64,000 bases of DNA from Arthrobacter sp. B1I2. Its GTDB lineage: Bacteria > Actinomycetota > Actinomycetes > Actinomycetales > Micrococcaceae. Position 1 is the first letter of the stretch, and every line of letters begins with the position of its first letter. Below, one piece after another: positions 1 through 64,000 of this stretch. The notes below the pieces were generated by a model. It saw only the letters and a list, made by a program, of their open reading frames with translations, did no database searches and was not told the DNA's origin. The position numbers and the translations under genes were made by a program. The stretch spans positions 806,001 to 870,000 of the forward strand of contig NZ_JAUSYC010000001.1 in the NCBI RefSeq assembly GCF_030816485.1. Reading direction: 5' to 3'.

Positions 1-1347
1 TGACTGTGTCCGTTGGTGGGGAACCACCACGAGCTCCCGCCACCAGCGCCCGGAGCGGATCAGCAGGGCCGTGTCCGTTGCGGCGAACCCGTTACGGCGC
101 CACGCGAGAGGTGCCAGCAGCCGGGCCCGGCGCGGCGTGGTGACGAATCCGCCGTCGGAATCCCTGCCTGTAAGGCCGGCGGCAAACACCACCGCCGGCT
201 GGCCGGTCCCCGGGTCCGGCAGGACCAGCGAGAGCATGGCCATGACGTCGGAAAGCTTTCCCACCGGCAGGAGGATGGTCCTGGTGTTGCCCTCGGCGGC
301 GTTGCCGGAAACCCCGTAGCCAGCAGCGTTCACCTGCATCCGGTACCAGCCGAACGGACGCCACAGTGGAGGCTGGGCGATCTTCACCGCCTGGATGCGG
401 CCGGGCGGAAGCGTCTGCGCCTGGGTGTCGAGCAGCCCGTACCGCAGCCGGATGCCGTCGGGCGAGACCGAGGCGGTGAAGTTGTACCCCTTGTTGAAGA
501 AGTTCCAGTAGCCCGCCGCCAGGCCCAGGGCTGCGGGCACCAGGTAGAAGTAGAAGGCGCGGTTGTCCATCACCACGGACAGGACCACCGAAGCGACGCC
601 GCCCACCAGGATAAAGACGCTTTGCTCGCTCAGGAGCAGCGATCCGATAAGGCGCGACGGCGGCACGGCCAGGACCGTGGTTTCCGGCGCCTCGGGAACC
701 GGCCGGGCAGGATGCTCCGGCCGCGCGAAGTCCCCGGCACCAGTGCCCACCGCGGGACCGGCGCCTGCAACGGCATCGGAAACGGCATCGGAAACGGCTC
801 CGGATGCGCGCCCCAGGATGGTGGCACGAAGCTGCCGGGCATCATCGATCTTGAGGTAGGCCAGGCGCACCGCTGATTCGCCGGCGTCGGCGACCTCGAA
901 CTTGAGTTCCGCCAGTCCGAAGATGCGGGCCAGCAGGGGCTGCACGATATCGATGGCCTGCACCCGGTCCAGCTTCGCCTGCCGGTGCTGGCGGAAGAGG
1001 AGCCCGCTGTTGACCCGGACGTAACCGCCGGACACCTGGTACTTGGTGAAGTACCAGGTGAGGACGAAACCCAGCACCGCCACGGCGAGCAGCAGCGCGC
1101 CGCCGCCCAGGAGCCAGGGGGCGCGCCTGGCAAAGCCGTCCTCGAACACGGGCTGGCCCTGCAGTGACCGCTCAAAGAGGTCCCGGCCGAAGAAGTAGGT
1201 GATGGCGGCCAGGGCAACCCACCCCCGCACGAAAGGTGAGGCGGGATGCACACGCAGCCACTCGCCGTCGGGCGTTCCCCTGGTTTCCGGGCCGGCCGCG
1301 GCAGGCGGCCCCGCAGGCGGCCCGGGGAGCTGGCCGTCAGTGGTCAC
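1..1347 (-). CDS. PH domain-containing membrane protein, YdbT-like (3' end outside window)
   Basis: The frame is open from a GTG at 1347 to the left edge (449 codons), so the C-terminus is missing. The GTG overlaps the stop of the upstream PH protein (GTGA), which sets the start and implies translational coupling. The translation shows two hydrophobic segments at about residues 41-57 and 79-98, then a bacterial PH-like (bPH_2/DUF304) stretch at about 100-165. An Ala/Pro-rich linker follows, then a second hydrophobic pair at about 230-283 and a second PH-like stretch. This duplicated TM-TM-PH layout is typical of YdbT-type proteins, which pair with YdbS. The function in Actinobacteria is unknown; a membrane-bound role is inferred from the hydrophobic segments. 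Confidence 0.85.
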   Translation of the reverse strand, partial: MTTDGQLPGPPAGPPAAAGPETRGTPDGEWLRVHPASPFVRGWVALAAITYFFGRDLFERSLQGQPVFEDGFARRAPWLLGGGALLLAVAVLGFVLTWYFTKYQVSGGYVRVNSGLLFRQHRQAKLDRVQAIDIVQPLLARIFGLAELKFEVADAGESAVRLAYLKIDDARQLRATILGRASGAVSDAVSDAVAGAGPAVGTGAGDFARPEHPARPVPEAPETTVLAVPPSRLIGSLLLSEQSVFILVGGVASVVLSVVMDNRAFYFYLVPAALGLAAGYWNFFNKGYNFTASVSPDGIRLRYGLLDTQAQTLPPGRIQAVKIAQPPLWRPFGWYRMQVNAAGYGVSGNAAEGNTRTILLPVGKLSDVMAMLSLVLPDPGTGQPAVVFAAGLTGRDSDGGFVTTPRRARLLAPLAWRRNGFAATDTALLIRSGRWWRELVVVPHQRTQS

Positions 1348-1856
1348 AGTCCTGCCAGCCTGGCTTCGCCGCGGGCGGCCAGCTGTTCGCGGAGCCTGGC
1401 ACCTTCCGATGCCGGCACGCCCGGGATGCGCGCGTTCGTGCCGGGTGAGGCCGTGTGGAGCTTCACGGTGCACAGGCCCAACCCGCGTTCCACCGGCCCG
1501 ACCGCGATATCCACGTACTGCATGCGGCCGTAGGGAACGGCCATGGTGCGCTGGAAAAAGATGCCGCTCCTGATCAACAGGTCGTCGTCGCGCTCGGCGT
1601 AGCCGATGGCCCGGACCTGCCGCGGGATGAGCACAAGCCGCCACAAGGCAGCCAGCAGCGTGACTGCCGGAACGGTGATGGCCAGCCACAGGGGCGGCCA
1701 GCGCCACCATCCCAGCAGGATGAACACCAGCGGCGCGGACAGGACCAGCACCGTGACAAGGTTGGCCACCGCCCATTCCACCAGCCGGACTGTAATGTAT
1801 TTCGGCGACACCCGCTGCCAGGCGATACCCGGCGGGTCAATCGCCTCGGTATGCAT
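1344..1856 (-). CDS. PH domain-containing membrane protein, YdbS-like
   Basis: A 170-residue protein with two transmembrane segments (about 26-49 and 54-74) followed by a bacterial PH-like domain (about 83-155) containing the family-typical stretch RSGIFFQRTMAVPYGRMQYV. Its length and layout fit the small YdbS-type partner of the larger downstream PH protein. The ATG lies inside the 3' end of the DUF3180 gene (20-base overlap) and the stop overlaps the next GTG, so it sits in a tightly packed operon. The biochemical role is not established; I infer a two-subunit membrane assembly from the adjacency. Confidence 0.85.
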   Translation of the reverse strand: MHTEAIDPPGIAWQRVSPKYITVRLVEWAVANLVTVLVLSAPLVFILLGWWRWPPLWLAITVPAVTLLAALWRLVLIPRQVRAIGYAERDDDLLIRSGIFFQRTMAVPYGRMQYVDIAVGPVERGLGLCTVKLHTASPGTNARIPGVPASEGARLREQLAARGEARLAGL

Positions 1857-2385
1857 ATTCGCCTTCCCCCGCGGCTTCCCCGCGTGCGGGCCGGCTCTTC
1901 TTCCCGTCGACGCCGCTGGCGTCGCTGTCCTCCGGGGGAATCTTGCAGAACCGCTCCACGAGGAGACCCACCACGATCATCACCAGCCCGCCGCCGGCCA
2001 TGGCCAGGGCCAGCCAAGTGATGTCCTGGTCGCTGCGCAGGCTCCAGATCCGCAGCTGGTCCAGGAAGATCCCCACGTGCCAGCCCAGCAGCACTGTTCC
2101 GGCGTAGGCGCACGCCTGCGCCAGGACCAGCGTCCGCGCCGCGAGCAGGGGATCCAGCTGGGTTTTCTTCGCGGTGCTGTTGGCCTTGAGGCTGTTTCGC
2201 CAGCGCAGGACCCGGATGCCAAGAACCAGCGTGATGATGACGATGACACCCATGGTGGCAAGTGCCGTGGCAGGCAGGACGGGAGTGGCCATGCTGTACC
2301 GGCTGGTGACCACCGTGGCCGACCAGCCCGCAACGGCAAGGATGACGCAGATCAGCAGCAGGCGCAGCGGGTTGATGGGCTTCAT
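1837..2385 (-). CDS. DUF3180 family membrane protein
   Basis: 182 residues with four predicted membrane helices at about 8-26, 37-58, 84-106 and 122-143 and a charged C-terminal tail. In many actinobacteria a protein of this family (DUF3180) directly follows folK, as here. Its ATG overlaps the folK stop (ATGA), so it is translationally coupled to the folate operon. No catalytic motif is visible and the function is unknown. A role tied to folate synthesis is only suggested by conserved position; the downstream PH proteins may be its real partners. Confidence 0.85.
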   Translation of the reverse strand: MKPINPLRLLLICVILAVAGWSATVVTSRYSMATPVLPATALATMGVIVIITLVLGIRVLRWRNSLKANSTAKKTQLDPLLAARTLVLAQACAYAGTVLLGWHVGIFLDQLRIWSLRSDQDITWLALAMAGGGLVMIVVGLLVERFCKIPPEDSDASGVDGKKSRPARGEAAGEGEYAYRGD

Positions 2386-2927
2386 CGCTCCTCCACCGCT
2401 CCCGCCGTGGGCATGCCGTCAAAATCGCCGAACCCGTCGAACGGGGCAAGATCGGGAAAATCGTGCGCCCGCATTGCCAGGGCACTGATCCGTTCGCCGT
2501 CCAGGGTGGCGGCGGGCTCGATGAGTGACCACGGGTAGAGGACGAAAGCGCGTGACGCAGCGCGCGGGTGCGGGAGGGTCAGGATGGGATCGTCACTGCG
2601 GAGGTCCCCGTAGGTGATGATGTCGACGTCGAGCGTCCGCGGCCCCCAGTGGACCTCGCGGACGCGGAGGTGCTTGTTCTCCACCGCCTGGCAGTGTTCC
2701 AGCAGCTCCTGCGGGGTCAGGCTGGTTTCCACCGTGATGACCATGTTCAAGAAGTCCGGTTGCCCGGCGGGACCGCCCACGGCTTTGGTCTGGACGATGG
2801 GTGAGACGGCAATGAGCCGGACCTCCGGCGGATCCACCAGGTCCGCCACGGCCTCGGTCAGGGTCTCATTCCGTTCCCCAAGGTTGCTGCCCAGGGCGAG
2901 CACGGCCTTGGTGTAGGTCCCGCTCAT
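2382..2927 (-). CDS. folK: 2-amino-4-hydroxy-6-hydroxymethyldihydropteridine diphosphokinase
   Basis: 181 residues. FolK transfers pyrophosphate from ATP to 6-hydroxymethyl-7,8-dihydropterin, the step before dihydropteroate synthase in folate synthesis. The N-terminal LALGSNLGER and the signature WGPRTLDVDIITYGD (HPPK family) are intact, and the length is normal. The start overlaps the folB stop (ATGA) and the stop overlaps the DUF3180 start, giving the run folE-folP-folB-folK-DUF3180 on one strand. Cytosolic enzyme; identity is secure. Confidence 0.97.
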   Translation of the reverse strand: MSGTYTKAVLALGSNLGERNETLTEAVADLVDPPEVRLIAVSPIVQTKAVGGPAGQPDFLNMVITVETSLTPQELLEHCQAVENKHLRVREVHWGPRTLDVDIITYGDLRSDDPILTLPHPRAASRAFVLYPWSLIEPAATLDGERISALAMRAHDFPDLAPFDGFGDFDGMPTAGAVEER

Positions 2928-3316
2928 GTCCGGGCCCCTGACAGCGCCTGGCCGGCGGGGACGCGCTCCCGGTGAACGGTCACCGCAACGTCACCGAACG
3001 GGACCTCGATGGGGGCCTGGGGTTTGTGCACGGTGACGTCAACGGCCTGGAGCTTGAATTCCGCCAGGAGGCTGTCCGCGATGCGCACCGCGAGGGCCTC
3101 GATCAGGTTGAGTGGCTCGCCGGAGATCCACTCGGTGATACGCTGCGCCACCTCGCCGTAGTGCGCGGTGTCCCGGACGTCGTCGGACTGCGCCGCTTCA
3201 GTGAAGTCCAGGTAGAGCACTGCGTCCACCACGAAAGGCTGGCCCTCCCGGCGTTCAAAATCGAAGACACCGTGATGGCCGAAGGCGGTCACTCCGGTCA
3301 GCGTAATCCTGTCCAT
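2924..3316 (-). CDS. folB: dihydroneopterin aldolase
   Basis: 130 residues beginning MDRITLTGVTAFGHHGVF, a typical FolB start. The enzyme cleaves 7,8-dihydroneopterin to 6-hydroxymethyl-dihydropterin and glycolaldehyde, feeding FolK. The motif GVFDFERREGQPFVVDA and the later LIEALAVRIAD helix are family features. I chose the ATG at 3316 because a longer reading in this frame would run into folP and has no family support. The gene lies 13 bases after folP and overlaps folK by four bases. Confidence 0.96.
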   Translation of the reverse strand: MDRITLTGVTAFGHHGVFDFERREGQPFVVDAVLYLDFTEAAQSDDVRDTAHYGEVAQRITEWISGEPLNLIEALAVRIADSLLAEFKLQAVDVTVHKPQAPIEVPFGDVAVTVHRERVPAGQALSGART

Positions 3317-3329
3317 GGGTCCCCCGGCC

Positions 3330-4268
3330 CTATTGTGTTTTGGGTACGGCTTGTGCTGTGGATGCTGCGGCCATGCGTGCCGCCACCTTGACGGCGTCAA
3401 GGCTTGGCCCGACGTCGTGCACACGGACCGCCCAGGCTCCGCGGTACGCGCTGATGGCTGTGATTGCGGCCGTGGCGCCGTCCCGTTCCTCCGGAGCAGC
3501 GGACTTGCCGGCCACCGTGAGCAGCGTGCCCAGGAAGCGCTTGCGGGAGGCTCCCACCAGGACCTTGTGGCCCAGGCTGTCCAGCTGGTCCAGGTTCTGC
3601 AGCAGTTCCCAGTTCTGGGCGTCGTTCTTGGCGAAGCCAAGGCCAGGATCAATGATGATCTGGTCCTGGCTGACGCCCGCGGCGTGCAGCTTGTCCCGCA
3701 CTCCTGCCAGCTCCGCTACCACTTCCCCCGCAACGTCCGTGTACTCGGCGAGCGAGTTCATGGTCCGGGCGTCACCGCGGCGGTGCGTGAGGACGTAGGG
3801 TACCTTGGCGGCCGCCACGAACTCGGCCATCTCGGGCTCGATGCTCAGGCCGGAGATGTCGTTGATGATGGCGGCGCCGGCCTTCACTGCCGCCTCAGCC
3901 GTTGATGCGTGCGTGGTGTCGATGCTGACCAGCGCGCCGGCCTTCACCAGGGCCTCGATGACGGGCAGGACGCGGCGCTGTTCTTCGTCCGGGGTGACGT
4001 CGTCAGCGCCGGGCCGGGTGGACTCGCCCCCGACGTCGATGATGTCCGCACCCGCGTAGAACATACGCAGGCCGGCAGCGATTGCAGTGTCCGCCGTAGC
4101 ATGCTTCCCGCCGTCGCTGAAGGAATCCGGGGTTACGTTCAGGATTCCCATGACCAGGGTGCGGTCAGCGGGCAGGTCTTCGAAGCGCGCCGCCGGGCGG
4201 GGCTTGCGCAGGACGGGCAACGGTGACGTTGCGGGCCCCGTTCCAGGGGCTGCGGCGAGTGAATCCAT
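3330..4268 (-). CDS. folP: dihydropteroate synthase
   Basis: 312 residues. It condenses 6-hydroxymethyl-dihydropterin pyrophosphate with p-aminobenzoate and is the sulfonamide target. The DHPS signatures are clear: MGILNVTPDSFSDGGKH near residue 40, GGESTRPGA about 40 residues later, and a C-terminal region with SRKRFLG. A roughly 37-residue N-terminal extension precedes the barrel. It lies 9 bases after folE and 13 before folB, within the folate operon. The pabA/B genes are not in this window. Confidence 0.96.
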   Translation of the reverse strand: MDSLAAAPGTGPATSPLPVLRKPRPAARFEDLPADRTLVMGILNVTPDSFSDGGKHATADTAIAAGLRMFYAGADIIDVGGESTRPGADDVTPDEEQRRVLPVIEALVKAGALVSIDTTHASTAEAAVKAGAAIINDISGLSIEPEMAEFVAAAKVPYVLTHRRGDARTMNSLAEYTDVAGEVVAELAGVRDKLHAAGVSQDQIIIDPGLGFAKNDAQNWELLQNLDQLDSLGHKVLVGASRKRFLGTLLTVAGKSAAPEERDGATAAITAISAYRGAWAVRVHDVGPSLDAVKVAARMAAASTAQAVPKTQ

Positions 4269-4277
4269 GGTCTGTGG

Positions 4278-4922
4278 TTACCTTCCGAGGATGAGGCTCA
4301 TGGCCTCGGCACGGGTGGCCGGGTCATGAAGCTGCCCGCGGACCGCACTGGTGACGGTCTTCGCTCCGGGCTTGCGGATACCGCGCATAGACATGCACAT
4401 GTGCTCGCATTCAACAACGACGATGGCGCCACGGGGCTTGAGGTGGCGGACCATCGCTTCGACGATTTCAGTTGTGAGCCGCTCCTGCACCTGCGGGCGG
4501 CGGGCAAAAATGTCCACCAGGCGGGCCAGCTTGCTCAGCCCGGTGACCTTGCCGTCATGCGAAGGGATGTAGCCAACGTGGGCCACCCCGTGGAACGGCA
4601 CCAGGTGGTGCTCGCAGGTGGAGTAAAAAGGAATGTCCTTGACCAGGACCAGTTCCTCATGGTCCAGGTCGAAGGTGGTGGACAGGACATCTGCCGGATC
4701 GCGGTGCAGGCCGGCGAACATCTCGGCATACGCCTTCGCCACCCTTTTCGGCGTGTCGAGGAGGCCGCCGCGGTCCGGGTCCTCGCCGATGGCGATGAGG
4801 ATCTCGCGGACGGCCGCCTCGATCCTCGGCCGGTCCACCTTTTCGCTTTTCGAATGGTGGGACCCGCCCTCCGCCAGGGATCCGGCGGAGGCGGGAACGT
4901 CGTCGTCGTCGAAAGAAGTCAC
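4278..4922 (-). CDS. folE: GTP cyclohydrolase I
   Basis: 214 residues with a GTG start. FolE converts GTP to 7,8-dihydroneopterin triphosphate, the first step of folate synthesis. The zinc-binding cysteines and histidines are present in [10 protein letters not shown] and [13 protein letters not shown], and the C-terminal motif KTVTSAVRG is normal. The first 25 residues are acidic and poorly conserved. It begins 9 bases after the ftsH stop, so ftsH and the folate genes are probably co-transcribed, an arrangement common in Actinobacteria. Confidence 0.97.
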
Positions 4923-4931
4923 AGGGAAAGC

Positions 4932-6995
4932 TTAGCCGCGAAGGGTGCCGGGCCCCGAGTCGGAGGCGCCGCCCTGGAAGGGAGCATCCTCCGGAACGCC
5001 CTGTGCATGCGGGGGCTGGGCGTCCAGCGGCTCGTCGAGCCGGGCCTTCTTCGCTTCTTCCTGGGCTTCACGTTCGGCCCGCTCCTGGCGGGACTCCACC
5101 GGGCCCGCCATCTGCACCGGGCGGGTTTCCTTGGACAGCCACACCTCGCGGAAGTCGCGCTTGCGGACGTCCCTGAAGATATCGGCAATCTCGGCCTGGT
5201 TCAGCGTTTCGCGCTCCAGCAACTCCAAGGCCAGGAGGTCCAGGACGTCCCGGTTCTCAGTGAGGATTTCGTAGGCCTCATCGTGGGCCTGCTCAATCAG
5301 GCGGCGCACTTCCTCGTCCACAACGTAGGCAATCTGGTCCGAGTAGTTGCGCTCGTGCCCGGCATCGCGGCCCAGGAAGGGTTCGCCGCCGCCCTGGCCC
5401 AGCCGGACGGCGCCCACGCGTTCGCTCATTCCGTACTCGGTGACCATCTTGCGCGCGGTACCGGTGGCCTTCTCGATGTCGTTGGAGGCACCCGTGGACG
5501 GGTCATGGAAGACAATTTCCTCTGCGACGCGGCCACCCATGGCGTAGGCCATCTGATCCAGGAGCTCGTTGCGGGTCACGGAGTACTTGTCATTTTCCGG
5601 GACCACCATGGTGTACCCGAGGGCACGTCCGCGGGGAAGGATGGTGATCTTGGTGACCGGAGCCGAATTGCGCAGCGCAGCCGCCACCAGGGCGTGGCCG
5701 CCTTCGTGGTAGGCCGTGATCTTGCGCTCGTGTTCCTTCATCACGCGGCTGCGCTTCTGCGGGCCGGCCATGACGCGGTCGATAGCCTCGTCCAGGGCGC
5801 GGTCGTCAATGAGGTTCGCGTTGGAGCGCGCCGTGAGCAGAGCGGCCTCGTTCAGGACGTTCGCCAGGTCTGCACCGGTGTACCCCGGGGTCTTCTTGGC
5901 CACGGCCTTGAGGTCAACCCCGGGTGCCATCGGCTTGCCCTTGGCGTGGACCTGAAGGATCTGGTCCCGGCCGATCAGGTCCGGCGCATCCACACCGATC
6001 TGGCGGTCGAAGCGGCCGGGACGCAGCAGCGCGGGATCCAGCACGTCGGGACGGTTGGTGGCAGCGATCAGGATGACGTTGGTTTTGACGTCGAAGCCGT
6101 CCATCTCCACCAGCAGCTGGTTGAGGGTCTGCTCGCGTTCGTCGTTGCCGCCGCCGATGCCGGCGCCGCGGTGGCGGCCGACGGCGTCGATTTCGTCCAC
6201 GAAGATGATGGCGGGCGAGTTGGCCTTGGCCTGCTCAAAGAGGTCGCGGACGCGGGAGGCGCCGACGCCGACGAACATCTCCACGAAGTCCGAGCCGGAG
6301 ATGGAGAAGAAGGGGACGCCGGCCTCGCCTGCAACAGCGCGGGCCAGGAGGGTCTTGCCTGTGCCTGGCGGGCCGTAGAGCAGCACACCCTTGGGGATCT
6401 TGGCGCCAACGGCCTGGAACTTGGCCGGTTCCTGCAGGAATTCCTTGATTTCCTGCAGTTCCTCCACAGCCTCATCGGAGCCGGCAACATCATTGAATGT
6501 CACCTGTGGCATGTCCTTGCTGACCATCTTGGCCTTGGACTTGCCGAACTGCATGATCTTGGAGCCGCCGCCCTGCATCCGGGTCATCAGGAACCAGAAC
6601 AGGGCACCGAGCAGGATGACCGGAATGAGCAGCGAGAGCAGGCCGGAGAACCAGTTGCTTTCGATCGGCTGGTCCGTGAAGCCCCCGGCGGGCTTGGCGT
6701 CGGTGACAGCCTTCACCACGTCCTGCGCGCGGGCATCAACGAAGAAGAACTGGACGCTCTTGCCTTTGTCCTGGCCGTCCACCTGCAGGTTGTCCTTCAG
6801 CGTGAGGTCAACGCGGTTCTCGCCGTCGAAGATCCTGGCCTGCTCCACCTTGTTGCCGGAGAGCAGTTCCAGGCCCTTGTCCGTGTCGATCCGGGCCGCA
6901 CCGCCGGGGGCGAGCGTTGCAAAAGCCACAAGGAGCAGACCGACCACAACGACGATCCAGATGCCCGGGCCTTTGAAGAAGTTCTTAGCTTTCAT
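4932..6995 (-). CDS. ftsH: ATP-dependent zinc metalloprotease FtsH
   Basis: 687 residues, normal for actinobacterial FtsH. A first transmembrane helix lies at about 11-29, an extracytoplasmic loop follows, and a second helix is at about 113-138. The AAA+ domain has Walker A GPPGTGKT at 208-215, Walker B IIFVDEID at 263-270 and an arginine-finger region [12 protein letters not shown]. The zinc-protease motif HEGGH is at 430-434. The tail is acidic and Glu/Ala-rich. FtsH degrades unfolded and regulatory membrane proteins. A 221-base gap separates it from hpt, so it probably has its own promoter that also serves the folate genes. Confidence 0.98.
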
Positions 6996-7216
6996 CTGTT
7001 CGGGGGCTGGCCCCGTCCCTTCCGGTAGTGCTTCACGGCGAGTAGTCTCCGCACGTGATGGTGCTGCGTCAGCTTCTAGCTATACACCGTCCGGAGTACA
7101 TCACGCATAGCGAAAACCAAAAGTTCCCTGTGGGCGTAGCTGTGCCGGGACAGTGCAGGACCTGCCTGCGCGGCGGGGTCTACCGGAGAACGTCGGCGCC
7201 GCGGGGTGCGGTGCGG
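6996..7216 (-). promoter_or_regulatory. probable ftsH promoter region
   Basis: This 221-base gap is the longest non-coding stretch in the 1-10147 block and is locally AT-richer. Read on the minus strand it contains TTGG/TTTT-rich sequence near 7125 and a TATAGC-type hexamer near 7080, which would suit a promoter reading into ftsH and on into folE-folP-folB-folK. No hairpin terminator after hpt is obvious. The exact -35/-10 assignment is uncertain. Confidence 0.35.
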
Positions 7217-7771
7217 TTACTCGTATACGTGCGGGGCCAGGGTGCCCACGAAGTCCAGGTTGCGGTACTTTTCGGCGTAGTCCAGGCCGTAACCCACCAC
7301 GAACTCGTTGGGGATGTCGTAGCCCACGTACTTGACGTCGATCTCCACCTTGGCGGCGGTGGGCTTGCGGAACGCGGTGCAGATCTCCACCGAAGCAGTG
7401 CCGCGGGATTCCAGGTTGGTCTTGAGCCAGGACAGGGTGAGGCCGGAGTCGATGATGTCCTCGACGATCAGGACGTCCTTGCCCATCAGGTCGGTGTCCA
7501 GGTCCTTCAGGATGCGCACCACACCGGACGACTGGGTTCCCGAACCGTAGGAGGACACCGCCATCCAGTCCATGGAGATGTGGCTGTGGAGTGCACGGGC
7601 AAGGTCAGCCATGACCATCACGGCGCCTTTGAGGACGCCCACAAGGAGGATTTCGCGCCCTTCGTAGTCCTTGTCGATCTGCGCGGCGAGTTCGGTGATC
7701 CGCTGCTGGATCTGTTCCTTGGTGTAGAGAACGTGCTTGAGATCTGCCTGGACGTCGTTTGAATCCACCAA
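7217..7771 (-). CDS. hpt: hypoxanthine phosphoribosyltransferase
   Basis: 184 residues. It salvages hypoxanthine and guanine to IMP and GMP using PRPP. The PRPP-binding loop VLIVEDIIDSG is at about 100-110, the flexible-loop region SSYGSGTQSSG at 73-83, and the C-terminal FVVGYGLDYAEKYRNL is typical of bacterial Hpt. It starts 27 bases after tilS; the tilS-hpt-ftsH order is widely conserved in bacteria. Cytosolic enzyme. Confidence 0.97.
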   Translation of the reverse strand: MVDSNDVQADLKHVLYTKEQIQQRITELAAQIDKDYEGREILLVGVLKGAVMVMADLARALHSHISMDWMAVSSYGSGTQSSGVVRILKDLDTDLMGKDVLIVEDIIDSGLTLSWLKTNLESRGTASVEICTAFRKPTAAKVEIDVKYVGYDIPNEFVVGYGLDYAEKYRNLDFVGTLAPHVYE

Positions 7772-7798
7772 TGGCTCCTGTTTAGATGCGGGGTGCGA

Positions 7799-9007
7799 CT
7801 ATTTTGCGGGTGGCTTTTGAGGCCGGAATACTAGCTTCCCACAGCGCGCGCGTTCGCGGGGAACAGAACCGGGGCCGCCCTGGGCCCCCGGCACGGCGGC
7901 GTCCTTCGATCCCTCCAGCTGTGCCAGCGACAACCGGTACACACTCACGCCGCCGGGAAGCTCCACCGGACCGGCCGAACCCTGCCGCCGCAGCAGCGTT
8001 TCCGCCGCCAGAAGGCGCTGGTAGCTGGGCTGCTGCCCGCCGACGTCGGCCGCTGCCTTGGCGATGACCCGGAACCTGATGGCCGGGGCCAGGGCGCGCA
8101 ACGCCTCCTCCGGCAGGGTCAGCACGCTGCCCTCCCGCTCTGCCAGGGACGCGAAGGTGCTTTCCGCCACATCCTCCAGGTAGTCTGCGTCCAGCTGCAG
8201 GATGGCGGCGGTACGGGCCAGGGATTCGGCGACGCCGGGACCCAGGTTCTCCTCCAGGTGCGGGAGGACCTGCACCCGGGCCCGGGACCGTGCGAATGCG
8301 GGGTCGGCGTTGGTGGGATCGTGCCAGGGATCCAGTTCCTCCACCACGCAGATCTCCTCCGTGTCCGCCCTGCGCAGGCCAAGGAACGGGCGCAGCAGGA
8401 CACTGTTTCCGGCGCCTGACCGGGCAGGACGCATCCCCGCGAGGGAACGGGTGCCGGAGCCGCGGGCCAGGCCCAGCAGTACCTGCTCTGCCTGGTCGTC
8501 GAGGGTGTGGCCCAGCAGGATGGCCTCCGCGCCCTGGTCCGCGGCCGCGGCTTCGAGCGCGGCATGCCGGGCCTCCCGGGCGGCGGCTTCGGGGCCCATG
8601 CCGGCACCAGCCACCGTGACGGTGCGGATGTCCACGGGTGACAGGCCCAGTTCAGCCAGAACCTGGGCGGTACGGGCAGCAATTTCGCCCGATCCGTCCT
8701 GCAACTGGTGGTCCACCACCACCGCGCCCACAGTCAGCGGGTGGCCGCCGACGTGGCCGCGGCGCGCAAAATATGCGGCGACGGCGGCGAGGGCCAGGGA
8801 GTCGGGCCCGCCGCTGCACGCCACCACGACGTGCCGCGGATATCCGGCGTCGGCGAGCGCGTCTTGCAGCATCTTGCGCGCAGTCCCGACGACGGGCGCG
8901 AGCCTTCCGGGCCGGCGTCGTCCGCCGCGTCCCGGTGTTGAGGCCGATGTTGAGGCGGCGGACGGGACTTCAGGCATATGCGCGTCAGGCAACTCGGCGT
9001 CGGGCAA
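7799..9007 (-). CDS. tilS: tRNA(Ile)-lysidine synthase
   Basis: Up to 402 residues. TilS ligates lysine to C34 of the AUA-reading tRNA-Ile. The N-type ATP pyrophosphatase P-loop SGGPDS lies at about 65-70 with CSGGPDSLALAAVAAY around it, and the later LLGHTLDDQAEQVLLGLARG is a second family motif. The frame can start at a TTG at 9007, three bases after the upstream stop; an ATG at 8977 is an alternative that would drop ten low-complexity residues. The first 35 residues are Ala/Ser/Pro-rich and probably disordered. Confidence 0.95.
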   Translation of the reverse strand: MPDAELPDAHMPEVPSAASTSASTPGRGGRRRPGRLAPVVGTARKMLQDALADAGYPRHVVVACSGGPDSLALAAVAAYFARRGHVGGHPLTVGAVVVDHQLQDGSGEIAARTAQVLAELGLSPVDIRTVTVAGAGMGPEAAAREARHAALEAAAADQGAEAILLGHTLDDQAEQVLLGLARGSGTRSLAGMRPARSGAGNSVLLRPFLGLRRADTEEICVVEELDPWHDPTNADPAFARSRARVQVLPHLEENLGPGVAESLARTAAILQLDADYLEDVAESTFASLAEREGSVLTLPEEALRALAPAIRFRVIAKAAADVGGQQPSYQRLLAAETLLRRQGSAGPVELPGGVSVYRLSLAQLEGSKDAAVPGAQGGPGSVPRERARCGKLVFRPQKPPAK

Positions 9008-10147
9008 TCAGAGGCCCATCCGGTCAAGCCACAGCTTGGCGTCGTGGATCTCCGGCTCGGTGGGCAGGTGCTCCACTGACTCCCAGACCTTGTTGAAGCC
9101 GTCCATGCCGGCCACGTCCACCACGGCGCGGACGAAGCGGGCGCCGTCGGAGTACTGGCGCATCTTGGCGTCCAGGCCCAGGAGGCTCCGGATGAACTTC
9201 TCGATCACACCACGGTCCTTGCCGCGGTCGTTGAACCGCTGCCGGATGGTCTTGACGGACGGCACGATGCTGGCGTCGACAGCGTCCATCACCACGTTCG
9301 CATGCCCCTCGAGGAGGCTCATCACGGCGGTGAGGTGTGAGATGGCGGCCTTCTCCTCCGGGTCCTGCAGCAGGTCCAGGATGGCGCCACGGCCGGGGGT
9401 GTTTCCGGCGGCGGAGCGGTCCTTGAGGGAGCGCGCGGCAGCCGAAGCCCGTTCCATCAGGGAATCGACGTTGCCCAGGAGGTGCCCACTGAGTTCGTCG
9501 ATCTGTTCCAGCATGTGGTGGCGCAGCCAGGGGGCTGCGGCGAACTGGACCCGGTGGGTCTGCTCGTGCAGGCACACCCAGAGCCGGAAATCCTCCGGCG
9601 TGACGTTGAGCTCGCGCTCAACCGAGACGATGTTCGGCGCCACCAGCAGTAGCCTTCCGGCCGCGGGCGCCGTGGAGTTCTCCGCCAGCGCGGCGAAGGG
9701 ATCGTACTGGCCCAGGACCTTGCTGGACAGGAAGGCAAGGACGGCGCCCAGCTGGCTTCCGGTAATGGCGCCGCTGACCTGGGCGGCAGCAGGGGTGAGG
9801 TTTCCGCGCCGGCTGTCCAGCATCTTCTGCATGGCAGGTTTGAGCATCACTGCGAAGCTCTGGGTGTTCGCCTTGGCCCACGACGCCCGGTCCACCACCA
9901 GCACCGAGGAATCTCGCAGGTCGCGTGCCGCCTCCAGCCCGGTGATTTCGTGGACGTGCGGAACGGAAGCGTCCGCCAGCCGGCGAAGGCTGTCCACCGC
10001 CTCACCGATGGTTCTTCCATCGAGTACCGGGCCGGCGGGAGCCAGCCGCGCTGCGGCAGAAGCAGCGAGATCCCAGTTGATCAGGGACTGGGCTGTTGGG
10101 GACAACGTCGATGCGGACTCGCGCGCAGTGGACTCCATGGTTCCCAT
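9008..10147 (-). CDS. zinc-dependent metalloprotease, DUF2342 family
   Basis: 379 residues. The zinc-binding motif HEQTH is at 194-198 (VCLHEQTHRVQF) and a downstream EGHANVVMDAV segment supplies the likely third ligand region. This family (DUF2342, named 'coenzyme F420 biosynthesis associated') commonly precedes tilS in Actinobacteria, as here. No link to F420 is visible in this window. There is no signal peptide, so a cytosolic location is likely. Substrates are unknown. Stop and tilS start are adjacent, suggesting co-transcription with tilS and hpt. Confidence 0.9.
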   Translation of the reverse strand: MGTMESTARESASTLSPTAQSLINWDLAASAAARLAPAGPVLDGRTIGEAVDSLRRLADASVPHVHEITGLEAARDLRDSSVLVVDRASWAKANTQSFAVMLKPAMQKMLDSRRGNLTPAAAQVSGAITGSQLGAVLAFLSSKVLGQYDPFAALAENSTAPAAGRLLLVAPNIVSVERELNVTPEDFRLWVCLHEQTHRVQFAAAPWLRHHMLEQIDELSGHLLGNVDSLMERASAAARSLKDRSAAGNTPGRGAILDLLQDPEEKAAISHLTAVMSLLEGHANVVMDAVDASIVPSVKTIRQRFNDRGKDRGVIEKFIRSLLGLDAKMRQYSDGARFVRAVVDVAGMDGFNKVWESVEHLPTEPEIHDAKLWLDRMGL

Positions 10148-10176
10148 CAGAACACAGCCTGCTGGGGATCGTCCTT

Positions 10177-10198
10177 AAGTTCGCTGACCGGCGAACTT
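10177..10198. promoter_or_regulatory. inverted repeat upstream of the DUF2342 gene
   Basis: Perfect 8-base arms (AAGTTCGC / GCGAACTT, 10177-10184 and 10191-10198) with a 6-base spacer, 30 bases upstream of the metalloprotease start. It could be an operator or part of a leader hairpin in the 284-base gap 10148-10431; the rest of that gap contains one possible small ORF. Confidence 0.35.
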
Positions 10199-10291
10199 CC
10201 ACAGCCACTGCACAGGAGGGCGAAAGCCCGGTCCCAGCCCTGTCCTGCACCTTGGAAGTGCAGTAAGAATCCCTTTAAGAACGAGGCAGCC

Positions 10292-10402
10292 ATGATCCCC
10301 TACCGCCCCATTCCTCCCCTGACCATGGGATCGCGCAAGGGCTGGGCATCGGTGCTTGCCGCCGTCGTCATGGCCGCGCTGCTGGGCGTCCAGCCGCAGT
10401 AG
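10292..10402 (+). CDS. possible 36-residue membrane peptide
   Basis: A short plus-strand ORF in the gap between the DUF2342 gene and dacB. It has a plausible ribosome site (GAGG at 10283-10286, 5 bases from the ATG). The translation has a Pro-rich N-terminus, a basic SRK, and one hydrophobic stretch GWASVLAAVVMAALLGV long enough to be a single membrane helix or a signal sequence. I know no family for it. Coding status is uncertain because chance ORFs of this size are common in high-GC DNA. Confidence 0.3.
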   Translation: MIPYRPIPPLTMGSRKGWASVLAAVVMAALLGVQPQ

Positions 10403-10431
10403 TACCAGCAGCAGTTATACCAACGGCAGCG

Positions 10432-11928
10432 CTAGCGGCAGCCGCAGCCCGCCAACGCCGCCGCAGCCCGGTCCAGCGCTTCCTTGTTGCCGGCCGCCCC
10501 GGGTGCCAGGCCGTTGCCGATGAAGGAAAACACCAGGAGCCGGCCATCGGCGTCCACCACATAGCCGCTGAGCGCCAGGACCGTATTAAGGGTCCCGGTC
10601 TTGGCACGCACCAGGCCGGCGCCGCCGGAGGTGGTGGCGTCCCCGTAGCGGGTGCCCAGGGTTCCCGACAGGCCGCCGACCGGAAAGCCGTCCAGGGCTG
10701 CACGGAGCCTGGTATCCGCGCCGGTGGTAATGGCGCGCACCACCTCAGCGAATTGGCGCGCTGAAACCTGGTTGCCCATGGCCAGCCCGCATACATCCAC
10801 CAGCGTCACCGCGTCCGACGGTATGCCCGCAGCCGCAAGCTCGGCCTTCACCACAGCGGTGGCGCCGTCGTTGCTTCCGGGCCGGCCGGTGGCAGCGCCC
10901 GCCATCCGCCCCAAGGTTTCAGCCAGGTAGTTGTCCGATACCTGCAGCATCAGGTTCACCTGCTCCGCCACCGTGGCCGACTCAACGCCCGCCAGGACTG
11001 CCGTGTTGGCTTGGGCTGCACCCGGGGAACGTTCGACGCCGGCCGCAACGGTCAGTCCCACGCCGGCACCTGCCGCACGGAGCCGTCCCGCGAACTCCTC
11101 CGCGGCAGCCATGGCGGCGTCCTGGGGCCGGGGTCCCGTGGTGACGGCGGGATCGAAGCGCGCGGAGTTGAGCGCCAGCGGGTACAGCGGGGCTATCTCA
11201 CCAGCCTCCACGTCGCCGGACTGCCAGGCGGGATTCAGCGCGGGCCCCGTGAAGAGGGAGTCGTCCACCAGGACTTTGACGTCGCCCGTGGTCCCGGCGG
11301 CCTGCAGGGCTTCCACCGTCAGGGCGGCAAGGGTGGCAAGGCCGGCGTGGCCCATCACCTGTTCTGGCTGCGACTCCCCCGCAGCCAGGAGGACGTCGCC
11401 GCCGCCCACCAGCACTACCTGTCCGGCGGCGGGGCCCTGCACCACCTTGGTGGTGAAGCGGTGGTCCGGGCCCAGGGTGCGCAGCGCGGCAACGGCCGTC
11501 AGGAGCTTAAGGTTCGACGCCGGCACCCGGCCTTCCGCGCCGCCCCGGTCAAAGAGGACCTGGCCCGTGAGCGCGTCCTGCACCATGCCCGTGAAAGTAC
11601 CGCCGCCGTCGGTCTTCAACACCGGATCCACCTGCGCCGTCACCGCGGGCTGCGCCGGGACTTGGGCGGAAGGCTGAAGCGGGGCAAGTACCTGCGGGGC
11701 CGGGAGCGTGGCGGGGGCCTGCTGCCACGCCGGCGGCGCCGGGGTGGGCCCGGGGGCATCGGGGCCCAGGAATCCGGGGGCCACCAGCAGTGCTCCCGGG
11801 ACGGCAAGGACCAGCAGGATCAATGCCGCCACAGCCAGGGGCCAGGGCTTGCGGGAGCCTTGTTTCACGCTGCCCGGGCGCGGCGACCGAGGGCCGTGAG
11901 GCTGTTCCCGGCCGGTTGTTTTGGTCAT
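10432..11928 (-). CDS. dacB: D-alanyl-D-alanine carboxypeptidase/endopeptidase (PBP4, S13 family)
   Basis: About 498 residues from the ATG at 11928 (an in-frame start at 11964 adds 12). An N-terminal hydrophobic helix at about 29-53 is a signal anchor, followed by an Ala/Pro-rich spacer of about 50 residues. The S13 active-site motifs are all present: SxxK as SNLK in VPASNLKLL, SxN as SDN in [12 protein letters not shown], and KTG in VRAKTGTLN. The protein trims or cleaves peptide cross-links in peptidoglycan outside the membrane. It diverges from ppa over about 155 bases, and no folate or tilS gene shares its transcript. Confidence 0.95.
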
Positions 11929-12083
11929 GCTGGTGCTGGTCCTCAAGTCCTGAAATTTCCCCACAAGTTCCTGATTCCAGGGCCTCTCGCTATATCCTCA
12001 ATAGTAGTCGGCGGCACCGACACTCTTTTTTGTGGGCCCGTCAAGTGTGCCGCGCACCCCCTGCAATTGCCGAGGAGCATTCC
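11929..12083. promoter_or_regulatory. divergent dacB/ppa promoter region
   Basis: The gap contains an AT-rich patch TATATCCTCAATAGTAG around 11991-12007 that can act as -10 material in either direction. The ppa gene has a strong ribosome site (GAGGAG at 12072-12077, six bases before its ATG). Exact promoter elements cannot be fixed by eye. Confidence 0.4.
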
Positions 12084-12575
12084 ATGAAGCACGACGTGAC
12101 CATCGAGATCCCCAAGGGATCACGCGTCAAGTACGAAGTTGACCACGAGACCGGCCGCGTCCGCCTGGACCGCGTCCTCTTCACCTCCATGCAGTACCCC
12201 ACCCACTACGGGTACTTCGAGAACACCCTCGGCGAGGACGGCGACCCGCTGGACGCACTGGTGCTCCTGCAGGACTTCGACCTGCACCCCGGCGTGATCG
12301 TCGAATCCCGCCCCATCGGCGTCTTCAACATGACCGACGACGGCGGCGGAGACGCCAAGATTCTCTGCGTTCCGGTGGATGCCCGCTTTGACCACATTCA
12401 GGAAGTCAGCGACGTCAACGAGTTCCTGATCAAGGAGATCGAGCACTTCTTCACCCGTTACAAGGACCTGGAGCCGGGCAAGTGGGTCAAGGCCGAGGGC
12501 TGGGGCGACCGTGCCGCCGCCGAGGCCGAACTGGAAGCCTCCATCAAGCGCTACGTGCCGACCGCCGGCCACTGA
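12084..12575 (+). CDS. ppa: inorganic diphosphatase
   Basis: 163 residues, typical of family I bacterial pyrophosphatase. It hydrolyses PPi to two phosphates and pulls biosynthetic reactions forward. The signature DGDPLD at 52-57 with surrounding acidic metal ligands, the KYEVDHETG active-site start and the C-terminal KWVKAEGW are intact. I chose the ATG at 12084 because it has a strong ribosome site and matches the usual N-terminus [18 protein letters not shown]. It is followed by a very strong hairpin terminator. Confidence 0.97.
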
Positions 12576-12593
12576 TTTCTCCTTGGCACCGTC

Positions 12594-12637
12594 CGACGGC
12601 GGGTGCCCGGCTTTTCGAAGCCGGGCACCCGCCGTCG
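12594..12637 (+). terminator. ppa terminator: 20-bp stem with TTCG loop
   Basis: Arms 12594-12613 and 12618-12637 are perfectly complementary over 20 base pairs and close a TTCG tetraloop. It starts 18 bases after the ppa stop. The 3' tract (TTGTCCCC twice) is only weakly U-rich. It is followed by two exact tandem copies of a 12-base unit (GTCGTTGTCCCC, 12634-12657). Confidence 0.85.
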
Positions 12638-12653
12638 TTGTCCCCGTCGTTGT

Positions 12654-12726
12654 CCCCGGAGTTTTTGGACAGTTACGAGGACTTCCGGATGGTTTAAGTC
12701 CGCATACGTGCCCAAAAACTCCGGGG
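12654..12726. repeat. long palindrome between ppa and the esterase gene
   Basis: Perfect 15-base arms (12654-12668 and 12712-12726) enclose 43 bases that hold a second stem (GGACTT at 12679-12684, AAGTCC at 12696-12701). It lies just downstream of the ppa terminator, and its right arm ends 22 bases before the esterase start. The layout (long outer arms, short inner stem, a central GGTTTAAG) resembles the other palindromes at 21074, 23332 and 43257, although the arm sequence differs. Confidence 0.6.
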
Positions 12727-12748
12727 AGAATTGTGGCATGGTGGCACT

Positions 12749-14092
12749 GTGCCTACCGAGCCGACCCTGAATTCCGCACTTTCGTTCAGTCCGCCCTGCG
12801 GTCCTGTCACCGGCTGGCGGGACGGCGGCGTTCTGCGCGCCACCGGCATCCCCTACGCCACCGCCGGCCGGTTCCAGCCGCCGGCACCGGCCCCGGACTG
12901 GACCTCGGACTTTTCCGCCACTGCCCTGTCCCCTGCCTGCCCGCAGGCGCCCGTCCCTTTCCTCGACGACGTCCTGGGCACCAAATACGGCGAACTTCCG
13001 GGCAGCGAGGACTGCCAGAACCTTTCCATCACCATGCCCGCCGACCTTACGCGGGATGAAAAGTTGCCCGTCATGGTCTGGATCCACGGCGGGTCCTACA
13101 CCACAGGGTCCGGGGATTTGGCCATCTTCGACCCCGCGCGGCTGGTGGCGGAAAACCGCGTCATCGTGGTTTCTGTGACCTACCGGCTGGGCCTGTTCGG
13201 GTTCCTCGCGACACCGGCCGGGCGTCCCGGAAACCTGGGACTCCTGGACCAGCTCGAGGCGTTCCGGTGGGTGCAGCGGAACATCGCGGCATTCGGTGGC
13301 GACCCCCGCCGGGTCACTGCGTTCGGCCAGTCCGCCGGCGGTGACGCGATCGCCCACCTCATGGCCACACCCGAAGCGCCCGCCCTCTTCCAGCGCGCCA
13401 TCATCCAGAGCGCGCCGCTGGGCATCACCCGGGGGCGGGCCAAAATGAACCACGCGATGGGCATTGCCGCGGATTCCGTGACGGCGGAGACGCCGGCAAT
13501 GGACGTGGTTGCGCTCGAGGAGCAGGTGACCCAGGTGGCAAAGAAATTCGGCATGCTGGCCGCCATGCCCTTTGGCACGCAGTACGGGCACGATCCACTC
13601 CCGGAGGAGTCCGGGATCGAAGCGGCCTGGGACCGTTCCGCGCCTGCCATTGAGGTGCTGATCGGCCATACCTCGGAGGAGGCGCGGCTGTTCCTTCCAC
13701 GCAGCCCTCGCCTGATGCGCCTGGCCGGGGTTCCGGTGGTGGGCGCTGCCGCGGTGCGTGCCATCGACTGGGTGGTCACCGAAACCGTGTACGGCCGGGC
13801 AACCCGCCGGTTTGCCCGCCGGCACGCCAAGGCGGGCGGACGGGCCCACCGCTACGTCATGAACTGGCACGCCCCCGGCAACATCTTCGGTGCCGCCCAT
13901 ACCGTGGACCTGCCCCTGCTGCTCGGCAACCGCAAGACGTGGGACGGCGTAGGGCTGATTGCCGGTGCCCGCTGGGCGGATGTGGACATGACCGGCCGGG
14001 CGGTGCGGGCGCTATGGGCCGGTTTTGCGCGGGGTGATGACCTGGGCGAAGCTGGGGCTGTTGACGACGCCCTCCATTACAGGAGGGTCTAA
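12749..14092 (+). CDS. carboxylesterase, type B (alpha/beta hydrolase)
   Basis: 447 residues from the GTG at 12749; an in-frame TTG at 12731 would add six. The oxyanion-hole segment HGGSYTTGSGD lies near residue 113 and the nucleophile elbow FGQSAGGD places the serine near 195, with NLGLLDQLEAFRWVQRNIAAFGGDP between them, all hallmarks of the type-B carboxylesterase fold. There is no signal peptide, so it is probably cytosolic. The natural ester substrate is unknown. The stop lies six bases before the DUF429 gene, suggesting one transcript. Confidence 0.9.
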   Translation: MPTEPTLNSALSFSPPCGPVTGWRDGGVLRATGIPYATAGRFQPPAPAPDWTSDFSATALSPACPQAPVPFLDDVLGTKYGELPGSEDCQNLSITMPADLTRDEKLPVMVWIHGGSYTTGSGDLAIFDPARLVAENRVIVVSVTYRLGLFGFLATPAGRPGNLGLLDQLEAFRWVQRNIAAFGGDPRRVTAFGQSAGGDAIAHLMATPEAPALFQRAIIQSAPLGITRGRAKMNHAMGIAADSVTAETPAMDVVALEEQVTQVAKKFGMLAAMPFGTQYGHDPLPEESGIEAAWDRSAPAIEVLIGHTSEEARLFLPRSPRLMRLAGVPVVGAAAVRAIDWVVTETVYGRATRRFARRHAKAGGRAHRYVMNWHAPGNIFGAAHTVDLPLLLGNRKTWDGVGLIAGARWADVDMTGRAVRALWAGFARGDDLGEAGAVDDALHYRRV

Positions 14093-14098
14093 GGGCGC

Positions 14099-14866
14099 AT
14101 GATGACCCTTGGCGTGGACCTCGCGGCGGCCACGAAGAAGACAGCCGTGGCCGTCATCGAATGGGGCAGGGATTCCGGGGGCCGTGGCTCCGCCCGGCTC
14201 ACCCAACTGGCCCTGGACGTGGGCGACCAGCACATCGTGGAACTGTTCGGTGCCTCCGACATGACCGGCGTCGATTGTCCCGTGGGTTGGCCGGACGCGC
14301 TGATCCCGTTCCTCACCGGCCACCTCAACTTCCACGCCGCTCCCGTCCTGGAGCACGACGGTATTGCGGGCCGGAGATTGCTTGCCTACCGGGACACGGA
14401 CCGCTTCGTCACCCGCGAGACCGGGCTGATTCCGCTCAGTGTCTCCGCCGACCGGCTGGCGCACCCGGCCATGCGCTGCGCGGTCATCCAGGCGAAGATT
14501 GCAGCGCTGCACGGGCCGCAGCCGCGGGACGGCTCGGGACGCCTTGCCGAGGTGTACCCGGCGGCATCACTGAAGATCTGGGGCCTCAACGGCCGCGGCT
14601 ACAAGGGCCGGGGCGTTCCCGAAGCCGAACGCCTTGGCCTCCTGCTGGCGGCCCTCGAAGAAGCCGCGCCCTGGCTGGACCTGGCCGGGCACCAGGACCG
14701 GCTGTCGGGCTCGGACGACCTGTTCGACGCCGTCATCGCTTCCCTGATCGCCCGTGCCGCAGCCCGCCGTCGGACGCTTGCGCCTGACAGTGCCCACGCC
14801 GAAGCCGCCCGAACGGAAGGCTGGATCCACCTGCCCAACTGCCGCCTGGACGAACTGCCCGGCTAA
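14099..14866 (+). CDS. DUF429 domain-containing protein
   Basis: 255 residues beginning with an acidic actin/RNase-H-like motif (LGVDLAAATKKTAVAVI) and followed by TGVDCPVGWPDALIPF, AEVYPAASLKIWGL and SGSDDLFDAVIASLIA, the conserved blocks of DUF429. The conserved Asp and Glu residues suggest a metal-dependent nuclease-like fold, but no activity is established. It begins six bases after the esterase and ends three bases before the convergent phosphoketolase stop. Confidence 0.85.
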   Translation: MMTLGVDLAAATKKTAVAVIEWGRDSGGRGSARLTQLALDVGDQHIVELFGASDMTGVDCPVGWPDALIPFLTGHLNFHAAPVLEHDGIAGRRLLAYRDTDRFVTRETGLIPLSVSADRLAHPAMRCAVIQAKIAALHGPQPRDGSGRLAEVYPAASLKIWGLNGRGYKGRGVPEAERLGLLLAALEEAAPWLDLAGHQDRLSGSDDLFDAVIASLIARAAARRRTLAPDSAHAEAARTEGWIHLPNCRLDELPG

Positions 14867-14869
14867 GAC

Positions 14870-17266
14870 TCAGCCGCCCAGCTTCCAGTTCCGGATCTCC
14901 TCCGGGTCCTCGCCGTGGGTGCGGGTGTGCTCGCGCGCGCGGATCCTGCGGTCCTGAAGGTCCTGGCGCAGGAGCGAGTGCTTCTCCGCCAGGCCGGGCA
15001 CGCGGTCGATCGCGTCGATCGCCAGGGTGTAGCGGTCGATGCCGTTGAGCATGGCCATGTCGAACGGCGTGGTGGTGGTCCCCTCCTCCCGGTAACCGTG
15101 CACGTGCAGGTCCTGCTGGTTGGTGCGGCGGTAGGCAAGCCGGTGGATCAGGGCCGGGTAGCCGTGGTACGCGAAGATGACGGGTTTGTCCGGGGTGAAG
15201 ATGCCATCAAAGTCATGGGCAGGGAGGCCGTGCGGGTGCTCGCTTTCGTCCTGCAGCCGCATCAGGTCCACCACGTTGACCACCCGCACCTTGAGTCCGG
15301 GTGCGCCCTCCCGGAGCAGTTCGGCGGCCGCCACCGTTTCCACCGTGGGGACGTCACCCGCACAGGCCAGGACGACATCGGGCTCCTCGCCGGGCACCTC
15401 GGAGCCGGCAAACGTCCAGATCCCCAGGCCGCGGCGGCAATGATTGGCGGCGTCGGCCGGGCCAAGCCAGGTGGGCGAGGGCTGTTTGCCGCTGACCACG
15501 ATGTTCACGTAGTCCGTGGAGGCCAGGCAGTGCTCCATGACGGACAGCAGGGTATTGGCATCCGGCGGCAGGTACACCCGGATGACCTCGGCCTTCTTGT
15601 TCACGGCGTGGTCGATGAAGCCCGGGTCCTGGTGCGAGAACCCGTTGTGGTCCTGCTGCCACACGTGCGATGACAGCAGGTAGTTCAGCGACGGTACCGG
15701 CTGGCGCCAGTGCAGTTTGCGGGATACCTTCAGCCATTTGGCGTGCTGGTTGAACATGGAGTCGACAATGTGGACGAACGCCTCGTAGCAGTTGAAGACC
15801 CCGTGCCGGCCGGTGAGGAGGTAGCCCTCAAGCCAGCCCTGGCACAGGTGCTCGCTCAGCACCTCCAGGACCCGGCCGGAGCGCGCCAGGTGCTCGTCGA
15901 TGTCGTCAATCCGGTACTGCCACACCTTGTCCGTGACCTCGTAGACGTTCTGCAGCCGGTTGGACGCCGTCTCGTCCGGCCCGAACAACCGGAAGTTCTC
16001 CATGTTCTGCGCGATCACGTCCCGCATCCAGGAACCGAGCGTGACCATCGGACTGACCCTGTCGATGCCCGGGGTGGGAACCTCGACGGCGTGGTCCTGG
16101 TAGGCGGGCAGCTTCAGGGCGCGCCGAAGCAGTCCGCCGTTGGCATGCGGCGTGGCACTCATGCGGAAGTCGCCGGTGGGTGCTCCTTCGGCGACGCCGG
16201 GCCGGAGCCGGCCGTCGCCGTCGAACAATTCCTCCGGCCGGTAGGACTGCAGCCACTCCTCCAGCTGCTTCAGGTGCTCGCCGTTGGTCCGGACCTCGGA
16301 CAGCGGCACCTGGTGGGCCCGCCAGGTGCCTTCCACCTGCAGCCCGTCCACCATGCGGGGTCCGGTCCAGCCCTTGGGCGAGCGCAGGACGATCATCGGC
16401 CAGCGGCGTTCCCCCTCGCCCGACTCTTCACCGGCTGCGTCCTGCCGGTGGGCGGTTTGGACGGCCCTGATGTCGGCTAGGCAGCGGTCCAAAACCTCGG
16501 CGAAATCGCGGTGCGCCTGCTCGGTTTTGTCCGGGTCCGCCACGGTGACGAAGTACGGTTCGTGCCCGTACCCGCGCAGCAGCTGCTCCAGCTGGTCCTG
16601 CGGCATCCGGGCCAGGATGGTGGGGTTGGCGATCTTGTAGCCGTTCAGGTGCAGGATGGGCAGCACCGCGCCGTCCACCGCGGGGTCCAGGAAGTTGTGG
16701 GAGTGCCAGCTGGCAGCCAGCGGGCCTGTTTCGGCCTCGCCGTCGCCAATCACGACGGCGGTCACCAGCTGCGGGTTGTCGAACACCGATCCGTAGGCGT
16801 GGGCCAGGGAGTACCCGAGTTCGCCGCCCTCGCTGATGGAGCCGGGGCTTTCCGGTGCCGCGTGGCTGGGGATCCCGCCGGGGTAGGAGAACTGCCGGAA
16901 CAGTTCGGCCAGGCCGGCCTCGTCATTGCCCACGTGGGCATAGATTTCGGAGTACGTTCCCTCCAGCCAGGCATTGGCGACGACGGCGGGGCCGCCATGG
17001 CCGGGACCGGCAACAAAGAGCATCTCCAGGGAGTCGCGGCGGATCACGCGGTTCAGGTGGGCGTAAATGAAGTTGAGCCCGGGCGTGGTGCCCCAGTGGC
17101 CCAGCAGGCGGGACTTGGTGTCCTCTGCCTGCAACGGTACGCGCAGCAGCGGGTTGGACCGCAGGTAGATCTGTCCCACCGAAAGGTAATTGGCGGCCCG
17201 CCACCACTTGTCAACGAGGTCCAGTTCGTCCTGCCGCATGTCATCCTGCCCGGTACTGCCGGCCAT
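14870..17266 (-). CDS. xfp: phosphoketolase (xylulose-5-phosphate/fructose-6-phosphate)
   Basis: 798 residues from the ATG at 17266, chosen because GAGG lies six bases upstream; an open frame continues to 17374 but its extra 36 residues are unlike the family. The enzyme splits xylulose-5-P or fructose-6-P with phosphate into acetyl-phosphate and an aldose phosphate, using thiamine diphosphate. The N-terminal [12 protein letters not shown], the ThDP motif [15 protein letters not shown], and [26 protein letters not shown] in the middle are typical. It diverges from the catalase gene. No ackA or pta lies nearby. Confidence 0.95.
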
Positions 17267-17458
17267 AACCATCCTCACGTCGGGTGTGCCGCTGCAGGCG
17301 GCCGTTCCCCCATCGCAACAGATGGAGGGGCAGGCGGGCAACCCCCCGCCGTCGGGCTTTCCGCTTTGCCGCACCGCGGTGGCCGGCCTGTAGGGTAGTA
17401 AGCAAGCTTAGCTTCCGCTCGGCGGGGCTGGGAAAATCTACTGTGGGGAGATCAAGAC
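17267..17458. promoter_or_regulatory. divergent xfp/katE intergenic region
   Basis: 192 bases separating phosphoketolase and catalase. On the plus strand a TAGGGT/TAGTAA stretch near 17393-17402 could be a -10, and GGGGAG at 17443-17448 serves katE. The segment AAGCAAGCTTAGCTT (17401-17415) is locally AT-rich. No perfect operator was recognised. Confidence 0.35.
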
Positions 17459-19690
17459 ATGCCAGCCGAAGACGACGTCGTAATTCCCGGGGCTCCCGCC
17501 AGCGAACCTCCGGCGCTTGAGGAACCCACCATCCCGCGGGAGCCGTTGCCGCCGAAGCCGGACCAGCGCGGTCCCGAGGCCGTGTCCCTCACTGGAAGCC
17601 CCACGGGCGCACCGGCCACCTCCCGGGCGCAGTCGGGCCAGTACCTGACCACAGCCCAGGGGCTTCGGCTGCAGGATACGGATCATTCCCTGAAAGCCGG
17701 CGCCCGCGGCCCCATCCTGCTGCAGGACCACCATCTGCGCGAGAAGATCACCCACTTTGACCACGAGCGGATCCCGGAGCGCGTTGTCCATGCCCGGGGA
17801 GCGGGAGCACACGGCGTCTTCCGTTCCTACGGGACCGCCTCCAAGGTCACCCGGGCCGGCTTCCTTGCCCCGGACGTTGAAACTCCGGTGTTTGTGCGGT
17901 TCTCTACTGTGCTGGGCTCCCGTGGATCGGCCGACGCCGTCCGGGACACCCGCGGGTTCTCCACCAAGTTCTACACGGACGAGGGCACCTACGACCTGGT
18001 GGGGAACAACATTCCGGTGTTCTTCATCCAGGACGGCATCAAGTTCCCGGACGTCGTCCACGCGGCCAAGCCCCACCCGGACCGGGAGATTCCCCAGGCC
18101 CAGAGCGCCCACGACACCTTCTGGGACTTCGTATCGCTCCACACCGAGGCGCAGGCCCACACGATGTGGAATATGTCCGACCGCGGCATCCCCCGGTCAT
18201 ACCGGACCATGGAGGGTTTCGGTGTCCACACGTTCAGGCTCATCAATGCCACCGGCGACACGACACTGGTGAAGTTCCACTGGAAGCCCAAACAGGGTGT
18301 GCACTCCCTTGTCTGGGAAGAAGCGCAGATCATCAACGGCATGGACCCGGACTTCCACCGGCGCGATCTTGCCGACGCGATCGAGGCCGGCGCCTACCCC
18401 GAATGGGAACTCGGAATCCAGACGTTCCCGGACACGGAAGACCAGATGTTCGAAGGCATCGACCTCCTCGATCCCACCAAGTTCGTTCCTGAGGAACTCG
18501 CGCCGGTGCAGCCCATCGGCCTCATGACCCTCAACGCGAACCCCACCAACTACTTTGCAGAAACGGAGCAGGTGGCGTTCCATCCGGGGCACCTGGTGCC
18601 GGGTATCGATGTCACCAACGATCCCCTGCTGCAGGTCCGGCTCTTTTCCTACCTGGACACCCAGATCTCGCGCCTGGGCGGGCCCAACTTCGCCCAGCTC
18701 CCGATCAACCGGCCGCAGGCCCCGGTTAATGACATGCTCCGTGACGGGATGCACCAGACGGCGGTCCACGGCGGGGTTGCCCCGTACCGGCCCAATTCGC
18801 TGGACGGCGGCTGCCCTTTCCTGGCCGGAGAGGATGTGGGCGCATTCGTGGACGTGCCCGAGGCCCTGGCGGAGAGCGTGAAGGAACGGCGCAATCCGGC
18901 TTCCTTTGACGACCATTACAGCCAGGCGCGGCTGTTCTTCCGGAGCCTGAGCGCCGTGGAACAGGACCACGTCATCCAGGCGTACACGTTCGAGCTCGGC
19001 AAATGCTTCGAAACAACCATCCGGGAGCGCCAGCTCCGCGCGCTGGCCAACATCGACGCCGGGCTTTGCGCCGCCGTCGCTGCCGGCCTTGGCATGCCTG
19101 CCCCGGAGGCCAGCGAGCAGGTCCTGGACCGGGACCCCAGCCCGGCGCTCTCCCAGATCGGCCGGACCTGGCCCGCTGCGGGGCGCGTGGTGGGCATCAT
19201 CGCCGATTCTTCCAGCGACCTGTCCCAGGTGGAGGTTGCCCGCAAGGCGTTCGACGACGAGGGCATGGTCCCGTTGGTCATCGCACCGGCGGGCGGGACG
19301 CTTTCAGCAGACGGCCTTTCGCTCACGGTGCAGCGGACATTCCTCACGGCACGGTCCACGGAGTTCGACGCGTTGATCGTCGCCGGCGGGCGGCAGCCCG
19401 CCCCGGATGCCACCGCAGGACGCGACGCAAAAGCGGGAGTACCGGGCGGAGGCGCGGACCCGCGCGTCGCCCTCATGCTGTCCGAGGCCTACCGCCACGC
19501 CAAAGCCATTGGCACCTGGGGCTCCGGTTCCGCTGTCCTGGAGGCCGCAGGAATCCCGGTGGAAACGGCGGGCATCGCTGCCGGGGATACCGCGGCTTCG
19601 GTGGCCTCCGCTGTCTCCGGACTGCTCGCCGCCCACCGCGCCTGGGACCGCTTCCCGGCAAGCGGGCCGGCAGCGGGGCGGGACAGCTAA
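17459..19690 (+). CDS. katE: large-subunit catalase (HPII type) with C-terminal flavodoxin-like domain
   Basis: 743 residues, the size of clade-2 catalases. It dismutates hydrogen peroxide. The first 55 residues are Pro/Glu-rich. The catalytic histidine is at about 111 in ERVVHARGAGAHG, the distal asparagine is in DLVGNNIPVFF, and the heme-ligand tyrosine is in RLFSYLDTQ. After about residue 570 the sequence becomes a DJ-1/PfpI-like domain (GRVVGIIADSSSDLSQVEVARKAF..., IGTWGSGSAVLEAAGI). A strong hairpin follows the stop. Possibly induced in stationary phase by analogy with HPII; the sequence does not show this. Confidence 0.95.
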   Translation: MPAEDDVVIPGAPASEPPALEEPTIPREPLPPKPDQRGPEAVSLTGSPTGAPATSRAQSGQYLTTAQGLRLQDTDHSLKAGARGPILLQDHHLREKITHFDHERIPERVVHARGAGAHGVFRSYGTASKVTRAGFLAPDVETPVFVRFSTVLGSRGSADAVRDTRGFSTKFYTDEGTYDLVGNNIPVFFIQDGIKFPDVVHAAKPHPDREIPQAQSAHDTFWDFVSLHTEAQAHTMWNMSDRGIPRSYRTMEGFGVHTFRLINATGDTTLVKFHWKPKQGVHSLVWEEAQIINGMDPDFHRRDLADAIEAGAYPEWELGIQTFPDTEDQMFEGIDLLDPTKFVPEELAPVQPIGLMTLNANPTNYFAETEQVAFHPGHLVPGIDVTNDPLLQVRLFSYLDTQISRLGGPNFAQLPINRPQAPVNDMLRDGMHQTAVHGGVAPYRPNSLDGGCPFLAGEDVGAFVDVPEALAESVKERRNPASFDDHYSQARLFFRSLSAVEQDHVIQAYTFELGKCFETTIRERQLRALANIDAGLCAAVAAGLGMPAPEASEQVLDRDPSPALSQIGRTWPAAGRVVGIIADSSSDLSQVEVARKAFDDEGMVPLVIAPAGGTLSADGLSLTVQRTFLTARSTEFDALIVAGGRQPAPDATAGRDAKAGVPGGGADPRVALMLSEAYRHAKAIGTWGSGSAVLEAAGIPVETAGIAAGDTAASVASAVSGLLAAHRAWDRFPASGPAAGRDS

Positions 19691-19695
19691 CGCTG

Positions 19696-19753
19696 CCGGT
19701 GGCTTCACCGGTAGTCGGCTGGGGTCCGCGTCACCTGGCGCGGGCCCCAGCCG
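19696..19753 (+). terminator. katE terminator hairpins
   Basis: Two hairpins follow the katE stop. A small one has 6-base arms at 19696-19701 and 19706-19711. The larger has 15-base arms (19716-19730 and 19739-19753) with one G-T wobble and an 8-base loop. The tail is not U-rich. Confidence 0.7.
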
Positions 19754-19834
19754 CCTTGCCGGCGGGAACGGGCGCGGCGGGCCCATAACACTGCCCGTTT
19801 CGCCGTTCCTACTTCCGGGTAATGTGGACCCAGA

Positions 19835-20434
19835 ATGTTCACCCTCACCATCAACCAGACGGACCGCCGGCGCGACGGCGACCAAGTCCCGCAGCTGCTC
19901 AAGGCACTGCGGCACATCCCTGCGCGCCTGGACTTTGACCGGTCGGTGGAGGATGAAGTCCAGGGAATCGTCGATTGCCCGCACCAGGCCGTTGATGCCG
20001 CACTCGTTGCGCTGCGCAGCGGGCACTGGTACGTGGGAATTGGCGCGGGGCCGGTGAATGAGCCGCTGCCCAACCAGATCAAGGACGCGTCCGGCCACGG
20101 TTTGGTCTACGCCCGCCGGGCGGTGGACCGGCTCCGCAGCAGCAAGGAGCGGGTCCCGGTCGCGGTGGAGGGGCCCCTGGCGGATGTTGCCCAGGACGCC
20201 GAGGCCGTGCTGCGGTTGCTCGGATTCATCGTCCGGGACCGGTCGGAGGCCGAGTGGCGGGTTCTTGACCTGCTGACCCCGGGGGTCCGCGGCCAGCAGA
20301 AAGCGGTGGCGCACGAACTGGGAATTACCACCCAGGCGGTCAGCAAAGCGGTGGCGCGGGCGCAGTGGAATGAGGAACATGCCGCCCGGCCTGCCGCTGC
20401 AAGACTGCTGGCGCTGATCCTCGAAGCGAGGTAA
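19835..20434 (+). CDS. uncharacterised protein with C-terminal helix-turn-helix
   Basis: 199 residues. The N-terminal part (about 1-130) has no motif I can name; it contains VGIGAGPVNEPLPNQIKDASGHGLVYARRAVDRL, which recalls SatD-like proteins. The C-terminal 55 residues (EAEWRVLDLLTPGVRGQQKAVAHELGITTQAVSKAVARA) form a clear MarR-like or sigma-70-region-4-like helix-turn-helix. It may be a DNA-binding regulator, perhaps with a ligand-sensing first half. No partner gene follows; the next gene is convergent, 11 bases away. Confidence 0.7.
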   Translation: MFTLTINQTDRRRDGDQVPQLLKALRHIPARLDFDRSVEDEVQGIVDCPHQAVDAALVALRSGHWYVGIGAGPVNEPLPNQIKDASGHGLVYARRAVDRLRSSKERVPVAVEGPLADVAQDAEAVLRLLGFIVRDRSEAEWRVLDLLTPGVRGQQKAVAHELGITTQAVSKAVARAQWNEEHAARPAAARLLALILEAR

Positions 20435-20445
20435 GCCGCACCGGC

Positions 20446-21039
20446 CTAGCTGCCGGCTGCCGCCATAACCGGCTCGCCGTTGAAGTACTCCAGCTTCCAC
20501 CCGTCCATCGCGTGGTGGTGTGCCAGGTTCAGCATGGCGTTGTCCACACTGGTCAGGGTCTGGCCGATGGCCCGGCTGAGGCTGACGCGCAGCAGGGTGC
20601 CGTGGGTGACAACCAGGAGCCGCTGGCCGCGGAACTCTTCCGCCAGGGCCTCAAGTGCGGCTAGGCCGCGGTCGGCGGCCTCGCCTTCACTTTCGGCGCC
20701 TTTGAACCCGCCCGGAATACGCAGCGCGTCCAGCTCGGGGCCCGCCTGCATTCCTTCGGCCGGGCCGAAGCTGCGCTCAGTGAGCTCCGGAACGCGCCGG
20801 GACACTGTCAGCCCCAGCCCTTCGGCGATCAGGTCCGCCGTCTCTGCGGCCCGGCTCAGGGGCGAGGAGACAATGGCGTCCCATTCATACGGTGCAAGGA
20901 CCGCGACGGCGTCCCTCGCCTGGCCGCGGCCGACATGGTTCAGGGGGATGTCCGTGGCTCCCTGCAGCCGGCGCTGCGCATTCCAGTCGGTCTGGCCGTG
21001 GCGGATGAGGGCGAACGTCGTGAGGGTCATGCTTTCCAT
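20446..21039 (-). CDS. histidine phosphatase family protein
   Basis: 197 residues. The catalytic RHG motif is at the N-terminus (FALIRHGQTDWNAQRRLQG), and the second histidine is in LLVVTHGTLLRVSL, as in the phosphoglycerate-mutase/cobalamin-phosphatase branch. The substrate is not predictable; family members act on 3-phosphoglycerate, fructose-2,6-bisphosphate, alpha-ribazole phosphate or acid phosphate esters. A palindromic repeat (21074-21131) separates it from the HAD phosphatase upstream. Confidence 0.9.
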   Translation of the reverse strand: MESMTLTTFALIRHGQTDWNAQRRLQGATDIPLNHVGRGQARDAVAVLAPYEWDAIVSSPLSRAAETADLIAEGLGLTVSRRVPELTERSFGPAEGMQAGPELDALRIPGGFKGAESEGEAADRGLAALEALAEEFRGQRLLVVTHGTLLRVSLSRAIGQTLTSVDNAMLNLAHHHAMDGWKLEYFNGEPVMAAAGS

Positions 21040-21073
21040 TCTGCCTTGGACGCGGGCGGGGACCGGAATCCGC

Positions 21074-21131
21074 TTGCTCTATCACCAATGGTTGCTAAAC
21101 CGGCGGTTGGGAACCATAAGTGATGGAGCAA
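21074..21131. repeat. palindromic repeat B, copy 1, 3' of the HAD gene
   Basis: Arms 21075-21092 and 21113-21130 match at 15 of 18 positions and enclose 20 bases. The right arm (TGCTCCATCACTTATGGT on the minus strand) is identical over 18 bases to the left arm of the repeat at 43257-43317. It lies 29 bases beyond the HAD stop on the minus strand, so it could work as a terminator for that gene. Confidence 0.75.
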
Positions 21132-21160
21132 CTCGGAGGCGCCGACCGTGGACGGACCGG

Positions 21161-22048
21161 TTAGAGGAGGCTCCGCAGCACGTGGGCGGCGCCGTCGTCG
21201 AACACGGAATGGGTGACCTCATCCGCAGCGGCGATGACTTCCTCCGGAGCCTGGCCCATGGCCACGCCCCGCCCGGCCCAGGTGAGCATCTCGATATCGT
21301 TCCGGCCGTCGCCCACCGCCACGGTGAGATGCTGCTCGATGCCGAGCCGGAGCCGGAGGTTTTCCAGGGCGCTGGCCTTGGTTACGCCCGCGGCAACGAT
21401 GTCCAGCCACGCAGTCCAACCGACCGAGTAGGTCACTCCCGCAAGCCCCACGTGGTTGATGGCCTCGTTGAACTCCTCCGGCGTGTTTTCGGTGCTGAAC
21501 ACCACCACGCGCACGGCAGTGGCTTCCAGCATGGTGTGGAAGTCCACGCCCACGGCCTCGACGCCGAAGCTGGCGTCCTGGAACCGTTCGGTGGACAGGA
21601 AATTGCCGTCGGCGTCCTCAAGCGCATACTTGGCGGACGGAAGCCGTTCACGGAGCGCGCGCAGGGCGGGGGCGGGATCGAACGTGGCCTTGTGGATGAC
21701 CTCGTAGCCGTCTTCCAATTCCGGGTGGAGCCGGAGGGTCACACCTCCGTTGCAGCACACGGCATACCCGCGCTCGATTCCGATCTTCTCGATGACGGGA
21801 AGCGTGGCATTCAGGGAGCGGCCGGTGGCAATCATTACCTCGTGCCCTGCGGCTACCACGGCCTGCGCAGCTTCCCGCACATCCGGGGACATGTGGCCGT
21901 CATGGTTTACCAGTGTGCCGTCCACGTCCAGGGCGACCATGAATTTCCGGTCGACACCCGCGTAGCCGATGGTGTTCCCGTTGTTGTCTCGATTGTTGTC
22001 TCGCCGGTCATCGTTGCCGGCGACTGAGGTTTCAGTCAGCGTTGTCAT
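21161..22048 (-). CDS. HAD-family hydrolase, Cof type
   Basis: 295 residues. The HAD motif I DVDGTLVNHDGHM is near residue 37, motif II follows at IATGRSLN, and motifs III/IV appear at the C-terminus in KASALENL and VGDGRNDIEMLTWAGRGVAMGQAPEEV. The insertion between motifs matches the Cof (C2B cap) subfamily, which dephosphorylates sugar phosphates or cofactor intermediates. The first 30 residues are Asn/Asp-rich (NDDRRDNNRDNNGN) and unusual; the true start could be further in. Substrate unknown. Confidence 0.9.
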   Translation of the reverse strand: MTTLTETSVAGNDDRRDNNRDNNGNTIGYAGVDRKFMVALDVDGTLVNHDGHMSPDVREAAQAVVAAGHEVMIATGRSLNATLPVIEKIGIERGYAVCCNGGVTLRLHPELEDGYEVIHKATFDPAPALRALRERLPSAKYALEDADGNFLSTERFQDASFGVEAVGVDFHTMLEATAVRVVVFSTENTPEEFNEAINHVGLAGVTYSVGWTAWLDIVAAGVTKASALENLRLRLGIEQHLTVAVGDGRNDIEMLTWAGRGVAMGQAPEEVIAAADEVTHSVFDDGAAHVLRSLL

Positions 22049-22176
22049 TCACATAGTGAACCAGACGTAACTGACACGCGCTAGGACGCGGGCCACAGGT
22101 TTACTGAACTGTTGGTTAACTGCGGGTTCCCGCAGACGACACCCGCCACCAGCCCCGATCTCCATCCATCACAAGG

Positions 22177-22225
22177 TTGTTCGCGGAACACGCCCTTCAA
22201 GAAGCTGATTCGCGAACAAGCTTAG
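22177..22225. repeat. palindromic repeat C, copy 1, 3' of the AbiEi/DUF559 gene
   Basis: Arms TTGTTCGCG (22177-22185) and CGCGAACAA (22211-22219) are perfect over nine bases. The right flank (GATTCGCGAACAAGCTTA, 22208-22225) matches the minus-strand reading of repeat C copy 2 (23332-23349) at 17 of 18 positions. It lies 22 bases beyond the stop of the AbiEi/DUF559 gene on the minus strand. Confidence 0.7.
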
Positions 22226-22246
22226 GAACACGGCGGCGCGTAGCTT

Positions 22247-23258
22247 CTAGAGGGCACGGATACGGACTCCGGCAGCAAGGAGTTTGGCCCGCAGCCGGTC
22301 CGGATTCTGCAAGTCCACCCAGCGCCAGCGTACGAAGCCGTGGCCGAGAGCCCGTATCCGGTCCTCGCGGATCTTCTCCCGGTACACCGCCTCCTCCGCG
22401 GTGATTCCTCCCCGCAAGGCGGCCTGCACGTACTTGCTTTTGCCATCGAATTCACCAACCACTCCCTGCGCAGGCCACCAGAAATCACTCCTGCCAATAA
22501 AACCTTCCCGGTCGGCGAAGGCATGTTGAAGGGCGGGTTGCTCAAAGCCCAGGAGTTCGAAGACTGCCCGGCTGTAAGATTCCCCCACAGATTCCGGCAA
22601 TGGGCTGGCCAGGGTAGCCGCTCGTTTGGCCCGGTTCACGGCGGCGGCGTGCGGAAGCGCCAGAATGCGGGTCCGAATTTCAGGCAGGGACCACAAGCTC
22701 GTACCAGCTGGCAGACTCCCGTCCCTGGAAAGCTTTAGGGCGGCCCCGTCAGCCACCACCAGCGCCCGACTCAGGTTTGTCGATGACATGACATCCACGG
22801 TGGTCTCCACCAGCCCCGGGCAGAGGAACTCGCCATGGCGGACGGGTTCCAGCACGGTCTTGAGCCGGTACCGGAGGGGATAAGAGCGCGTCGCCCGTGC
22901 TTCCCGAGCCGCTTTGTCAGTACCCAGAACCAGGAAGGGCGACTTCCTGAGGCCGCTCCGGCCCGGTAAGGCTGTTGCCAACTCGACACAGGGAGGGGGT
23001 GCCCAGCGTCGGTAATCCGCTCGCCAGTGCAGCCGTCTGCCCGCACAGGACCGCGCCCTTCACGGACCTGGCGATTGCCGCCGTCGACCATGCGAAGCGC
23101 TGCTCAGGCCCGGCACTGACCCAGTCACCCGTACGCACGTAGAAGCCGCGCCGGATCCTCACAAGCTGCCCCGCCTTGAAGGCGCGGTGCACGCCATCGG
23201 TGCCGGCGCCGGAGCGGAGTACGGCAGCGGTGTCAATCAGTCCGGGTGGTATCTCCAT
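22247..23258 (-). pseudogene. AbiEi-type N-terminal / DUF559 protein, frameshifted
   Basis: Two overlapping frames together make one known architecture. The upstream frame gives a winged-helix AbiEi-like N-terminus (VRIRRGFYVRTGDWVS, then AVLCGQTAALASGLPTLGTP). The downstream frame continues with CVELATALPGRSGLRKSPF and ends in a DUF559/Vsr-like nuclease domain (EFDGKSKYVQA, HGFVRWRWVDLQNPDRLRAKL). The frames join if one base is removed from a five-base run at 22995-22999 (C on the coding strand), restoring TP-PCVELA. Such proteins are common in actinobacteria as solitary genes. The shift may be real or a homopolymer error. The ATG at 23258 is the likely start. It lies between the two copies of repeat C. 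Confidence 0.75.
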
Positions 23259-23331
23259 GCCCTCATGATGCGGGGATGGAGCCACGCGGGCGGCACGCCT
23301 CTGCCCGTATGTGGACAGCGGCAAGGAAACC

Positions 23332-23385
23332 TAAGCTTGTCCGCGAATCCGATGGGTTAAGGGCCCGGATCTGCGAACAAGCTTA
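23332..23385. repeat. palindromic repeat C, copy 2, 3' of serS
   Basis: Arms 23332-23351 and 23366-23385 pair at 17 of 20 positions plus one G-T wobble, around a 14-base loop containing GGTTAAGGG. The element begins 10 bases beyond the serS stop on the minus strand, so it is a good terminator candidate for serS. It shares a 17/18 match with the repeat at 22177-22225. Confidence 0.8.
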
Positions 23386-23394
23386 TGAAAACCC

Positions 23395-24678
23395 CTAGAG
23401 GACCGGGAAGACTTCCAGGCCGCCCAGGTACTTCTGCAGCGCCTTGGGCACGTTGACCGAGCCGTCCGCATTCTGGTGGTGCTCAAGCAGCGCCACGATC
23501 CAGCGGGTGGTGGCCAGCGTGCCGTTCAGGGTGGCCACGGCGCGGGTGCCCTTGGAGACGCCCTCCGAGTTGACCACGCGCTCACGGATGTTCAGGCGGC
23601 GGGCCTGGAAGGTGGTGCAGTTGGAGGTGGAGGTCAACTCACGGTAGGCACCCTGGGTGGGAACCCACGCTTCGCAGTCGTACTTCCGGGCGGCGGAAGT
23701 GCCAAGATCGCCGGCAGCGGTGTCGATCACCCGGTACGGCAGCTCGCACTTTGCCAGCATCTCCTCTTCCCAGGCCAGGAGGCGCTGGTGCTCGGCGGCG
23801 GCCTCTTCAACCGTGGTGTAGATGAACATCTCCACCTTGTTGAACTGGTGCACACGGATGATTCCGCGGGTGTCCTTGCCGTGCGAACCGGCCTCGCGGC
23901 GGTAGCAGGAGCTCTGGCCCGCGTAGCGGATGGGGCCTGCGGAGAAGTCCAGGATCTCGTCCGCGTGGTACCCGGCCAGCGCCACCTCGGAGGTGCCCAC
24001 AAGGTAAAGGTCGTCCTCAGCGAGACGGTAGATCTCGGCGTCGTGCTTTACGTCGAAGCCGGTGCCCTGCATGGTCTCCGGACGCACCAGGGTGGGGGTG
24101 ATCATGGGGATGAAGCCGGCCTCGATGGCCTGGTCCATGGCCATCTGCAGCAGGGCCATCTCCAGCCGCGCACCCACACCGCGCAGGAAGTAGAAGCGTG
24201 CGCCGGACACCTTCGCGCCGCGTTCCATGTCGATGGCGCCGATCAGCTCGCCGATTTCCAGATGGTCCTTCGGCTCAAAGTCCGGGAATTCACGCGGCGT
24301 ACCGACGGTCTTGACCACCACGTAGTCATCCTCGCCACCCGCGGGAACGCCGTCCTCGACGAGGTTGGGGATGGTGCGCAGCAGCTCTTCCTGCTTGGTC
24401 TGCGCGGCATCGGCCTCCGCAGAGGCGGCCTTCACGGAGTTGGCCAGCTCCTTGACCTCGGCCAGCAGCGCCTGTTTCTCTTCACCCTTGGCCTTCGCCA
24501 CCTTCTTGCCGAACACGTTCTGTTCGGCGCGGAGGTTTTCGAAGCGGAGCAGGGCCGCGCGGCGGGCGGAATCCGCGGCGATGATCGCGTCCACCACTGA
24601 TTCGTCGGCGCCGCGGGCGCGCTGGCTTGCACGGAACTTGTCCGGGTTTTCGCTGAGGTCTTTTACGTCGATCACCAC
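23395..24678 (-). CDS. serS: serine--tRNA ligase
   Basis: 427 residues, normal length. It charges tRNA-Ser and tRNA-Sec with serine. The N-terminal long coiled-coil arm (about 30-105, rich in Ala/Glu/Lys) binds the tRNA variable arm. Class II motif 2 lies in [22 protein letters not shown], and motif 3 in [16 protein letters not shown] with the C-terminal [21 protein letters not shown]. It diverges from the lipid kinase gene by 85 bases and is followed by a palindromic terminator candidate. Confidence 0.98.
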
Positions 24679-24763
24679 ACAAGGGTATCCAATTCACTGC
24701 ACGACGGCGGGCGGCAGGCGCCGTGCCCCCGCCCGCCGTGCGCCGGGCTACTGTTGAAGCACC

Positions 24764-25843
24764 ATGAGCGACTGGATTCTCTACCTGCTGATTGCGGTGG
24801 CGCTTGCCTTCGCCACCTCCAGCTGGTGGGGGGTCCGGCGGCTCAAAGCCCTGCATATTCGCAGCGCCGTGGCCGGGGAGGCTTACGACTCGGGGCTGGG
24901 GCAGCAGCGGGTGGCCGTGGTCCTGAACCCGATCAAGGCGCGGGCCGGGGAAGCTAAGGCGACGATCCAGCGGGCCTGCCTGGCGGCCGGTTGGGAGGAG
25001 CCTGTCTTTTTCGAGACGACGGCGGAGGACCCGGGCTTTTCCCAGATGCAGGCCGCCCTTGCCGGCAAGCCCGACGTCGTCCTGGTGGGCGGCGGTGACG
25101 GCACGGTCCGGGTGGTGGCTGAGGCCCTGGCACACACGGAGGTTGCCATGGGCCTGATTCCCCTGGGCACAGGCAACCTGCTGGCACGGAACGTGGACCT
25201 GGACGTGAACGACCTCCACGGCAACGTCCAGACCGCACTGTTCGGCCGCCAGCGCTACATCGATACCGCCCGCATGGCCATCGAGAACTCCCGCACCGGC
25301 CACTACTCAGAGCACGCCTTCCTGGTGATCGCCGGAATCGGCATGGACGCCGAGGTCCTTGCCGACACCAACGCGGGGCTGAAGAAAGCGGTGGGCTGGC
25401 TTGCGTACACGGAGGCAGGCGTCCGCCACCTGCCGGGCCGGCGCAAGAAGATTTCCATCACGATGGACGGCAACCCGGAGCAGGTCAGGAACATCCGCAG
25501 CGTGCTTTTCGCCAATTGCGGCCTGGTCCCCGGCGGGATCGACTTCATCCCGCAGGCCATGATCGACGACGGGATGCTGGACGTTGTGGTGATGAGCCCC
25601 CGCAGCGCGCTGGGCTGGCTGCTGATGTACGTGAAAATCATGTTCAAGCACAGCGGGAAGCTGCCCGTCATGACCGTCTACCGGTCGGGCAGGGTGGTGA
25701 TCAAGTGCCCCGAACCCATGCCCACACAGCTCGACGGCGACACGTCAGGTGAAGCCACGCAGCTCACCGTTCAGGTTGAGCCTCGGTCGCTCCTGGTCCG
25801 GGTCAGGAGACAGGTACACGGCAGCAGCGCCGCATCGCGCTGA
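24764..25843 (+). CDS. diacylglycerol kinase family (DgkB/YegS-like) lipid kinase
   Basis: 359 residues. A single N-terminal membrane helix (about 2-20, WILYLLIAVALAFATSSW) is followed by the diacylglycerol kinase catalytic domain, with VVLNPIKARA and the nucleotide motif [18 protein letters not shown], then LGTGNLLARNVDL. The C-terminal domain (LFANCGLVPGGIDFIPQA, DDGMLDVVVMSPRSALGW) is also typical. It probably phosphorylates diacylglycerol or another lipid at the inner membrane face. The convergent neighbour is a small acidic protein 12 bases away. Confidence 0.92.
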   Translation: MSDWILYLLIAVALAFATSSWWGVRRLKALHIRSAVAGEAYDSGLGQQRVAVVLNPIKARAGEAKATIQRACLAAGWEEPVFFETTAEDPGFSQMQAALAGKPDVVLVGGGDGTVRVVAEALAHTEVAMGLIPLGTGNLLARNVDLDVNDLHGNVQTALFGRQRYIDTARMAIENSRTGHYSEHAFLVIAGIGMDAEVLADTNAGLKKAVGWLAYTEAGVRHLPGRRKKISITMDGNPEQVRNIRSVLFANCGLVPGGIDFIPQAMIDDGMLDVVVMSPRSALGWLLMYVKIMFKHSGKLPVMTVYRSGRVVIKCPEPMPTQLDGDTSGEATQLTVQVEPRSLLVRVRRQVHGSSAASR

Positions 25844-25855
25844 ACGGCGTGCCGG

Positions 25856-26059
25856 TCAGGCGCTGGCTTGCTTCTTCGCGTCCGCGGCGGCCTTGGCCGC
25901 TGCGTGGGCTTCGGACTGCTCCCGGATCATGGCCTGCTCCTCTTCGAAGCGCAGGCGGTCAGCACGGTCCGCGTCGTCTCCGTCCCAGTCCTGGTTGTCG
26001 CCCGTGGGCTTGGGGTTGACGATTATCCCCTGGCCGTCGTCGTCAGTGCTCCTGGTCAT
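25856..26059 (-). CDS. small charged hypothetical protein
   Basis: 67 residues with a very acidic N-terminal half (DNQDWDGDDADRADRL) and an Ala/Lys-rich helical C-terminus (AHAAAKAAADAKKQASA). There is no hydrophobic segment or cysteine. The composition suggests a disordered, possibly coiled protein. A GAAGGGAGCGGGTC ribosome site precedes the ATG. I recognise no family, but similar short acidic ORFs beside pheA or lipid-kinase genes are plausible in Arthrobacter. The 94-base gap to pheA holds no clear feature. Confidence 0.6.
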   Translation of the reverse strand: MTRSTDDDGQGIIVNPKPTGDNQDWDGDDADRADRLRFEEEQAMIREQSEAHAAAKAAADAKKQASA

Positions 26060-26153
26060 GACCCGCTCCCTTCGTCAGGGGCCATACCCCGTGTGGATCA
26101 GGTAAGCATACGCATTGTCCACAGCCCGCGGAAGTACTTCCGAACGCATTTGC

Positions 26154-27134
26154 CTACGCTGTGGGCGAAGCTGCGGAAGCGTTTTCACCTGCGAAGGATT
26201 CCGCAGCAAGTATGGCTTGGACCCACGACCGGGCCGCCGAGAACGCTGCGTCCGAGGTATAGGCCGGCACCGGAATCTCCTGCTGGTCGGCCCTGGCATA
26301 CGAGCCCAGGAAGCGCGTCGCCGGGCTGATGCGGTGCAGGCCGGCCAGTGCGTCGGCCATCCTCGCCTCGCGGGCGTGGCCGTCGGCGTCGATGCTGAAG
26401 AAGTAATGGCCCAGGTACTGGCCGGTGGGCCGGGACTCGATCCGGCTGAGGTTGACCCCGCGGCTGGCGAACTGGTCCAGGATCTCCATCAGCGCCCCGG
26501 GCCGGTCCTCCGGAAGCGGGACAACCACGGTGGTTTTGTCCGCGCCGGTGCGGGCCGGCAGCATGCCCGGCCGGCTCACCAGGATGAAGCGCGTCACCGC
26601 ACCCGGGTTGTCACCGATGTTTTCGGCCAGTACCGAGAGCCCCGGATGTTCCCTGGCCACCAGCGGTGTGCAGATGGCCGCGTCGTAAGGGCAGTCCCCG
26701 GCCAGCAACCCCAGGGCCGCAGCGGCGGTTGAGGAGCCTGGGACGTATTCCGCGGCCGGTATGTTTGCCTCCATCCACATGCGGCACTGGGCCCACGCGT
26801 GGCCATGCGTGGACACCCGCCGGACATCCTCCAGCCGCACCCCGGGCCGGGCCGCCAGGACAAAGCTGATGGGAACCAGGACCTCACGGATGATCCGCAG
26901 TTCCTGGCCAGTGGCGATGGCATCCAGTGTGGCAGTGACACCGCCCTCCACCGAGTTTTCGATGGGGACCATGGCGGCGTACGCCGACCCGTCGCGCACC
27001 TTTTCAAGGGCGGCATTGACGTTAGACGCCGGGAGCCGGACCGCATCAAGGGCGCCGGGTACCTGCAGCAGGGCGGCCTCGGTAAAGGTGCCTTCCGGGC
27101 CCAGGAACGCGTAGGTGCGAGGCGTAGCGGGCAC
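26154..27134 (-). CDS. pheA: prephenate dehydratase
   Basis: 326 residues from a GTG at 27134 that overlaps the rhodanese stop by one base. PheA converts prephenate to phenylpyruvate in phenylalanine synthesis. The periplasmic-binding-like catalytic domain shows YAFLGPEGTFTEAALL and PIENSVEGGVTATLD, and the catalytic TRF is in GAVTRFILV. The C-terminal ACT domain carries the Phe-binding GALMEIL and SRIESRPTG motifs, so feedback inhibition by phenylalanine is expected. No chorismate mutase domain is fused, as is usual in Actinobacteria. Confidence 0.97.
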   Translation of the reverse strand: MPATPRTYAFLGPEGTFTEAALLQVPGALDAVRLPASNVNAALEKVRDGSAYAAMVPIENSVEGGVTATLDAIATGQELRIIREVLVPISFVLAARPGVRLEDVRRVSTHGHAWAQCRMWMEANIPAAEYVPGSSTAAAALGLLAGDCPYDAAICTPLVAREHPGLSVLAENIGDNPGAVTRFILVSRPGMLPARTGADKTTVVVPLPEDRPGALMEILDQFASRGVNLSRIESRPTGQYLGHYFFSIDADGHAREARMADALAGLHRISPATRFLGSYARADQQEIPVPAYTSDAAFSAARSWVQAILAAESFAGENASAASPTA

Positions 27135-27460
27135 TAAAGCACCAGCGGCTTGAGTCCGTTGTCCGAGACCAGGGGCTTGCCGGATTCCAGCCACTGGTCC
27201 ATGCCGCCGGAGACGTTGATGGCGGTATATCCCTGGCCCGTGAGCCATTGGGCAACGCGGAAGGACCGGCCGCCCGTACGGCAGATGACGTAAAGGTCTT
27301 CGTCCGGATCGAGCTCGCCCAGCCGGGCCGGGATCTGGTCCATGGGAATGTGCAGCGCGCCGTCGGCGTGGCCGGCAACCCACTCGTAGTCCTCCCGGAC
27401 GTCCAGGATCAGGGCGCCAGCGGGAACATCATGAACGGGGACGGTATCGAAATCACTCAT
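27134..27460 (-). CDS. rhodanese-like domain protein
   Basis: 108 residues forming a single rhodanese domain: DVREDYEWVAGHADGALHIPM, then the active-site cysteine in YVICRTGGRSFRVAQWL. Such proteins transfer sulfane sulfur, but the acceptor is unknown. The ATG at 27460 gives a normal single-domain length. It is directly upstream of and coupled to pheA. An open frame extends to 27577 but its extra residues are not family-like. Confidence 0.92.
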   Translation of the reverse strand: MSDFDTVPVHDVPAGALILDVREDYEWVAGHADGALHIPMDQIPARLGELDPDEDLYVICRTGGRSFRVAQWLTGQGYTAINVSGGMDQWLESGKPLVSDNGLKPLVL

Positions 27461-27575
27461 CGGAGTCCTGTCTTGGCGGATCAGAGTCAGGTTTAAGCCT
27501 AGCCCTTCGCGCCCTTCCGCCCGGAACAGCTGCCTAAAACCCCGGGTTAGGCTGGTGAGGCCCAAGGAGGTTTCC

Positions 27576-27677
27576 ATGTCTCAACAGACCACCGCCTTCC
27601 CCGCACCATCGGCATTTCCAGACCCGGTTGCGGAACGGTACGCCGGCCTCCAAATGGAGACCCGGTTCCATGGCTGA
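27576..27677 (+). CDS. 33-residue ORF coupled to the amidase
   Basis: It has a near-perfect ribosome site (AAGGAGG at 27564-27570, five bases before the ATG) and its TGA stop overlaps the amidase ATG by eight bases (ATGGCTGA). The peptide is Pro/Ala-rich at the start, then AERYAGLQMETRFHG. The amidase has no good ribosome site of its own, so this ORF may act as a translational coupler. It could also be the remnant of a longer upstream gene. No family recognised. Confidence 0.55.
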   Translation: MSQQTTAFPAPSAFPDPVAERYAGLQMETRFHG

Positions 27678-29076
27678 ACTCCACGAACTCCCGGCCCTGG
27701 CCTTGCGGGACCTCCTGCGGAGCGGAAAGGTGTCCGCCACGGATGCGGCCGCCCATTTCCTGGCCCGGACCGGACAGCAGAATCCCCTTTTGGGCGCCTT
27801 CATCACTGTGACCGCCGACCAGGCGCTGGAACAGGCCCGGGCGGCTGACGCGGTGCGCGCCAGCGCCGACGCCGACGACTTGCCGCTGCTGCACGGCATG
27901 CCGCTTGCCTTCAAGGACCTCACGGATGTGGCCGGCGTGGTGACCACGCACGGGAGTGCCGCCCTGGACCACAAACCCGCTCCCGCCGACTCTCCACTGG
28001 TTTCCCTCTTCAAGGACGCCGGTGCAATTTCGTTGGGCAAGACGCAGGTTCCTGAATTCGGACTGACGGCCTACAGCGAAAACCGCGTCGCACCGCCGTC
28101 GCGCAATCCCCACGCTCCCAGCAGGAGTTCGGGAGGTTCGTCCGGCGGCAGTGCCGCCGCCGTGGCGGCGGGGTTGCTGCCTTTCGCCCCCGGCACCGAC
28201 GGCGGCGGATCCGTGCGCATCCCGGCCGCCGCGTGCGGACTGGTTGGGCTCAAGCCGGGCCGTGGGCTGGTGGCAGCCGGGGAAAGCGCGGCCGACCCTG
28301 GGCGGCTGGTGGTGCCCGGGCCCCTTGCCCGGACCGCGGAGGACGCCGCACTGATGATGGATGCCCTGGTGCCGGGAAACCACTACCTGCGGGCAGTGCA
28401 GGAGGAGCCACCGCGGCTGCGCATCGGCGTCACGCTGGACAGCCCGTGGTCAAGCACCTTCCCTTTTACGCCGGAACGGGAGGCCCTGGACGCGCTCCAT
28501 GCCGGCGAATCCCTCCTGGAGCATGCGGGCCACAGCCTTGGCGACGCTTCCATCCGCTATGACAACCGCTACCCGGACGCCTTCACCACAGCGTGGACGG
28601 CCGGGGTGGGTGCGGCCCGGATCAGCCCCTCGCGCGAAGCGTTGCTGGCACCCCTGACCCGGACCTTCCGGCGGCGCGCCCAGCAGCGCAGCCCCGCCAA
28701 GCTCGCCGAGGCACTGGCATTCCTCCGGCAGTTCCAGCACGACACCCTGGCGCAGTACGGGCAGTGGGACCTGATGCTGATGCCCGCGCTGGCGCAGACG
28801 CCGCGGCCGGTGGGCTGGTTCACCGGTACTGCGCATGGCGGTGAACGCTGGCCGTCGGCACAGTGGCCGGGGGACGCCGACGGCGACTACCGGAAGCAGT
28901 GCGAATACGCCCCGTGGTCCTCCATGGTGAATGTGTGCCGCCTGCCGGCAATCACCATTCCCGTCCACTGGACCGGCGGCGCCACCGGCAGCGGACTTCC
29001 CATGGGAATCCAGCTAATTGGCCCCATGGGTTCCGAAGCCCTCCTCCTGCAGGTGGCGCACCAGCTGGGCTACTAG
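27670..29076 (+). CDS. amidase (amidase signature family)
   Basis: 468 residues from the ATG at 27670. Amidase-signature enzymes hydrolyse carboxamides with a Ser-cisSer-Lys triad: here Lys82 in LAFKDLTD, Ser157 in RSSGGSSGGSAAA and Ser181 in GTDGGGSVRIPAA, all present. The C-terminal EYAPWSSMVNVCRLPAITIPV is also family-like. There is no GatB or GatC gene nearby, so this is not obviously part of the tRNA amidotransferase. The substrate is unknown. Translation is probably coupled to the 33-residue ORF upstream. Confidence 0.92.
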   Translation: MAELHELPALALRDLLRSGKVSATDAAAHFLARTGQQNPLLGAFITVTADQALEQARAADAVRASADADDLPLLHGMPLAFKDLTDVAGVVTTHGSAALDHKPAPADSPLVSLFKDAGAISLGKTQVPEFGLTAYSENRVAPPSRNPHAPSRSSGGSSGGSAAAVAAGLLPFAPGTDGGGSVRIPAAACGLVGLKPGRGLVAAGESAADPGRLVVPGPLARTAEDAALMMDALVPGNHYLRAVQEEPPRLRIGVTLDSPWSSTFPFTPEREALDALHAGESLLEHAGHSLGDASIRYDNRYPDAFTTAWTAGVGAARISPSREALLAPLTRTFRRRAQQRSPAKLAEALAFLRQFQHDTLAQYGQWDLMLMPALAQTPRPVGWFTGTAHGGERWPSAQWPGDADGDYRKQCEYAPWSSMVNVCRLPAITIPVHWTGGATGSGLPMGIQLIGPMGSEALLLQVAHQLGY

Positions 29077-29213
29077 GGAAATCCCGCCCCAGGCCAGTTG
29101 TTGACCTGTTCCTAACGCCGGCTTAATCCGCTGGTAACCCTGGCGGCGCACACTGGAAAAAGCACCTTTCAGCACCCTCCATTCGCCTCCGCCCGATGAG
29201 GAGTTGCCCCATC

Positions 29214-29438
29214 ATGAACGCCGAATACCCTGCTCCAAGTGCCGAAACCACAGTGACCGCCGACGACGGACGTCCAGACATGAGCAATTCGAACGTCAGG
29301 GAGGACCTGGCGATGACCGGCCGGTGCGCGCTGGTCCACCTGCCCACGGGCCGGACCTGCCTCCTCCCGCTCCGGCATCAGGGTCCCTGCGAATTCCACG
29401 GCCCCCAGGAGGCGCAGGACGTGGTGGGGGGCCTCTAA
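29214..29438 (+). CDS. small hypothetical protein with cysteine/histidine tail
   Basis: 74 residues. The first 38 are polar and probably disordered; the rest (MTGRCALVHLPTGRTCLLPLRHQGPCEFHGP) has three cysteines and three histidines spaced like a small metal-binding knuckle. I recall comparable short actinobacterial proteins with this TGRxC-xLP-RHxGPCxF pattern but know no function. The first of two small ORFs before the LapA-type gene. The ATG at 29196 is a weaker alternative start. The 137 bases before it hold nothing clear. Confidence 0.55.
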   Translation: MNAEYPAPSAETTVTADDGRPDMSNSNVREDLAMTGRCALVHLPTGRTCLLPLRHQGPCEFHGPQEAQDVVGGL

Positions 29439-29587
29439 GGGACCCGGCATGCCTTTGCCCTGCGGGAGCTGACGCGTTTACGCCGGCGGCGCCCCGATGC
29501 CGTGGCGGCCAATCGGCTTGCTGACGTATCGACTCCCCCGCCAATCAGGAGGACGATTAAAGGGCAGTCACCATGAGGAGGTCTGTG

Positions 29588-29791
29588 ATGTGTTACGCAT
29601 CGAACAAGGACTTCGGGTGGGGCGCCAGGAAAGAAACCAAGCGCCGGCCTGAAGCGGAAACTGAAGCCCCTGCGGAAACTCCGGAGGAGCCGGTCAAGGC
29701 ACAGGACTTCACGTTCTGGGCCTTCCCAACCTGGCGCAGGACGCCTGCGCCGGGCGCCCCCTCCAGCGAACGGAGCAAGGAGAGGGTCTGA
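29588..29791 (+). CDS. small hypothetical protein
   Basis: 67 residues from the ATG at 29588, preceded by AGGAGG at 29576-29581 with a six-base spacer, a very good site. It begins MCYASNKDFGWGARKE, has a Glu/Pro-rich middle and ends Arg/Pro-rich; there is no membrane segment. No family function known. The strong ribosome site supports it being real. Confidence 0.55.
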   Translation: MCYASNKDFGWGARKETKRRPEAETEAPAETPEEPVKAQDFTFWAFPTWRRTPAPGAPSSERSKERV

Positions 29792-29825
29792 TGTCCGGGC
29801 AGGAATGGCCTGGGCAGGAACCAAA

Positions 29826-29853
29826 GGAGGGGTTCTCGCGAGAGGACCCCTCC
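29826..29853 (+). terminator. GC-rich hairpin with GCGA tetraloop
   Basis: Twelve base pairs (one G-T wobble) close a GCGA loop of the stable GNRA type, 35 bases after the stop of the small ORF ending at 29791. It is preceded by AAA and has no U tract. It probably ends the small-ORF transcript before the LapA gene promoter. Confidence 0.65.
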
Positions 29854-29954
29854 GCTATGACAGCTCCCCCCACCCCTGTCCCCTGGGCAGCTCTTCATCA
29901 GTGGCCGACGTACCGGTCGTTGTGCTGGGGCAACCCGGGCGTCTATGGTTGCAC

Positions 29955-29970
29955 AATAAGCATGCTTATT
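29955..29970. promoter_or_regulatory. perfect 16-base palindrome upstream of the LapA-type gene
   Basis: AATAAGCATGCTTATT is a perfect palindrome, 21 bases upstream of the LapA-type ATG. It is an AT-rich island in GC-rich surroundings, as expected of a dimeric repressor or activator site. The candidate binding protein is unknown. Confidence 0.5.
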
Positions 29971-29991
29971 ATTCTGGGAAAGGGGACGAGC

Positions 29992-30447
29992 ATGAGCGCA
30001 GGACAGTACACGCCAGGACCGGACCGACGGCCCGAAACGGACGTCAATGCCACGCCGTCGAACGCGGCCCAGCCGTCAGGTGAAGGTGCAGGAACCTATA
30101 GCAACGCCCCCTCCTACTCACCGGAGGAGCCGGGAACACCTCCCACCGCAACCACCCCCGGGCCCGCGGCCGGCGGCACCGCCGACCGCAAAGTCACCCG
30201 CGCGGGTGTTATCTGGGCCGGCGTGGTGGCCGCATTGGTGCTGTTGATCCTGCTGATCATCTTCATCCTCCAGAACCAGGACCAGGCCCTGGTCCGGTTC
30301 CTGGGATTTGAAGGTTCCGTCCCGCTGGGCATGGCCCTGTTTATCGCCGCTGTGACGGGCGGCGTATTGGTGGCCGTAGCGGGTGGTGCGCGCATCCTTC
30401 AGCTCCGTTCCAACGCCCACCGGGCCCGGACGGCGCAGCGCAGGTAG
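29992..30447 (+). CDS. LapA-domain (DUF1049) membrane protein
   Basis: 151 residues. The N-terminal 65 residues are Pro/Thr/Gly-rich and likely disordered in the cytoplasm. Two membrane helices follow (about 73-95 and 111-134) with the LapA signature IIFILQNQDQALVRFLGFEGSVPLGMAL between them. In gammaproteobacteria LapA works with LapB in lipopolysaccharide assembly; in LPS-lacking actinobacteria the role is unknown. An ATG at 29992 just after GGGGACGAGC is the likely start. Confidence 0.85.
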   Translation: MSAGQYTPGPDRRPETDVNATPSNAAQPSGEGAGTYSNAPSYSPEEPGTPPTATTPGPAAGGTADRKVTRAGVIWAGVVAALVLLILLIIFILQNQDQALVRFLGFEGSVPLGMALFIAAVTGGVLVAVAGGARILQLRSNAHRARTAQRR

Positions 30448-30495
30448 GCCCAGGGCCAGTAACAGGAGGCCGCGGGTAACGAAAGGCTGACTGCG

Positions 30496-31086
30496 GTGGG
30501 CAAGGTCATCCTGATGAACCACGTGACGCTCGACGGCGTCATGCAGGGACCCGGCCGGCCGGACGAAGATACACGGGATGGCTTTAGCCACGGCGGCTGG
30601 GCGGTTCCGTACGCCGACCAGTCCACAGTCCGGAAGATGGGCGAACGCATGGGCCCCGAACATGCGTTCCTGTTGGGACGGCGGACCTACGTGGAGCTCC
30701 TGGGGTCCTGGAACAGCCGGGGCGGTCCCTTCAAGGAAGCCTTGAACACCACGCCCAAGTACGTTGCTTCCAGGGACCCCGCGATGAAGCTTGAGTGGGC
30801 AAACTCCACCCTTCTTTCCGGTGACGTTCCCGCCGCCGTAAAGGAACTCAGGGAAACTTCTCCCCTCAACCTCGTGATCATGGGCAGCGGGATGCTGATC
30901 CGCTCACTCATGGCCGCGGATCAGATCGATGAGTACCTGCTCATGATCCATCCCCTGGTGCTGGGCAGCGGGCACCAACTTTTCGCGGGCGGCACCAAAA
31001 CCCCGTTGCGGCTCCTCGAAGCCGACCACACGGCCACCGGCGTCCTCATGGTCCTTTATACGCCTGACCGGAGGCAGGTGCCTTAG
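30496..31086 (+). CDS. dihydrofolate reductase-like (RibD C-terminal domain) protein
   Basis: 196 residues with the start MGKVILMNHVTLDGVMQGPGRP and the later HAFLLGRRTYVELLGSW and NLVIMGSGMLIRSLMAADQIDEYLLMIHPLVLGSG blocks of the RibD_C/DHFR-like family. These proteins bind NADPH and reduce pyrimidine- or pterin-like rings, but this solitary branch has no assigned substrate. It is convergent with the carboxyltransferase gene (four-base overlap of the 3' ends). A true DHFR role in the folate pathway upstream is not supported. Confidence 0.85.
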   Translation: MGKVILMNHVTLDGVMQGPGRPDEDTRDGFSHGGWAVPYADQSTVRKMGERMGPEHAFLLGRRTYVELLGSWNSRGGPFKEALNTTPKYVASRDPAMKLEWANSTLLSGDVPAAVKELRETSPLNLVIMGSGMLIRSLMAADQIDEYLLMIHPLVLGSGHQLFAGGTKTPLRLLEADHTATGVLMVLYTPDRRQVP

Positions 31087-32609
31087 CCTCGGTTGACCCC
31101 AAGGGCTGCGAATTTCCGGGCCCGCGCGGCCACGAGTTCAGGCACTGGAACGCCGGCCACCGAGCCCAGTTCATACTCGATGGCCCGCGCCATCCGCGTG
31201 CAGAATTCCCGCGGCTCCAGCGAAGCGTCGTCGCGCTCATCCACGATGTGGTCCACGAGGCCGTTCGCGTACAGCGCGGCGACGTTCACCCCCTGGGCCT
31301 GTGCCATCTCCGGGGCGAGCGCAGTGGTTCTGTGCACGATTGCACTGGCACCCTCCGGGGGCAGCGGTGAAAGCCAGCTGTGCTGGGCGGCGATGGTCCG
31401 GTCCGCGGGCAGCAGTGCCAGGGCGCCTCCGCCGGCGCCCTGGCCGAGCAGCACGGAGACCGACGGTGATTCCAGGCCGATCAGTTCGTGCAGCGAGCGC
31501 GCAATCTCCCCGGCAAGCCCGCCCTCCTCCGCCTCCTGGGAGAGCGCGGCACCGGCCGTGTCGATAACGGTGAGCAGGGGCAGCCGCAGTTCCTCCGCCA
31601 GCTTCATGCCGCGGCGCGCCTCACGCAGTGAACCCGGTCCCATGCCGGCTGCGTCCTTCCGCAGCGGACGGGCGTGGCCCAGCACGATGCACGACTGGGT
31701 GCCAAAGCGCGCCAGTGCCAGCAGCAAGCCGGGGTCCTTCTCCCCCTGTCCGGTCCCGTTCAGGGGCAGGGCATCCGTGGCGCCGAACTTCAACAGCTGG
31801 CGGAGGTCGGGCCTGCGTGGGCGGCGGGAAATCCCGATGGATGTCCAGGCGCCGACGGCGGCAGGCCGCACCGCCAGCGTGGACGGCTCAGGAACAGCAG
31901 CCTCAGAGGCAGCCGTCTCCCTGGGCATGAGGATGTCCAGGGCGCGGCCCACCAGGTCGGCAAGCCCGCCGGGTTCCACGACGCCGTCGATCAGTCCTTT
32001 ATTGAAGAGGTTCTCCGCCACCTGCACGTTCTCCGGGAACGCCTCGCCGTACAGCGCTTCATACACCCGCGGACCGAGGAAACCGAGCAGGGCTCCCGGC
32101 TCCGCAACGTTGATGTGCCCCAAAGAACCCCAGGAGGCCATGACGCCGCCGGTGGTGGGGTGCCGCAGGTAGACCAGGTAGGGAAGGCCGGCCTGGCGGT
32201 GTGCCCGCACGGCGCCGGTAATTTTCACCATGGACAGGAACGCGAGCGTCCCTTCCTGCATCCGCGTCCCCCCGGAGGCGGGGCCCGCCAGCAGGGGCAG
32301 ACCCTCCGCGGTGGCGCGTTCGACGGCGGCAACGATCCTTTGCGCCGCCGCGTGGCCGATCGAGCCGGCCAGGAAGGAGAATTCGCTGGCGATCAGCGCC
32401 ACCCGGCGGCCGCGGATGAGACCGGCGCCGGTGATCACCGACTCATCGGCGCCGCTGCGTTCGCGCGCCTTGGCCAGGTCACGGGCATATTCTTCGGACA
32501 GTACTGGCTGCTGCGGCTCCGTGTCCCAGGAGACGAAGGAACCGGCATCCACCACGGCGTCCAGCAGTTCGGTGGCAGCCAGGTGCCGCACCTTCTCGGT
32601 CGTCGGCAT
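31083..32609 (-). CDS. fused AccD/AccA-like carboxyltransferase
   Basis: 508 residues carrying two crotonase-fold carboxyltransferase halves: an AccD-like N-terminal half (about 1-245, AGPASGGTRMQEGTLAFL) and an AccA-like C-terminal half (about 270-508, LLTVIDTAGAALSQEAEEGG, VLLGQGAGGGALALLPADR). The zinc ribbon of true AccD is absent from the N-terminus. No biotin carboxylase or biotin carrier gene lies nearby. In this operon a decarboxylase role on a CoA ester, as in malonate decarboxylase MdcD/MdcE, is an alternative to carboxylation. The ATG is one base after the CaiB stop, so the two are tightly coupled. Confidence 0.8.
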   Translation of the reverse strand: MPTTEKVRHLAATELLDAVVDAGSFVSWDTEPQQPVLSEEYARDLAKARERSGADESVITGAGLIRGRRVALIASEFSFLAGSIGHAAAQRIVAAVERATAEGLPLLAGPASGGTRMQEGTLAFLSMVKITGAVRAHRQAGLPYLVYLRHPTTGGVMASWGSLGHINVAEPGALLGFLGPRVYEALYGEAFPENVQVAENLFNKGLIDGVVEPGGLADLVGRALDILMPRETAASEAAVPEPSTLAVRPAAVGAWTSIGISRRPRRPDLRQLLKFGATDALPLNGTGQGEKDPGLLLALARFGTQSCIVLGHARPLRKDAAGMGPGSLREARRGMKLAEELRLPLLTVIDTAGAALSQEAEEGGLAGEIARSLHELIGLESPSVSVLLGQGAGGGALALLPADRTIAAQHSWLSPLPPEGASAIVHRTTALAPEMAQAQGVNVAALYANGLVDHIVDERDDASLEPREFCTRMARAIEYELGSVAGVPVPELVAARARKFAALGVNRG

Positions 32610-32610
32610 G

Positions 32611-33822
32611 CTATTTGGCCCCCGCCGCAACCGGTGAGGGCAGGCCAAGCCACTCCCGGATGGCCGGACCGTCCTCATCGAGCAGCGGTGGCGCGTCATG
32701 GTCCGTCACGGTGGTTTCGGCGCTGTCACCGGCCGCGAAGAACCGCAGCGGCGGTCCGGGCAGGCTCACCTTGCCGAGCAGTGGATGCTGCACATCCACC
32801 ACGAGCCCCTGGGAGGCCACCTGCTCCCAGGCGTACACCTCGTCCAGCGAGCGGACCTTCCCTGCCGGGATCCCGGCGTCGTTCAGCTTTTCCAGCAGTT
32901 CCGCCGCGCCGTAGCCGGCAAAGGCGCGTTCGACGGCGGCGATCACCTCCATGCGGTTCCGCACCCTTTCGGCGTTGCTGGCAAAGCCCGGCGCCACCGG
33001 GTCAAGCCCGAAGGCTGCGGCGAAGGAGGCCCACAGTTTTTCGCTGCCAACGCTGATCTGCACGCTCCCGTCCTTGCAGTTGAACAGGCCGTAAGGGGCG
33101 ATGGACGGATGGTGGTTGCCCTGGGCCTGGGGAACTTCACCCGCAACGGTGGCCCTGGTGCCCTGGAACGCGTGCACGCCGATCAGTGATGCAAGCAGCG
33201 AGGTGCGCACCACTTTGCCCTGGCCGGTCCGGTTCCGCTCCACCAGCGCAGCCAGCACGCCGAACGCACCGTTCATCCCGGAGAGCAGGTCAGCAATCGG
33301 AACGCCGACCCGCTGGGGGTCGTCCGGACCTGACCCGGTGAGGGACATGAGGCCGGCCTCGCCCTGCAGGATCTGGTCATAGCCGCTGCGCTGGGACTCG
33401 GGCCCGTCGTGGCCAAAGCCCGTGATGGACAGGATCACCAGCCGCGGGTTGAGCTCGTGCATCGCCGCGGTGGAGAAGCCCAGCCGGTCCATGACCCCGG
33501 GCCGGAAGTTCTCGATCACCACGTCGGCCCGTTCCAGGAGTCCGCGCAGCACCGCCTGCCCGTCACCGCTCTTCAGGTCCAGGCTGATGGACTCCTTGTT
33601 GCGGTTGCAGGACATGAAATAGGTGGACTGCAGGTCGTCTTCCGGGCCGACGAAGGGCGGGCCCCAGCCACGGGTGTCGTCGCCGCTGCCCGGGTTCTCG
33701 ACTTTGATGACGCGGGCCCCGAGGTCCGCCAGCATCATGCCTGCGTGGGGTCCGGCCAGTGCGCGGCTGAGGTCGACGACGGTGTGCCCGGCCAGCGGGC
33801 CTTGGCGGTTCTCGGTGCTCAT
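32611..33822 (-). CDS. CaiB/BaiF family (class III) CoA transferase
   Basis: 403 residues from the ATG at 33822, chosen because it precedes the family N-terminus GPLAGHTVVDLSRALAGPHAGMMLADLGARVIKVENPG. Class III transferases move CoA between carboxylates through an aspartyl intermediate; the conserved Asp is probably that in VGVPIADLLSGM. NRNKESISLDLK and FRPGVMDRLG are further family blocks. It sits between a MatC-type permease and a carboxyltransferase-like gene, suggesting activation of an imported dicarboxylate to its CoA ester. Donor and acceptor are unknown. Confidence 0.9.
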   Translation of the reverse strand: MSTENRQGPLAGHTVVDLSRALAGPHAGMMLADLGARVIKVENPGSGDDTRGWGPPFVGPEDDLQSTYFMSCNRNKESISLDLKSGDGQAVLRGLLERADVVIENFRPGVMDRLGFSTAAMHELNPRLVILSITGFGHDGPESQRSGYDQILQGEAGLMSLTGSGPDDPQRVGVPIADLLSGMNGAFGVLAALVERNRTGQGKVVRTSLLASLIGVHAFQGTRATVAGEVPQAQGNHHPSIAPYGLFNCKDGSVQISVGSEKLWASFAAAFGLDPVAPGFASNAERVRNRMEVIAAVERAFAGYGAAELLEKLNDAGIPAGKVRSLDEVYAWEQVASQGLVVDVQHPLLGKVSLPGPPLRFFAAGDSAETTVTDHDAPPLLDEDGPAIREWLGLPSPVAAGAK

Positions 33823-33881
33823 GGTCTGGGTTTCCTTTCTGGAACGGGTGGCGGACAACCGCCGGACGGGCGCTGCTGCGG

Positions 33882-35249
33882 CTAGAGCCAGCCGGGGACC
33901 ACGAGTGCCAGCCAGGCCAGGACGGGGCCGGCCACGATGACGATTCCGCTGTAGCCGAGGATCCGCTTGTAGAACTTGTCCTTGTCCACGCCTTCCGGGG
34001 CGTTGGCCAGCACCAGGGCGCCGTTGGTGGAGAACGGTGAGACGTCCACGATGGTGGCGGAGACGGCAAGGGCGCAGATAACGCCGACGGCGCCGATCTC
34101 GCCGGTGGAGAGGAACGGCACGGCCAGCGGGATGAGCGCTGCGAGGATGGCCGTCGACGAGGCGAAGGCGGAGACCACGGCGCCGATGAAGCAAATGAGC
34201 AGGGCCGCCAGCAGCGGCATGCCCATGCCGGCCACGCCGTTGGAGACGAATTCGATGGTGCCGGCTTCTTCCAGCACTCCGACGAACGTCAGCATGCCGC
34301 AGATCAGCAGCACGGTGGACCAGCTGATCTTGTTGATGGCACCCTTCTGGGCTGCGGGTGATACGAGGGCCAGGATGATGGCGATGGTGATGGACACGAA
34401 GCCGACGTCCATCTTGAAGCCGAGGGCCACGACGGCCAGAACGACCAGGCCGGCGATGGTGACCAGCTGCGGGATCCGCTGCGAGCGCTCCCTGGTGGCC
34501 GCCACGCCGTCGCCCGCGGGGTCCCGGGGGCCGTACATGCCGGAGCCGGAACCCTTGAAGGGAACGTCGGTGCCGGCTTTGGCGCCGACGCTGACGGCCA
34601 TCCTGGCCTCGGCTGCCTGCTCCACGAAGTGGCCCACCTTGGCGGACAGGAGGTTCCTGCCGCCCAGGACCACGAAGAGCACCAGGGCAATGACCAGGTT
34701 GAAGATGAAGCTGGACAGGAAGAGCGCGGTGGGGCTGAAGGCCAGGTCCGTCTTGGCCAGGATGCCGTTGACCGTGACGCCGTAGACGGCGATGGGCGAG
34801 AAGCCGCCGGCCTGGGCGCCATGGATCACCATCATGCCCATCAGCAGCGGGCTGATCTTGTACTTGCCGGCGAAGCTCAGGGCGATGGGGGCAATGATGG
34901 CGACGGCGGCGGGAGACAGTGCGCCGACGGCGGTGATCACGGCGGTGATGGCGAACATGACCCAGGGGATCAGGGCAACGCGGCTGCCCACCAGGCGGAC
35001 GGCGCCGCGGACCAGCAGGTCAATGGTGCCGTTGCTCTGCGCTATGGCAAACAGGTAGGTGACGCCGACGATCGTCAGGAAGAGGCCGCCCGGGAAGTTG
35101 GCCAGGATTTCGTTGGTGGACATGCCCAGCACCAGGGCGCCGAGCAGGAAGGCGCCCACAAAGGCGAGTGCGCCCATGTTGAGGGGCAGGACGGTGGCAA
35201 GCAGGAACATCGCCGCCAGGATGATGATCGATAGGACAGGAGCGGACAT
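33882..35249 (-). CDS. MatC-type SLC13/DASS dicarboxylate permease
   Basis: 455 residues with about twelve membrane helices. The N-terminal half (LPLNMGALAFVGAFLLGALVLGMS, NFPGGLFLTIVGVTYLFAIA) matches the MatC N-terminal domain described for the malonate carrier of Rhizobium. A hydrophilic loop at about 215-260 lies between the two halves. It heads the minus-strand operon, 59 bases before the CaiB ATG, and diverges from a GntR regulator. Malonate or another small dicarboxylate is the inferred substrate; the sequence does not prove it. Confidence 0.88.
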   Translation of the reverse strand: MSAPVLSIIILAAMFLLATVLPLNMGALAFVGAFLLGALVLGMSTNEILANFPGGLFLTIVGVTYLFAIAQSNGTIDLLVRGAVRLVGSRVALIPWVMFAITAVITAVGALSPAAVAIIAPIALSFAGKYKISPLLMGMMVIHGAQAGGFSPIAVYGVTVNGILAKTDLAFSPTALFLSSFIFNLVIALVLFVVLGGRNLLSAKVGHFVEQAAEARMAVSVGAKAGTDVPFKGSGSGMYGPRDPAGDGVAATRERSQRIPQLVTIAGLVVLAVVALGFKMDVGFVSITIAIILALVSPAAQKGAINKISWSTVLLICGMLTFVGVLEEAGTIEFVSNGVAGMGMPLLAALLICFIGAVVSAFASSTAILAALIPLAVPFLSTGEIGAVGVICALAVSATIVDVSPFSTNGALVLANAPEGVDKDKFYKRILGYSGIVIVAGPVLAWLALVVPGWL

Positions 35250-35312
35250 CGTTGGTCCTCCGTTGGGGAAGAAGAATGTGATGTGAGTTACTGGCTCACT
35301 GGACTAGCCTCT

Positions 35313-35340
35313 TAGACAGTGAGTCTATCTGTCAATAGAC
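35313..35340. promoter_or_regulatory. divergent operator/promoter between the permease and the GntR gene
   Basis: Overlapping inverted repeats TAGAC/GTCTA (35313-35317 and 35323-35327) and GTCTAT/ATAGAC (35323-35328 and 35335-35340) lie between the two genes. A perfect -35 hexamer TTGACA for the permease gene is on the minus strand at 35330-35335, inside the second repeat. This layout fits repression by the adjacent GntR protein. The -10 is not clear. Confidence 0.55.
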
Positions 35341-35381
35341 ACAGGAGGTATTCTGGTGCTTGCTACCCGAGGGAGGGCTTT

Positions 35382-36080
35382 GTGGAGAAGACAGCACGGC
35401 TGGGCCTGGAACGCGTCTCGCGGCCCCGGCTTTACGAGCAGCTGGTGGAACAGATTCTGGCCTACATCGAGTCCGCCCAGCTCCGCCCCGGCGATCTCCT
35501 GCCTGCCGAGCGCGACCTGGCCGAACGGCTGGGGGTTTCCCGCGCCACCCTGGCCCAGGCCCTGGTGGCCCTGGAAGTGCTGGGCGTCATCGACGTGCAG
35601 CACGGCACCGGCGCAGTCCTGGCCCGGCGGCCCAGCGTGGCCTCGGTCATCAAGGGCCTGCGTGAGCACCAGAGCCGGCTGCCGGAGATCGTGGAGGCGC
35701 GCAGCACCCTGGAAGTGAAGCTTGCCGCCCTCGCCGCGGAACGCCGGACCGACCAGGACCTCACCGCCATCGACAACGCCCTGGACGTCATGGCGAAGGA
35801 AATCAACGACGGCGACCGCGGCACCCACGGCGACGAACTGTTCCACCAGGCCATCACCGCCGCCGCACACTCCTCCGTCCTGGCACAGCTCATGGCCTTC
35901 ATTGCCGAGATGATCCTGGAAACCCGGATGCAGTCCCTGGGCCAGCCCGGCCGGCCCGAGCAGTCCCTGGCGTCGCACCGGAAAATCGCCGATGCCGTCC
36001 GCGCCCGGGACGCGGAGGCGGCCGCAGACGCCATGCTGGCGCACATCGAGCTCGTCTCGGACGTGGAGCTGCTGCGCTAA
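35382..36080 (+). CDS. FadR-type GntR transcriptional regulator
   Basis: 232 residues from the GTG at 35382, preceded by GGGAGGG. An in-frame start at 35319 would add 21 residues that are unlike the family. The N-terminal winged helix (RPRLYEQLVEQILAYIESAQLRPGDLLPAERDLAERLGVSRATLAQAL) is typical GntR; the C-terminal FCD helical domain has metal-ligand-type residues (DELFHQAITAAAHS, HRKIADAVRARD). It diverges from the permease-CaiB-carboxyltransferase operon, which it probably controls in response to a carboxylate ligand. Confidence 0.93.
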   Translation: MEKTARLGLERVSRPRLYEQLVEQILAYIESAQLRPGDLLPAERDLAERLGVSRATLAQALVALEVLGVIDVQHGTGAVLARRPSVASVIKGLREHQSRLPEIVEARSTLEVKLAALAAERRTDQDLTAIDNALDVMAKEINDGDRGTHGDELFHQAITAAAHSSVLAQLMAFIAEMILETRMQSLGQPGRPEQSLASHRKIADAVRARDAEAAADAMLAHIELVSDVELLR

Positions 36081-36108
36081 CAGCCCGGCCGGCCTGAGGA
36101 ATCACGGC

Positions 36109-36124
36109 GACACGCCGGCGTGTC
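36109..36124. promoter_or_regulatory. perfect 16-base palindrome after the GntR gene
   Basis: GACACGCCGGCGTGTC is a perfect palindrome 29 bases after the GntR stop and 96 bases before the NCS1 permease start. It could be an operator or a short terminator stem. Confidence 0.4.
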
Positions 36125-36180
36125 TGGTTTCCCGGACAGGATACACAGCCCCGTTGTTCTTTTCGGCCACCCAAACCGAT

Positions 36181-36205
36181 GTGATGGACCTAACGTTTCC
36201 ATCAC
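36181..36205 (+). promoter_or_regulatory. inverted repeat at the NCS1 permease leader
   Basis: Perfect 8-base arms (GTGATGGA at 36181-36188, TCCATCAC at 36198-36205) with a nine-base spacer lie directly before the ribosome site of the permease (ATG at 36220). The position suits an operator or a leader hairpin that affects translation. Confidence 0.5.
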
Positions 36206-36219
36206 TGAGGAGTTTGGCC

Positions 36220-37666
36220 ATGGCCGGAGGCAGTACCGCCGTAGAGGCACGATCCATTGACATGATCCCGCCGGGTGAACGCCACGGCCACCCGCGCGGC
36301 CAGTTCACCCTGTGGTTTGGCGCCAATGCCCAGATCACCGCCATGGTGGACGGCGCCCTGGCGGTGGTGTTCGGCGCGGACGCCTTCTGGGCCATTGTGG
36401 GTCTGTTAATTGGAAACGTGGCGGGCGGCGCCGTCATGGCACTCCACTCGGCGCAGGGTCCCAGGCTGGGACTGCCGCAGATGATTTCCAGCCGCGCCCC
36501 AGTTCGGGGTTTATGGCGCCGTGATTCCGCTGGTGCTGGTCATCCTGATGTACGTCGGGTTCGCCTCCACGGGCACGGTCCTCTCGGGGCAGGCGATCAA
36601 CCTCATGCTGGGAGTGGACGTTCCCGCCGTCGGAATCCTCCTCTTCGGCGCCGCAACAGCGCTGCTCGCCATCCTGGGATACAAATACATCCACGCGCTG
36701 GGGCGCATCGCCACCGTGCTGGGCCTGGCCGGCTTCCTGTACCTGACGCTGGCCGTTGCCACGAAGTTCGACGTCACCCAGCTGATGATGGGCAAGGGCT
36801 TTGAATGGCCCACGTTCCTCACGGCCGTTGCCCTTGGCGCCGGCTGGCAGCTCACCTTCGGCCCCTATGTTGCCGATTACTCCCGCTACCTGCCCGCGGA
36901 CACCTCGGAACGGAAGACCTTCTGGTACACCTTCGCCGGCTCTGTTGGCGGGGCCCAGTGGGCCATGACGCTGGGCGCTTTGGCCGGCGGGCTCTCCGCC
37001 GCCAAGCTGGGCGGGGACTTCCTGAAGAACCAGGTGGGCTACATGGGCGATCTCGCCGGCGGCGGGCTGATCGCCGTCTTCATCTACCTGATGATCGTCA
37101 CCGGCAAGCTGACGGTCAACTGCCTGAATGCCTACGGCGCCTTCATGTGCGGCGTGACCATCAGCACCGCCGTCAACCGGAGGGACACCGTCTCCAAGGC
37201 CGTCCGGATTGCCTTCATCGTGGCGGTGATAGGCGCCAGCGTGCTCATCGCGTTGTTCGCCAGCAAGGACTTCCTGAATTTGTTCAAGAACTTCGTCCTC
37301 CTGCTGCTCATGGTGTTCACGCCATGGTCCGTGATCAACCTGGTGGACTACTACAAGATCTCCCGGGACCGCCTGGACATCCCCGCCCTCTACAACCCGG
37401 ACGGCCGTTACGGCCGCTGGAACGCTGCCGCCCTGGTCTCCTATGGAACCGGCGTCGTCATCCAGATCCCGTTCCTGGCGCAGGCGTTGTACACGGGCCC
37501 CGTCACCAAACTGCTGGGCGGCGCGGACATCTCCTGGCTCGTGGGGATCGTTGCCACGCTGGCCATCTACTACCCGTGGGCCAAGGCCACCAACCGTGCC
37601 CCGGCGCAGACCATCTACCCGGGAAGCCCGGTTGAGGTGCCGGCGGCCGCGGCCGTGAAGGGATAG
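36220..37666 (+). pseudogene. NCS1-family cytosine/purine permease, frameshifted
   Basis: Two frames together give a complete NCS1 (codB/Fcy2-like) permease of about 481 residues. The first frame gives RGQFTLWFGANAQITAMVDGALAVVFG and ends near LPQMISSRA; the second continues with QFGVYGAVIPLVLVILMYVGF and runs to the stop at 37666 with about eleven more helices. Removing one C from the four-C run at 36497-36500 joins them exactly (SSRA-QFGVYG). The protein would import cytosine or a related base or nucleobase-like compound by cation symport. The shift is either real inactivation or a homopolymer error. No deaminase gene is adjacent. Confidence 0.85.
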
Positions 37667-37670
37667 GGCA

Positions 37671-37725
37671 CGACGGCGGCCTGGGCGTTGGGTTGCAACC
37701 CCAGCAGGTGCCCCGGCCGCCGTCG
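37671..37725. terminator. bidirectional terminator between the permease and the DUF4190 gene
   Basis: Outer arms CGACGGCGGCC / GGCCGCCGTCG (37671-37681 and 37715-37725) are perfect over 11 bases. An inner 12-base palindrome GGGTTGCAACCC lies at 37690-37701. The two genes converge on this element. Confidence 0.75.
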
Positions 37726-37750
37726 CCGTCGCTCTTCGAGATAAGCGGCG

Positions 37751-38245
37751 CTAGAAAGTGCCCGTGTTCGAGCCGGCAGTGCCGGCAACGGCCAGACCTA
37801 TGATGAGCAGCAGCCAGACGGCCCCATACCCCAGCAGGCACAGGTAACCCAGCACCAGGCCGGTGATGGACATCCCCCTGCCGGAGGGTTCGCGGCGGAG
37901 GGCCAGGTGGCCGGTGATGATGGCTGCCAGCTGCGGAAGCAACAGCCAGCCCATGATGACTGAGGCAATGCCGCAGACCATGCTCGCGATGCTCAGGGTC
38001 TTCGGTTCCACCGGCCGCCCATAGTAGGACGGCTGGCCAAAGTATTGCGGCTGCCCGTACTGCGGCTGCCCGTACTGGGCATTGTTGTGCTGACCATTGT
38101 TGTACTGGGCTGGGTTGTATTGTTGCTGGCCGTATTGGGGTTGCCCATAGGGGGACCCCTGCCCGTACTGGGCGGGCGGCTGGTAGCTGGGCCACGGCGA
38201 ATCGTCCCGCTGGTGGTCAGGTTCCTGGGATGGCTGGTTGCTCAT
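37751..38245 (-). CDS. DUF4190 membrane protein with Tyr/Gln-rich N-terminus
   Basis: 164 residues. The first 80 are low-complexity, built of repeats of the type YGQPQ and QYN, rich in Tyr, Gln, Pro and Asn, and presumably disordered. The C-terminal part (about 83-155) has two hydrophobic segments with the DUF4190 pattern SIASMVCGIASVIMGWLLLPQLAAIITGHLALRR and GMSITGLVLGYLCLLGY. Function unknown; such proteins are common single-gene membrane proteins in Actinobacteria. Confidence 0.85.
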   Translation of the reverse strand: MSNQPSQEPDHQRDDSPWPSYQPPAQYGQGSPYGQPQYGQQQYNPAQYNNGQHNNAQYGQPQYGQPQYFGQPSYYGRPVEPKTLSIASMVCGIASVIMGWLLLPQLAAIITGHLALRREPSGRGMSITGLVLGYLCLLGYGAVWLLLIIGLAVAGTAGSNTGTF

Positions 38246-38278
38246 GATTTCTCCCTGCGAATCTGGCTACAGCCTACT

Positions 38279-38875
38279 TCAGTGCAGGACCAGGCGGATG
38301 GCCAGGACCAGCATCAGCACGCCGATGGCAGCATCAATCCAGCGCCAGGTGCGGGGACTGCTGAGCACTCCTGCCAGCGCCCGTGCCCCGTACCCCAGGG
38401 CGGAGAACCACAGCACGCTTCCGGCGACTGCGCCTGCGGCGAAGATCCACCGCAGATCGGCACCCTGCTGGTTGGCAAGGCTGCCCAGCAGCACCACGGT
38501 GTCCAGGTAGACATGCGGGTTCAGGAAGGTCAGGGCGGCCGTGGTGGCCAGCACCGAGTTCTTCGACCTGGGCGCCTGCTCCGCCAGGGCCGAGGGTTTC
38601 GCCGCTGCCATGAAGGACCGCGCCGCAAACCACAGCAGATAGGCGGCTCCCGCCCAACGCAGCACTTCCAGCGCCTCGGGGAACCGGGCGACCACAGCCC
38701 CGATGCCCGCCGTGCCACCCACGATGAGCACGGCGTCGCCGGCCATGCAGACGGCCACCACCGCACCGATGTGCTCCCGCCGGATGCCCTGGCGGAGCAC
38801 GAAGGCATTCTGGGCACCGATCGCGACGATCAGCGCCATACCGGTGAGCATTCCCGTTATTCCTGCAGTCCACAT
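38279..38875 (-). CDS. argO: LysE/ArgO-family amino acid exporter
   Basis: 198 residues with six predicted membrane helices and the LysE-family start GMALIVAIGAQNAFVLRQGIRREHIG, which is characteristic of ArgO/LysE lysine/arginine exporters. It diverges from a LysR regulator of the ArgP (LysG) type, the classical arrangement in Escherichia coli (argP-argO) and Corynebacterium (lysG-lysE). Lysine and arginine are therefore the likely substrates, exported when their levels rise. Confidence 0.92.
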   Translation of the reverse strand: MWTAGITGMLTGMALIVAIGAQNAFVLRQGIRREHIGAVVAVCMAGDAVLIVGGTAGIGAVVARFPEALEVLRWAGAAYLLWFAARSFMAAAKPSALAEQAPRSKNSVLATTAALTFLNPHVYLDTVVLLGSLANQQGADLRWIFAAGAVAGSVLWFSALGYGARALAGVLSSPRTWRWIDAAIGVLMLVLAIRLVLH

Positions 38876-38946
38876 AGCTATGACGGTAGGTTTCCCGCCG
38901 ACCTGTAGGCAAATAAAGGATTCTTCGTATTCATTAGAATTGCTTC
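38876..38946. promoter_or_regulatory. argO/argP divergent control region
   Basis: The 71-base gap is strikingly AT-rich for this genome (AAATAAAGGATTCTTCGTATTCATTAGAATTGC at 38910-38942 in outline), as expected for a LysR-type operator with T-N11-A half-sites. It should hold the argO promoter and the ArgP binding site; I cannot fix exact bases. Confidence 0.5.
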
Positions 38947-39873
38947 ATGAACCTTGAGCACCTAAAAGCGCTGGTGGCTGTTATTGACGAAGGCACGTTC
39001 GAGGCCGCGGCGGACCTGCTCGGCATTACGCCGTCCGCGGTGAGCCAGCGGATCAAGGCCCTGGAAGCTTCGACAGGCCAGGTGCTGGTGCGCCGACGGC
39101 TACCGTGTACGGCTACCGACGCCGGTGCCCTGCTGCTGCGGATGGCCCGCCAGGTGCAGGTGCTGGAGGCGGAAACCTCGGCAGCCCTGGGCTCCGGGTC
39201 GTCTGCCCGGGCCCACCTGCCGGTGGCCGTCAACGCGGATTCGCTGGCCACCTGGTTTGTCCCGGTCCTGCACCAGGCCGCCGGGTGGGAGGACTCGGCC
39301 CTGGATCTCCACGTGGAGGACCAGGGATACAGCAGCCAGCTGCTCCGCGACGGCGAGGTGATGGGCGCGGTGACCTCGGATCCTGTCCCGGTGAGCGGAT
39401 GCAGGGTGGAACTCCTGGGGTCCATGCGGTACGTCCCGGTAGCCTCCCCCCGGTTGCGCCGCAGATTTGCCACCATGGGCAGCGTGGACTGGGCGGCGAT
39501 GCCGGTCCTGAAATTCAACACGAAAGACAACCTGCAGCAGCAGCTTCTTACCGGGAAGAGTGTGCGGCAGCTCCCTCCCACGCATACCGTCCCTTCGTCC
39601 CAGGGATTCCTGGCGGCCGTCAAAGCCGGCCTGGGCTGGGGAATGATTCCGGAGCTCCAGCTCACGGATGAGCTGGAATCCGGCGCCCTGGTCCGGCTCG
39701 AAAACGGTGCCCCTCAGGACGTGGCCCTCTACTGGCAGGCCTGGACCCTAGACTCGGAACGGCTCAACCGGATCACCGCCGCAGTCCGCGTGGCCGCCGA
39801 AGACCGGTTGCGGCCCGGAGCTGCCCGGGAGGCTAGCGGCCCAAGTAGGGCAGGATATAGACGGCAAAAATGA
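38947..39873 (+). CDS. argP: LysR-family regulator, ArgP/LysG type
   Basis: 308 residues. The N-terminal helix-turn-helix (HLKALVAVIDEGTFEAAADLLGITPSAVSQRIKALEASTGQVLVRR) is a near-classic ArgP start. The rest is a LysR effector-binding domain with DEL/Arg-lysine sensing features (QLLRDGEVMGAVTSDPVPVSGC). It lies divergent from argO and probably activates it when arginine or lysine is bound. Its 3' end overlaps the convergent NERD gene by 41 bases. Confidence 0.93.
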   Translation: MNLEHLKALVAVIDEGTFEAAADLLGITPSAVSQRIKALEASTGQVLVRRRLPCTATDAGALLLRMARQVQVLEAETSAALGSGSSARAHLPVAVNADSLATWFVPVLHQAAGWEDSALDLHVEDQGYSSQLLRDGEVMGAVTSDPVPVSGCRVELLGSMRYVPVASPRLRRRFATMGSVDWAAMPVLKFNTKDNLQQQLLTGKSVRQLPPTHTVPSSQGFLAAVKAGLGWGMIPELQLTDELESGALVRLENGAPQDVALYWQAWTLDSERLNRITAAVRVAAEDRLRPGAAREASGPSRAGYRRQK

Positions 39874-40789
39874 CGAAGGCCGCCAGCAGGGCAAGCTTCC
39901 CTCCGCTGGTACCGCCGTGCTGCTGCGCTTTGCCGTTCCGGCCGCGGCGCGCCGATCCTGCCGACGCCCCTGTCCGCGGTCCTGCCGGCGTTCCTGCCCT
40001 CTGCAGTCCGGGCTGTCCGGCCTTCGTCCCCTTTGGGGGCAGGGCACGCCCCGCGGGGTGACGCGACGCGCTTTGGCTGCGGCCCGTGCCGTCGGCGGAC
40101 CCGGGCTTCTCCCGCGGAGTTGCTGCAGGGCCCCGGGGCGGCAGCGCCCCGGCCGGGCGGACCACGGTTCCGGGGCGCACGCTGCGCAGGGCGGTGATGC
40201 CGGGCTCCTGCTCATGGGTGAGCTGCTGGCCCAGGTGCGCGTACAGGCCCACGACCGTTTGCTGGTCGAGCACTGCCGGCAGCGCCTCGATGGCCCCCAC
40301 CACCCGCTGGGAACCCGCCACGGCAACGTCTGAGTCCGTCACCCCAAAAAGGTCCGGCTGCGAGGCCATGCAGATGAGTGGACGCACCAGGCGGCGGTGC
40401 GGCGGGGCCAGAACCGAGGCCACGGCAGCGCACTGGGCCAGGGCACCTTCCACTGCCTGGGTCCGCGCGAACCGGCCCTGCCACAGTACGCCGGAGGCCA
40501 CCCGCACCTCGCCGGTCCAGTTCTTCGAATCAACCACCACCACACCGCCGGGGCCCACCAGGACGTGGTCAAGGTTCGCTTTGGGCCGGCCGGGCCAGTG
40601 GACATCGTGCAGCACATACCAGCCGCGCGGGACCAGTTCGCTGAGTTTGTCGGCCACCACCCGCTCCCCCACGGCGCCGGTATCCCACGCCTTCGTGGAA
40701 CGTTCGGCCTGGTCGAGTTGGCGCTTCAGCCTCGCAACGCGCTCGGCAGCCAGCCTGGACTGCTCCGCTGCCCCGTCTCCTGCCCCCAT
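39833..40789 (-). CDS. NERD-domain protein with C-terminal membrane helix
   Basis: 318 residues from the ATG at 40789. A short N-terminal coiled segment (about 8-35) precedes a NERD (nuclease-related) domain at about 38-150, with AVGERVVADKL, LDHVLVGPGGVVVVDSKNW and the acidic/lysine pattern typical of the PD-(D/E)XK-like fold. A long Pro/Gly/Arg-rich linker follows (about 220-290) and a single C-terminal helix (about 296-315) anchors it. Function unknown; it might be a membrane-tethered DNA- or RNA-related enzyme. An in-frame start further upstream at 40969 looks non-coding. Confidence 0.85.
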   Translation of the reverse strand: MGAGDGAAEQSRLAAERVARLKRQLDQAERSTKAWDTGAVGERVVADKLSELVPRGWYVLHDVHWPGRPKANLDHVLVGPGGVVVVDSKNWTGEVRVASGVLWQGRFARTQAVEGALAQCAAVASVLAPPHRRLVRPLICMASQPDLFGVTDSDVAVAGSQRVVGAIEALPAVLDQQTVVGLYAHLGQQLTHEQEPGITALRSVRPGTVVRPAGALPPRGPAATPREKPGSADGTGRSQSASRHPAGRALPPKGTKAGQPGLQRAGTPAGPRTGASAGSARRGRNGKAQQHGGTSGGKLALLAAFVIFAVYILPYLGR

Positions 40790-40895
40790 TGGACGTCCCC
40801 GTTTCCTTGCCGCACAGGACGGCGCCGGCGGCCCGCCGTCGTCCGTTTCCTGCGGTTGTTTTCCTGGATTTTTTTGAAAGGTAGCAGGGCGCCAA

Positions 40896-40925
40896 AGGGC
40901 CGGTATATAGGTACTTTCCGGCCCT
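40896..40925. promoter_or_regulatory. inverted repeat in the NERD/pgm divergent region
   Basis: Perfect 8-base arms AGGGCCGG (40896-40903) and CCGGCCCT (40918-40925) flank a TATATAGGTACTTT spacer. It lies in the 239-base divergent gap 40790-41028; a TATATACC hexamer on the minus strand within it could be the NERD gene -10. Confidence 0.4.
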
Positions 40926-41028
40926 GTACTCAGGTGGACTACTTGGTTGACGGCGTCATGGCGTGTCACAGGGTCCGGATTTTGGGCGGGTCGTTTGGAC
41001 TCCTGCCAGCTTCTGGCATGCTGGAGCC

Positions 41029-42693
41029 ATGGCTAGCCGCGCGGGCACAGTTGCCCAACCCCAGGACCTTGTTGACATCACTGCGCTCCTTGACGCGTAT
41101 TACGACGTTGCGCCGGACCTGGGGGACCCCGGCCAGCGCGTAGTGTTCGGCACCTCGGGGCACCGGGGTTCCAGCCTCAAGGCGTCGTTTAACGAACAGC
41201 ACATCGTGGCCATCACCCAGGCAATCGTGGAATACCGCGCGGCGCAGGGTGTCACCGGCCCGCTGTTCCTGGCCAAGGACACCCACGCACTGAGCGAGCC
41301 CGCGCAGAACTCCGCCCTGGAGGTGCTCGCCGCCAACGGCGTCCAGGTCCTCGTCGATGCCAGGCACGGCTATACCCCCACCCCGGCACTGAGCCATGCC
41401 ATCCTCACCTACAACCGGAAAGCTGCGCCGGGAGCCCCGCAGGCAGACGGCATCGTGGTGACTCCCAGCCACAACCCGCCGGGTGACGGCGGTTTCAAGT
41501 ACAACCCGCCGCACGGCGGCCCGGCGGACTCCGACGCCACCGGCTGGATCGCCAACCGGGCCAACGAACTGCTTGAGAACGGCCTTCGCGGTGTGAAGCG
41601 GATCCCGCTGGCCGACGCCCAGGCCGCGGACAGCACCGGCAAGTTCGATTTTCTGAGCAGCTATGTGGACGACCTTCCGTCCGTCCTGAACCTGGACGCC
41701 ATCCGCAATGCCGGGGTCCGGATCGGTGCCGACCCCATGGGTGGCGCGTCCGTGGACTACTGGGGCGAGATCGGCGAGCGCCACCACCTGGACCTCACCG
41801 TGGTGAACCCCACGGTGGACCCGCAGTGGGCCTTCATGACCCTGGACTGGGACGAAAAGATCCGCATGGACTGCTCCTCGCCGTCGGCCATGGCGTCGCT
41901 GATCCAGCGCATGGCGGACGCCGCTTCGTCCGGCCAGCCCGCCTTTGATGTGGCCACGGGCAACGACGCCGACGCCGACCGGCACGGCATCGTCACCCCC
42001 GATGGCGGGCTCATGAATCCCAACCACTACCTGGCCGTCGCCATCGACTACCTCTACCGCAACCGCAGCGGCTGGAACCCGGCCTCGGTGGTCGGCAAGA
42101 CCCTGGTGTCCTCCTCGATCATCGACCGCGTGGCCGAAAGCCTGGGCCGGAAGCTGGTGGAGGTCCCGGTGGGCTTCAAGTGGTTCGTGCCCGGCCTGCT
42201 CTCCGGTGAGGGCGCGTTCGGCGGCGAGGAATCCGCCGGGGCGTCCTTCAACAAGCTGGACGGCAGCGTGTGGACCACGGACAAGGACGGCATCCTGCTG
42301 GCCCTGCTGGCCTCCGAGATCACCGCGGTCACCGGCAAGTCCCCGTCCCAGCTGTACAAGGGCCTGACGGACCAGTTCGGCGCCCCGGTCTACGCCCGGA
42401 TCGACGCCGCCGCCACGCGCGAGCAGAAGGCGGCACTTGGCAAGCTGTCGCCGTCGGACGTCACGGCCACGGAACTGGCGGGCGAGACGATCACTGCCAA
42501 GCTCACCGAAGCCCCCGGCAACGGCGCGCCCATCGGCGGCCTGAAGGTGGTGACCGAGAACGCCTGGTTCGCGGCCCGCCCGTCCGGCACGGAGGACGTT
42601 TACAAGATCTACGCCGAGTCCTTCAAGGGCGAGGAGCACCTGAAGCAGGTGCAGGCGGAGGCCAAGGCGCTGGTGGACAGCGTCATCGCCTAG
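41029..42693 (+). CDS. pgm: phosphoglucomutase (alpha-D-glucose-specific)
   Basis: 554 residues from the ATG at 41029 (GGAG just upstream); an earlier in-frame start at 40963 lacks family support. It interconverts glucose-1-P and glucose-6-P. The phosphoserine loop [11 protein letters not shown] places the catalytic serine near 147, the metal loop is [12 protein letters not shown], and GEESAGASF is the sugar-binding motif, with [15 protein letters not shown] at the C-terminus binding phosphate. It supports glycogen, trehalose and wall-polymer metabolism. It converges with the ligase-like gene, with a four-base 3' overlap. Confidence 0.97.
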
Positions 42694-43223
42694 CGTCCGC
42701 CCTCACGGCTCCACAGCCGGAGGACACGCCTGATGGTGTGGTCGCCGCCTGGAGCCATATCCACCAGGGCGATGCGGTCAAGCACGACGGCGTCGCCCTG
42801 GCGGAGTCGCTTTCCGCCGGGCCCCGACGGGGCTTGGTGGGCGCCGGCCTGGTGGGAGACGTGCGGCCGGTAGCCGGACAACGTGTGGTGCGGTGTGAGG
42901 ATCGTGCCGCCTGCGTCCGCCACCACCTGCACCAGCCGCTCATGCAGTTCCTGCAGTGCGGGGTGCGGTTCCACCAGATTGACGGGGACAGATCCGTTGC
43001 GGCCAAAAGCTGCGTCCGCCCCGACCGTGAGCATGGTGCCGAGCGCTGCCGCGGCCGGCGGGTCCGCTAAGCCGGCGATGCTTTCGGCGACGTCCGCACC
43101 GTCTGTACTGCCGGCGTCGAACCTCACAAGGGTGATGTGCAGCGGCCACTCCGTCCGCGGAAAAACCTGGCAATCAGCCACCGGCTCCACGAACACCACG
43201 AAGATCAGGTTCCGCATCGGCAT
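42690..43223 (-). CDS. 2'-5' RNA ligase-like (2H phosphoesterase) protein
   Basis: 177 residues. Both catalytic HxT/S motifs of the 2H phosphoesterase superfamily are present: HITL at 29-32 and HVSH at about 121-124. The protein would act on 2'-5' bonds in RNA or on cyclic phosphates; the physiological substrate is unknown. It converges with pgm and lies 34 bases from a palindromic repeat. Confidence 0.85.
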
Positions 43224-43256
43224 ACGCCCAGTCTCCCACCTGCCCCTTTAAACACC

Positions 43257-43317
43257 GATGCTCCATCACTTATGGTCGCCATTCGGGCTGAATAAGGACC
43301 AAAAGTGATGGAGCATC
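43257..43317. repeat. palindromic repeat B, copy 2, 3' of the nitroreductase gene
   Basis: Arms 43257-43276 and 43298-43317 match at 19 of 20 positions around a 21-base loop. The left arm (TGCTCCATCACTTATGGT, 43259-43276) is identical over 18 bases to one arm of the repeat at 21074-21131. It lies seven bases beyond the nitroreductase stop on the minus strand, so a terminator role is plausible. Confidence 0.8.
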
Positions 43318-43323
43318 AGGGGG

Positions 43324-43929
43324 TTAGACGGTGCGGACGGCCTCGTCGTAGGAGAACTTGGGCTTGGCCTCGCCCCAGGCGTCCTGACCGGGCTGGCCGA
43401 TGTTGACCACCAGGAAGCTCTTCTGGTTGCCGGCGGGGAAGAAGGCGGCATCGATCGCGTCGAAGTCAGCGCCGGTCATGGGGCCGGCGGCGAAACCGAG
43501 CGAGCGGACTGCCAGGATGAAGTAGCCGGCCTGGAGGTGTGCATTGTTGTTGCCGGTGGCAGCGGCCAGGGCGGGGTCGGCGTCGTACATGGCCTTGGGG
43601 GCGTTGTAGCCGGGCAGGAACTCATCCCACTTGCCGGCCCAGTCGGTGTCGAAGCTGAGGATGGCCACGAGCGGAGCCGACGCCGTCTTGGCCTGGTTGC
43701 CGCGGGACAGCGCGTCCACCAGGGTGGCGCGGGCTTCGGGTGAGCGGACGTAGGTGACGCGCAACGGCTGGGAGTTGAAGGCGGTGGGGCCGAACTTGGT
43801 GAGCTCGTAAATAGCCTGGGCCTGCTCCTCGGTCACCTCGCCGGTGAACGAGTTGGCAGTGCGGGCCTGGGCGAAGATGGCGTCCACGGCTGCCGAATCG
43901 ATAACCGCTTCTTCATGGGCAATGGTCAA
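43324..43929 (-). CDS. malonic semialdehyde reductase family nitroreductase (RutE-like)
   Basis: 201 residues of the small FMN nitroreductase fold, with FNSQPLRVTYVRSPEARATLVDALS and LRSLGFAAGPMTGADFDAIDAAFFP as in RutE/malonic-semialdehyde reductases. In E. coli, RutE reduces malonic semialdehyde to 3-hydroxypropionate at the end of uracil degradation. A uracil-xanthine permease diverges from it 198 bases away, which fits, but no other rut gene is present. An AGTTG-N6-CAACT element lies in its promoter region. Confidence 0.85.
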   Translation of the reverse strand: MTIAHEEAVIDSAAVDAIFAQARTANSFTGEVTEEQAQAIYELTKFGPTAFNSQPLRVTYVRSPEARATLVDALSRGNQAKTASAPLVAILSFDTDWAGKWDEFLPGYNAPKAMYDADPALAAATGNNNAHLQAGYFILAVRSLGFAAGPMTGADFDAIDAAFFPAGNQKSFLVVNIGQPGQDAWGEAKPKFSYDEAVRTV

Positions 43930-43985
43930 TGACTTACCTTTCGCTGCGCCGCCCGTCTGCCGGGGTGGCCTCTGATGCTTTCCAT

Positions 43986-44001
43986 AGTTGCAACTTCAAC
44001 T
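43986..44001. promoter_or_regulatory. inverted repeat in the nitroreductase/uracil permease region
   Basis: AGTTG (43986-43990) and CAACT (43997-44001) form a 16-base imperfect palindrome in the 198-base divergent gap 43930-44127. TTGCAA-like half-sites of this kind are typical of MarR/HxlR-type regulators that often control nitroreductases; no such regulator gene is in the window. Confidence 0.4.
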
Positions 44002-44127
44002 GCTTTCCTCCTCTTCCCGTGACGCCGGGTGACCTTGGCCACAGCGGCCCGGCACAAAAACTTGGCGGTATTCTGGAGCCAGTTGATCTTCGCCCCCTCG
44101 CGGCACCCCTGAAAGGCATTCCTTCCC

Positions 44128-45480
44128 ATGAGCATGCTCGGAATCAAATGGAAGCTGCACGGCACCGGCAAAACCATCAAGCCCGGCCAGGTGGTGGCCC
44201 CGGATGAGCGTCTGGCATGGCCCCTGACCATCGGCGTGGGCATGCAGCACGTGGTGGCCATGTTCGGCGCCACCTTCCTGGTTCCCATCATCACCGGGAT
44301 GCCGCCCGCCACCACGCTGTTCTTCTCGGGGATCGGCACGCTGCTGTTCCTGGTGGTCACCAAGGGCCGGGTGCCCAGCTACCTTGGCTCGAGCTTTGCC
44401 TTCATCGCGCCCATCACCGCCTCGCAGGCGCAGTTCGGCATCCCCGGCGCCCTGGGCGGCGTCGTGCTGGCCGGCGCCACCCTGGCCCTGGTGGGTGCCG
44501 TAGTGCAGAAGTTCGGCGCGGGCTGGATCAACCGGCTGATGCCGCCCATCGTCACCGGCGCCATCGTGGCGCTGATCGGCCTGAACCTTGCCCCGGCGGC
44601 CAAGCAGAACTTCGACGCCGGCCCCATCACCGCCCTCGTCACACTGGCCACCATCATCCTGGTCAGCGTCCTGTTCCGCGGGATCCTGGGCCGGCTCAGC
44701 ATCCTGGTGGGCGTGGTGGTGGGCTATCTGGTGGCCATGCTCCGCGGCGAGGTGAAATACGACAAGATGGACGCTGCAGCCTGGGTGGGCCTGCCGCATT
44801 TCCAGACCCCCGAGTTCCACATCGGCGTCCTGGGCCTGTTTGTCCCGGTGGTCCTGGTCCTGGTGGCGGAGAACATCGGCCACGTGAAGTCCGTTGCCGC
44901 GATGACGGGGCATAACCTCGACGGCGTCTCCGGACGTGCGCTGATGGCTGACGGTGCGGCCACCGTGCTGGCCGGCTTCGGCGGCGGATCGGGCACCACC
45001 ACCTACGCGGAGAACATCGGCGTCATGGCCGCCACCAAGGTGTATTCGACGGCGGCCTACTGGGTGGCGGGCATGTTCGCCATCCTGCTCAGCTTCTCGC
45101 CGAAGTTCGGCGAACTGATCGCCACCGTCCCGGCCGGTGTGCTGGGCGGCGCCGCCACCATGCTGTACGGCATGATCGGCATCCTGGGCGTGAAGATCTG
45201 GGTGCAGAACAAGGTGAATTTTTCCAACCCGGTCAACCTGACCACCGCCGCCGTCGCCCTCATCATCGGCATCGCCGACTACACGTGGACCATCGGTGAC
45301 CTGAAGTTCACCGGGATTGCCCTGGGTTCCGCCGCCGCCCTGGTGATCTACCACGGCATGAAGGCCATTGCGAAGGCACGCGGAACGGTGGCCGAACCCG
45401 AAACCGAACAGGGCGTGCTGCCGCCCGCGGCCAAGGCCGCCATGAAGGCCGCGGCGAAGCGTTCACCTAAAAAGCGCTAA
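44128..45480 (+). CDS. uracil-xanthine permease (NCS2/UraA family)
   Basis: 450 residues, about 14 membrane segments. The family signature is in VPVVLVLVAENIGHVKSVAAMTG, with GGGSGTTTYAENIGVMA in the second half. It imports uracil or related bases by proton symport. The ATG at 44128 follows GAAAGGCATTCCTTCCC. It converges on the SGNH hydrolase gene (stop codons overlap by four bases). Adjacent to the RutE-like gene, so pyrimidine uptake is more likely than xanthine. Confidence 0.93.
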   Translation: MSMLGIKWKLHGTGKTIKPGQVVAPDERLAWPLTIGVGMQHVVAMFGATFLVPIITGMPPATTLFFSGIGTLLFLVVTKGRVPSYLGSSFAFIAPITASQAQFGIPGALGGVVLAGATLALVGAVVQKFGAGWINRLMPPIVTGAIVALIGLNLAPAAKQNFDAGPITALVTLATIILVSVLFRGILGRLSILVGVVVGYLVAMLRGEVKYDKMDAAAWVGLPHFQTPEFHIGVLGLFVPVVLVLVAENIGHVKSVAAMTGHNLDGVSGRALMADGAATVLAGFGGGSGTTTYAENIGVMAATKVYSTAAYWVAGMFAILLSFSPKFGELIATVPAGVLGGAATMLYGMIGILGVKIWVQNKVNFSNPVNLTTAAVALIIGIADYTWTIGDLKFTGIALGSAAALVIYHGMKAIAKARGTVAEPETEQGVLPPAAKAAMKAAAKRSPKKR

Positions 45481-46409
45481 GCCACCCTCCCGGTTCCCAG
45501 GCCCGGGTCCATTCCCGGCTGTGGCTCATAGCCGGCGACAGGGCCTGGCGTCCTGGCTGCCGGGTGTCCGGGCGGGAAGGGACCGGGACGGCCGAGACCG
45601 GAGACCGGTCCAGGCTGCGGCCTCTTCGCCGCCAATTCGTCGTCGCCCGGGTGCGGCCGTATCTGCCTCAGCACCCACGGCACGAAGTACTGCTTCGCCC
45701 AGACGAGGTCCTCGGCCCGGGCCTGCGTCCACCCATGGGCCGGCAGTGGCCGGGGCTGCAGCGGCTTGAGCGTGTGAGGTACGCCCAGGGCGTTGAGGGT
45801 GGCCACGGCCACCGAGTGATGGCCCAGCGGGGACAGGTGCAGCCGGTCCAGATCCCACATCAGGGCATGATGCAGCTCCGGCAGGCACCAGAGGTCAACC
45901 ATGATGGCACCGTGGCGGGCCCCGATCCTGTGGAGATGTTCGTTGTAGATCGCCACGCGCCCGCGGATCTTGCCGAACACCGGCGTGTTGCCCCAGTCGG
46001 GACCGGCGTACAGCAGCACGGTGGCACCGGTTGCAGCCAGGATGCCCACGGCCTCGTCGATTTTTTCTGCGAGCTTGTCCGGGTCGCCGTGGCGGAAAAT
46101 GATGTCATTGCCGCCGCCGGACATGGCGATCAGGTCGGGTTTCAGCGCCAGGGCCGGTGCCAGCTGCCCGTCAAGGATCTGCCGCAGCAGCAAGCCGCGA
46201 ATGGCCAGGTTGGCATAGGCGAAGTCCTGCTGGCCTTCGGCCAGCTCCTCTGCAACCCGGTCCGCCCAGCCCCGGAGCCCGCCCAGGCTGTGCGGTTCGG
46301 GGTCGCCAATTCCTTCCGTGTAGGAGTCCCCCAGCGCAACGAACCGGCGCCAGGGGTGCCTGCCCAGTCCTTCCGTGATTAACCGCAGCTCCTGCTTCTC
46401 GACGGTCAT
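45477..46409 (-). CDS. SGNH/GDSL hydrolase family esterase
   Basis: 310 residues with all SGNH blocks: GDSYTEG with the nucleophile serine near 29, the glycine block, GGGNDIIF (Asn block) and DLDRLHLSPLGHH containing the catalytic Asp and His. The last 70 residues are Pro/Gly-rich. No signal peptide is evident, so it is probably cytosolic. Substrate unknown. The start overlaps the GAF-ANTAR stop by four bases (ATGA), so the two genes are co-transcribed. Confidence 0.88.
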   Translation of the reverse strand: MTVEKQELRLITEGLGRHPWRRFVALGDSYTEGIGDPEPHSLGGLRGWADRVAEELAEGQQDFAYANLAIRGLLLRQILDGQLAPALALKPDLIAMSGGGNDIIFRHGDPDKLAEKIDEAVGILAATGATVLLYAGPDWGNTPVFGKIRGRVAIYNEHLHRIGARHGAIMVDLWCLPELHHALMWDLDRLHLSPLGHHSVAVATLNALGVPHTLKPLQPRPLPAHGWTQARAEDLVWAKQYFVPWVLRQIRPHPGDDELAAKRPQPGPVSGLGRPGPFPPGHPAARTPGPVAGYEPQPGMDPGLGTGRVA

Positions 46410-47287
46410 GCCGTCCTCCCTTCCGCAGCGGGCGGGGGTTCCGTCCCCGCCGCAGCGTCCTCGCGGGGCGACGTTCCGGTTGGAAAGTCGCGCCCCGCCG
46501 CCGACGGCCGCGGGAGTTCCGCGACGCCGTCGTACGTTTCCTGCCGCAGCCCGGAAGGCTGCCCCGGGCCGCGGATGCCGCCGGGCACCACGACGCTGAG
46601 TGCGGCCTCCCGGAGGTCCAGTTCGTGGTGCAGCGCCTGGGTCTGCAGGAACCGCAGCGCGCCCTCCCGGGTGAGTCCGTATTCGTTCATCAGGCTGCGG
46701 ACAGCGAGGTCCACCAGGACCAGGGAACTTTGGACGACGGCGAGACCCGCCGTTGTTTCCGCGCGCTCGGCCACCCGGAGCACAACATGCAGGGCCCGCG
46801 CCACCTGGCGGGAATAGCTTTGGCTGCGCACCAGGTCGTCACTGGTGAAGGCGTGAGGCGACGGCGCGTAAAGATTGATGGCGGCACTGGTCCCGCCTTC
46901 GGTGAGGATGGGGACAGAGAGCAGGGACTGCACGCCGTGGCCCGCTGCCACACTGGAATACCCTGGCCAGCGCCGGTCGCGGCTGAGGTCGGAAACCAGG
47001 ACAAGCTCGCCGCTGCGCAGGGCTTCCATGAGGGGCCCGTCGGCAAACGAGCACTGTTCCCGGTTGGCCTCGCCGGCCTGCTCGGTGCTGGCCGCAATGG
47101 TGCGCCCCACGCCACGGCGGATCAGGGTGGCGGCCCAGCCGATGCCGCGGTGTTCACCCTTGATGTCCACCATCAGGTCATAGGTGACTTCCCAGAGGTA
47201 GCCTTCGACATCCTTGCTGTCGAAAACCGGCTCCGGGGAAACTGGAAGCGGTCCCCAGCCAACCTGCTCCGTGGGATCAGCGGCCAT
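46406..47287 (-). CDS. GAF and ANTAR domain regulatory protein
   Basis: 293 residues. An N-terminal GAF sensor domain (about 40-170, SLLSVPILTEGGTSAAINLYAPSPHAF) is followed by an ANTAR RNA-binding domain at about 180-240 (LVDLAVRSLMNEYGLTREGALRFLQTQALHHE), which in other bacteria binds nascent RNA to control transcription termination. The C-terminal tail is Pro-rich. It is coupled to an SGNH hydrolase. Signal and RNA target are unknown. Confidence 0.88.
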   Translation of the reverse strand: MAADPTEQVGWGPLPVSPEPVFDSKDVEGYLWEVTYDLMVDIKGEHRGIGWAATLIRRGVGRTIAASTEQAGEANREQCSFADGPLMEALRSGELVLVSDLSRDRRWPGYSSVAAGHGVQSLLSVPILTEGGTSAAINLYAPSPHAFTSDDLVRSQSYSRQVARALHVVLRVAERAETTAGLAVVQSSLVLVDLAVRSLMNEYGLTREGALRFLQTQALHHELDLREAALSVVVPGGIRGPGQPSGLRQETYDGVAELPRPSAAGRDFPTGTSPREDAAAGTEPPPAAEGRTA

Positions 47288-47567
47288 GCTCCAGCCCTGC
47301 TATCGGTGCTCCGGGCCCACTGCAAAACCTTTGCTCTAAGAATACGACCCCTCACCGCCTTAGTGGGGAAAGTCGGCGAAACAAGGGGGATTCGCCGGCT
47401 GTGCGACGGGCGGCGCGCCGGTGTCCCTTCCGCCGGCCCCCGTGCGCAGTAGCATCGGGAGAAGGGAACGCCGAATACTCCCTGTTGGCTTGGGTACCTG
47501 TCCTTGAGCAAGGGGCCTTGGGAGCATCCATGCCAGCACGGAAACGAGCAATGGAAAGAGGAGCTTT
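47288..47567. other. 280-base intergenic region, no clear feature
   Basis: Divergent gap between the GAF-ANTAR gene and the GH13 gene. It should hold both promoters. A ribosome site AGAGGAG lies just before the GH13 ATG. I see no strong hairpin, palindrome or small ORF with a good ribosome site here. Confidence 0.4.
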
Positions 47568-49838
47568 ATGCGGGAGCCGGGCACCAGCGAGCACACTTCG
47601 GAAGCGGATGCAGCCGCGGGCAATGGGGAAGTGGGCGCTGCGGAGCCGCCAGCGGAACTGGACGTCAATTTTGACGAGCAGTTCTTCGCGGCCAGGCCGA
47701 AGGCTTTGCGGCCCATCGCTCGCCGGCGCCAGTTCGTAGGCAGCAGGCCGTCTTTCGAGTTCGACGGGCGGAACGCGGCCTACGTGGACTGGCTCCGCAA
47801 CCAGGCCATGCTCGGGGACGCGAATACCTTGGCACGGCAGCTGTCCGGCCAGGCCAGCATGTGGCAAAACTCGTACGCCCATCCCAACCCGCGGGCCGCC
47901 GTCGAACGCGCCTCCGTGTGGTTCACCGCCTACCCGCTGTCCTTCATTACCCCCACCGGCCAGTCATTCCTTTCCGCCCTGGGCGATCCGGCCATGTGGA
48001 AAGCCTTCAGCGAAATCGGAATCCGCGGGATCCACACCGGGCCCGTGAAGCTTGCCGGCGGCATCAGCGGCTGGTCCCACACGCCCAGCGTGGACGGGCA
48101 CTTCGACCGCATCAGCATGGCGATCGATCCGGTCTTCGGCACCGAGGACGAGTTCCGCCGGATGTGCGAGGTGGCCGCTGAGCACGATGGCACCGTGATT
48201 GACGACATCGTCCCGGGCCACACCGGCAAGGGCGCGGACTTCCGCCTGGCCGAAATGAATTTCCGGGACTATCCCGGGATCTACCACATGATTGACATCC
48301 CGGAGGAGGACTGGCACCTGCTCCCCGACGTCCCCGAGGGGGCGGACTCGGTTAACCTCAGCCCCGACTCCGAGCAGGCACTGCAGAAGGCCGGCTACAT
48401 CATCGGCAGGCTGCAGCGCGTCATCTTCTACGAGCCCGGGGTGAAGGAGACCAACTGGAGCGCCACCCGGCCCATCGTGGACACCACCGGCAAGACCCGC
48501 CGCTGGGTCTACCTGCACTATTTCAAGGCAGGGCAGCCCTCCATTAACTGGCTGGACCCCACCTTCGCGGGAATGCGGCTGGTGGTGGGCGATGCCCTGC
48601 ATTCGCTGGTGGACCTGGGCACGGGAGCCCTGCGCCTGGATGCCAACGGGTTCCTGGGCGTGGAGAAGAGCGCCGAGGAACAGCCCGGATGGTCCGAAGG
48701 CCACCCGGTGTCCGAGGCCGCCAACCAGCTCATCGGGTCCATGATCCGCAAAGTGGGCGGGTTCTCCTTCCAGGAGCTGAACCTGACCATTGACGACATC
48801 AAGGCAACCTCCGAAGCAGGCCCGGACCTGTCCTACGACTTCATCACCAGGCCTGCTTACCACTACGCCCTGGTCACGGCCGATACCGAGTTCCTGCGGC
48901 TGACCCTCCGCCTGTCGATGGAAATCGGCGTGGACCAGGCCTCGCTGGTGCATGCACTGCAGAACCATGACGAGCTCACCTACGAGCTGCTGCACTTCGC
49001 CGCGGGGCACCGGGACGAGATCTTCGAGCTCAACGGCGAGGAACTCACAGGCGCGCAGCTGACCGAACAGGTCCAGCAGACCCTGCGGGAGCGGCTGACC
49101 GGTGAAAACGGGCCGTACAACGCCGTCTTCACCACCAACGGCATTGCCTGCACCTCGGTGAGCTTCATCATGGCCGCCCTGGGCATCAAGGACCCCTCCG
49201 CCGTAACCGCGGAGCAGGAAGTCCAGATCCGGGACGTCCACCTGCTGTTGGCGATGTACAACGCCCTGCAGCCGGGCGTCTTTGCCCTTTCCGGCTGGGA
49301 CCTCGCGGGCATCCTGGCCCTGGACCGGAGCAGCGTCCGGGAACTCACCTCGCAGGGCGATACCCGGTGGATCAACCGCGGCGCCCACGACCTCATGGGA
49401 ACCAGCCCGGACGCCACTACCTCGTCATCCGGGATGCCGAGGGCCCGCAGCCTGTACGGGCCGCTTCCGGAACAGCTGCAGGACCCCGACTCGTTTGCGC
49501 GCCGGCTGCAGCGGATCCTCACCGTGCGAGAAGAAAACGGGATCGCCACCGGTACGCTGCTTGACGTCCCGCAAGTTTCCAACCGTGGAGCACTGGTGCT
49601 GGTCAACCGGTTGAAGGACGGCGCCCTGCAGGTCACCGTGCTCAATTTCTCCGGACAGGACATCTCCGGCAGCATCCAGTCCAACGAGCTGCCGTCCGGC
49701 GCCAACGTCAGGGACCTGTTCAGCGGCGAAACCGTGGGGCAGGTGGACGACCTCCACAGTTTCTTCCTGGAGCTGCCGGCCTACGGCGGAACTGCCCTGT
49801 TGCTGACCGAAGCGCCGGAGCCGGACGCGGAAGCGTAA
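47568..49838 (+). CDS. GH13-family trehalose synthase/maltosyl-transferase-like enzyme
   Basis: 756 residues. The GH13 catalytic triad is intact: nucleophile Asp358 in [10 protein letters not shown], acid/base Glu403 in FSFQELNLT, and Asp468 in [10 protein letters not shown] long Pro/Ala-rich N-terminus precedes the barrel, and a beta domain follows about residue 620. Annotated homologues are usually named maltose alpha-D-glucosyltransferase; trehalose synthase, amylosucrase-like and GlgE-like activities are all possible from sequence alone. It is a single-gene transcript, and its 3' hairpin is shared with the convergent ROK gene. Confidence 0.85.
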
Positions 49839-49856
49839 ACCCAGGCGCGGGGTGGG

Positions 49857-49888
49857 GGGGTGGCACCGGGACAGCCCGGCGTCACCCC
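49857..49888. terminator. bidirectional terminator between the GH13 and ROK genes
   Basis: A 14-pair hairpin with one mismatch and one G-T pair closes an ACAG loop (arms 49857-49870 and 49875-49888). It overlaps the ROK stop codon and lies 18 bases beyond the GH13 stop. Confidence 0.6.
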
Positions 49889-51099
49889 GCGACGGCGCCT
49901 GCCAGCGTCTCTTCAATGACGGCCGGCGAGAGGACGTACTGGGTGACCAGCTGGCTCGCCCCGAGGACGGCCGCCTGGCCGCCTGCCCGGGAAACGTTGA
50001 TGCGAAGGTGCGACGTAGCCAGGGGCGGGGAGCGCCGGTACACCACCTCGCGGATACCGGCCACCAGGTGCTCCCCCGTCTCACCGACACTGCCGCCCAC
50101 CACAATCACGGAGGGATTGAGCAGGTTGACCACCGTGGCCAGCACCTCACCGACGTCCCGGCCGGCCTGCCGCAACGCCTGAATGGCCTGCAGGTTGCCG
50201 TCGGCGGCGAGCCGGAGCACGTCCGCGCCCTTTTCCACGTCCAGTCCCTGCTCCCGCATTGAACGCACGACGGCGGGCCCGGACGCCAGCGCCTCCAGGC
50301 ACCCATAGTTTCCACAGGCGCACAGGACATCCGCACCGCGCGCCACCTGGACGTGCCCCAGGTCGCCCGCCGTGCCGTTGGCGCCGCGCTGGAGTTCCCC
50401 GTTGCTGATGATGCCGGAGCCGATGCCGGTGGCCACCTTCACGAAGAAGAAGTTGTTGTGCTCGGGCCAATGGGCGGACTGCTCCCCCAGCGCCATGATG
50501 TTCACGTCGTTGTCCACCAGGACGTGGACGGGCAGGGACCGCTGGACGTAGCTGACCACGTCGAACCCGTCCCAGCCCGGCATGATGGGCGGCTTGACCG
50601 GCTTGCCGGTGTCGTGTTCCACCGGTCCGGGCAGTCCGATGCCAATCCCGGCCAGTTCCGCGACGCTTCGTCCGGTGGACGCCAGCAGCTCCTTGCCCTG
50701 CGCCACCACCTGGTCCAGCACCGCTTCCGGCCCGTCAGCCACCAGCTGCGCCAGCCGGTGTTCGGCCAGGATCTTCCCGCCGAGGTCCGTGACCGCGACG
50801 ATGACGTGTGTGGCCCCCACATCCACGGCCAACACCAGGCGGGCGGACGGGTTGAAGGCAAAGCGCGACGGCGGCCTGCCGCCACTGGAGAGCGCCTCGC
50901 CTGCGGGGCCCACCAGCCCGGACAGCATCAGCGCGTCGATCCGCGAGGCGACGGTGGAACGGGCCAGCCCCGTGCTCAGGGCAAGCTCGGCCCGCGTGCG
51001 GGCCCGGCCGTCACGCAGCAGCTGGAAAAGGTCCCCGGCCCGCGACAGGCTGCCGACGTCCGAGTCTTTTCCGGCCTGCCTGCCCGTCACTGAAGTCAT
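49882..51099 (-). CDS. ROK-family transcriptional regulator
   Basis: 405 residues. An N-terminal winged helix (about 15-70, LFQLLRDGRARTRAELALSTGLARSTVASRIDAL) is followed by a ROK sugar-kinase fold with the zinc motif CACGNYGCLE and GIGIGLPGPV. Such proteins (NagC/Mlc/XylR type) bind a sugar and release DNA. It diverges from the ten-gene sugar operon, and a palindrome matching its expected operator lies in the operon promoter. No Asp catalytic phosphoryl-transfer role is implied; it is a regulator. Confidence 0.93.
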   Translation of the reverse strand: MTSVTGRQAGKDSDVGSLSRAGDLFQLLRDGRARTRAELALSTGLARSTVASRIDALMLSGLVGPAGEALSSGGRPPSRFAFNPSARLVLAVDVGATHVIVAVTDLGGKILAEHRLAQLVADGPEAVLDQVVAQGKELLASTGRSVAELAGIGIGLPGPVEHDTGKPVKPPIMPGWDGFDVVSYVQRSLPVHVLVDNDVNIMALGEQSAHWPEHNNFFFVKVATGIGSGIISNGELQRGANGTAGDLGHVQVARGADVLCACGNYGCLEALASGPAVVRSMREQGLDVEKGADVLRLAADGNLQAIQALRQAGRDVGEVLATVVNLLNPSVIVVGGSVGETGEHLVAGIREVVYRRSPPLATSHLRINVSRAGGQAAVLGASQLVTQYVLSPAVIEETLAGAVAG

Positions 51100-51101
51100 G
51101 T

Positions 51102-51125
51102 CTAAGTCATAACACTCTTACTTAG
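51102..51125. promoter_or_regulatory. CTAAGT inverted repeat near the ROK gene start
   Basis: Perfect 6-base arms CTAAGT (51102-51107) and ACTTAG (51120-51125) with a 12-base spacer, three bases upstream of the ROK start codon. A candidate site for autoregulation; it differs from the operator at 51164-51189. Confidence 0.4.
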
Positions 51126-51163
51126 TGCTGTCATCACAGCAGAAGAATGACGCGCAACGAACA

Positions 51164-51200
51164 ACTTTTGCTTGACGTGTGTCAAAAGTAGTTCTACGTT
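51164..51200 (+). promoter_or_regulatory. operon promoter with overlapping ROK-type operator
   Basis: TTGACG (51172-51177) and TACGTT (51195-51200) are separated by exactly 17 bases, a good sigma-70-type promoter reading into the sugar operon. ACTTTTG (51164-51170) and CAAAAGT (51183-51189) form a perfect 7-base inverted repeat with a 12-base spacer that covers the -35 and spacer. An inner TTGAC/GTCAA repeat is also present. The layout fits repression by the adjacent ROK protein. Confidence 0.7.
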
Positions 51201-51288
51201 GTGATTCAAGGCACATCCGCGGATCCGATGATAAACATCACCCGCAGTGATCCTCCCGGTAGTCCAGAGTCCGCTTACAAAGAGGTAA

Positions 51289-52371
51289 TTGAACTTGTCC
51301 CACCATGCAGCGCCAGCAGACCGGCCCCTCGGCGTCGGCATCCTCGGTGCCGGACCGGTCACCCAGGCCATCCACCTCCCGGCCCTGGCCCGCCTCCAGG
51401 ACTTCCTGGAGGTACGGCACATCATGGACGTGGACGCCGCCGTGGCCTCTTCGGTGGCGGCGCGCGTCGGTGCAACGTCGAGCACCAGCATGGACGCCCT
51501 GCTGCGCGATCAGGACGTGGACATCGTGGCAATCTGCAGCCCCCACCAGTTCCACGCCGACCAGGTCATCGCCGCCTGCAGGGCCGGCAAGAAAGCAGTC
51601 CTCTGCGAAAAGCCCTTCGCGATGAACGGGGAGGAAGCCGCGCGCATCTCGGCGGTCAGCACCGAAACCGGCGTGCCGATCGTCGTGGGGGCCATGCACA
51701 CGTTCGATCCCGCCTGGCTCGAGGCGGAACGGAACTGGGCTGACCTTCCGGAACACGTGCACACCATCCGCTCCTCCATCGTCCTGCCGCCCAACGCCCG
51801 CTTCGAGGACTTCGCCACGGAAATCGTCACCCGACCCGCCGCCGGCCAGCCCGACTACTCGGACATCGAGGTCATCAAAAGCGCCCTCCGGGGCGGGATC
51901 ATGGGCCTGGCCATCCACGACCTGCCCCTGGTCCGCCGGTTTGCCCCCGACTTCGCTGACATCGAAGTCCTCCAGGCGCTCCACGTCCGCCCGTTCGGGT
52001 ACGCAGTCTCGCTTCGCACCCCCACCCGCGCCATCGAACTGCGCGCCGTCATGAACAGCACCTGGAAGCCGGAATGGACCTTCGAGGCCATCGCCGACGA
52101 TTCCGCACTGCGTATCGACTTCACGCCGTCCTACGTCCAGGCAGGCTCCGCCGTCGCCACCTTCTCCCGCGGCAATGGCAGCGAAACCACCACGTTCGGA
52201 CCGTACGGCCACAACGGCTACGAGGGCGAGTGGCGCGAACTGGCGGAGCTGGCCAGGGGAACCCGCCAGGCGCCCTCCCCCCAAACCTTGATCGACGACC
52301 TCACCTTCGCCCTGGCGATCGCGGACGCAACGGTCCAAAACGCCGCCGACAATGCAGGAGTTTCGGCATGA
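51289..52371 (+). CDS. Gfo/Idh/MocA family oxidoreductase (first of three)
   Basis: 360 residues from a TTG at 51289 (AGAGG three bases upstream; TTG at 51295 is an alternative). The Rossmann motif GILGAGPV, the CSPHQFHADQV block and the catalytic-region lysine motif CEKPF are all present. The C-terminal domain is typical of the family. Substrate unknown. Its stop overlaps the next ATG by four bases, so it is coupled to a degenerate partner-like protein; a heteromer is possible. Confidence 0.88.
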   Translation: MNLSHHAAPADRPLGVGILGAGPVTQAIHLPALARLQDFLEVRHIMDVDAAVASSVAARVGATSSTSMDALLRDQDVDIVAICSPHQFHADQVIAACRAGKKAVLCEKPFAMNGEEAARISAVSTETGVPIVVGAMHTFDPAWLEAERNWADLPEHVHTIRSSIVLPPNARFEDFATEIVTRPAAGQPDYSDIEVIKSALRGGIMGLAIHDLPLVRRFAPDFADIEVLQALHVRPFGYAVSLRTPTRAIELRAVMNSTWKPEWTFEAIADDSALRIDFTPSYVQAGSAVATFSRGNGSETTTFGPYGHNGYEGEWRELAELARGTRQAPSPQTLIDDLTFALAIADATVQNAADNAGVSA

Positions 52372-53198
52372 GCGGCCAGTACACCGTGTGCGCAACCCCC
52401 GCCGCCCGGGAAGCCGGGGCGGTCACACAGACCATTGCTTCCCTGCCCGCAACCTTCGGCCCTGCGCCGGAGAACCAGCCGGGCGCCGCCGACGTGGTGG
52501 TGGTCGCGGGCGGACCCGGCTGGACCGCCGAGGCCCGTGACGCCGTCGCCGCAGGTGTCCGGGGCCTGGTCGTGGCCAACCCTGTTCCCGAGGACACCAG
52601 GGAACTGGCCGCCGCGGCAGACGCCGCAGGTACCGCCGTCGTCCTGGACCTCCGCTGGGCCTCCAACCCCGCGCTGGTGGGCGAAAGCACCGACCCCGAC
52701 GCCCGCGACGCCCTGCGCAGTGCCGTGGGCACTGCGTCACTGCTGGACAGTGTTGCGACGGCGGCTCCCGGCACCGACCCGCAGCGGCTCCTGGGCGAGC
52801 ACCTCGCCGCGCTGCTGGCGGTTACCGGACCGCTCGACGGCGGGCGCATCCTCCGCAGCGGCGCCGCCGGGTACACGGTGAGCGGCAGGCTGGCCAACGG
52901 CGCCCCGTTCACCGCCCAGGGCCTGCTGACCGCCGCCCGGCCCGCCGGCGTCGATATCCGCCTCTACACCACCGACGGCGGAGTGGCCGTCCAGGTTCCC
53001 GATCCGGACGCCGCCTGGCCGGCAGAAGTCCGGATCACCGGGGCCCACGGCGAACTCTTGCTTCCCACGCTTTATGAATCCGCCCACCGGTCTGCGTGGC
53101 GGCGCCTGAAGGACCATCTTGGCGCCGGCACTCGGCCGGACGATCTGGCCGGGTTCGCCCGGCTGACCGACCTCTACGCAACCCTCGCTGCCACGTAA
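52368..53198 (+). CDS. uncharacterised protein, degenerate Gfo/Idh/MocA-like partner
   Basis: 276 residues, Ala-rich. The N-terminal half has a Rossmann-like strand-helix pattern (ADVVVVAGGPGW) but no GxGxxG nucleotide motif and no EKP lysine. The C-terminal half (GRLANGAPFTAQGLLT, ITGAHGELLLPTLYESAHR, WRRLKDHLGAG, RLTDLYATLA) resembles the substrate domain of Gfo/Idh/MocA enzymes. I infer a non-catalytic partner of the upstream oxidoreductase, with which it is coupled by ATGA. It could also be an unrelated lineage-specific protein. No family name is certain. Confidence 0.7.
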   Translation: MSGQYTVCATPAAREAGAVTQTIASLPATFGPAPENQPGAADVVVVAGGPGWTAEARDAVAAGVRGLVVANPVPEDTRELAAAADAAGTAVVLDLRWASNPALVGESTDPDARDALRSAVGTASLLDSVATAAPGTDPQRLLGEHLAALLAVTGPLDGGRILRSGAAGYTVSGRLANGAPFTAQGLLTAARPAGVDIRLYTTDGGVAVQVPDPDAAWPAEVRITGAHGELLLPTLYESAHRSAWRRLKDHLGAGTRPDDLAGFARLTDLYATLAAT

Positions 53199-53310
53199 CC
53201 AACCCACCGATACGCAACCGAACAAGCAGTCCAGTCCCACCTTCACTCTCAACGATGAGCAGGACCGCACCAACGGCGCTTAGCGCAGGACGGTCCCGAA
53301 AGGACACATC

Positions 53311-54636
53311 ATGAACGCAACTCCTGAACAGCGCCGCTCCTTCTCACGGCGCGGTTTCCTTGGCCTGACAGCTGCCGCTGCTTCCGTGCCGCTGCTTGCC
53401 GCTTGCGGCGGCGGCTCCGCCAGCCAGGGCGGCGGCGGAGGTACGGGCGGCACCGTCAAGTTCTGGGATATGCCCTGGGCAACGCCCGCGTACAACGACG
53501 CCGCCAAGGGCATCGCGGAAGGTTTCTCGGGTGCCAACGGTGCCAAGGCGAGCTACCAGATCATCCAGTGGAACAACTTCTACCAGACCTTCTCCTCCGC
53601 GATCGCCTCAAAGACGGGCCCGGCTGTCTCCACGGGCGGCGGCTTCCAGGCGTTCCAGTTCGAGCAGCAGGGCCAGATCGCGTATGCGGACAAAGTGATC
53701 GAGAAGCTGAAGTCGAACGGCCAGTTCGACGACTTCCTCCCTGGCGTGCTGGATCCGTTCAAGTCGGACAAGGGCTACGTGGCGGTCCCCTGGCAGCTGG
53801 ACATGCGCGTCTTCTGGTACCGCAAGTCGCTGTTTGAGAAGGCAAACGTCGCCCTGCCCACGGACTGGCCGTCTCTGCTGGAAGCAGGCAAGGCCCTGAA
53901 GAAGGTGGGCGCGTTCGGCTTCACTACCGGCGCGGGCGCGGGCAACAACTACGCCAACCACTCCATGATCATGATGATGGTCAATAACGGCGGCGGCGTC
54001 TTCAACAAGGACGGCGAGCTGGACCTGCTGAACGACCGCAACGTCGAGGCCATGGAGTTCGTCCTGGAGCTTGTGTCCAACGGCATCGTCGATCCCGCCG
54101 CGGTCAGCTACACCACGGACAACATGTCGGCGCAGTGGAAGGACGGGAAGGCAGGCTACGGCCTGTTCCAGGTGAACGTCCCGCAGCGCGTTGGCGACAC
54201 CTCGGGCGACCTCCTGGTGGCTGATCCCATCAAGGGTCCGCACGGGGACAAGGCCACCATCGTCTTCCCCAACAACATCATGATGTACACCAACACCCCG
54301 TCCCAGGAGGCGTCGGAGGAATTCCTGGTGTACTACCTGGGCCAGCTCAAGCAGCTGTGGCAGAAGAAGCTGATGTCCGCCCTCCCGGTCTTCAAGTCCA
54401 TCACGGAGATCCCCGAGTTCGCGGACGACCCCAACAACGTCAAGATCGTCAAGGACTGGCAGCCCATCGCCAAGACCTTCGCCGCCCAGGGCAGCAAGCT
54501 CAACGCCAACCTCGCCGCCCTCGACGGCGGACAGGCCCTGAACCAGTTCAGCCAGACAATCATCACCGGGAAGGCAGACGCCAAGACAGCGCTGCAGACC
54601 TTCCAGTCCGGCCTCGAATCCGTCCTGAAGAAGTAA
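53311..54636 (+). CDS. ABC transporter sugar-binding lipoprotein
   Basis: 441 residues. The start MNATPEQRRSFSRRGFLGL carries a Tat twin-arginine motif (SRRGFLG), and a lipobox LLAAC puts the lipidated cysteine at 32, so it is an exported lipoprotein. The rest is a family-1 extracellular solute-binding protein (VKFWDMPWATPAYNDAAKGIAEGF, GYVAVPWQLDMRVFWYRKSLFEKANV). It delivers a sugar or glycoside to the two permeases that follow. The 112-base gap before it holds only a ribosome site (GAAAGGAC). Confidence 0.93.
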   Translation: MNATPEQRRSFSRRGFLGLTAAAASVPLLAACGGGSASQGGGGGTGGTVKFWDMPWATPAYNDAAKGIAEGFSGANGAKASYQIIQWNNFYQTFSSAIASKTGPAVSTGGGFQAFQFEQQGQIAYADKVIEKLKSNGQFDDFLPGVLDPFKSDKGYVAVPWQLDMRVFWYRKSLFEKANVALPTDWPSLLEAGKALKKVGAFGFTTGAGAGNNYANHSMIMMMVNNGGGVFNKDGELDLLNDRNVEAMEFVLELVSNGIVDPAAVSYTTDNMSAQWKDGKAGYGLFQVNVPQRVGDTSGDLLVADPIKGPHGDKATIVFPNNIMMYTNTPSQEASEEFLVYYLGQLKQLWQKKLMSALPVFKSITEIPEFADDPNNVKIVKDWQPIAKTFAAQGSKLNANLAALDGGQALNQFSQTIITGKADAKTALQTFQSGLESVLKK

Positions 54637-54645
54637 GCGCCCGCC

Positions 54646-55608
54646 ATGTCCTCCACCACTGCCCAGTCCGGGCTGTCCCGGGCCCGCCGCGGGGTTGCCC
54701 CCGGCGGGTCCGGGACCGGCGCCGGCAAACGCAAGAGCAAGCTCTCCGCGCAGACCACCAGGACGTTCTTCTGGCTCCTGCTCCCCTCCGTGGTCCTGCT
54801 TGTCCTGATCCACGGCTACCCGTTGATCTACGCGGCCGTCCAGGCCACCCACGACGGAAACCTGCTCCAGACCGGCAACTTCGTGGGCGGAGAGAACTTC
54901 GCCACTGTCCTGACCTCCCCGGCGTTCTGGAAAGCCGCCCAGTTCACGCTCTGGTTCACCATCGTGGGCGTCTTCGGATCCTGGCTCGTCGGGCTTGGCC
55001 TGGCCCTGCTCCTGCGCACCAGGATCCCGGGCGCCGGCACCTTCAAGGTCCTGCTGCTCCTGCCCTGGGTGGTGCCGATCGTGGTGTCCTCCACCGCCTG
55101 GAACTGGCTGGTGGCCACCCCGGACAGCCTTATCCCGTCGCTGTTCCGCAACCTCGGCATGGGCACCCCGCTGTTCCTGGCGGACCCCAACCTCGCCTCC
55201 ATCACCGTCATGGTGTTCAAGGTCTGGGTCAGCTTCCCCTTCATGATGATGATGATCTCCGCCGCCCTGGCGTCGGTGGACACCACCGTTTATGAGGCGG
55301 CCAGCATGGACGGGGCCAGCCGCTGGCAGCAGTTCACCCAAATCACGCTGCCGCTGATTGCCCGCTCCACCTACATCAGCTGGATCCTGATGACCATCTT
55401 CTGCGTCAACGACTTCCCCACCATCTACCTGCTCACTGGTGGTGGACCGGTCAACGCCACCACCTCCCTGGTGGTCCTGGCCTACCGGACCGTCTTCCAG
55501 GACTTCGCCACCGGCCCCGGCGTGGCCATCGCCTTCCTCATGACCATGACCCTGGTGGTCATCTCGGTCATCCTGTACCGCCAGATCCGAAAGTCGAGCG
55601 TCGAATAA
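54646..55608 (+). CDS. ABC transporter sugar permease (MalF type)
   Basis: 320 residues, six membrane helices, with the inner-membrane permease EAA-like loop EAASMDGASRWQQFTQITLPLI that contacts the ATPase. The N-terminus is Ser/Gly-rich and cytoplasmic. It pairs with the next permease; their ORFs overlap by one base. No ATP-binding gene is in the operon, so a shared MsiK-type ATPase elsewhere is likely, as known in actinobacteria. Confidence 0.93.
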   Translation: MSSTTAQSGLSRARRGVAPGGSGTGAGKRKSKLSAQTTRTFFWLLLPSVVLLVLIHGYPLIYAAVQATHDGNLLQTGNFVGGENFATVLTSPAFWKAAQFTLWFTIVGVFGSWLVGLGLALLLRTRIPGAGTFKVLLLLPWVVPIVVSSTAWNWLVATPDSLIPSLFRNLGMGTPLFLADPNLASITVMVFKVWVSFPFMMMMISAALASVDTTVYEAASMDGASRWQQFTQITLPLIARSTYISWILMTIFCVNDFPTIYLLTGGGPVNATTSLVVLAYRTVFQDFATGPGVAIAFLMTMTLVVISVILYRQIRKSSVE

Positions 55609-56498
55609 TGAGCGCAGTACTGCACGCCCATCCCGAATCCGGCCCCACGCTCGGCATCGAGGCCGGCAAACGCCGCCCGGTCCTCTCCGAGGCCGGCCAG
55701 CGCGGCCGCTGGTGGCGCTTCGCCGCGATCCTCATCATCACCGGGATCGTGCTGGTTCCCATCATGGTCACCGTGCTGCTGGCTGTCACGCCCGGGCCCA
55801 ACAGCACCGCCACCGGCCTGACCTTGGAGAACCTCAGCAACGTGTTCTCCAAGACGCTCGCCGCCACATGGCTGAAGAACAGCCTGGTCACCACGCTCTC
55901 CACCGTTGTGGTCTCAGTGGCTGTGGCCGCGCCCGCAGGCTACGTCCTCTCCCGGGGCCGCAGCAAGGCGGTTTCCGGATACTCGCTGCTGCTGTTCGTC
56001 ATGCAGTCCCTGCCCATCATCACCTCGGTGGTGCCGCTGTTCATCCTGTTCGCCGGCATGGGCCTGGTGGACAACCTCCTGGGCCTGACCATCATCTACG
56101 TCGGCTCCACCATGACGGTTGCCACCTGGATGATGGCAGCGTACTTCGACTCCATCCCCATCAGCCTGGAGGAGGCATCCTGGATTGACGGCTGCTCCGT
56201 TTTCGGGTCCTTCACCAAGGTGGTCCTCCGGAATTCCCTCCCGGGCGTCCTCTCCACCGCGATCTTTGCCTTCCTCCTGGCCTGGAACGACTACCTGGTG
56301 GCCATCGTGTTCCTGCGCTCGAATGAAATCTTCACCCTTCCCATGGGCGTGCAGTCCTTCTTCCAGCAGAATGCGACGGACTGGACCTCCGTCATGGCCC
56401 TGGCCGTGGTCATGATGCTCCCGCCCGTCATCGTCTTCGCCACCCTGAACAAGTACTTCAGCGTCGGCGGCATCGGCGGCTCGCTCGCCGGCCGCTGA
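55608..56498 (+). CDS. ABC transporter sugar permease (MalG type)
   Basis: 296 residues, six helices, with the EAA loop EEASWIDGCSVFGSFTKVVLRNSLPGV and the typical C-terminus FATLNKYFSVGGIGGSLAGR. It completes the membrane part of the importer. It begins on the last base of the upstream stop, so translation is coupled. Confidence 0.93.
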   Translation: MSAVLHAHPESGPTLGIEAGKRRPVLSEAGQRGRWWRFAAILIITGIVLVPIMVTVLLAVTPGPNSTATGLTLENLSNVFSKTLAATWLKNSLVTTLSTVVVSVAVAAPAGYVLSRGRSKAVSGYSLLLFVMQSLPIITSVVPLFILFAGMGLVDNLLGLTIIYVGSTMTVATWMMAAYFDSIPISLEEASWIDGCSVFGSFTKVVLRNSLPGVLSTAIFAFLLAWNDYLVAIVFLRSNEIFTLPMGVQSFFQQNATDWTSVMALAVVMMLPPVIVFATLNKYFSVGGIGGSLAGR

Positions 56499-56541
56499 CC
56501 CCAGCCCTCAACGATCCACGACAGAACCGCTAAGGAAACCC

Positions 56542-57288
56542 ATGTCCTACTCACTGCAGCTTTACACCGTCCGCAACGCCATCTCCGAGGATCTTCCGGG
56601 GACCATCAAGAGGGTGGCGGAGATCGGCTTCACCCAGGTTGAGCCGTACAACTTTGTGGCCACGGCCAAGGAACTGGGCGCGGCCCTGAAGGAGAACGGC
56701 CTCACTGCACCGTCCGGCCACGCGCCCCTGATGAGCCAGGACCAGGACGAGATCTTCGCGGCGGCCAAGGAGCTGGGCATCACCACCGTCATCGATCCGT
56801 TCCTGCCCGCCGAGCACTGGCAGAAGGCCGAGGACATCCAGGCCACGGCGGAGAAGCTTAATGCCGCCGCGAAAAAAGGCGCGGAGTACGGCATCCGCGT
56901 GGGCTACCACAACCACGCCTGGGAACTGGAGTCCACCGTCGAGGGACGCACGGCCCTGGAGTACTTCGAGTCCCTCCTGGATCCGGAACTGGTCCTGGAA
57001 GTTGATACGTACTGGGCAGCCGTCGGCGGCCAGGACCCCGTGGAGCTCCTGACCAGGCTGGGCGACCGCGTAAAATTCATCCACATCAAGGATGGCCCCC
57101 TGAACAAGGACAACAAGGCCCAGCAGCCGGCCGGCCAGGGCAAGGTGCCGGTCATGGACGTCATCGCCGCGGCAAAGTCGCTGGAGGTGGGCGTGGTGGA
57201 GTTCGATGACTACGCCGGCGACATCTTCGAGGGCATCAACGAGAGCCTGTCCTTCCTCAACGCTGCAGGCGAAGGAGTCAAGGCATGA
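56542..57288 (+). CDS. sugar phosphate isomerase/epimerase (xylose isomerase-like TIM barrel)
   Basis: 248 residues of the AP_endonuc_2/xylose-isomerase-like barrel, with IGFTQVEPYNF near the start, the metal-ligand region RVGYHNHAWELE, LVLEVDTYWAAVGG and VKFIHIKDGP. These enzymes isomerise, epimerise or dehydrate keto-sugars with a divalent metal. Substrate unknown. The stop overlaps the next ATG (ATGA), coupling it to the second oxidoreductase. Confidence 0.88.
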   Translation: MSYSLQLYTVRNAISEDLPGTIKRVAEIGFTQVEPYNFVATAKELGAALKENGLTAPSGHAPLMSQDQDEIFAAAKELGITTVIDPFLPAEHWQKAEDIQATAEKLNAAAKKGAEYGIRVGYHNHAWELESTVEGRTALEYFESLLDPELVLEVDTYWAAVGGQDPVELLTRLGDRVKFIHIKDGPLNKDNKAQQPAGQGKVPVMDVIAAAKSLEVGVVEFDDYAGDIFEGINESLSFLNAAGEGVKA

Positions 57289-58403
57289 GCACCACAGCTT
57301 CCCGCAGGGGCCCGGTGGGCGTTGGCGTCATCGGCGCCGGCGTGATCAGCAAGCAGTACCTGGACAACCTCACCGCGTTCCCGGACCTGAAAGTCCATGT
57401 CATCGCAGACCTGTTCGAGGACGCCGCCGAGGCCCGCGCCAAGGAATACGGCGTCCCGGAGTGGGGCGGGGTGGACAAGGCACTGAACCATCCCGACGTC
57501 GAAATCATCGTCAACCTCACCATTCCAGCCGCCCACGTGGAGGTGGCCACCGCCGCCGTCAACGCCGGCAAGCACGTGTGGACGGAAAAGCCGTTTTCGC
57601 TGGACCGCGAATCCGGGCTGGGCCTGCTCAAGACGGCCGACGCCGCCGGCATCCGCCTGGGCTGCGCCCCGGACACCTTCCTTGGCGCCGGCCTGCAGAC
57701 CGCGCTGCGGCTCATCCGGCGCGGCGACATCGGCACCCCCCTGACCGCCATGACCATGTTCCAGACCCCAGGCCCGGAGGCCTGGCACCCCAACCCGGCC
57801 TTCCTCTTCCAGCACGGCGCCGGCCCGTTGTTCGACATGGGTCCGTACTACCTCACCACCCTGGTCCAGGCCTTCGGTTCCATCCGCAAGGTGGCCGCCG
57901 TCGGTTCCAAGGCCAAGGACGTGCGGGTCATCGGCTCGGGACCCAAGGCCGGCGAGGAGTTCACCGTGGAGGTGCCCACCCACGTCTCCGCGATGGCGCA
58001 GTTCGAGTCCGGCGCCTCCTCGCACAGCGTTTTCTCCTTCGAATCCCCCCGGACCCGCATGGGCTTCGTGGAAATCACCGGCACCGAAGCCACCATCTCG
58101 CTCCCGGACCCCAACTACTTCACAGGCGACATCAAGCTCTGGCGTGCCGGCGACGAGGACTGGACCACCGTTCCAGCCACCGGGCCCGCCAACGGCCGCG
58201 GCATGGGTGTGCTGGACATGGCACGCTCCCTGCGGGCAGGAACAGCCCACAGGGCCACCGGCGAGCTCGCCTACCACGTCCTGGACACGATGGTCTCCAT
58301 CTCGGAGTCCATCGGCTCCGGCACGTTCGTCGACGTCGAAAGCTCGGCCCCGGCATCCCCGGCCCTCCCCGAGGACTGGGCCCCGGAAACCGCCACCCTC
58401 TAA
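57285..58403 (+). CDS. Gfo/Idh/MocA family oxidoreductase (second of three)
   Basis: 372 residues. The nucleotide motif GVIGAGVISKQYL, NLTIPAAHVEVATAAVNAGKHVWTEKPFSLD with the EKP lysine, and the C-terminal domain FVEITGTEATISLPDPNYFTGDI are all typical. It is coupled to the upstream barrel enzyme. Together they suggest a sugar is oxidised and then isomerised, but the order and substrate are not shown. Confidence 0.92.
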   Translation: MSTTASRRGPVGVGVIGAGVISKQYLDNLTAFPDLKVHVIADLFEDAAEARAKEYGVPEWGGVDKALNHPDVEIIVNLTIPAAHVEVATAAVNAGKHVWTEKPFSLDRESGLGLLKTADAAGIRLGCAPDTFLGAGLQTALRLIRRGDIGTPLTAMTMFQTPGPEAWHPNPAFLFQHGAGPLFDMGPYYLTTLVQAFGSIRKVAAVGSKAKDVRVIGSGPKAGEEFTVEVPTHVSAMAQFESGASSHSVFSFESPRTRMGFVEITGTEATISLPDPNYFTGDIKLWRAGDEDWTTVPATGPANGRGMGVLDMARSLRAGTAHRATGELAYHVLDTMVSISESIGSGTFVDVESSAPASPALPEDWAPETATL

Positions 58404-58459
58404 TCCGGCAATTAATCCAGCACGTAGTCCAGCAAGCAGGAAGCACGCAGGAACGCATC

Positions 58460-59638
58460 ATGACCGCACCCGCACACCCGTCCGAACCTCCGGCCGATCC
58501 GGAGGCCTCCCGCCCGCTGGGCGTGGCCGCCATCGGCTACGCCTTCATGGGCAAGGCCCACTCCAACGCGTGGCGGAATGTGGCCAGCTTCTTCGACGTC
58601 CCGGCCTTCGAACAGAAAGTCCTCGTTGGCCGGGACGCCGGCGCCGTTGCCGGGGCTGCAGCCAAATACGGCTGGGCCGAATCAGCCACGGACTGGCGCA
58701 CGGTGATCACCCGCGATGACATCGACATCGTGGACATCTGCGCCCCGGGCTGGATGCACGCGGAGATCGCCGTCGCCGCCCTCGAGGCCGGCAAGCACGT
58801 CCTGGTGGAAAAACCGCTGGCCAACACCCTGGCCGAGGCCGAACTCATGACCGCCGCCGCGGCCAAGGCCCGGGCCAACGGCGTGAAGTCGATGATCGGC
58901 TTCAACTACCGCCGCGTCCCAGCCCTGGCCCTGGCCCGGGAACTGATCGCCGAGGGCCGCCTGGGCACGGTCCGGCACGTCCGCGCCGCTTACCTGCAGG
59001 ACTGGCTCGCCGACGCCCAGGCCCCCATGACCTGGCGGCTGCGGAAGGAAACCGCGGGCTCCGGCGCGCTCGGGGACATCGCCAGCCACGCCATCGACCA
59101 GGTCCTATTCCTCCTGGGTGACCAGGTCACCGAGGTCAGCGGCCGCCTCAACACCTTCGTGCCCCGCCGCCCCGGCGCGGACGGCACGGAAGACGTAACG
59201 GTCGACGACGCCGCCTGGGCCACGCTGTCCCTCACCTCCGGGGCCATCGCCTCAGTCGAAGTCTCCCGGGTGGCCACCGGCCGGAAGAACTCCCTCCAGA
59301 TCGAGGTCTATGGCGACAAGGGCAGCATCCTCTTCGACCTGGAAAACCTGAACGAACTCGGATTCCTGGACGCCACCGCCCCGGTCCGTGAGCAGGGTTT
59401 CCGCCGGATCCTGGTCAATGAACCCGAGCACCCCTACCTGGACGCGTGGTGGCCGCAGGGCCACATCATCGGCTGGGAACACACGTTCACCCACCAGGTC
59501 CGCGACTTCCTGCTGGCCATCAAGGACGGAACCCAGCCCTCGCCGTCGTTCGAAGAAGGACTGAACGTCCAGTACGTCCTGGACGCCGTGGAGGAATCCG
59601 CCGCCAACAAAAGCACCCTCACCGTCGTCCGCCACTAA
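58460..59638 (+). CDS. Gfo/Idh/MocA oxidoreductase, levoglucosan-dehydrogenase-like (third of three)
   Basis: 392 residues from the ATG at 58460. The pattern GYAFMGKAHSNAWRN, HVLVEKPLAN, FNYRRVPALALAREL, AAYLQDWLAD and SGALGDIASHAIDQVLFL resembles, from memory, the group containing bacterial levoglucosan dehydrogenase and glucoside 3-dehydrogenases, which oxidise carbon 3 of a glycoside with NAD. This likeness is inference; an ordinary inositol-type dehydrogenase remains possible. The 24 N-terminal residues are Pro/Ala-rich. The 56-base gap before it shows no terminator. Confidence 0.88.
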   Translation: MTAPAHPSEPPADPEASRPLGVAAIGYAFMGKAHSNAWRNVASFFDVPAFEQKVLVGRDAGAVAGAAAKYGWAESATDWRTVITRDDIDIVDICAPGWMHAEIAVAALEAGKHVLVEKPLANTLAEAELMTAAAAKARANGVKSMIGFNYRRVPALALARELIAEGRLGTVRHVRAAYLQDWLADAQAPMTWRLRKETAGSGALGDIASHAIDQVLFLLGDQVTEVSGRLNTFVPRRPGADGTEDVTVDDAAWATLSLTSGAIASVEVSRVATGRKNSLQIEVYGDKGSILFDLENLNELGFLDATAPVREQGFRRILVNEPEHPYLDAWWPQGHIIGWEHTFTHQVRDFLLAIKDGTQPSPSFEEGLNVQYVLDAVEESAANKSTLTVVRH

Positions 59639-59676
59639 CCTCCGCCGCTGACCGCCGCCACTAGCCAAGGAATCAC

Positions 59677-60678
59677 ATGCCCCGCCCCTTCACCCTGTTC
59701 ACCGGCCAGTGGGCCGATCTCCCCTTCGAAGAAGTCGCCAAGCTCGCCTCCGGCTGGGGCTACGACGGCCTGGAAATCGCCGTCTCCGGCGACCACCTGG
59801 ACGCCTGGCGCTGGGACGAACCCGGCTACGTCGAGTCCAAACTCGAAATACTGGACAAGTACAACCTCAAAGTCTGGGCCATCTCCAACCACCTCAAGGG
59901 CCAGGCCGTCTGCGATGACCCCATCGACTTCCGCCACCAGGCCATCGTCGGTTCCAAAGTCTGGGGCGACGGCGACCCCGAAGGCGTCCGCACCCGTGCC
60001 GCGGAGGAAATGAAGCACACCGCACGGCTGGCCAAAGCACTCGGCGTGGACACCGTCGTCGGGTTCACCGGCTCCTCCATCTGGCAGTACGTGGCCATGT
60101 TCCCGCCCGTCCCCGAAAAGGTCATCGATGCCGGCTACCAGGACTTCGCGGACCGCTGGAACCCCATCCTGGACGTCTTCGACGAATGCGGCGTCCGCTT
60201 CGCCCACGAAGTCCACCCCTCCGAGATCGCCTACGACTACTGGACCACCGTCCGCACCCTCGAAGCCATCGGCCACCGCGAAGCCTTCGGGCTGAACTGG
60301 GACCCGTCCCACATGATGTGGCAGGGCATCGACCCCGTCTCCTTCATCTGGGACTTCAAGGACCGGATCTACCACGTGGACTGCAAAGACACCAAGATCC
60401 GCCAGACCGGCCGCAACACCGTCCTGGGCTCCCACCTGCCCTGGGGCGACCCCCGCCGCGGCTGGGACTTCGTCTCCGCCGGACGCGGCGACGTCCCCTG
60501 GGAAGCCTCCTTCCGCGCCCTTGCGGCCATCGGCTACAACGGCCCTATCAGCGTTGAATGGGAAGACGCCGGCATGGACCGTCTCCACGGCGCTCCCGAA
60601 GCCCTCGCCGCCCTGAAGAAGTACGACTTCCCCGCCTCCCAGACCAGCTTCGACGCCGCCTTCAGCAGCAAGGACTAG
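59677..60678 (+). CDS. sugar phosphate isomerase/epimerase (second TIM barrel)
   Basis: 333 residues, longer than the first barrel enzyme. The start PRPFTLFTGQWADLPFEEVAKLASGWGYDGLEIAVSGDHLD, the middle FAHEVHPSEIAYD and NWDPSHMMWQGIDP, and the metal-site YHVDCKDTKI and GPISVEWEDAGMD blocks fit the metal-dependent barrel family that in related operons works on 3-keto-sugars by elimination or epimerisation. Substrate unknown. The two barrels are not close paralogues by eye. Confidence 0.88.
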   Translation: MPRPFTLFTGQWADLPFEEVAKLASGWGYDGLEIAVSGDHLDAWRWDEPGYVESKLEILDKYNLKVWAISNHLKGQAVCDDPIDFRHQAIVGSKVWGDGDPEGVRTRAAEEMKHTARLAKALGVDTVVGFTGSSIWQYVAMFPPVPEKVIDAGYQDFADRWNPILDVFDECGVRFAHEVHPSEIAYDYWTTVRTLEAIGHREAFGLNWDPSHMMWQGIDPVSFIWDFKDRIYHVDCKDTKIRQTGRNTVLGSHLPWGDPRRGWDFVSAGRGDVPWEASFRALAAIGYNGPISVEWEDAGMDRLHGAPEALAALKKYDFPASQTSFDAAFSSKD

Positions 60679-60689
60679 GAGGTCCCGAC

Positions 60690-61586
60690 GTGGTCCGCAC
60701 CCTTCAACCAGGCCAATGCTGCGAGGTGCGGACCGCGTCAGTCTCCGGGGAAACTTCGCTCGTCTTCCACACAGAGGACATGCTGGTCGAGGCACCCAAC
60801 TGGACCCTCGACGGGCGGGCGCTCATCCTTAACGGGAATGGCAGGTTGTGGAGGTTCGAACTGGAGAGCGGCACCCTCAGCGAGATTCCGCTGTCCGGCG
60901 CCCCTGACCTCAACAATGACCACGTCCTGGACCCGGACGGCACCGCCATCTTCCTCTCCGGCGATGACGGCCACATCTACCGCGCACCCCTGGCGGGTGG
61001 GGAGGCCACCCGGATCACGGACCACGATGGATCCTTCCATTTCCTTCATGGAGTCAGTCCTGATGGCCGCAGGCTGGCCTACGTGGACATCCCGGAGGGG
61101 GATTTCGGCCGGCCGGGCCGGCTCCGGACCATCCCGGCGGGCGGCGGCCCGACAAAAAGCGTGGAGGTGGGCCAGGGGCACTGTGACGGGCCGGAATTTT
61201 CTCCGGACGGAACCTGGCTGTACCTGAACACGGAGTCCTTCAGCACGGCTCCCGGCCATGCCCAGCTTGCCCGTGTCCGACCGGACGGCAGCCAGTTCGA
61301 GCGGCTGGTGGACAGTGCAACCGTCGACTGGTTCCCGCACCTGTCCCCCGACGGCCGCCTGGCCAGCTACGTCCGCTTTCCCGCTGGAACCCGGGGCCAC
61401 CCCGCGGACCTGCCGGTCGACGTCGTCCTCGTCTCCACAAGCGGCTGGACCGCAGAACTGCACACCTGGCAGGTGTTCGGCGGCCAAGGCACCCTCAACG
61501 TCAACAGCTGGTCGCCTGATTCGGAACGGTTCGCCTACGTGGCGTACCCGATGGCCCCGGCAACGGCCGAGAGCGGCATGGCCTGA
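60690..61586 (+). CDS. PD40 beta-propeller (TolB-like) protein
   Basis: 298 residues from the GTG at 60690, preceded by AGGAGG with a seven-base spacer. Repeated propeller motifs of the type SPDGxxLAYV recur (HGVSPDGRRLAYV, EFSPDGTWLYLN, HLSPDGRLASYV, SWSPDSERFAYV). There is no signal peptide, so it is cytosolic. Homologues are called TolB-like or oligogalacturonate-lyase-like; an enzymatic lyase or a sugar-sensing role are both possible. It ends the operon, seven bases before the convergent glycosyltransferase stop. Confidence 0.8.
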   Translation: MVRTLQPGQCCEVRTASVSGETSLVFHTEDMLVEAPNWTLDGRALILNGNGRLWRFELESGTLSEIPLSGAPDLNNDHVLDPDGTAIFLSGDDGHIYRAPLAGGEATRITDHDGSFHFLHGVSPDGRRLAYVDIPEGDFGRPGRLRTIPAGGGPTKSVEVGQGHCDGPEFSPDGTWLYLNTESFSTAPGHAQLARVRPDGSQFERLVDSATVDWFPHLSPDGRLASYVRFPAGTRGHPADLPVDVVLVSTSGWTAELHTWQVFGGQGTLNVNSWSPDSERFAYVAYPMAPATAESGMA

Positions 61587-61593
61587 CCTGCCC

Positions 61594-62463
61594 CTACGCC
61601 GGCTCTTCCTTCAGGACGACGTCGTACGCCTCCACCTGCCGGTCCGTCACGGTCGTGGGCGACTCCAGGTGGACCGCGCCGGCGGGCAGGATGCCCGCCC
61701 CGCCGTACCGTTCCATCACCTGCCACTGGGCCACCACGTCCTCGCCGGCGTGGTCGGCCGGAAGGCCTGTCCAGAAACGGAACCCGCCGGCGTCGTTCAG
61801 CGCCTCCCTGCGGTACAGCACGCAGCCGCCCAGCCATGCCACGTGGTAGGGCAGCCATTCGCCGGGCTGCAGCGACATCTCGGCACTGAGGTGGGCCAGG
61901 TTGGCGGCACTGTGCAGCGGCCAGCGTTCGAATCCCGGGGTGTCCGGGCGGATGCGTTCGGGAGCCACCGGCCCGTCCCAGGCCTGGAAGGTGGCCGTTT
62001 GTTCCGGCCTGCGGTCATTGAGGAAGGACAGCCCCTGCGGAGCCATTCCCACAAAGCCGCACTGAAGCTCGTCCAGTGCCCGGCTCAGCCGCTCCACGGC
62101 ACCCGGCTCCAGCCAGACGTCGTCGTCCAAAAAGAGGCATTGGTCCGCCGTGGACCGGTCCAGCAGGAACTGGCGGTGTTCGGCCAGTCCGCGCCGCGGC
62201 AGGTGCCGGAGCAGCGTGACCGGCCGGCCCTGTGCCTCAAGCACCCGCACCATCGCTGCGGCAGCGGGGTGCTCCCAGGCGGGCCGGCCCGATGATTGGT
62301 CGCTGACCACGACGGCGAACGCGGGTTCGGACTGTGCGGCAAGTCCTGCGAGGGTGACGGCGAGCTCGGCCGGCCGGTTGCACGTGGGCACCAGGACATC
62401 CACCGCTACCTTGTCCGGCTGTTCCTGCTGCCGCGCCCACTGCTCCGAAGATCTCCTGCCCAC
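61594..62463 (-). CDS. glycosyltransferase family 2 protein
   Basis: 289 residues from the GTG at 62463, preceded by AGGAAGGTGG. The GT-A fold start VDVLVPTCNRPAELAVTLAGLAAQ and the metal-binding CLFLDDDVWLEPGAV are present, as is the acceptor-side block HVAWLGGCVLYRREALNDAGGFRFW. Donor, acceptor and polymer are unknown; no transporter or polymerase gene is beside it. An open frame upstream to 62610 looks non-coding. Confidence 0.85.
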   Translation of the reverse strand: MGRRSSEQWARQQEQPDKVAVDVLVPTCNRPAELAVTLAGLAAQSEPAFAVVVSDQSSGRPAWEHPAAAAMVRVLEAQGRPVTLLRHLPRRGLAEHRQFLLDRSTADQCLFLDDDVWLEPGAVERLSRALDELQCGFVGMAPQGLSFLNDRRPEQTATFQAWDGPVAPERIRPDTPGFERWPLHSAANLAHLSAEMSLQPGEWLPYHVAWLGGCVLYRREALNDAGGFRFWTGLPADHAGEDVVAQWQVMERYGGAGILPAGAVHLESPTTVTDRQVEAYDVVLKEEPA

Positions 62464-62613
62464 GGTCCACCTTCCTGGCGTTGGGATTGGGGATTTGCTT
62501 CCGACTGTTCTGTACCCAGCCGGACGGGATGTATTCGCCCTGCCAGCCGGGCGGCACTGGTCCATGGGGGGTTCACCGGGGGTGGGCCGGCGGGTCAGCT
62601 GGAACGGCAAAGA

Positions 62614-62652
62614 CCCCCGCCTCCACTGCCTGGAAGGCAGCAGCAGCGGGGG
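62614..62652 (-). terminator. terminator of the acidic-protein gene
   Basis: Outer arms CCCCCGC / GCGGGGG (62614-62620 and 62646-62652) enclose a second stem CTGCCT/AGGCAG. It lies 19 bases beyond the stop of the gene at 62672 on the minus strand, and TCTTTGCC follows it. Confidence 0.65.
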
Positions 62653-62671
62653 CCCGGTGGATCAGGCCGGC

Positions 62672-63034
62672 TTATCCGGCGTCGAAGCTTTCGTCGTCGT
62701 CGTTGGGCGACTCCTCCTTTGGAAGGTCGTTTCCGCTGCCGTCCGGAATGCCCGTGGCTTCCTGGCCGGACTCCGAGGAAACCGGAGCCGACCCCTGGGA
62801 ATCGTCATTGGACTCATCGATCTCGGCCGCGCTGGAGGGAAGATCCATGTCGTGCGGGACGGGGTTCTGGCCCGTGCCCGACTGCGGTTCGTTGGTGTCC
62901 GCGCCGGCCGAAGACGTGCCGCCGGACTGCTGGCCCTGGCCGCCCTGGGTACCGGCCGCCTCCTGTTCGGCGGTGGGGGTGCCGTAGCCGCCCGGGGCCG
63001 TCTCGGGCTCAGCCTGCTGGTTTTCCTGCGTCAT
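62672..63034 (-). CDS. acidic low-complexity hypothetical protein
   Basis: 120 residues, very rich in Gly, Ser, Gln, Glu and Asp, with no hydrophobic segment and almost no aromatic residues. It is probably fully disordered. The ribosome site AGGAGGAAGC before the ATG is excellent, and a hairpin follows the stop. It lies 78 bases after the SDR gene on the same strand. Possibly a stress or desiccation-related protein, but this is only a guess from composition. Confidence 0.65.
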   Translation of the reverse strand: MTQENQQAEPETAPGGYGTPTAEQEAAGTQGGQGQQSGGTSSAGADTNEPQSGTGQNPVPHDMDLPSSAAEIDESNDDSQGSAPVSSESGQEATGIPDGSGNDLPKEESPNDDDESFDAG

Positions 63035-63112
63035 GCTTCCTCCTGTTGTGCGTTGCCGATATTGCTGGTCTGGTGATGCTGGCTTGGATGCCCCTGTTCG
63101 GGACGATCCTGC

Positions 63113-64000
63113 TCAGAGCCCTTTTCCGCCGGTGACCGGCAGGACTGCGCCGGAAATGTAGGATCCGTCTTCAGACGCGAGCAGTACATACGCCGCGGCA
63201 AGTTCTGCCGGCTGCCCCGCGCGCTCCAGCGGTGTGTCCTGCCCGAAGGAGGGGAGCTTGTCCGGCCACTCGGTGGCAGGGATCAGGGGCGTCCAGATGG
63301 GGCCGGGAGCCACAGCGTTGACGCGGATCCCCTTGGGCCCGAGTTCCTGCGCCAGGGCTTTGGTGAACGCGACCTGCGCGGCTTTGGTCATGGCGTAGTC
63401 GATCAGCCCGGGCGATGGGTTGAAGGCCTGGATTGAGGCCGTGGTGATGATCGAGGCCCCGGCCTTCAGGTGCGGCACGGCCGCCCGCGCGGACCACAGC
63501 AGCGAGTAAAGGTTGGTGCGGAAGACCCGGTCAAATTCCTCAGTGGGAAGCGTTTCAAGGCTCTCGCGGTTCTTCTGGTACGCGGCGTTCAGCACCAGGA
63601 CATCGAGGCGGCCGAACCCGGATACGGTCTCGTCCACAATGCGGGTGCTGAATTCCTCCTCGCGTCCGTCGCCGGGAAACAGGAGCACGCGGCGGCCCGC
63701 CTTCCGGATCCACTCCGCGGTGTCCTGCGCGTCGTCTTCCTCCTCGGGCAGGTAGGAGATGGCGACGTCGGCCCCCTCCCGGGCGAAGGCGATGGCCGCA
63801 GCCTTGCCGATGCCGGAGTCGCCGCCGGTGATGAGTGCTGCCTTGCCTTCGAGCTTGCCGTGGCCCTCGTAGCTGAGCTCGCCGTGGTCCGGTTTTGGGT
63901 CCATGGGCGCCGTGAGGCCGGGCTGCTTTTGTTCCTGTTCCGGGAACGGGCCCGAGTGGTAGCCGCCGCGCGGGTCTTTCGGCTGGTCTGTCTGCTTGTC
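63113..64000 (-). CDS. short-chain dehydrogenase/reductase (5' end outside window)
   Basis: The frame is open to the right edge, so the start is missing; the visible part is 295 codons. The N-terminal extension (TDQPKDPRGGYHSGPFPEQEQ, then MDPKPDHGELSYEGHGKLEGK) and the classical SDR motifs follow: TGGDSGIGKAAAIAFA nucleotide site, LNAAY, the active-site YxxxK as DYAMTKAA, and PGPIWTPLIPATEWP. It is of the YdaD/YhdF-like class often linked to general stress. The substrate is unknown. Confidence 0.88.
   Translation of the reverse strand, partial: DKQTDQPKDPRGGYHSGPFPEQEQKQPGLTAPMDPKPDHGELSYEGHGKLEGKAALITGGDSGIGKAAAIAFAREGADVAISYLPEEEDDAQDTAEWIRKAGRRVLLFPGDGREEEFSTRIVDETVSGFGRLDVLVLNAAYQKNRESLETLPTEEFDRVFRTNLYSLLWSARAAVPHLKAGASIITTASIQAFNPSPGLIDYAMTKAAQVAFTKALAQELGPKGIRVNAVAPGPIWTPLIPATEWPDKLPSFGQDTPLERAGQPAELAAAYVLLASEDGSYISGAVLPVTGGKGL

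Follow-up and report, generated by a model that had tools for sequence, protein, structure and literature searches.

Our analysis indicates that a predicted ten-gene operon of the soil actinobacterium Arthrobacter sp. B1I2 probably encodes a ROK-repressed pathway of non-hydrolytic glycoside cleavage with a two-subunit entry dehydrogenase. To our knowledge, few organisms have had cleavage of this kind elucidated, and the operon offers a testable actinobacterial version of it that is common in the genus and has swappable importers.

The locus and the proposed pathway

We analyzed a 64,000-nt window of contig NZ_JAUSYC010000001.1 (GCF_030816485.1), whose numbering is used throughout. As the first-pass annotation of this DNA had described, all ten genes (51289 to 61586) lie on the + strand and face a divergent ROK gene. 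Family matches support the families it named, namely, three intact Gfo/Idh/MocA enzymes, two xylose-isomerase-like barrels, a Tat-lipoprotein importer, and a PD40 protein, and none of the ten genes encodes an ATPase for the importer. The start it gave, 51164, is not a gene start but the first base of an operator palindrome. Neighboring genes overlap by 4 bp at g1/g2 and g6/g7 and by 1 bp at g4/g5, and the remaining gaps measure 9 to 112 bp (Table 1).

Table 1. Features of the operon and its control region (window numbering)
Feature	Position	Strand	Remarks
ROK-family transcriptional regulator	49882..51099	-	PF00480 212 bits; divergent from operon
Operator, perfect inverted repeat ACTTTTG-N12-CAAAAGT	51164..51189	.	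putative ROK site
Candidate promoter TTGACG (51172-51177), 17 bases, TACGTT (51195-51200)	51172..51200	+	overlaps operator; conserved in alignment
g1, GfoA, intact Gfo/Idh/MocA dehydrogenase	51295..52371	+	PF01408 83 bits; ORF listed from TTG 51289
g2, degenerate Gfo paralogue	52368..53198	+	no Pfam or NCBIfam match in family scans; putative non-catalytic partner of g1
g3, Tat-exported sugar-binding lipoprotein	53311..54636	+	PF01547 (SBP_bac_1) 84 bits
g4, ABC permease	54646..55608	+	PF00528 (BPD_transp_1) 38 bits
g5, ABC permease	55608..56498	+	PF00528 (BPD_transp_1) 61 bits
g6, 3-keto-glycoside eliminase-like TIM barrel	56542..57288	+	AP_endonuc_2; 8tcs 80 bits, AtOGE 8bvk 75 bits
g7, GfoB, intact Gfo/Idh/MocA dehydrogenase, DMGPYY type	57285..58403	+	PF01408 + PF22725
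g8, GfoC, intact Gfo/Idh/MocA dehydrogenase, K-D-H triad	58460..59638	+	4h3v 478 bits, LGDH 6a3f 280 bits
g9, 2-hydroxy-3-keto-glucal hydratase-like TIM barrel	59677..60678	+	AP_endonuc_2; 2zds 553 bits, 8ro4 123 bits
g10, PD40 beta-propeller protein	60693..61586	+	PF07676 36 bits; 2ojh (Atu1656) 168 bits

In the pathway that we infer, the g3-g5 importer, energized by an ATPase encoded elsewhere, would take up a glycoside that is probably either a glucoside or a gluco-oligosaccharide. A Gfo dehydrogenase would then oxidize the sugar at C3, with GfoA and its inactive partner g2 acting on the imported substrate and GfoB on core substrates. The metal-dependent barrel g6 would remove the aglycone by beta-elimination, yielding 2-hydroxy-3-keto-glucal, which g9 would hydrate to 3-keto-glucose; GfoC, our proposed 3-keto-glucose reductase, would convert this to glucose and recycle NADH. 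The same set of oxidation, elimination, hydration, and reduction has been shown for levoglucosan (PMC7676230), and a similar route in Arthrobacter is no more than speculation in PMC8873060.

GfoA and its proposed degenerate partner g2

The new part of the operon is the g1-g2 pair. It has the look of a two-part enzyme of a new kind, and we propose that it is a two-subunit glycoside 3-dehydrogenase. GfoA keeps G20, G22, K108, and H210 in 38/38 homologues and carries a Gly at the position of the triad Asp, so that its K-D-H triad lacks the Asp. The protein closest to g2 is g1 (hhalign against the g1 family, probability 96, E 4.8e-9), an earlier comparison on narrow alignments having been weak (probability 11). 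The alignment between the two begins at about residue 73; g2 lacks both the GxGxxG dinucleotide loop, its short N-terminus containing no GxG, and the catalytic Lys, ANP standing opposite the EKP of g1. On the strength of its predicted structure (pLDDT 85.9, pTM 0.85), we are confident that g2 has the Gfo fold: the 50 PDB matches listed for the model (E from 2.3e-10, 8 to 18% identity, TM of 0.55 to 0.69 by query length) consist entirely of dehydrogenases, reductases, and oxidoreductases, including the scyllo-inositol and levoglucosan dehydrogenases as well as glucose-fructose oxidoreductase. The previous description of this fourth protein as degenerate and partner-like was borne out. The gene is under purifying selection, with a constraint weaker than that on g1 (dN/dS 0.24 to 0.31 in five of six comparisons and 0.53 in the sixth, versus 0.12 to 0.15 for g1). 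The papers listed by our literature search included none on a pairing with an inactive Gfo subunit.

Across 396 genomes of the order, a g2-like ORF follows g1 at all 20 g1 places, firmly at 17 and more loosely at 3. Each of the 15 g2 places is immediately preceded by a g1, and a g2-like ORF also stands behind the remaining five g1 places, firm at two (72 and 73 bits) and loose at three. The loose partners (L091, L092, and L093) are separate ORFs of 250 to 290 residues; with a broad g2 profile, the partner scores 31.6 bits versus 23.9 for the neighboring g1 at L091 and 21.5 versus 24.5 at L093, while at L092 there is no match above 1e-2 in the partner versus 23.9 bits for g1. Since these scores are no higher than, or near, those of g1, the three ORFs show Gfo kinship only. 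In another class, a g1-like gene without a visible g2 (G471) is truncated and lies on a 6.3-kb contig of mixed content. An importer of the g3-g5 family is in the cluster at 8 of the 11 g2 places outside the genus, and the g1-g2 pair occurs without a g3-g5-type importer at L040, L085, L084, and L059. Gene order from ROK through g1-g9 is the same in 16 of 19 named g2-bearing loci, a conservation beyond chance, two more being cut by a contig end and that of Amnibacterium differing; a frameshift splits g1 in two of the 16 whole named operons (L042 and L053). The loose partners, the G471 gene, the pairs lacking the importer, the frameshifts in g1, and the missing triad Asp of GfoA all speak against our reading.

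Rather than partnering g1, g2 could act on its own as a cytoplasmic sensor or scaffold that arose from a Gfo enzyme, as its lack of catalytic residues and its weaker constraint would allow. We regard this as unlikely, though it deserves to be kept in mind, as the g1/g2 gene overlap and the adjacency across the order sample favor a complex, and, according to PMC5969746, it is chiefly the C-terminal sheet, which g2 retains, that holds the Pl-scyllo-IDH oligomer together. A two-subunit dehydrogenase would have a counterpart in the two-subunit C-glycoside lyases CGD and PuCGE (PMC8563793; PMC13273386), in which a second polypeptide likewise helps an enzyme of a 3-keto route; there the two-part enzyme is the lyase, whereas here it would be a dehydrogenase assisted by its own degenerate paralogue. 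A further-reaching reading, for which we see a chance just short of even, is that g1-g2 represents a founding case of Gfo/Idh/MocA dehydrogenases built as hetero-oligomers. The active subunit and its truncated paralogue, which lacks the cofactor, having stayed side by side in about ten genera of a single actinobacterial order, would form the entry enzyme of glycoside cleavage, and the dead subunit would either shape the pocket to fit bulky aglycones or oligosaccharides or dock the eliminase. Should g1 and g2 prove to form an enzyme complex, ORFs without a name next to Gfo genes would merit re-inspection in many genomes.

Core enzymes and alternative substrates

The suggestion of a 3-keto-glycoside route in the first-pass annotation gains support from the likeness of g6 to the characterized Agrobacterium eliminase 8bvk and of g9 to 8ro4, with three intact Gfo enzymes on hand. 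In g6, H123, H125, D155, and H181 are kept in 28/28 homologues and E220 is kept in 27/28. H123, D155, and H181 align with the AtOGE metal ligands His132, Asp163, and His189, and H125 aligns with the catalytic His134; Glu233 is a further, weak ligand of AtOGE (PMC10628242). Because the alignment with 8bvk ends before Glu233 and E220 aligns with a Glu of 8tcs, we infer that E220 is the counterpart of Glu233. By its aligned residues, g6 is a candidate AtOGE-type 3-keto-O-glycoside eliminase. At E 1e-5, g9 has just two relatives in the PDB, the uncharacterized entry 2zds and 8ro4, which was deposited as a 2-hydroxy-3-keto-glucal hydratase and, going by that title, should be AtHYD; the relation to 8ro4 spans the whole barrel (residues 17 to 327). 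E178, D209, H233, and E294 are kept in 27/27 g9 homologues, and E178, D209, and E294 are identical in 8ro4, whereas H233 stands opposite an Ala with a His two columns on, which makes the putative metal site of g9 less sure. SCO6571 (2zds) is named once in PMC6629963, for a neighboring variant.

All three intact Gfo enzymes keep the Lys plus a His or Tyr: in g7, which adjoins g6 in 29/29 loci (L011 to L039), K102, D184, and Y189 are kept in 26/26 homologues, and in g8, K118, D206, and H210 are kept in 26/26. The nearest solved relatives of g8 and g9 (4h3v and 2zds) are uncharacterized, 4h3v being so described in PMC5969746, and characterized enzymes are only distantly similar.

Three dehydrogenases and a missing glycosidase had been taken to point to an uncommon substrate. 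That argument lacks support, because in this chemistry the eliminase stands in for a glycosidase and the third dehydrogenase belongs to an optional importer module, with which, judged from gene neighborhoods, it travels. ROK and g6-g9 form a core that is widespread in the genus and combines with interchangeable importers: the ROK gene adjoins 20 of the 22 same-genus g7 loci fetched, and the importer module is absent from 14 of these 22 loci.

One of the closest known systems is the Agrobacterium tumefaciens 3-keto-O-glucoside operon (AtOGE, AtHYD, and a Gfo reductase; PMC10628242), which shares the eliminase-like and hydratase-like barrels and a Gfo oxidoreductase, the active-site residues of the eliminase being kept. 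Unlike that operon, the one described here has no flavin glycoside dehydrogenase but three Gfo enzymes, a degenerate Gfo partner, a dedicated importer, and ROK control. The Bacillus smithii lgdA-lgdB1-lgdB2-lgdC genes (PMC7676230) and the Paenarthrobacter LgdB3/B4 variants (PMC10066097) likewise combine two Gfo and two PF01261 proteins for oxidation, elimination, hydration, and reduction; our operon differs in its extra GfoA-g2 pair and importer and in the absence of an LGDH by the curated cut-off. An lgd operon for levoglucosan (LgdA, LgdB1, LgdB2/B3, and LgdC) under another regulator would explain the shared toolkit and the nearness of GfoC to LGDH. In addition, the same bacterial group includes known users of levoglucosan (PMC10066097), and the species of one of them, P. 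histidinolovorans, has another strain carrying the operon described here. Even so, we think this improbable: those users have LGDHs with 96.7 and 97.9% identity to the characterized one (PMC10066097), whereas g8, g1, and g7 score 339.5, 54.9, and 44.8 bits against the NF052479 cut-off of 650, no gene in the genome exceeds that cut-off (best, 363.9), and an importer and three dehydrogenases are more than levoglucosan needs.

An inositol or polyol operon with IolG- and IolE-like genes, the ordinary role that the first-pass annotation had itself named as refuting its proposal, appears no better placed. There are weak NCBIfam matches to IolG and IolE, but those to IolG (TIGR04380) reach 87.2, 66.4, and 121.3 bits for g1, g7, and g8 versus a cut-off of 355, and those to IolE reach 47 to 52 bits for g6 and g9 versus 290. 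No other inositol-pathway family was found among the ten genes (Pfam; NCBIfam for g1-g9), and the binding protein g3 shares 78% identity with 4r2f (ACHL_0255; 765 bits), whose title calls it a sugar transporter. Least probable of all is a Dgp/CGD-type operon for C-glycoside deglycosylation, although DgpA (7xr9) is among the matches of g1 and g8 and PMC8563793 reports enzymes of this type from soil bacteria. C-C cleavage requires an alpha/beta dimer (PMC13273386), and our family search brought up no candidate for the small CGD beta subunit in the operon; at E 1e-5, g6 and g9 had no match to 7DNN, 7EXB, or 7EXZ, in a sequence search that is to be read with the fold shared by OGE and CGE without sequence similarity in mind (PMC10628242). 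The levoglucosan, inositol, and C-glycoside readings were set aside.

A 3-keto route is also taken by trehalose and sucrose through thuAB. A 43% relative of GfoB elsewhere in the genome (paralogous locus L009) stands behind a ThuA gene (PF06283), a family that was not found among the ten operon genes in the family scan.

Control region, importer, and g10

The inverted repeat at 51164 is probably the site for ROK. It sits within a conserved intergenic region, occurs as a single exact copy in the 4.68-Mb genome, is expected by chance 0.04 times in the window (at up to two mismatches), and is exact in 17 of 18 loci (L041 to L058), L057 having one changed base. Further places in the genome carry two mismatches and number four, versus six for the reversed control. 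The -10 element of the proposed promoter is weak, and a promoter scan gave three sites versus 0.9 expected, none at the operator and two inside genes on the + strand. Since CTTGTC is conserved after GAGGT, translation of g1 probably starts at TTG 51295.

The SRRGFLGLT and LAAC motifs of g3 were spotted by eye. Its predicted structure is poor (pLDDT 38, 14 close sequences), and of its PDB search, we used only the title of 4r2f, whose ligand we take to be laminarihexaose. The importer probably receives its ATPase in trans, since a single gene at another place in the genome exceeds the cut-off of NF008653 (PRK11650, presumably UgpC), with 473 versus 432 bits. At the end of the operon, g10 follows downstream on the same strand in 13 of the 16 whole operons and is split in one of these (L056).

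Architecture and conservation of the operon

Our scans confirmed that the gene cluster proposed as an operon in the first-pass annotation is real, with ten same-strand genes (g1 to g10) facing a ROK regulator gene, and Pfam and NCBIfam bore out the families it had named. Neighboring genes overlap by 4 bases at g1/g2 and g6/g7 and by 1 base at g4/g5. A terminator scan returned seven terminator-like sites, all opposite to the operon strand, with 6.5 expected by chance.

Features of the operon, its flanks, and selected fetched loci
Feature	Sequence	Coordinates	Strand	Content
GH13-like gene	window	47568-49838	+	756-aa protein, PF00128 25.5 bits (cut-off 22); converges on ROK gene
ROK gene	window	49882-51099	-	regulator, divergent from operon
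Inverted repeat	window	51164-51189		ACTTTTG-N12-CAAAAGT, surrounding -35-like TTGACG
Operon	window	51289-61586	+	g1 to g10
g1 (GfoA), g7 (GfoB), g8 (GfoC)	window		+	three Gfo/Idh/MocA proteins (family scans)
g2	window		+	zero Pfam and NCBIfam matches
g3	window		+	binding protein with twin-arginine and lipobox motifs
g4, g5	window		+	two permeases
g6, g9	window		+	two AP_endonuc_2 barrels
g10	window		+	PD40 protein
Glycosyltransferase gene	window	61594-62610	-	GT2 family, convergent with operon end
Paralogous cluster (L009)	own genome, C1	about 984-993 kb		LacI-like gene (by eye), binding protein, two permeases, ThuA, three further genes (see text)
Inverted repeat	L022	18948-18973		directly ahead of g8-g9
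g1-g2 cluster	L040	1106-16573		peptide-type ABC transporter (by eye), sulfatases, GH3 enzyme
ORF	L083	7897-8727		starts MTFKPLFDGKTLAGWK; between two g1-g2 copies; presumably resembles DUF1080 proteins

A scan of named genomes for g2 gave at least 19 loci. Among the 19 listed, 16 carry the ROK gene and g1 to g9 in one single order, 2 are cut by a contig end, and that of Amnibacterium flavum is arranged differently; the other 18 bear the titles Arthrobacter, Pseudarthrobacter, or Paenarthrobacter. Of these 16 ordered loci, 13 have a PD40 gene downstream in the same orientation, and in 2 (L042 and L053) a frameshift, due to either decay or sequencing error, splits g1. Counting the own genome, g2 occurs in 20 of 59 relatives, every one of the same genus, and 40 of the 59 have a relative of g7 at E 1e-60; within the genus, g7 of at least 69% identity was found in 34 of 37.

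The GH13-like neighbor probably lies outside the operon, since it is present (91-96% identity) in six fetched loci (L021, L023, L024, and L041-L043) and absent from the others. The glycosyltransferase gene occupies the same spot in eight fetched loci.

The g1-g2 pair

What deserves further study is the near-obligate pairing of a predicted active with a predicted inactive Gfo protein. In profile-profile comparisons, g2 matched the family of g1 (probability 96, E 4.8e-9), with a weak match to g8 (14.7) and none to g7 (0.4); an earlier comparison of g2 with g1 from narrow alignments had given a probability of only 11. A PDB search with its predicted model (pLDDT 85.9, pTM 0.85) gave dehydrogenases as the best matches, for example those for scyllo-inositol and levoglucosan (12-14% identity). 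The initial portion of the nucleotide-binding domain and the lysine of EKP are missing from g2. Of six relatives compared, five gave a dN/dS of 0.24-0.31 for g2 and the sixth, L053, gave 0.53; for g1, with four relatives comparable, it was 0.12-0.15.

Among 396 genomes of the order, g1 occurs at 20 places (17 genomes, 10 genera) and g2 at 15 (13 genomes), each of these 15 with g1 directly upstream. At the remaining five places, too, g1 is followed by an ORF, about 255-295 residues long. A broader g2 profile is clear on this ORF in L089 and L090 (72 and 73 bits versus 32 and 33 for the adjoining g1). In L091 and L093, the scores (31.6 versus 23.9 and 21.5 versus 24.5 bits) were judged no better than those of g1 itself and thus show kinship only, and the L092 ORF was recognized through 35% identity over 250 residues to that of L091. 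In total, a g2-like ORF follows g1 firmly at 17 of the 20 places and more loosely at 3. A sample of 396 genomes across the phylum yielded g1 in one genome besides the own; there, no g2 was seen and g1 is truncated on a 6.3-kb contig of mixed content.

In the order sample, 11 g2 places fall outside the genus, and 8 of these have the g3-g5 importer family in the cluster. One of the named g2 loci listed, L059, has ThuA and GfoC in its cluster, and L085 and L040 combine g1-g2 with transporters that by eye are of the peptide type. From its gene content, the L040 cluster possibly serves a sulfated glycoside route. A more distant barrel, weakly matched by the g6 profile (22-32 bits), precedes g1 in the distant clusters L079, L081, L083, and L084, with reading frames seen in the last three.

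Conserved core, exchangeable importers, and control

We compared 22 same-genus g7 loci (L011-L032), picked for spread rather than at random. A divergent ROK gene adjoins the operon in 20; the other two, L022 and L028, have a gene that by eye is LacI-like. Eight loci carry the g1-g5 module, whereas three (L020, L023, and L032) have another cassette, a g6/g7 pair (64-66%/72% identity) with a distantly related importer (24-34%), and L028 has a different importer and a GH30 enzyme ahead of g6-g7. The remaining ten have no importer between the ROK gene and g6; as one of them, L018, keeps an 84-residue g5 remnant there, the module was probably lost at least once. This variation points to a core of the ROK gene, g6, g7, g8, and g9 to which importers are exchangeably added. 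The first-pass annotation read too much into the substrate in calling it uncommon, since a common core with exchangeable importers argues against a single exotic one.

Among the 18 loci L041-L058, 17 have an identical copy of the inverted repeat in the ROK-g1 gap, and L057 has one changed base. The genome contains no other exact copy; two-mismatch copies elsewhere number four, versus six for a reversed control. In L022, where g1-g7 lie apart with the LacI-like gene, the site directly precedes g8-g9. From these observations, ROK probably acts on the core as a local repressor.

Proposed chemistry and substrate

The keto-glycoside chemistry suggested earlier is very probably right, as judged from the retained active-site residues of g6 and the relatedness of g9 to a hydratase entry. 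PDB matches of g6 are 8tcs/8tcd, which we take to be Bacteroides barrels, and the Agrobacterium 3-keto-O-glycoside eliminase AtOGE (8bvk). The account of AtOGE in Bitter et al. (PMC10628242) gives His132, Asp163, His189, and, weakly, Glu233 as metal ligands and His134 as catalytic; g6 has H123, D155, H181, and H125 at the positions of the three firm ligands and His134, each kept in 28 of 28 homologs, and E220 (27 of 28) is probably the counterpart of Glu233. At E 1e-5, g9 has only two PDB relatives: 2zds, titled 'putative DNA-binding protein', and 8ro4, whose deposited name is 2-hydroxy-3-keto-glucal hydratase. Three of the four likely metal-site residues of g9 are identical in 8ro4, and the fourth is not aligned.

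Inositol dehydrogenases are described as having a K-D-H triad (PMC5969746); g8 has all three residues, g7 has K, D, and Tyr, and g1 has K and His with Gly replacing Asp. None of the three reaches the curated cut-offs for inositol dehydrogenase or levoglucosan dehydrogenase, and no gene in the whole genome reaches the latter. Since g6 adjoins g7 in all 29 loci L011-L039, and g8-like adjoin g9-like genes in several other loci, the arrangement suggests an oxidation-elimination unit (g6/g7) and a hydration-reduction unit (g8/g9), although we can only infer which gene performs which single step. For levoglucosan, the same set of four steps has been shown (PMC7676230). The paralogous cluster L009 also contains a GfoC-like gene (55-58%), a TIM2-like gene (70%), and a ThuB-like Gfo gene (43% to g7).

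The nearest solved relative of g3, 4r2f (78% identical), is titled 'sugar transporter ACHL_0255 from Arthrobacter chlorophenolicus A6 ... with bound'; the ligand is presumably laminarihexaose. Together with the GH30 enzyme beside g6-g7 in L028 and a GH1-like gene (by eye) close to g1-g5 and g7 in L080, this makes a beta-glucoside or gluco-oligosaccharide our best guess for the substrate, to which we give roughly an even chance.
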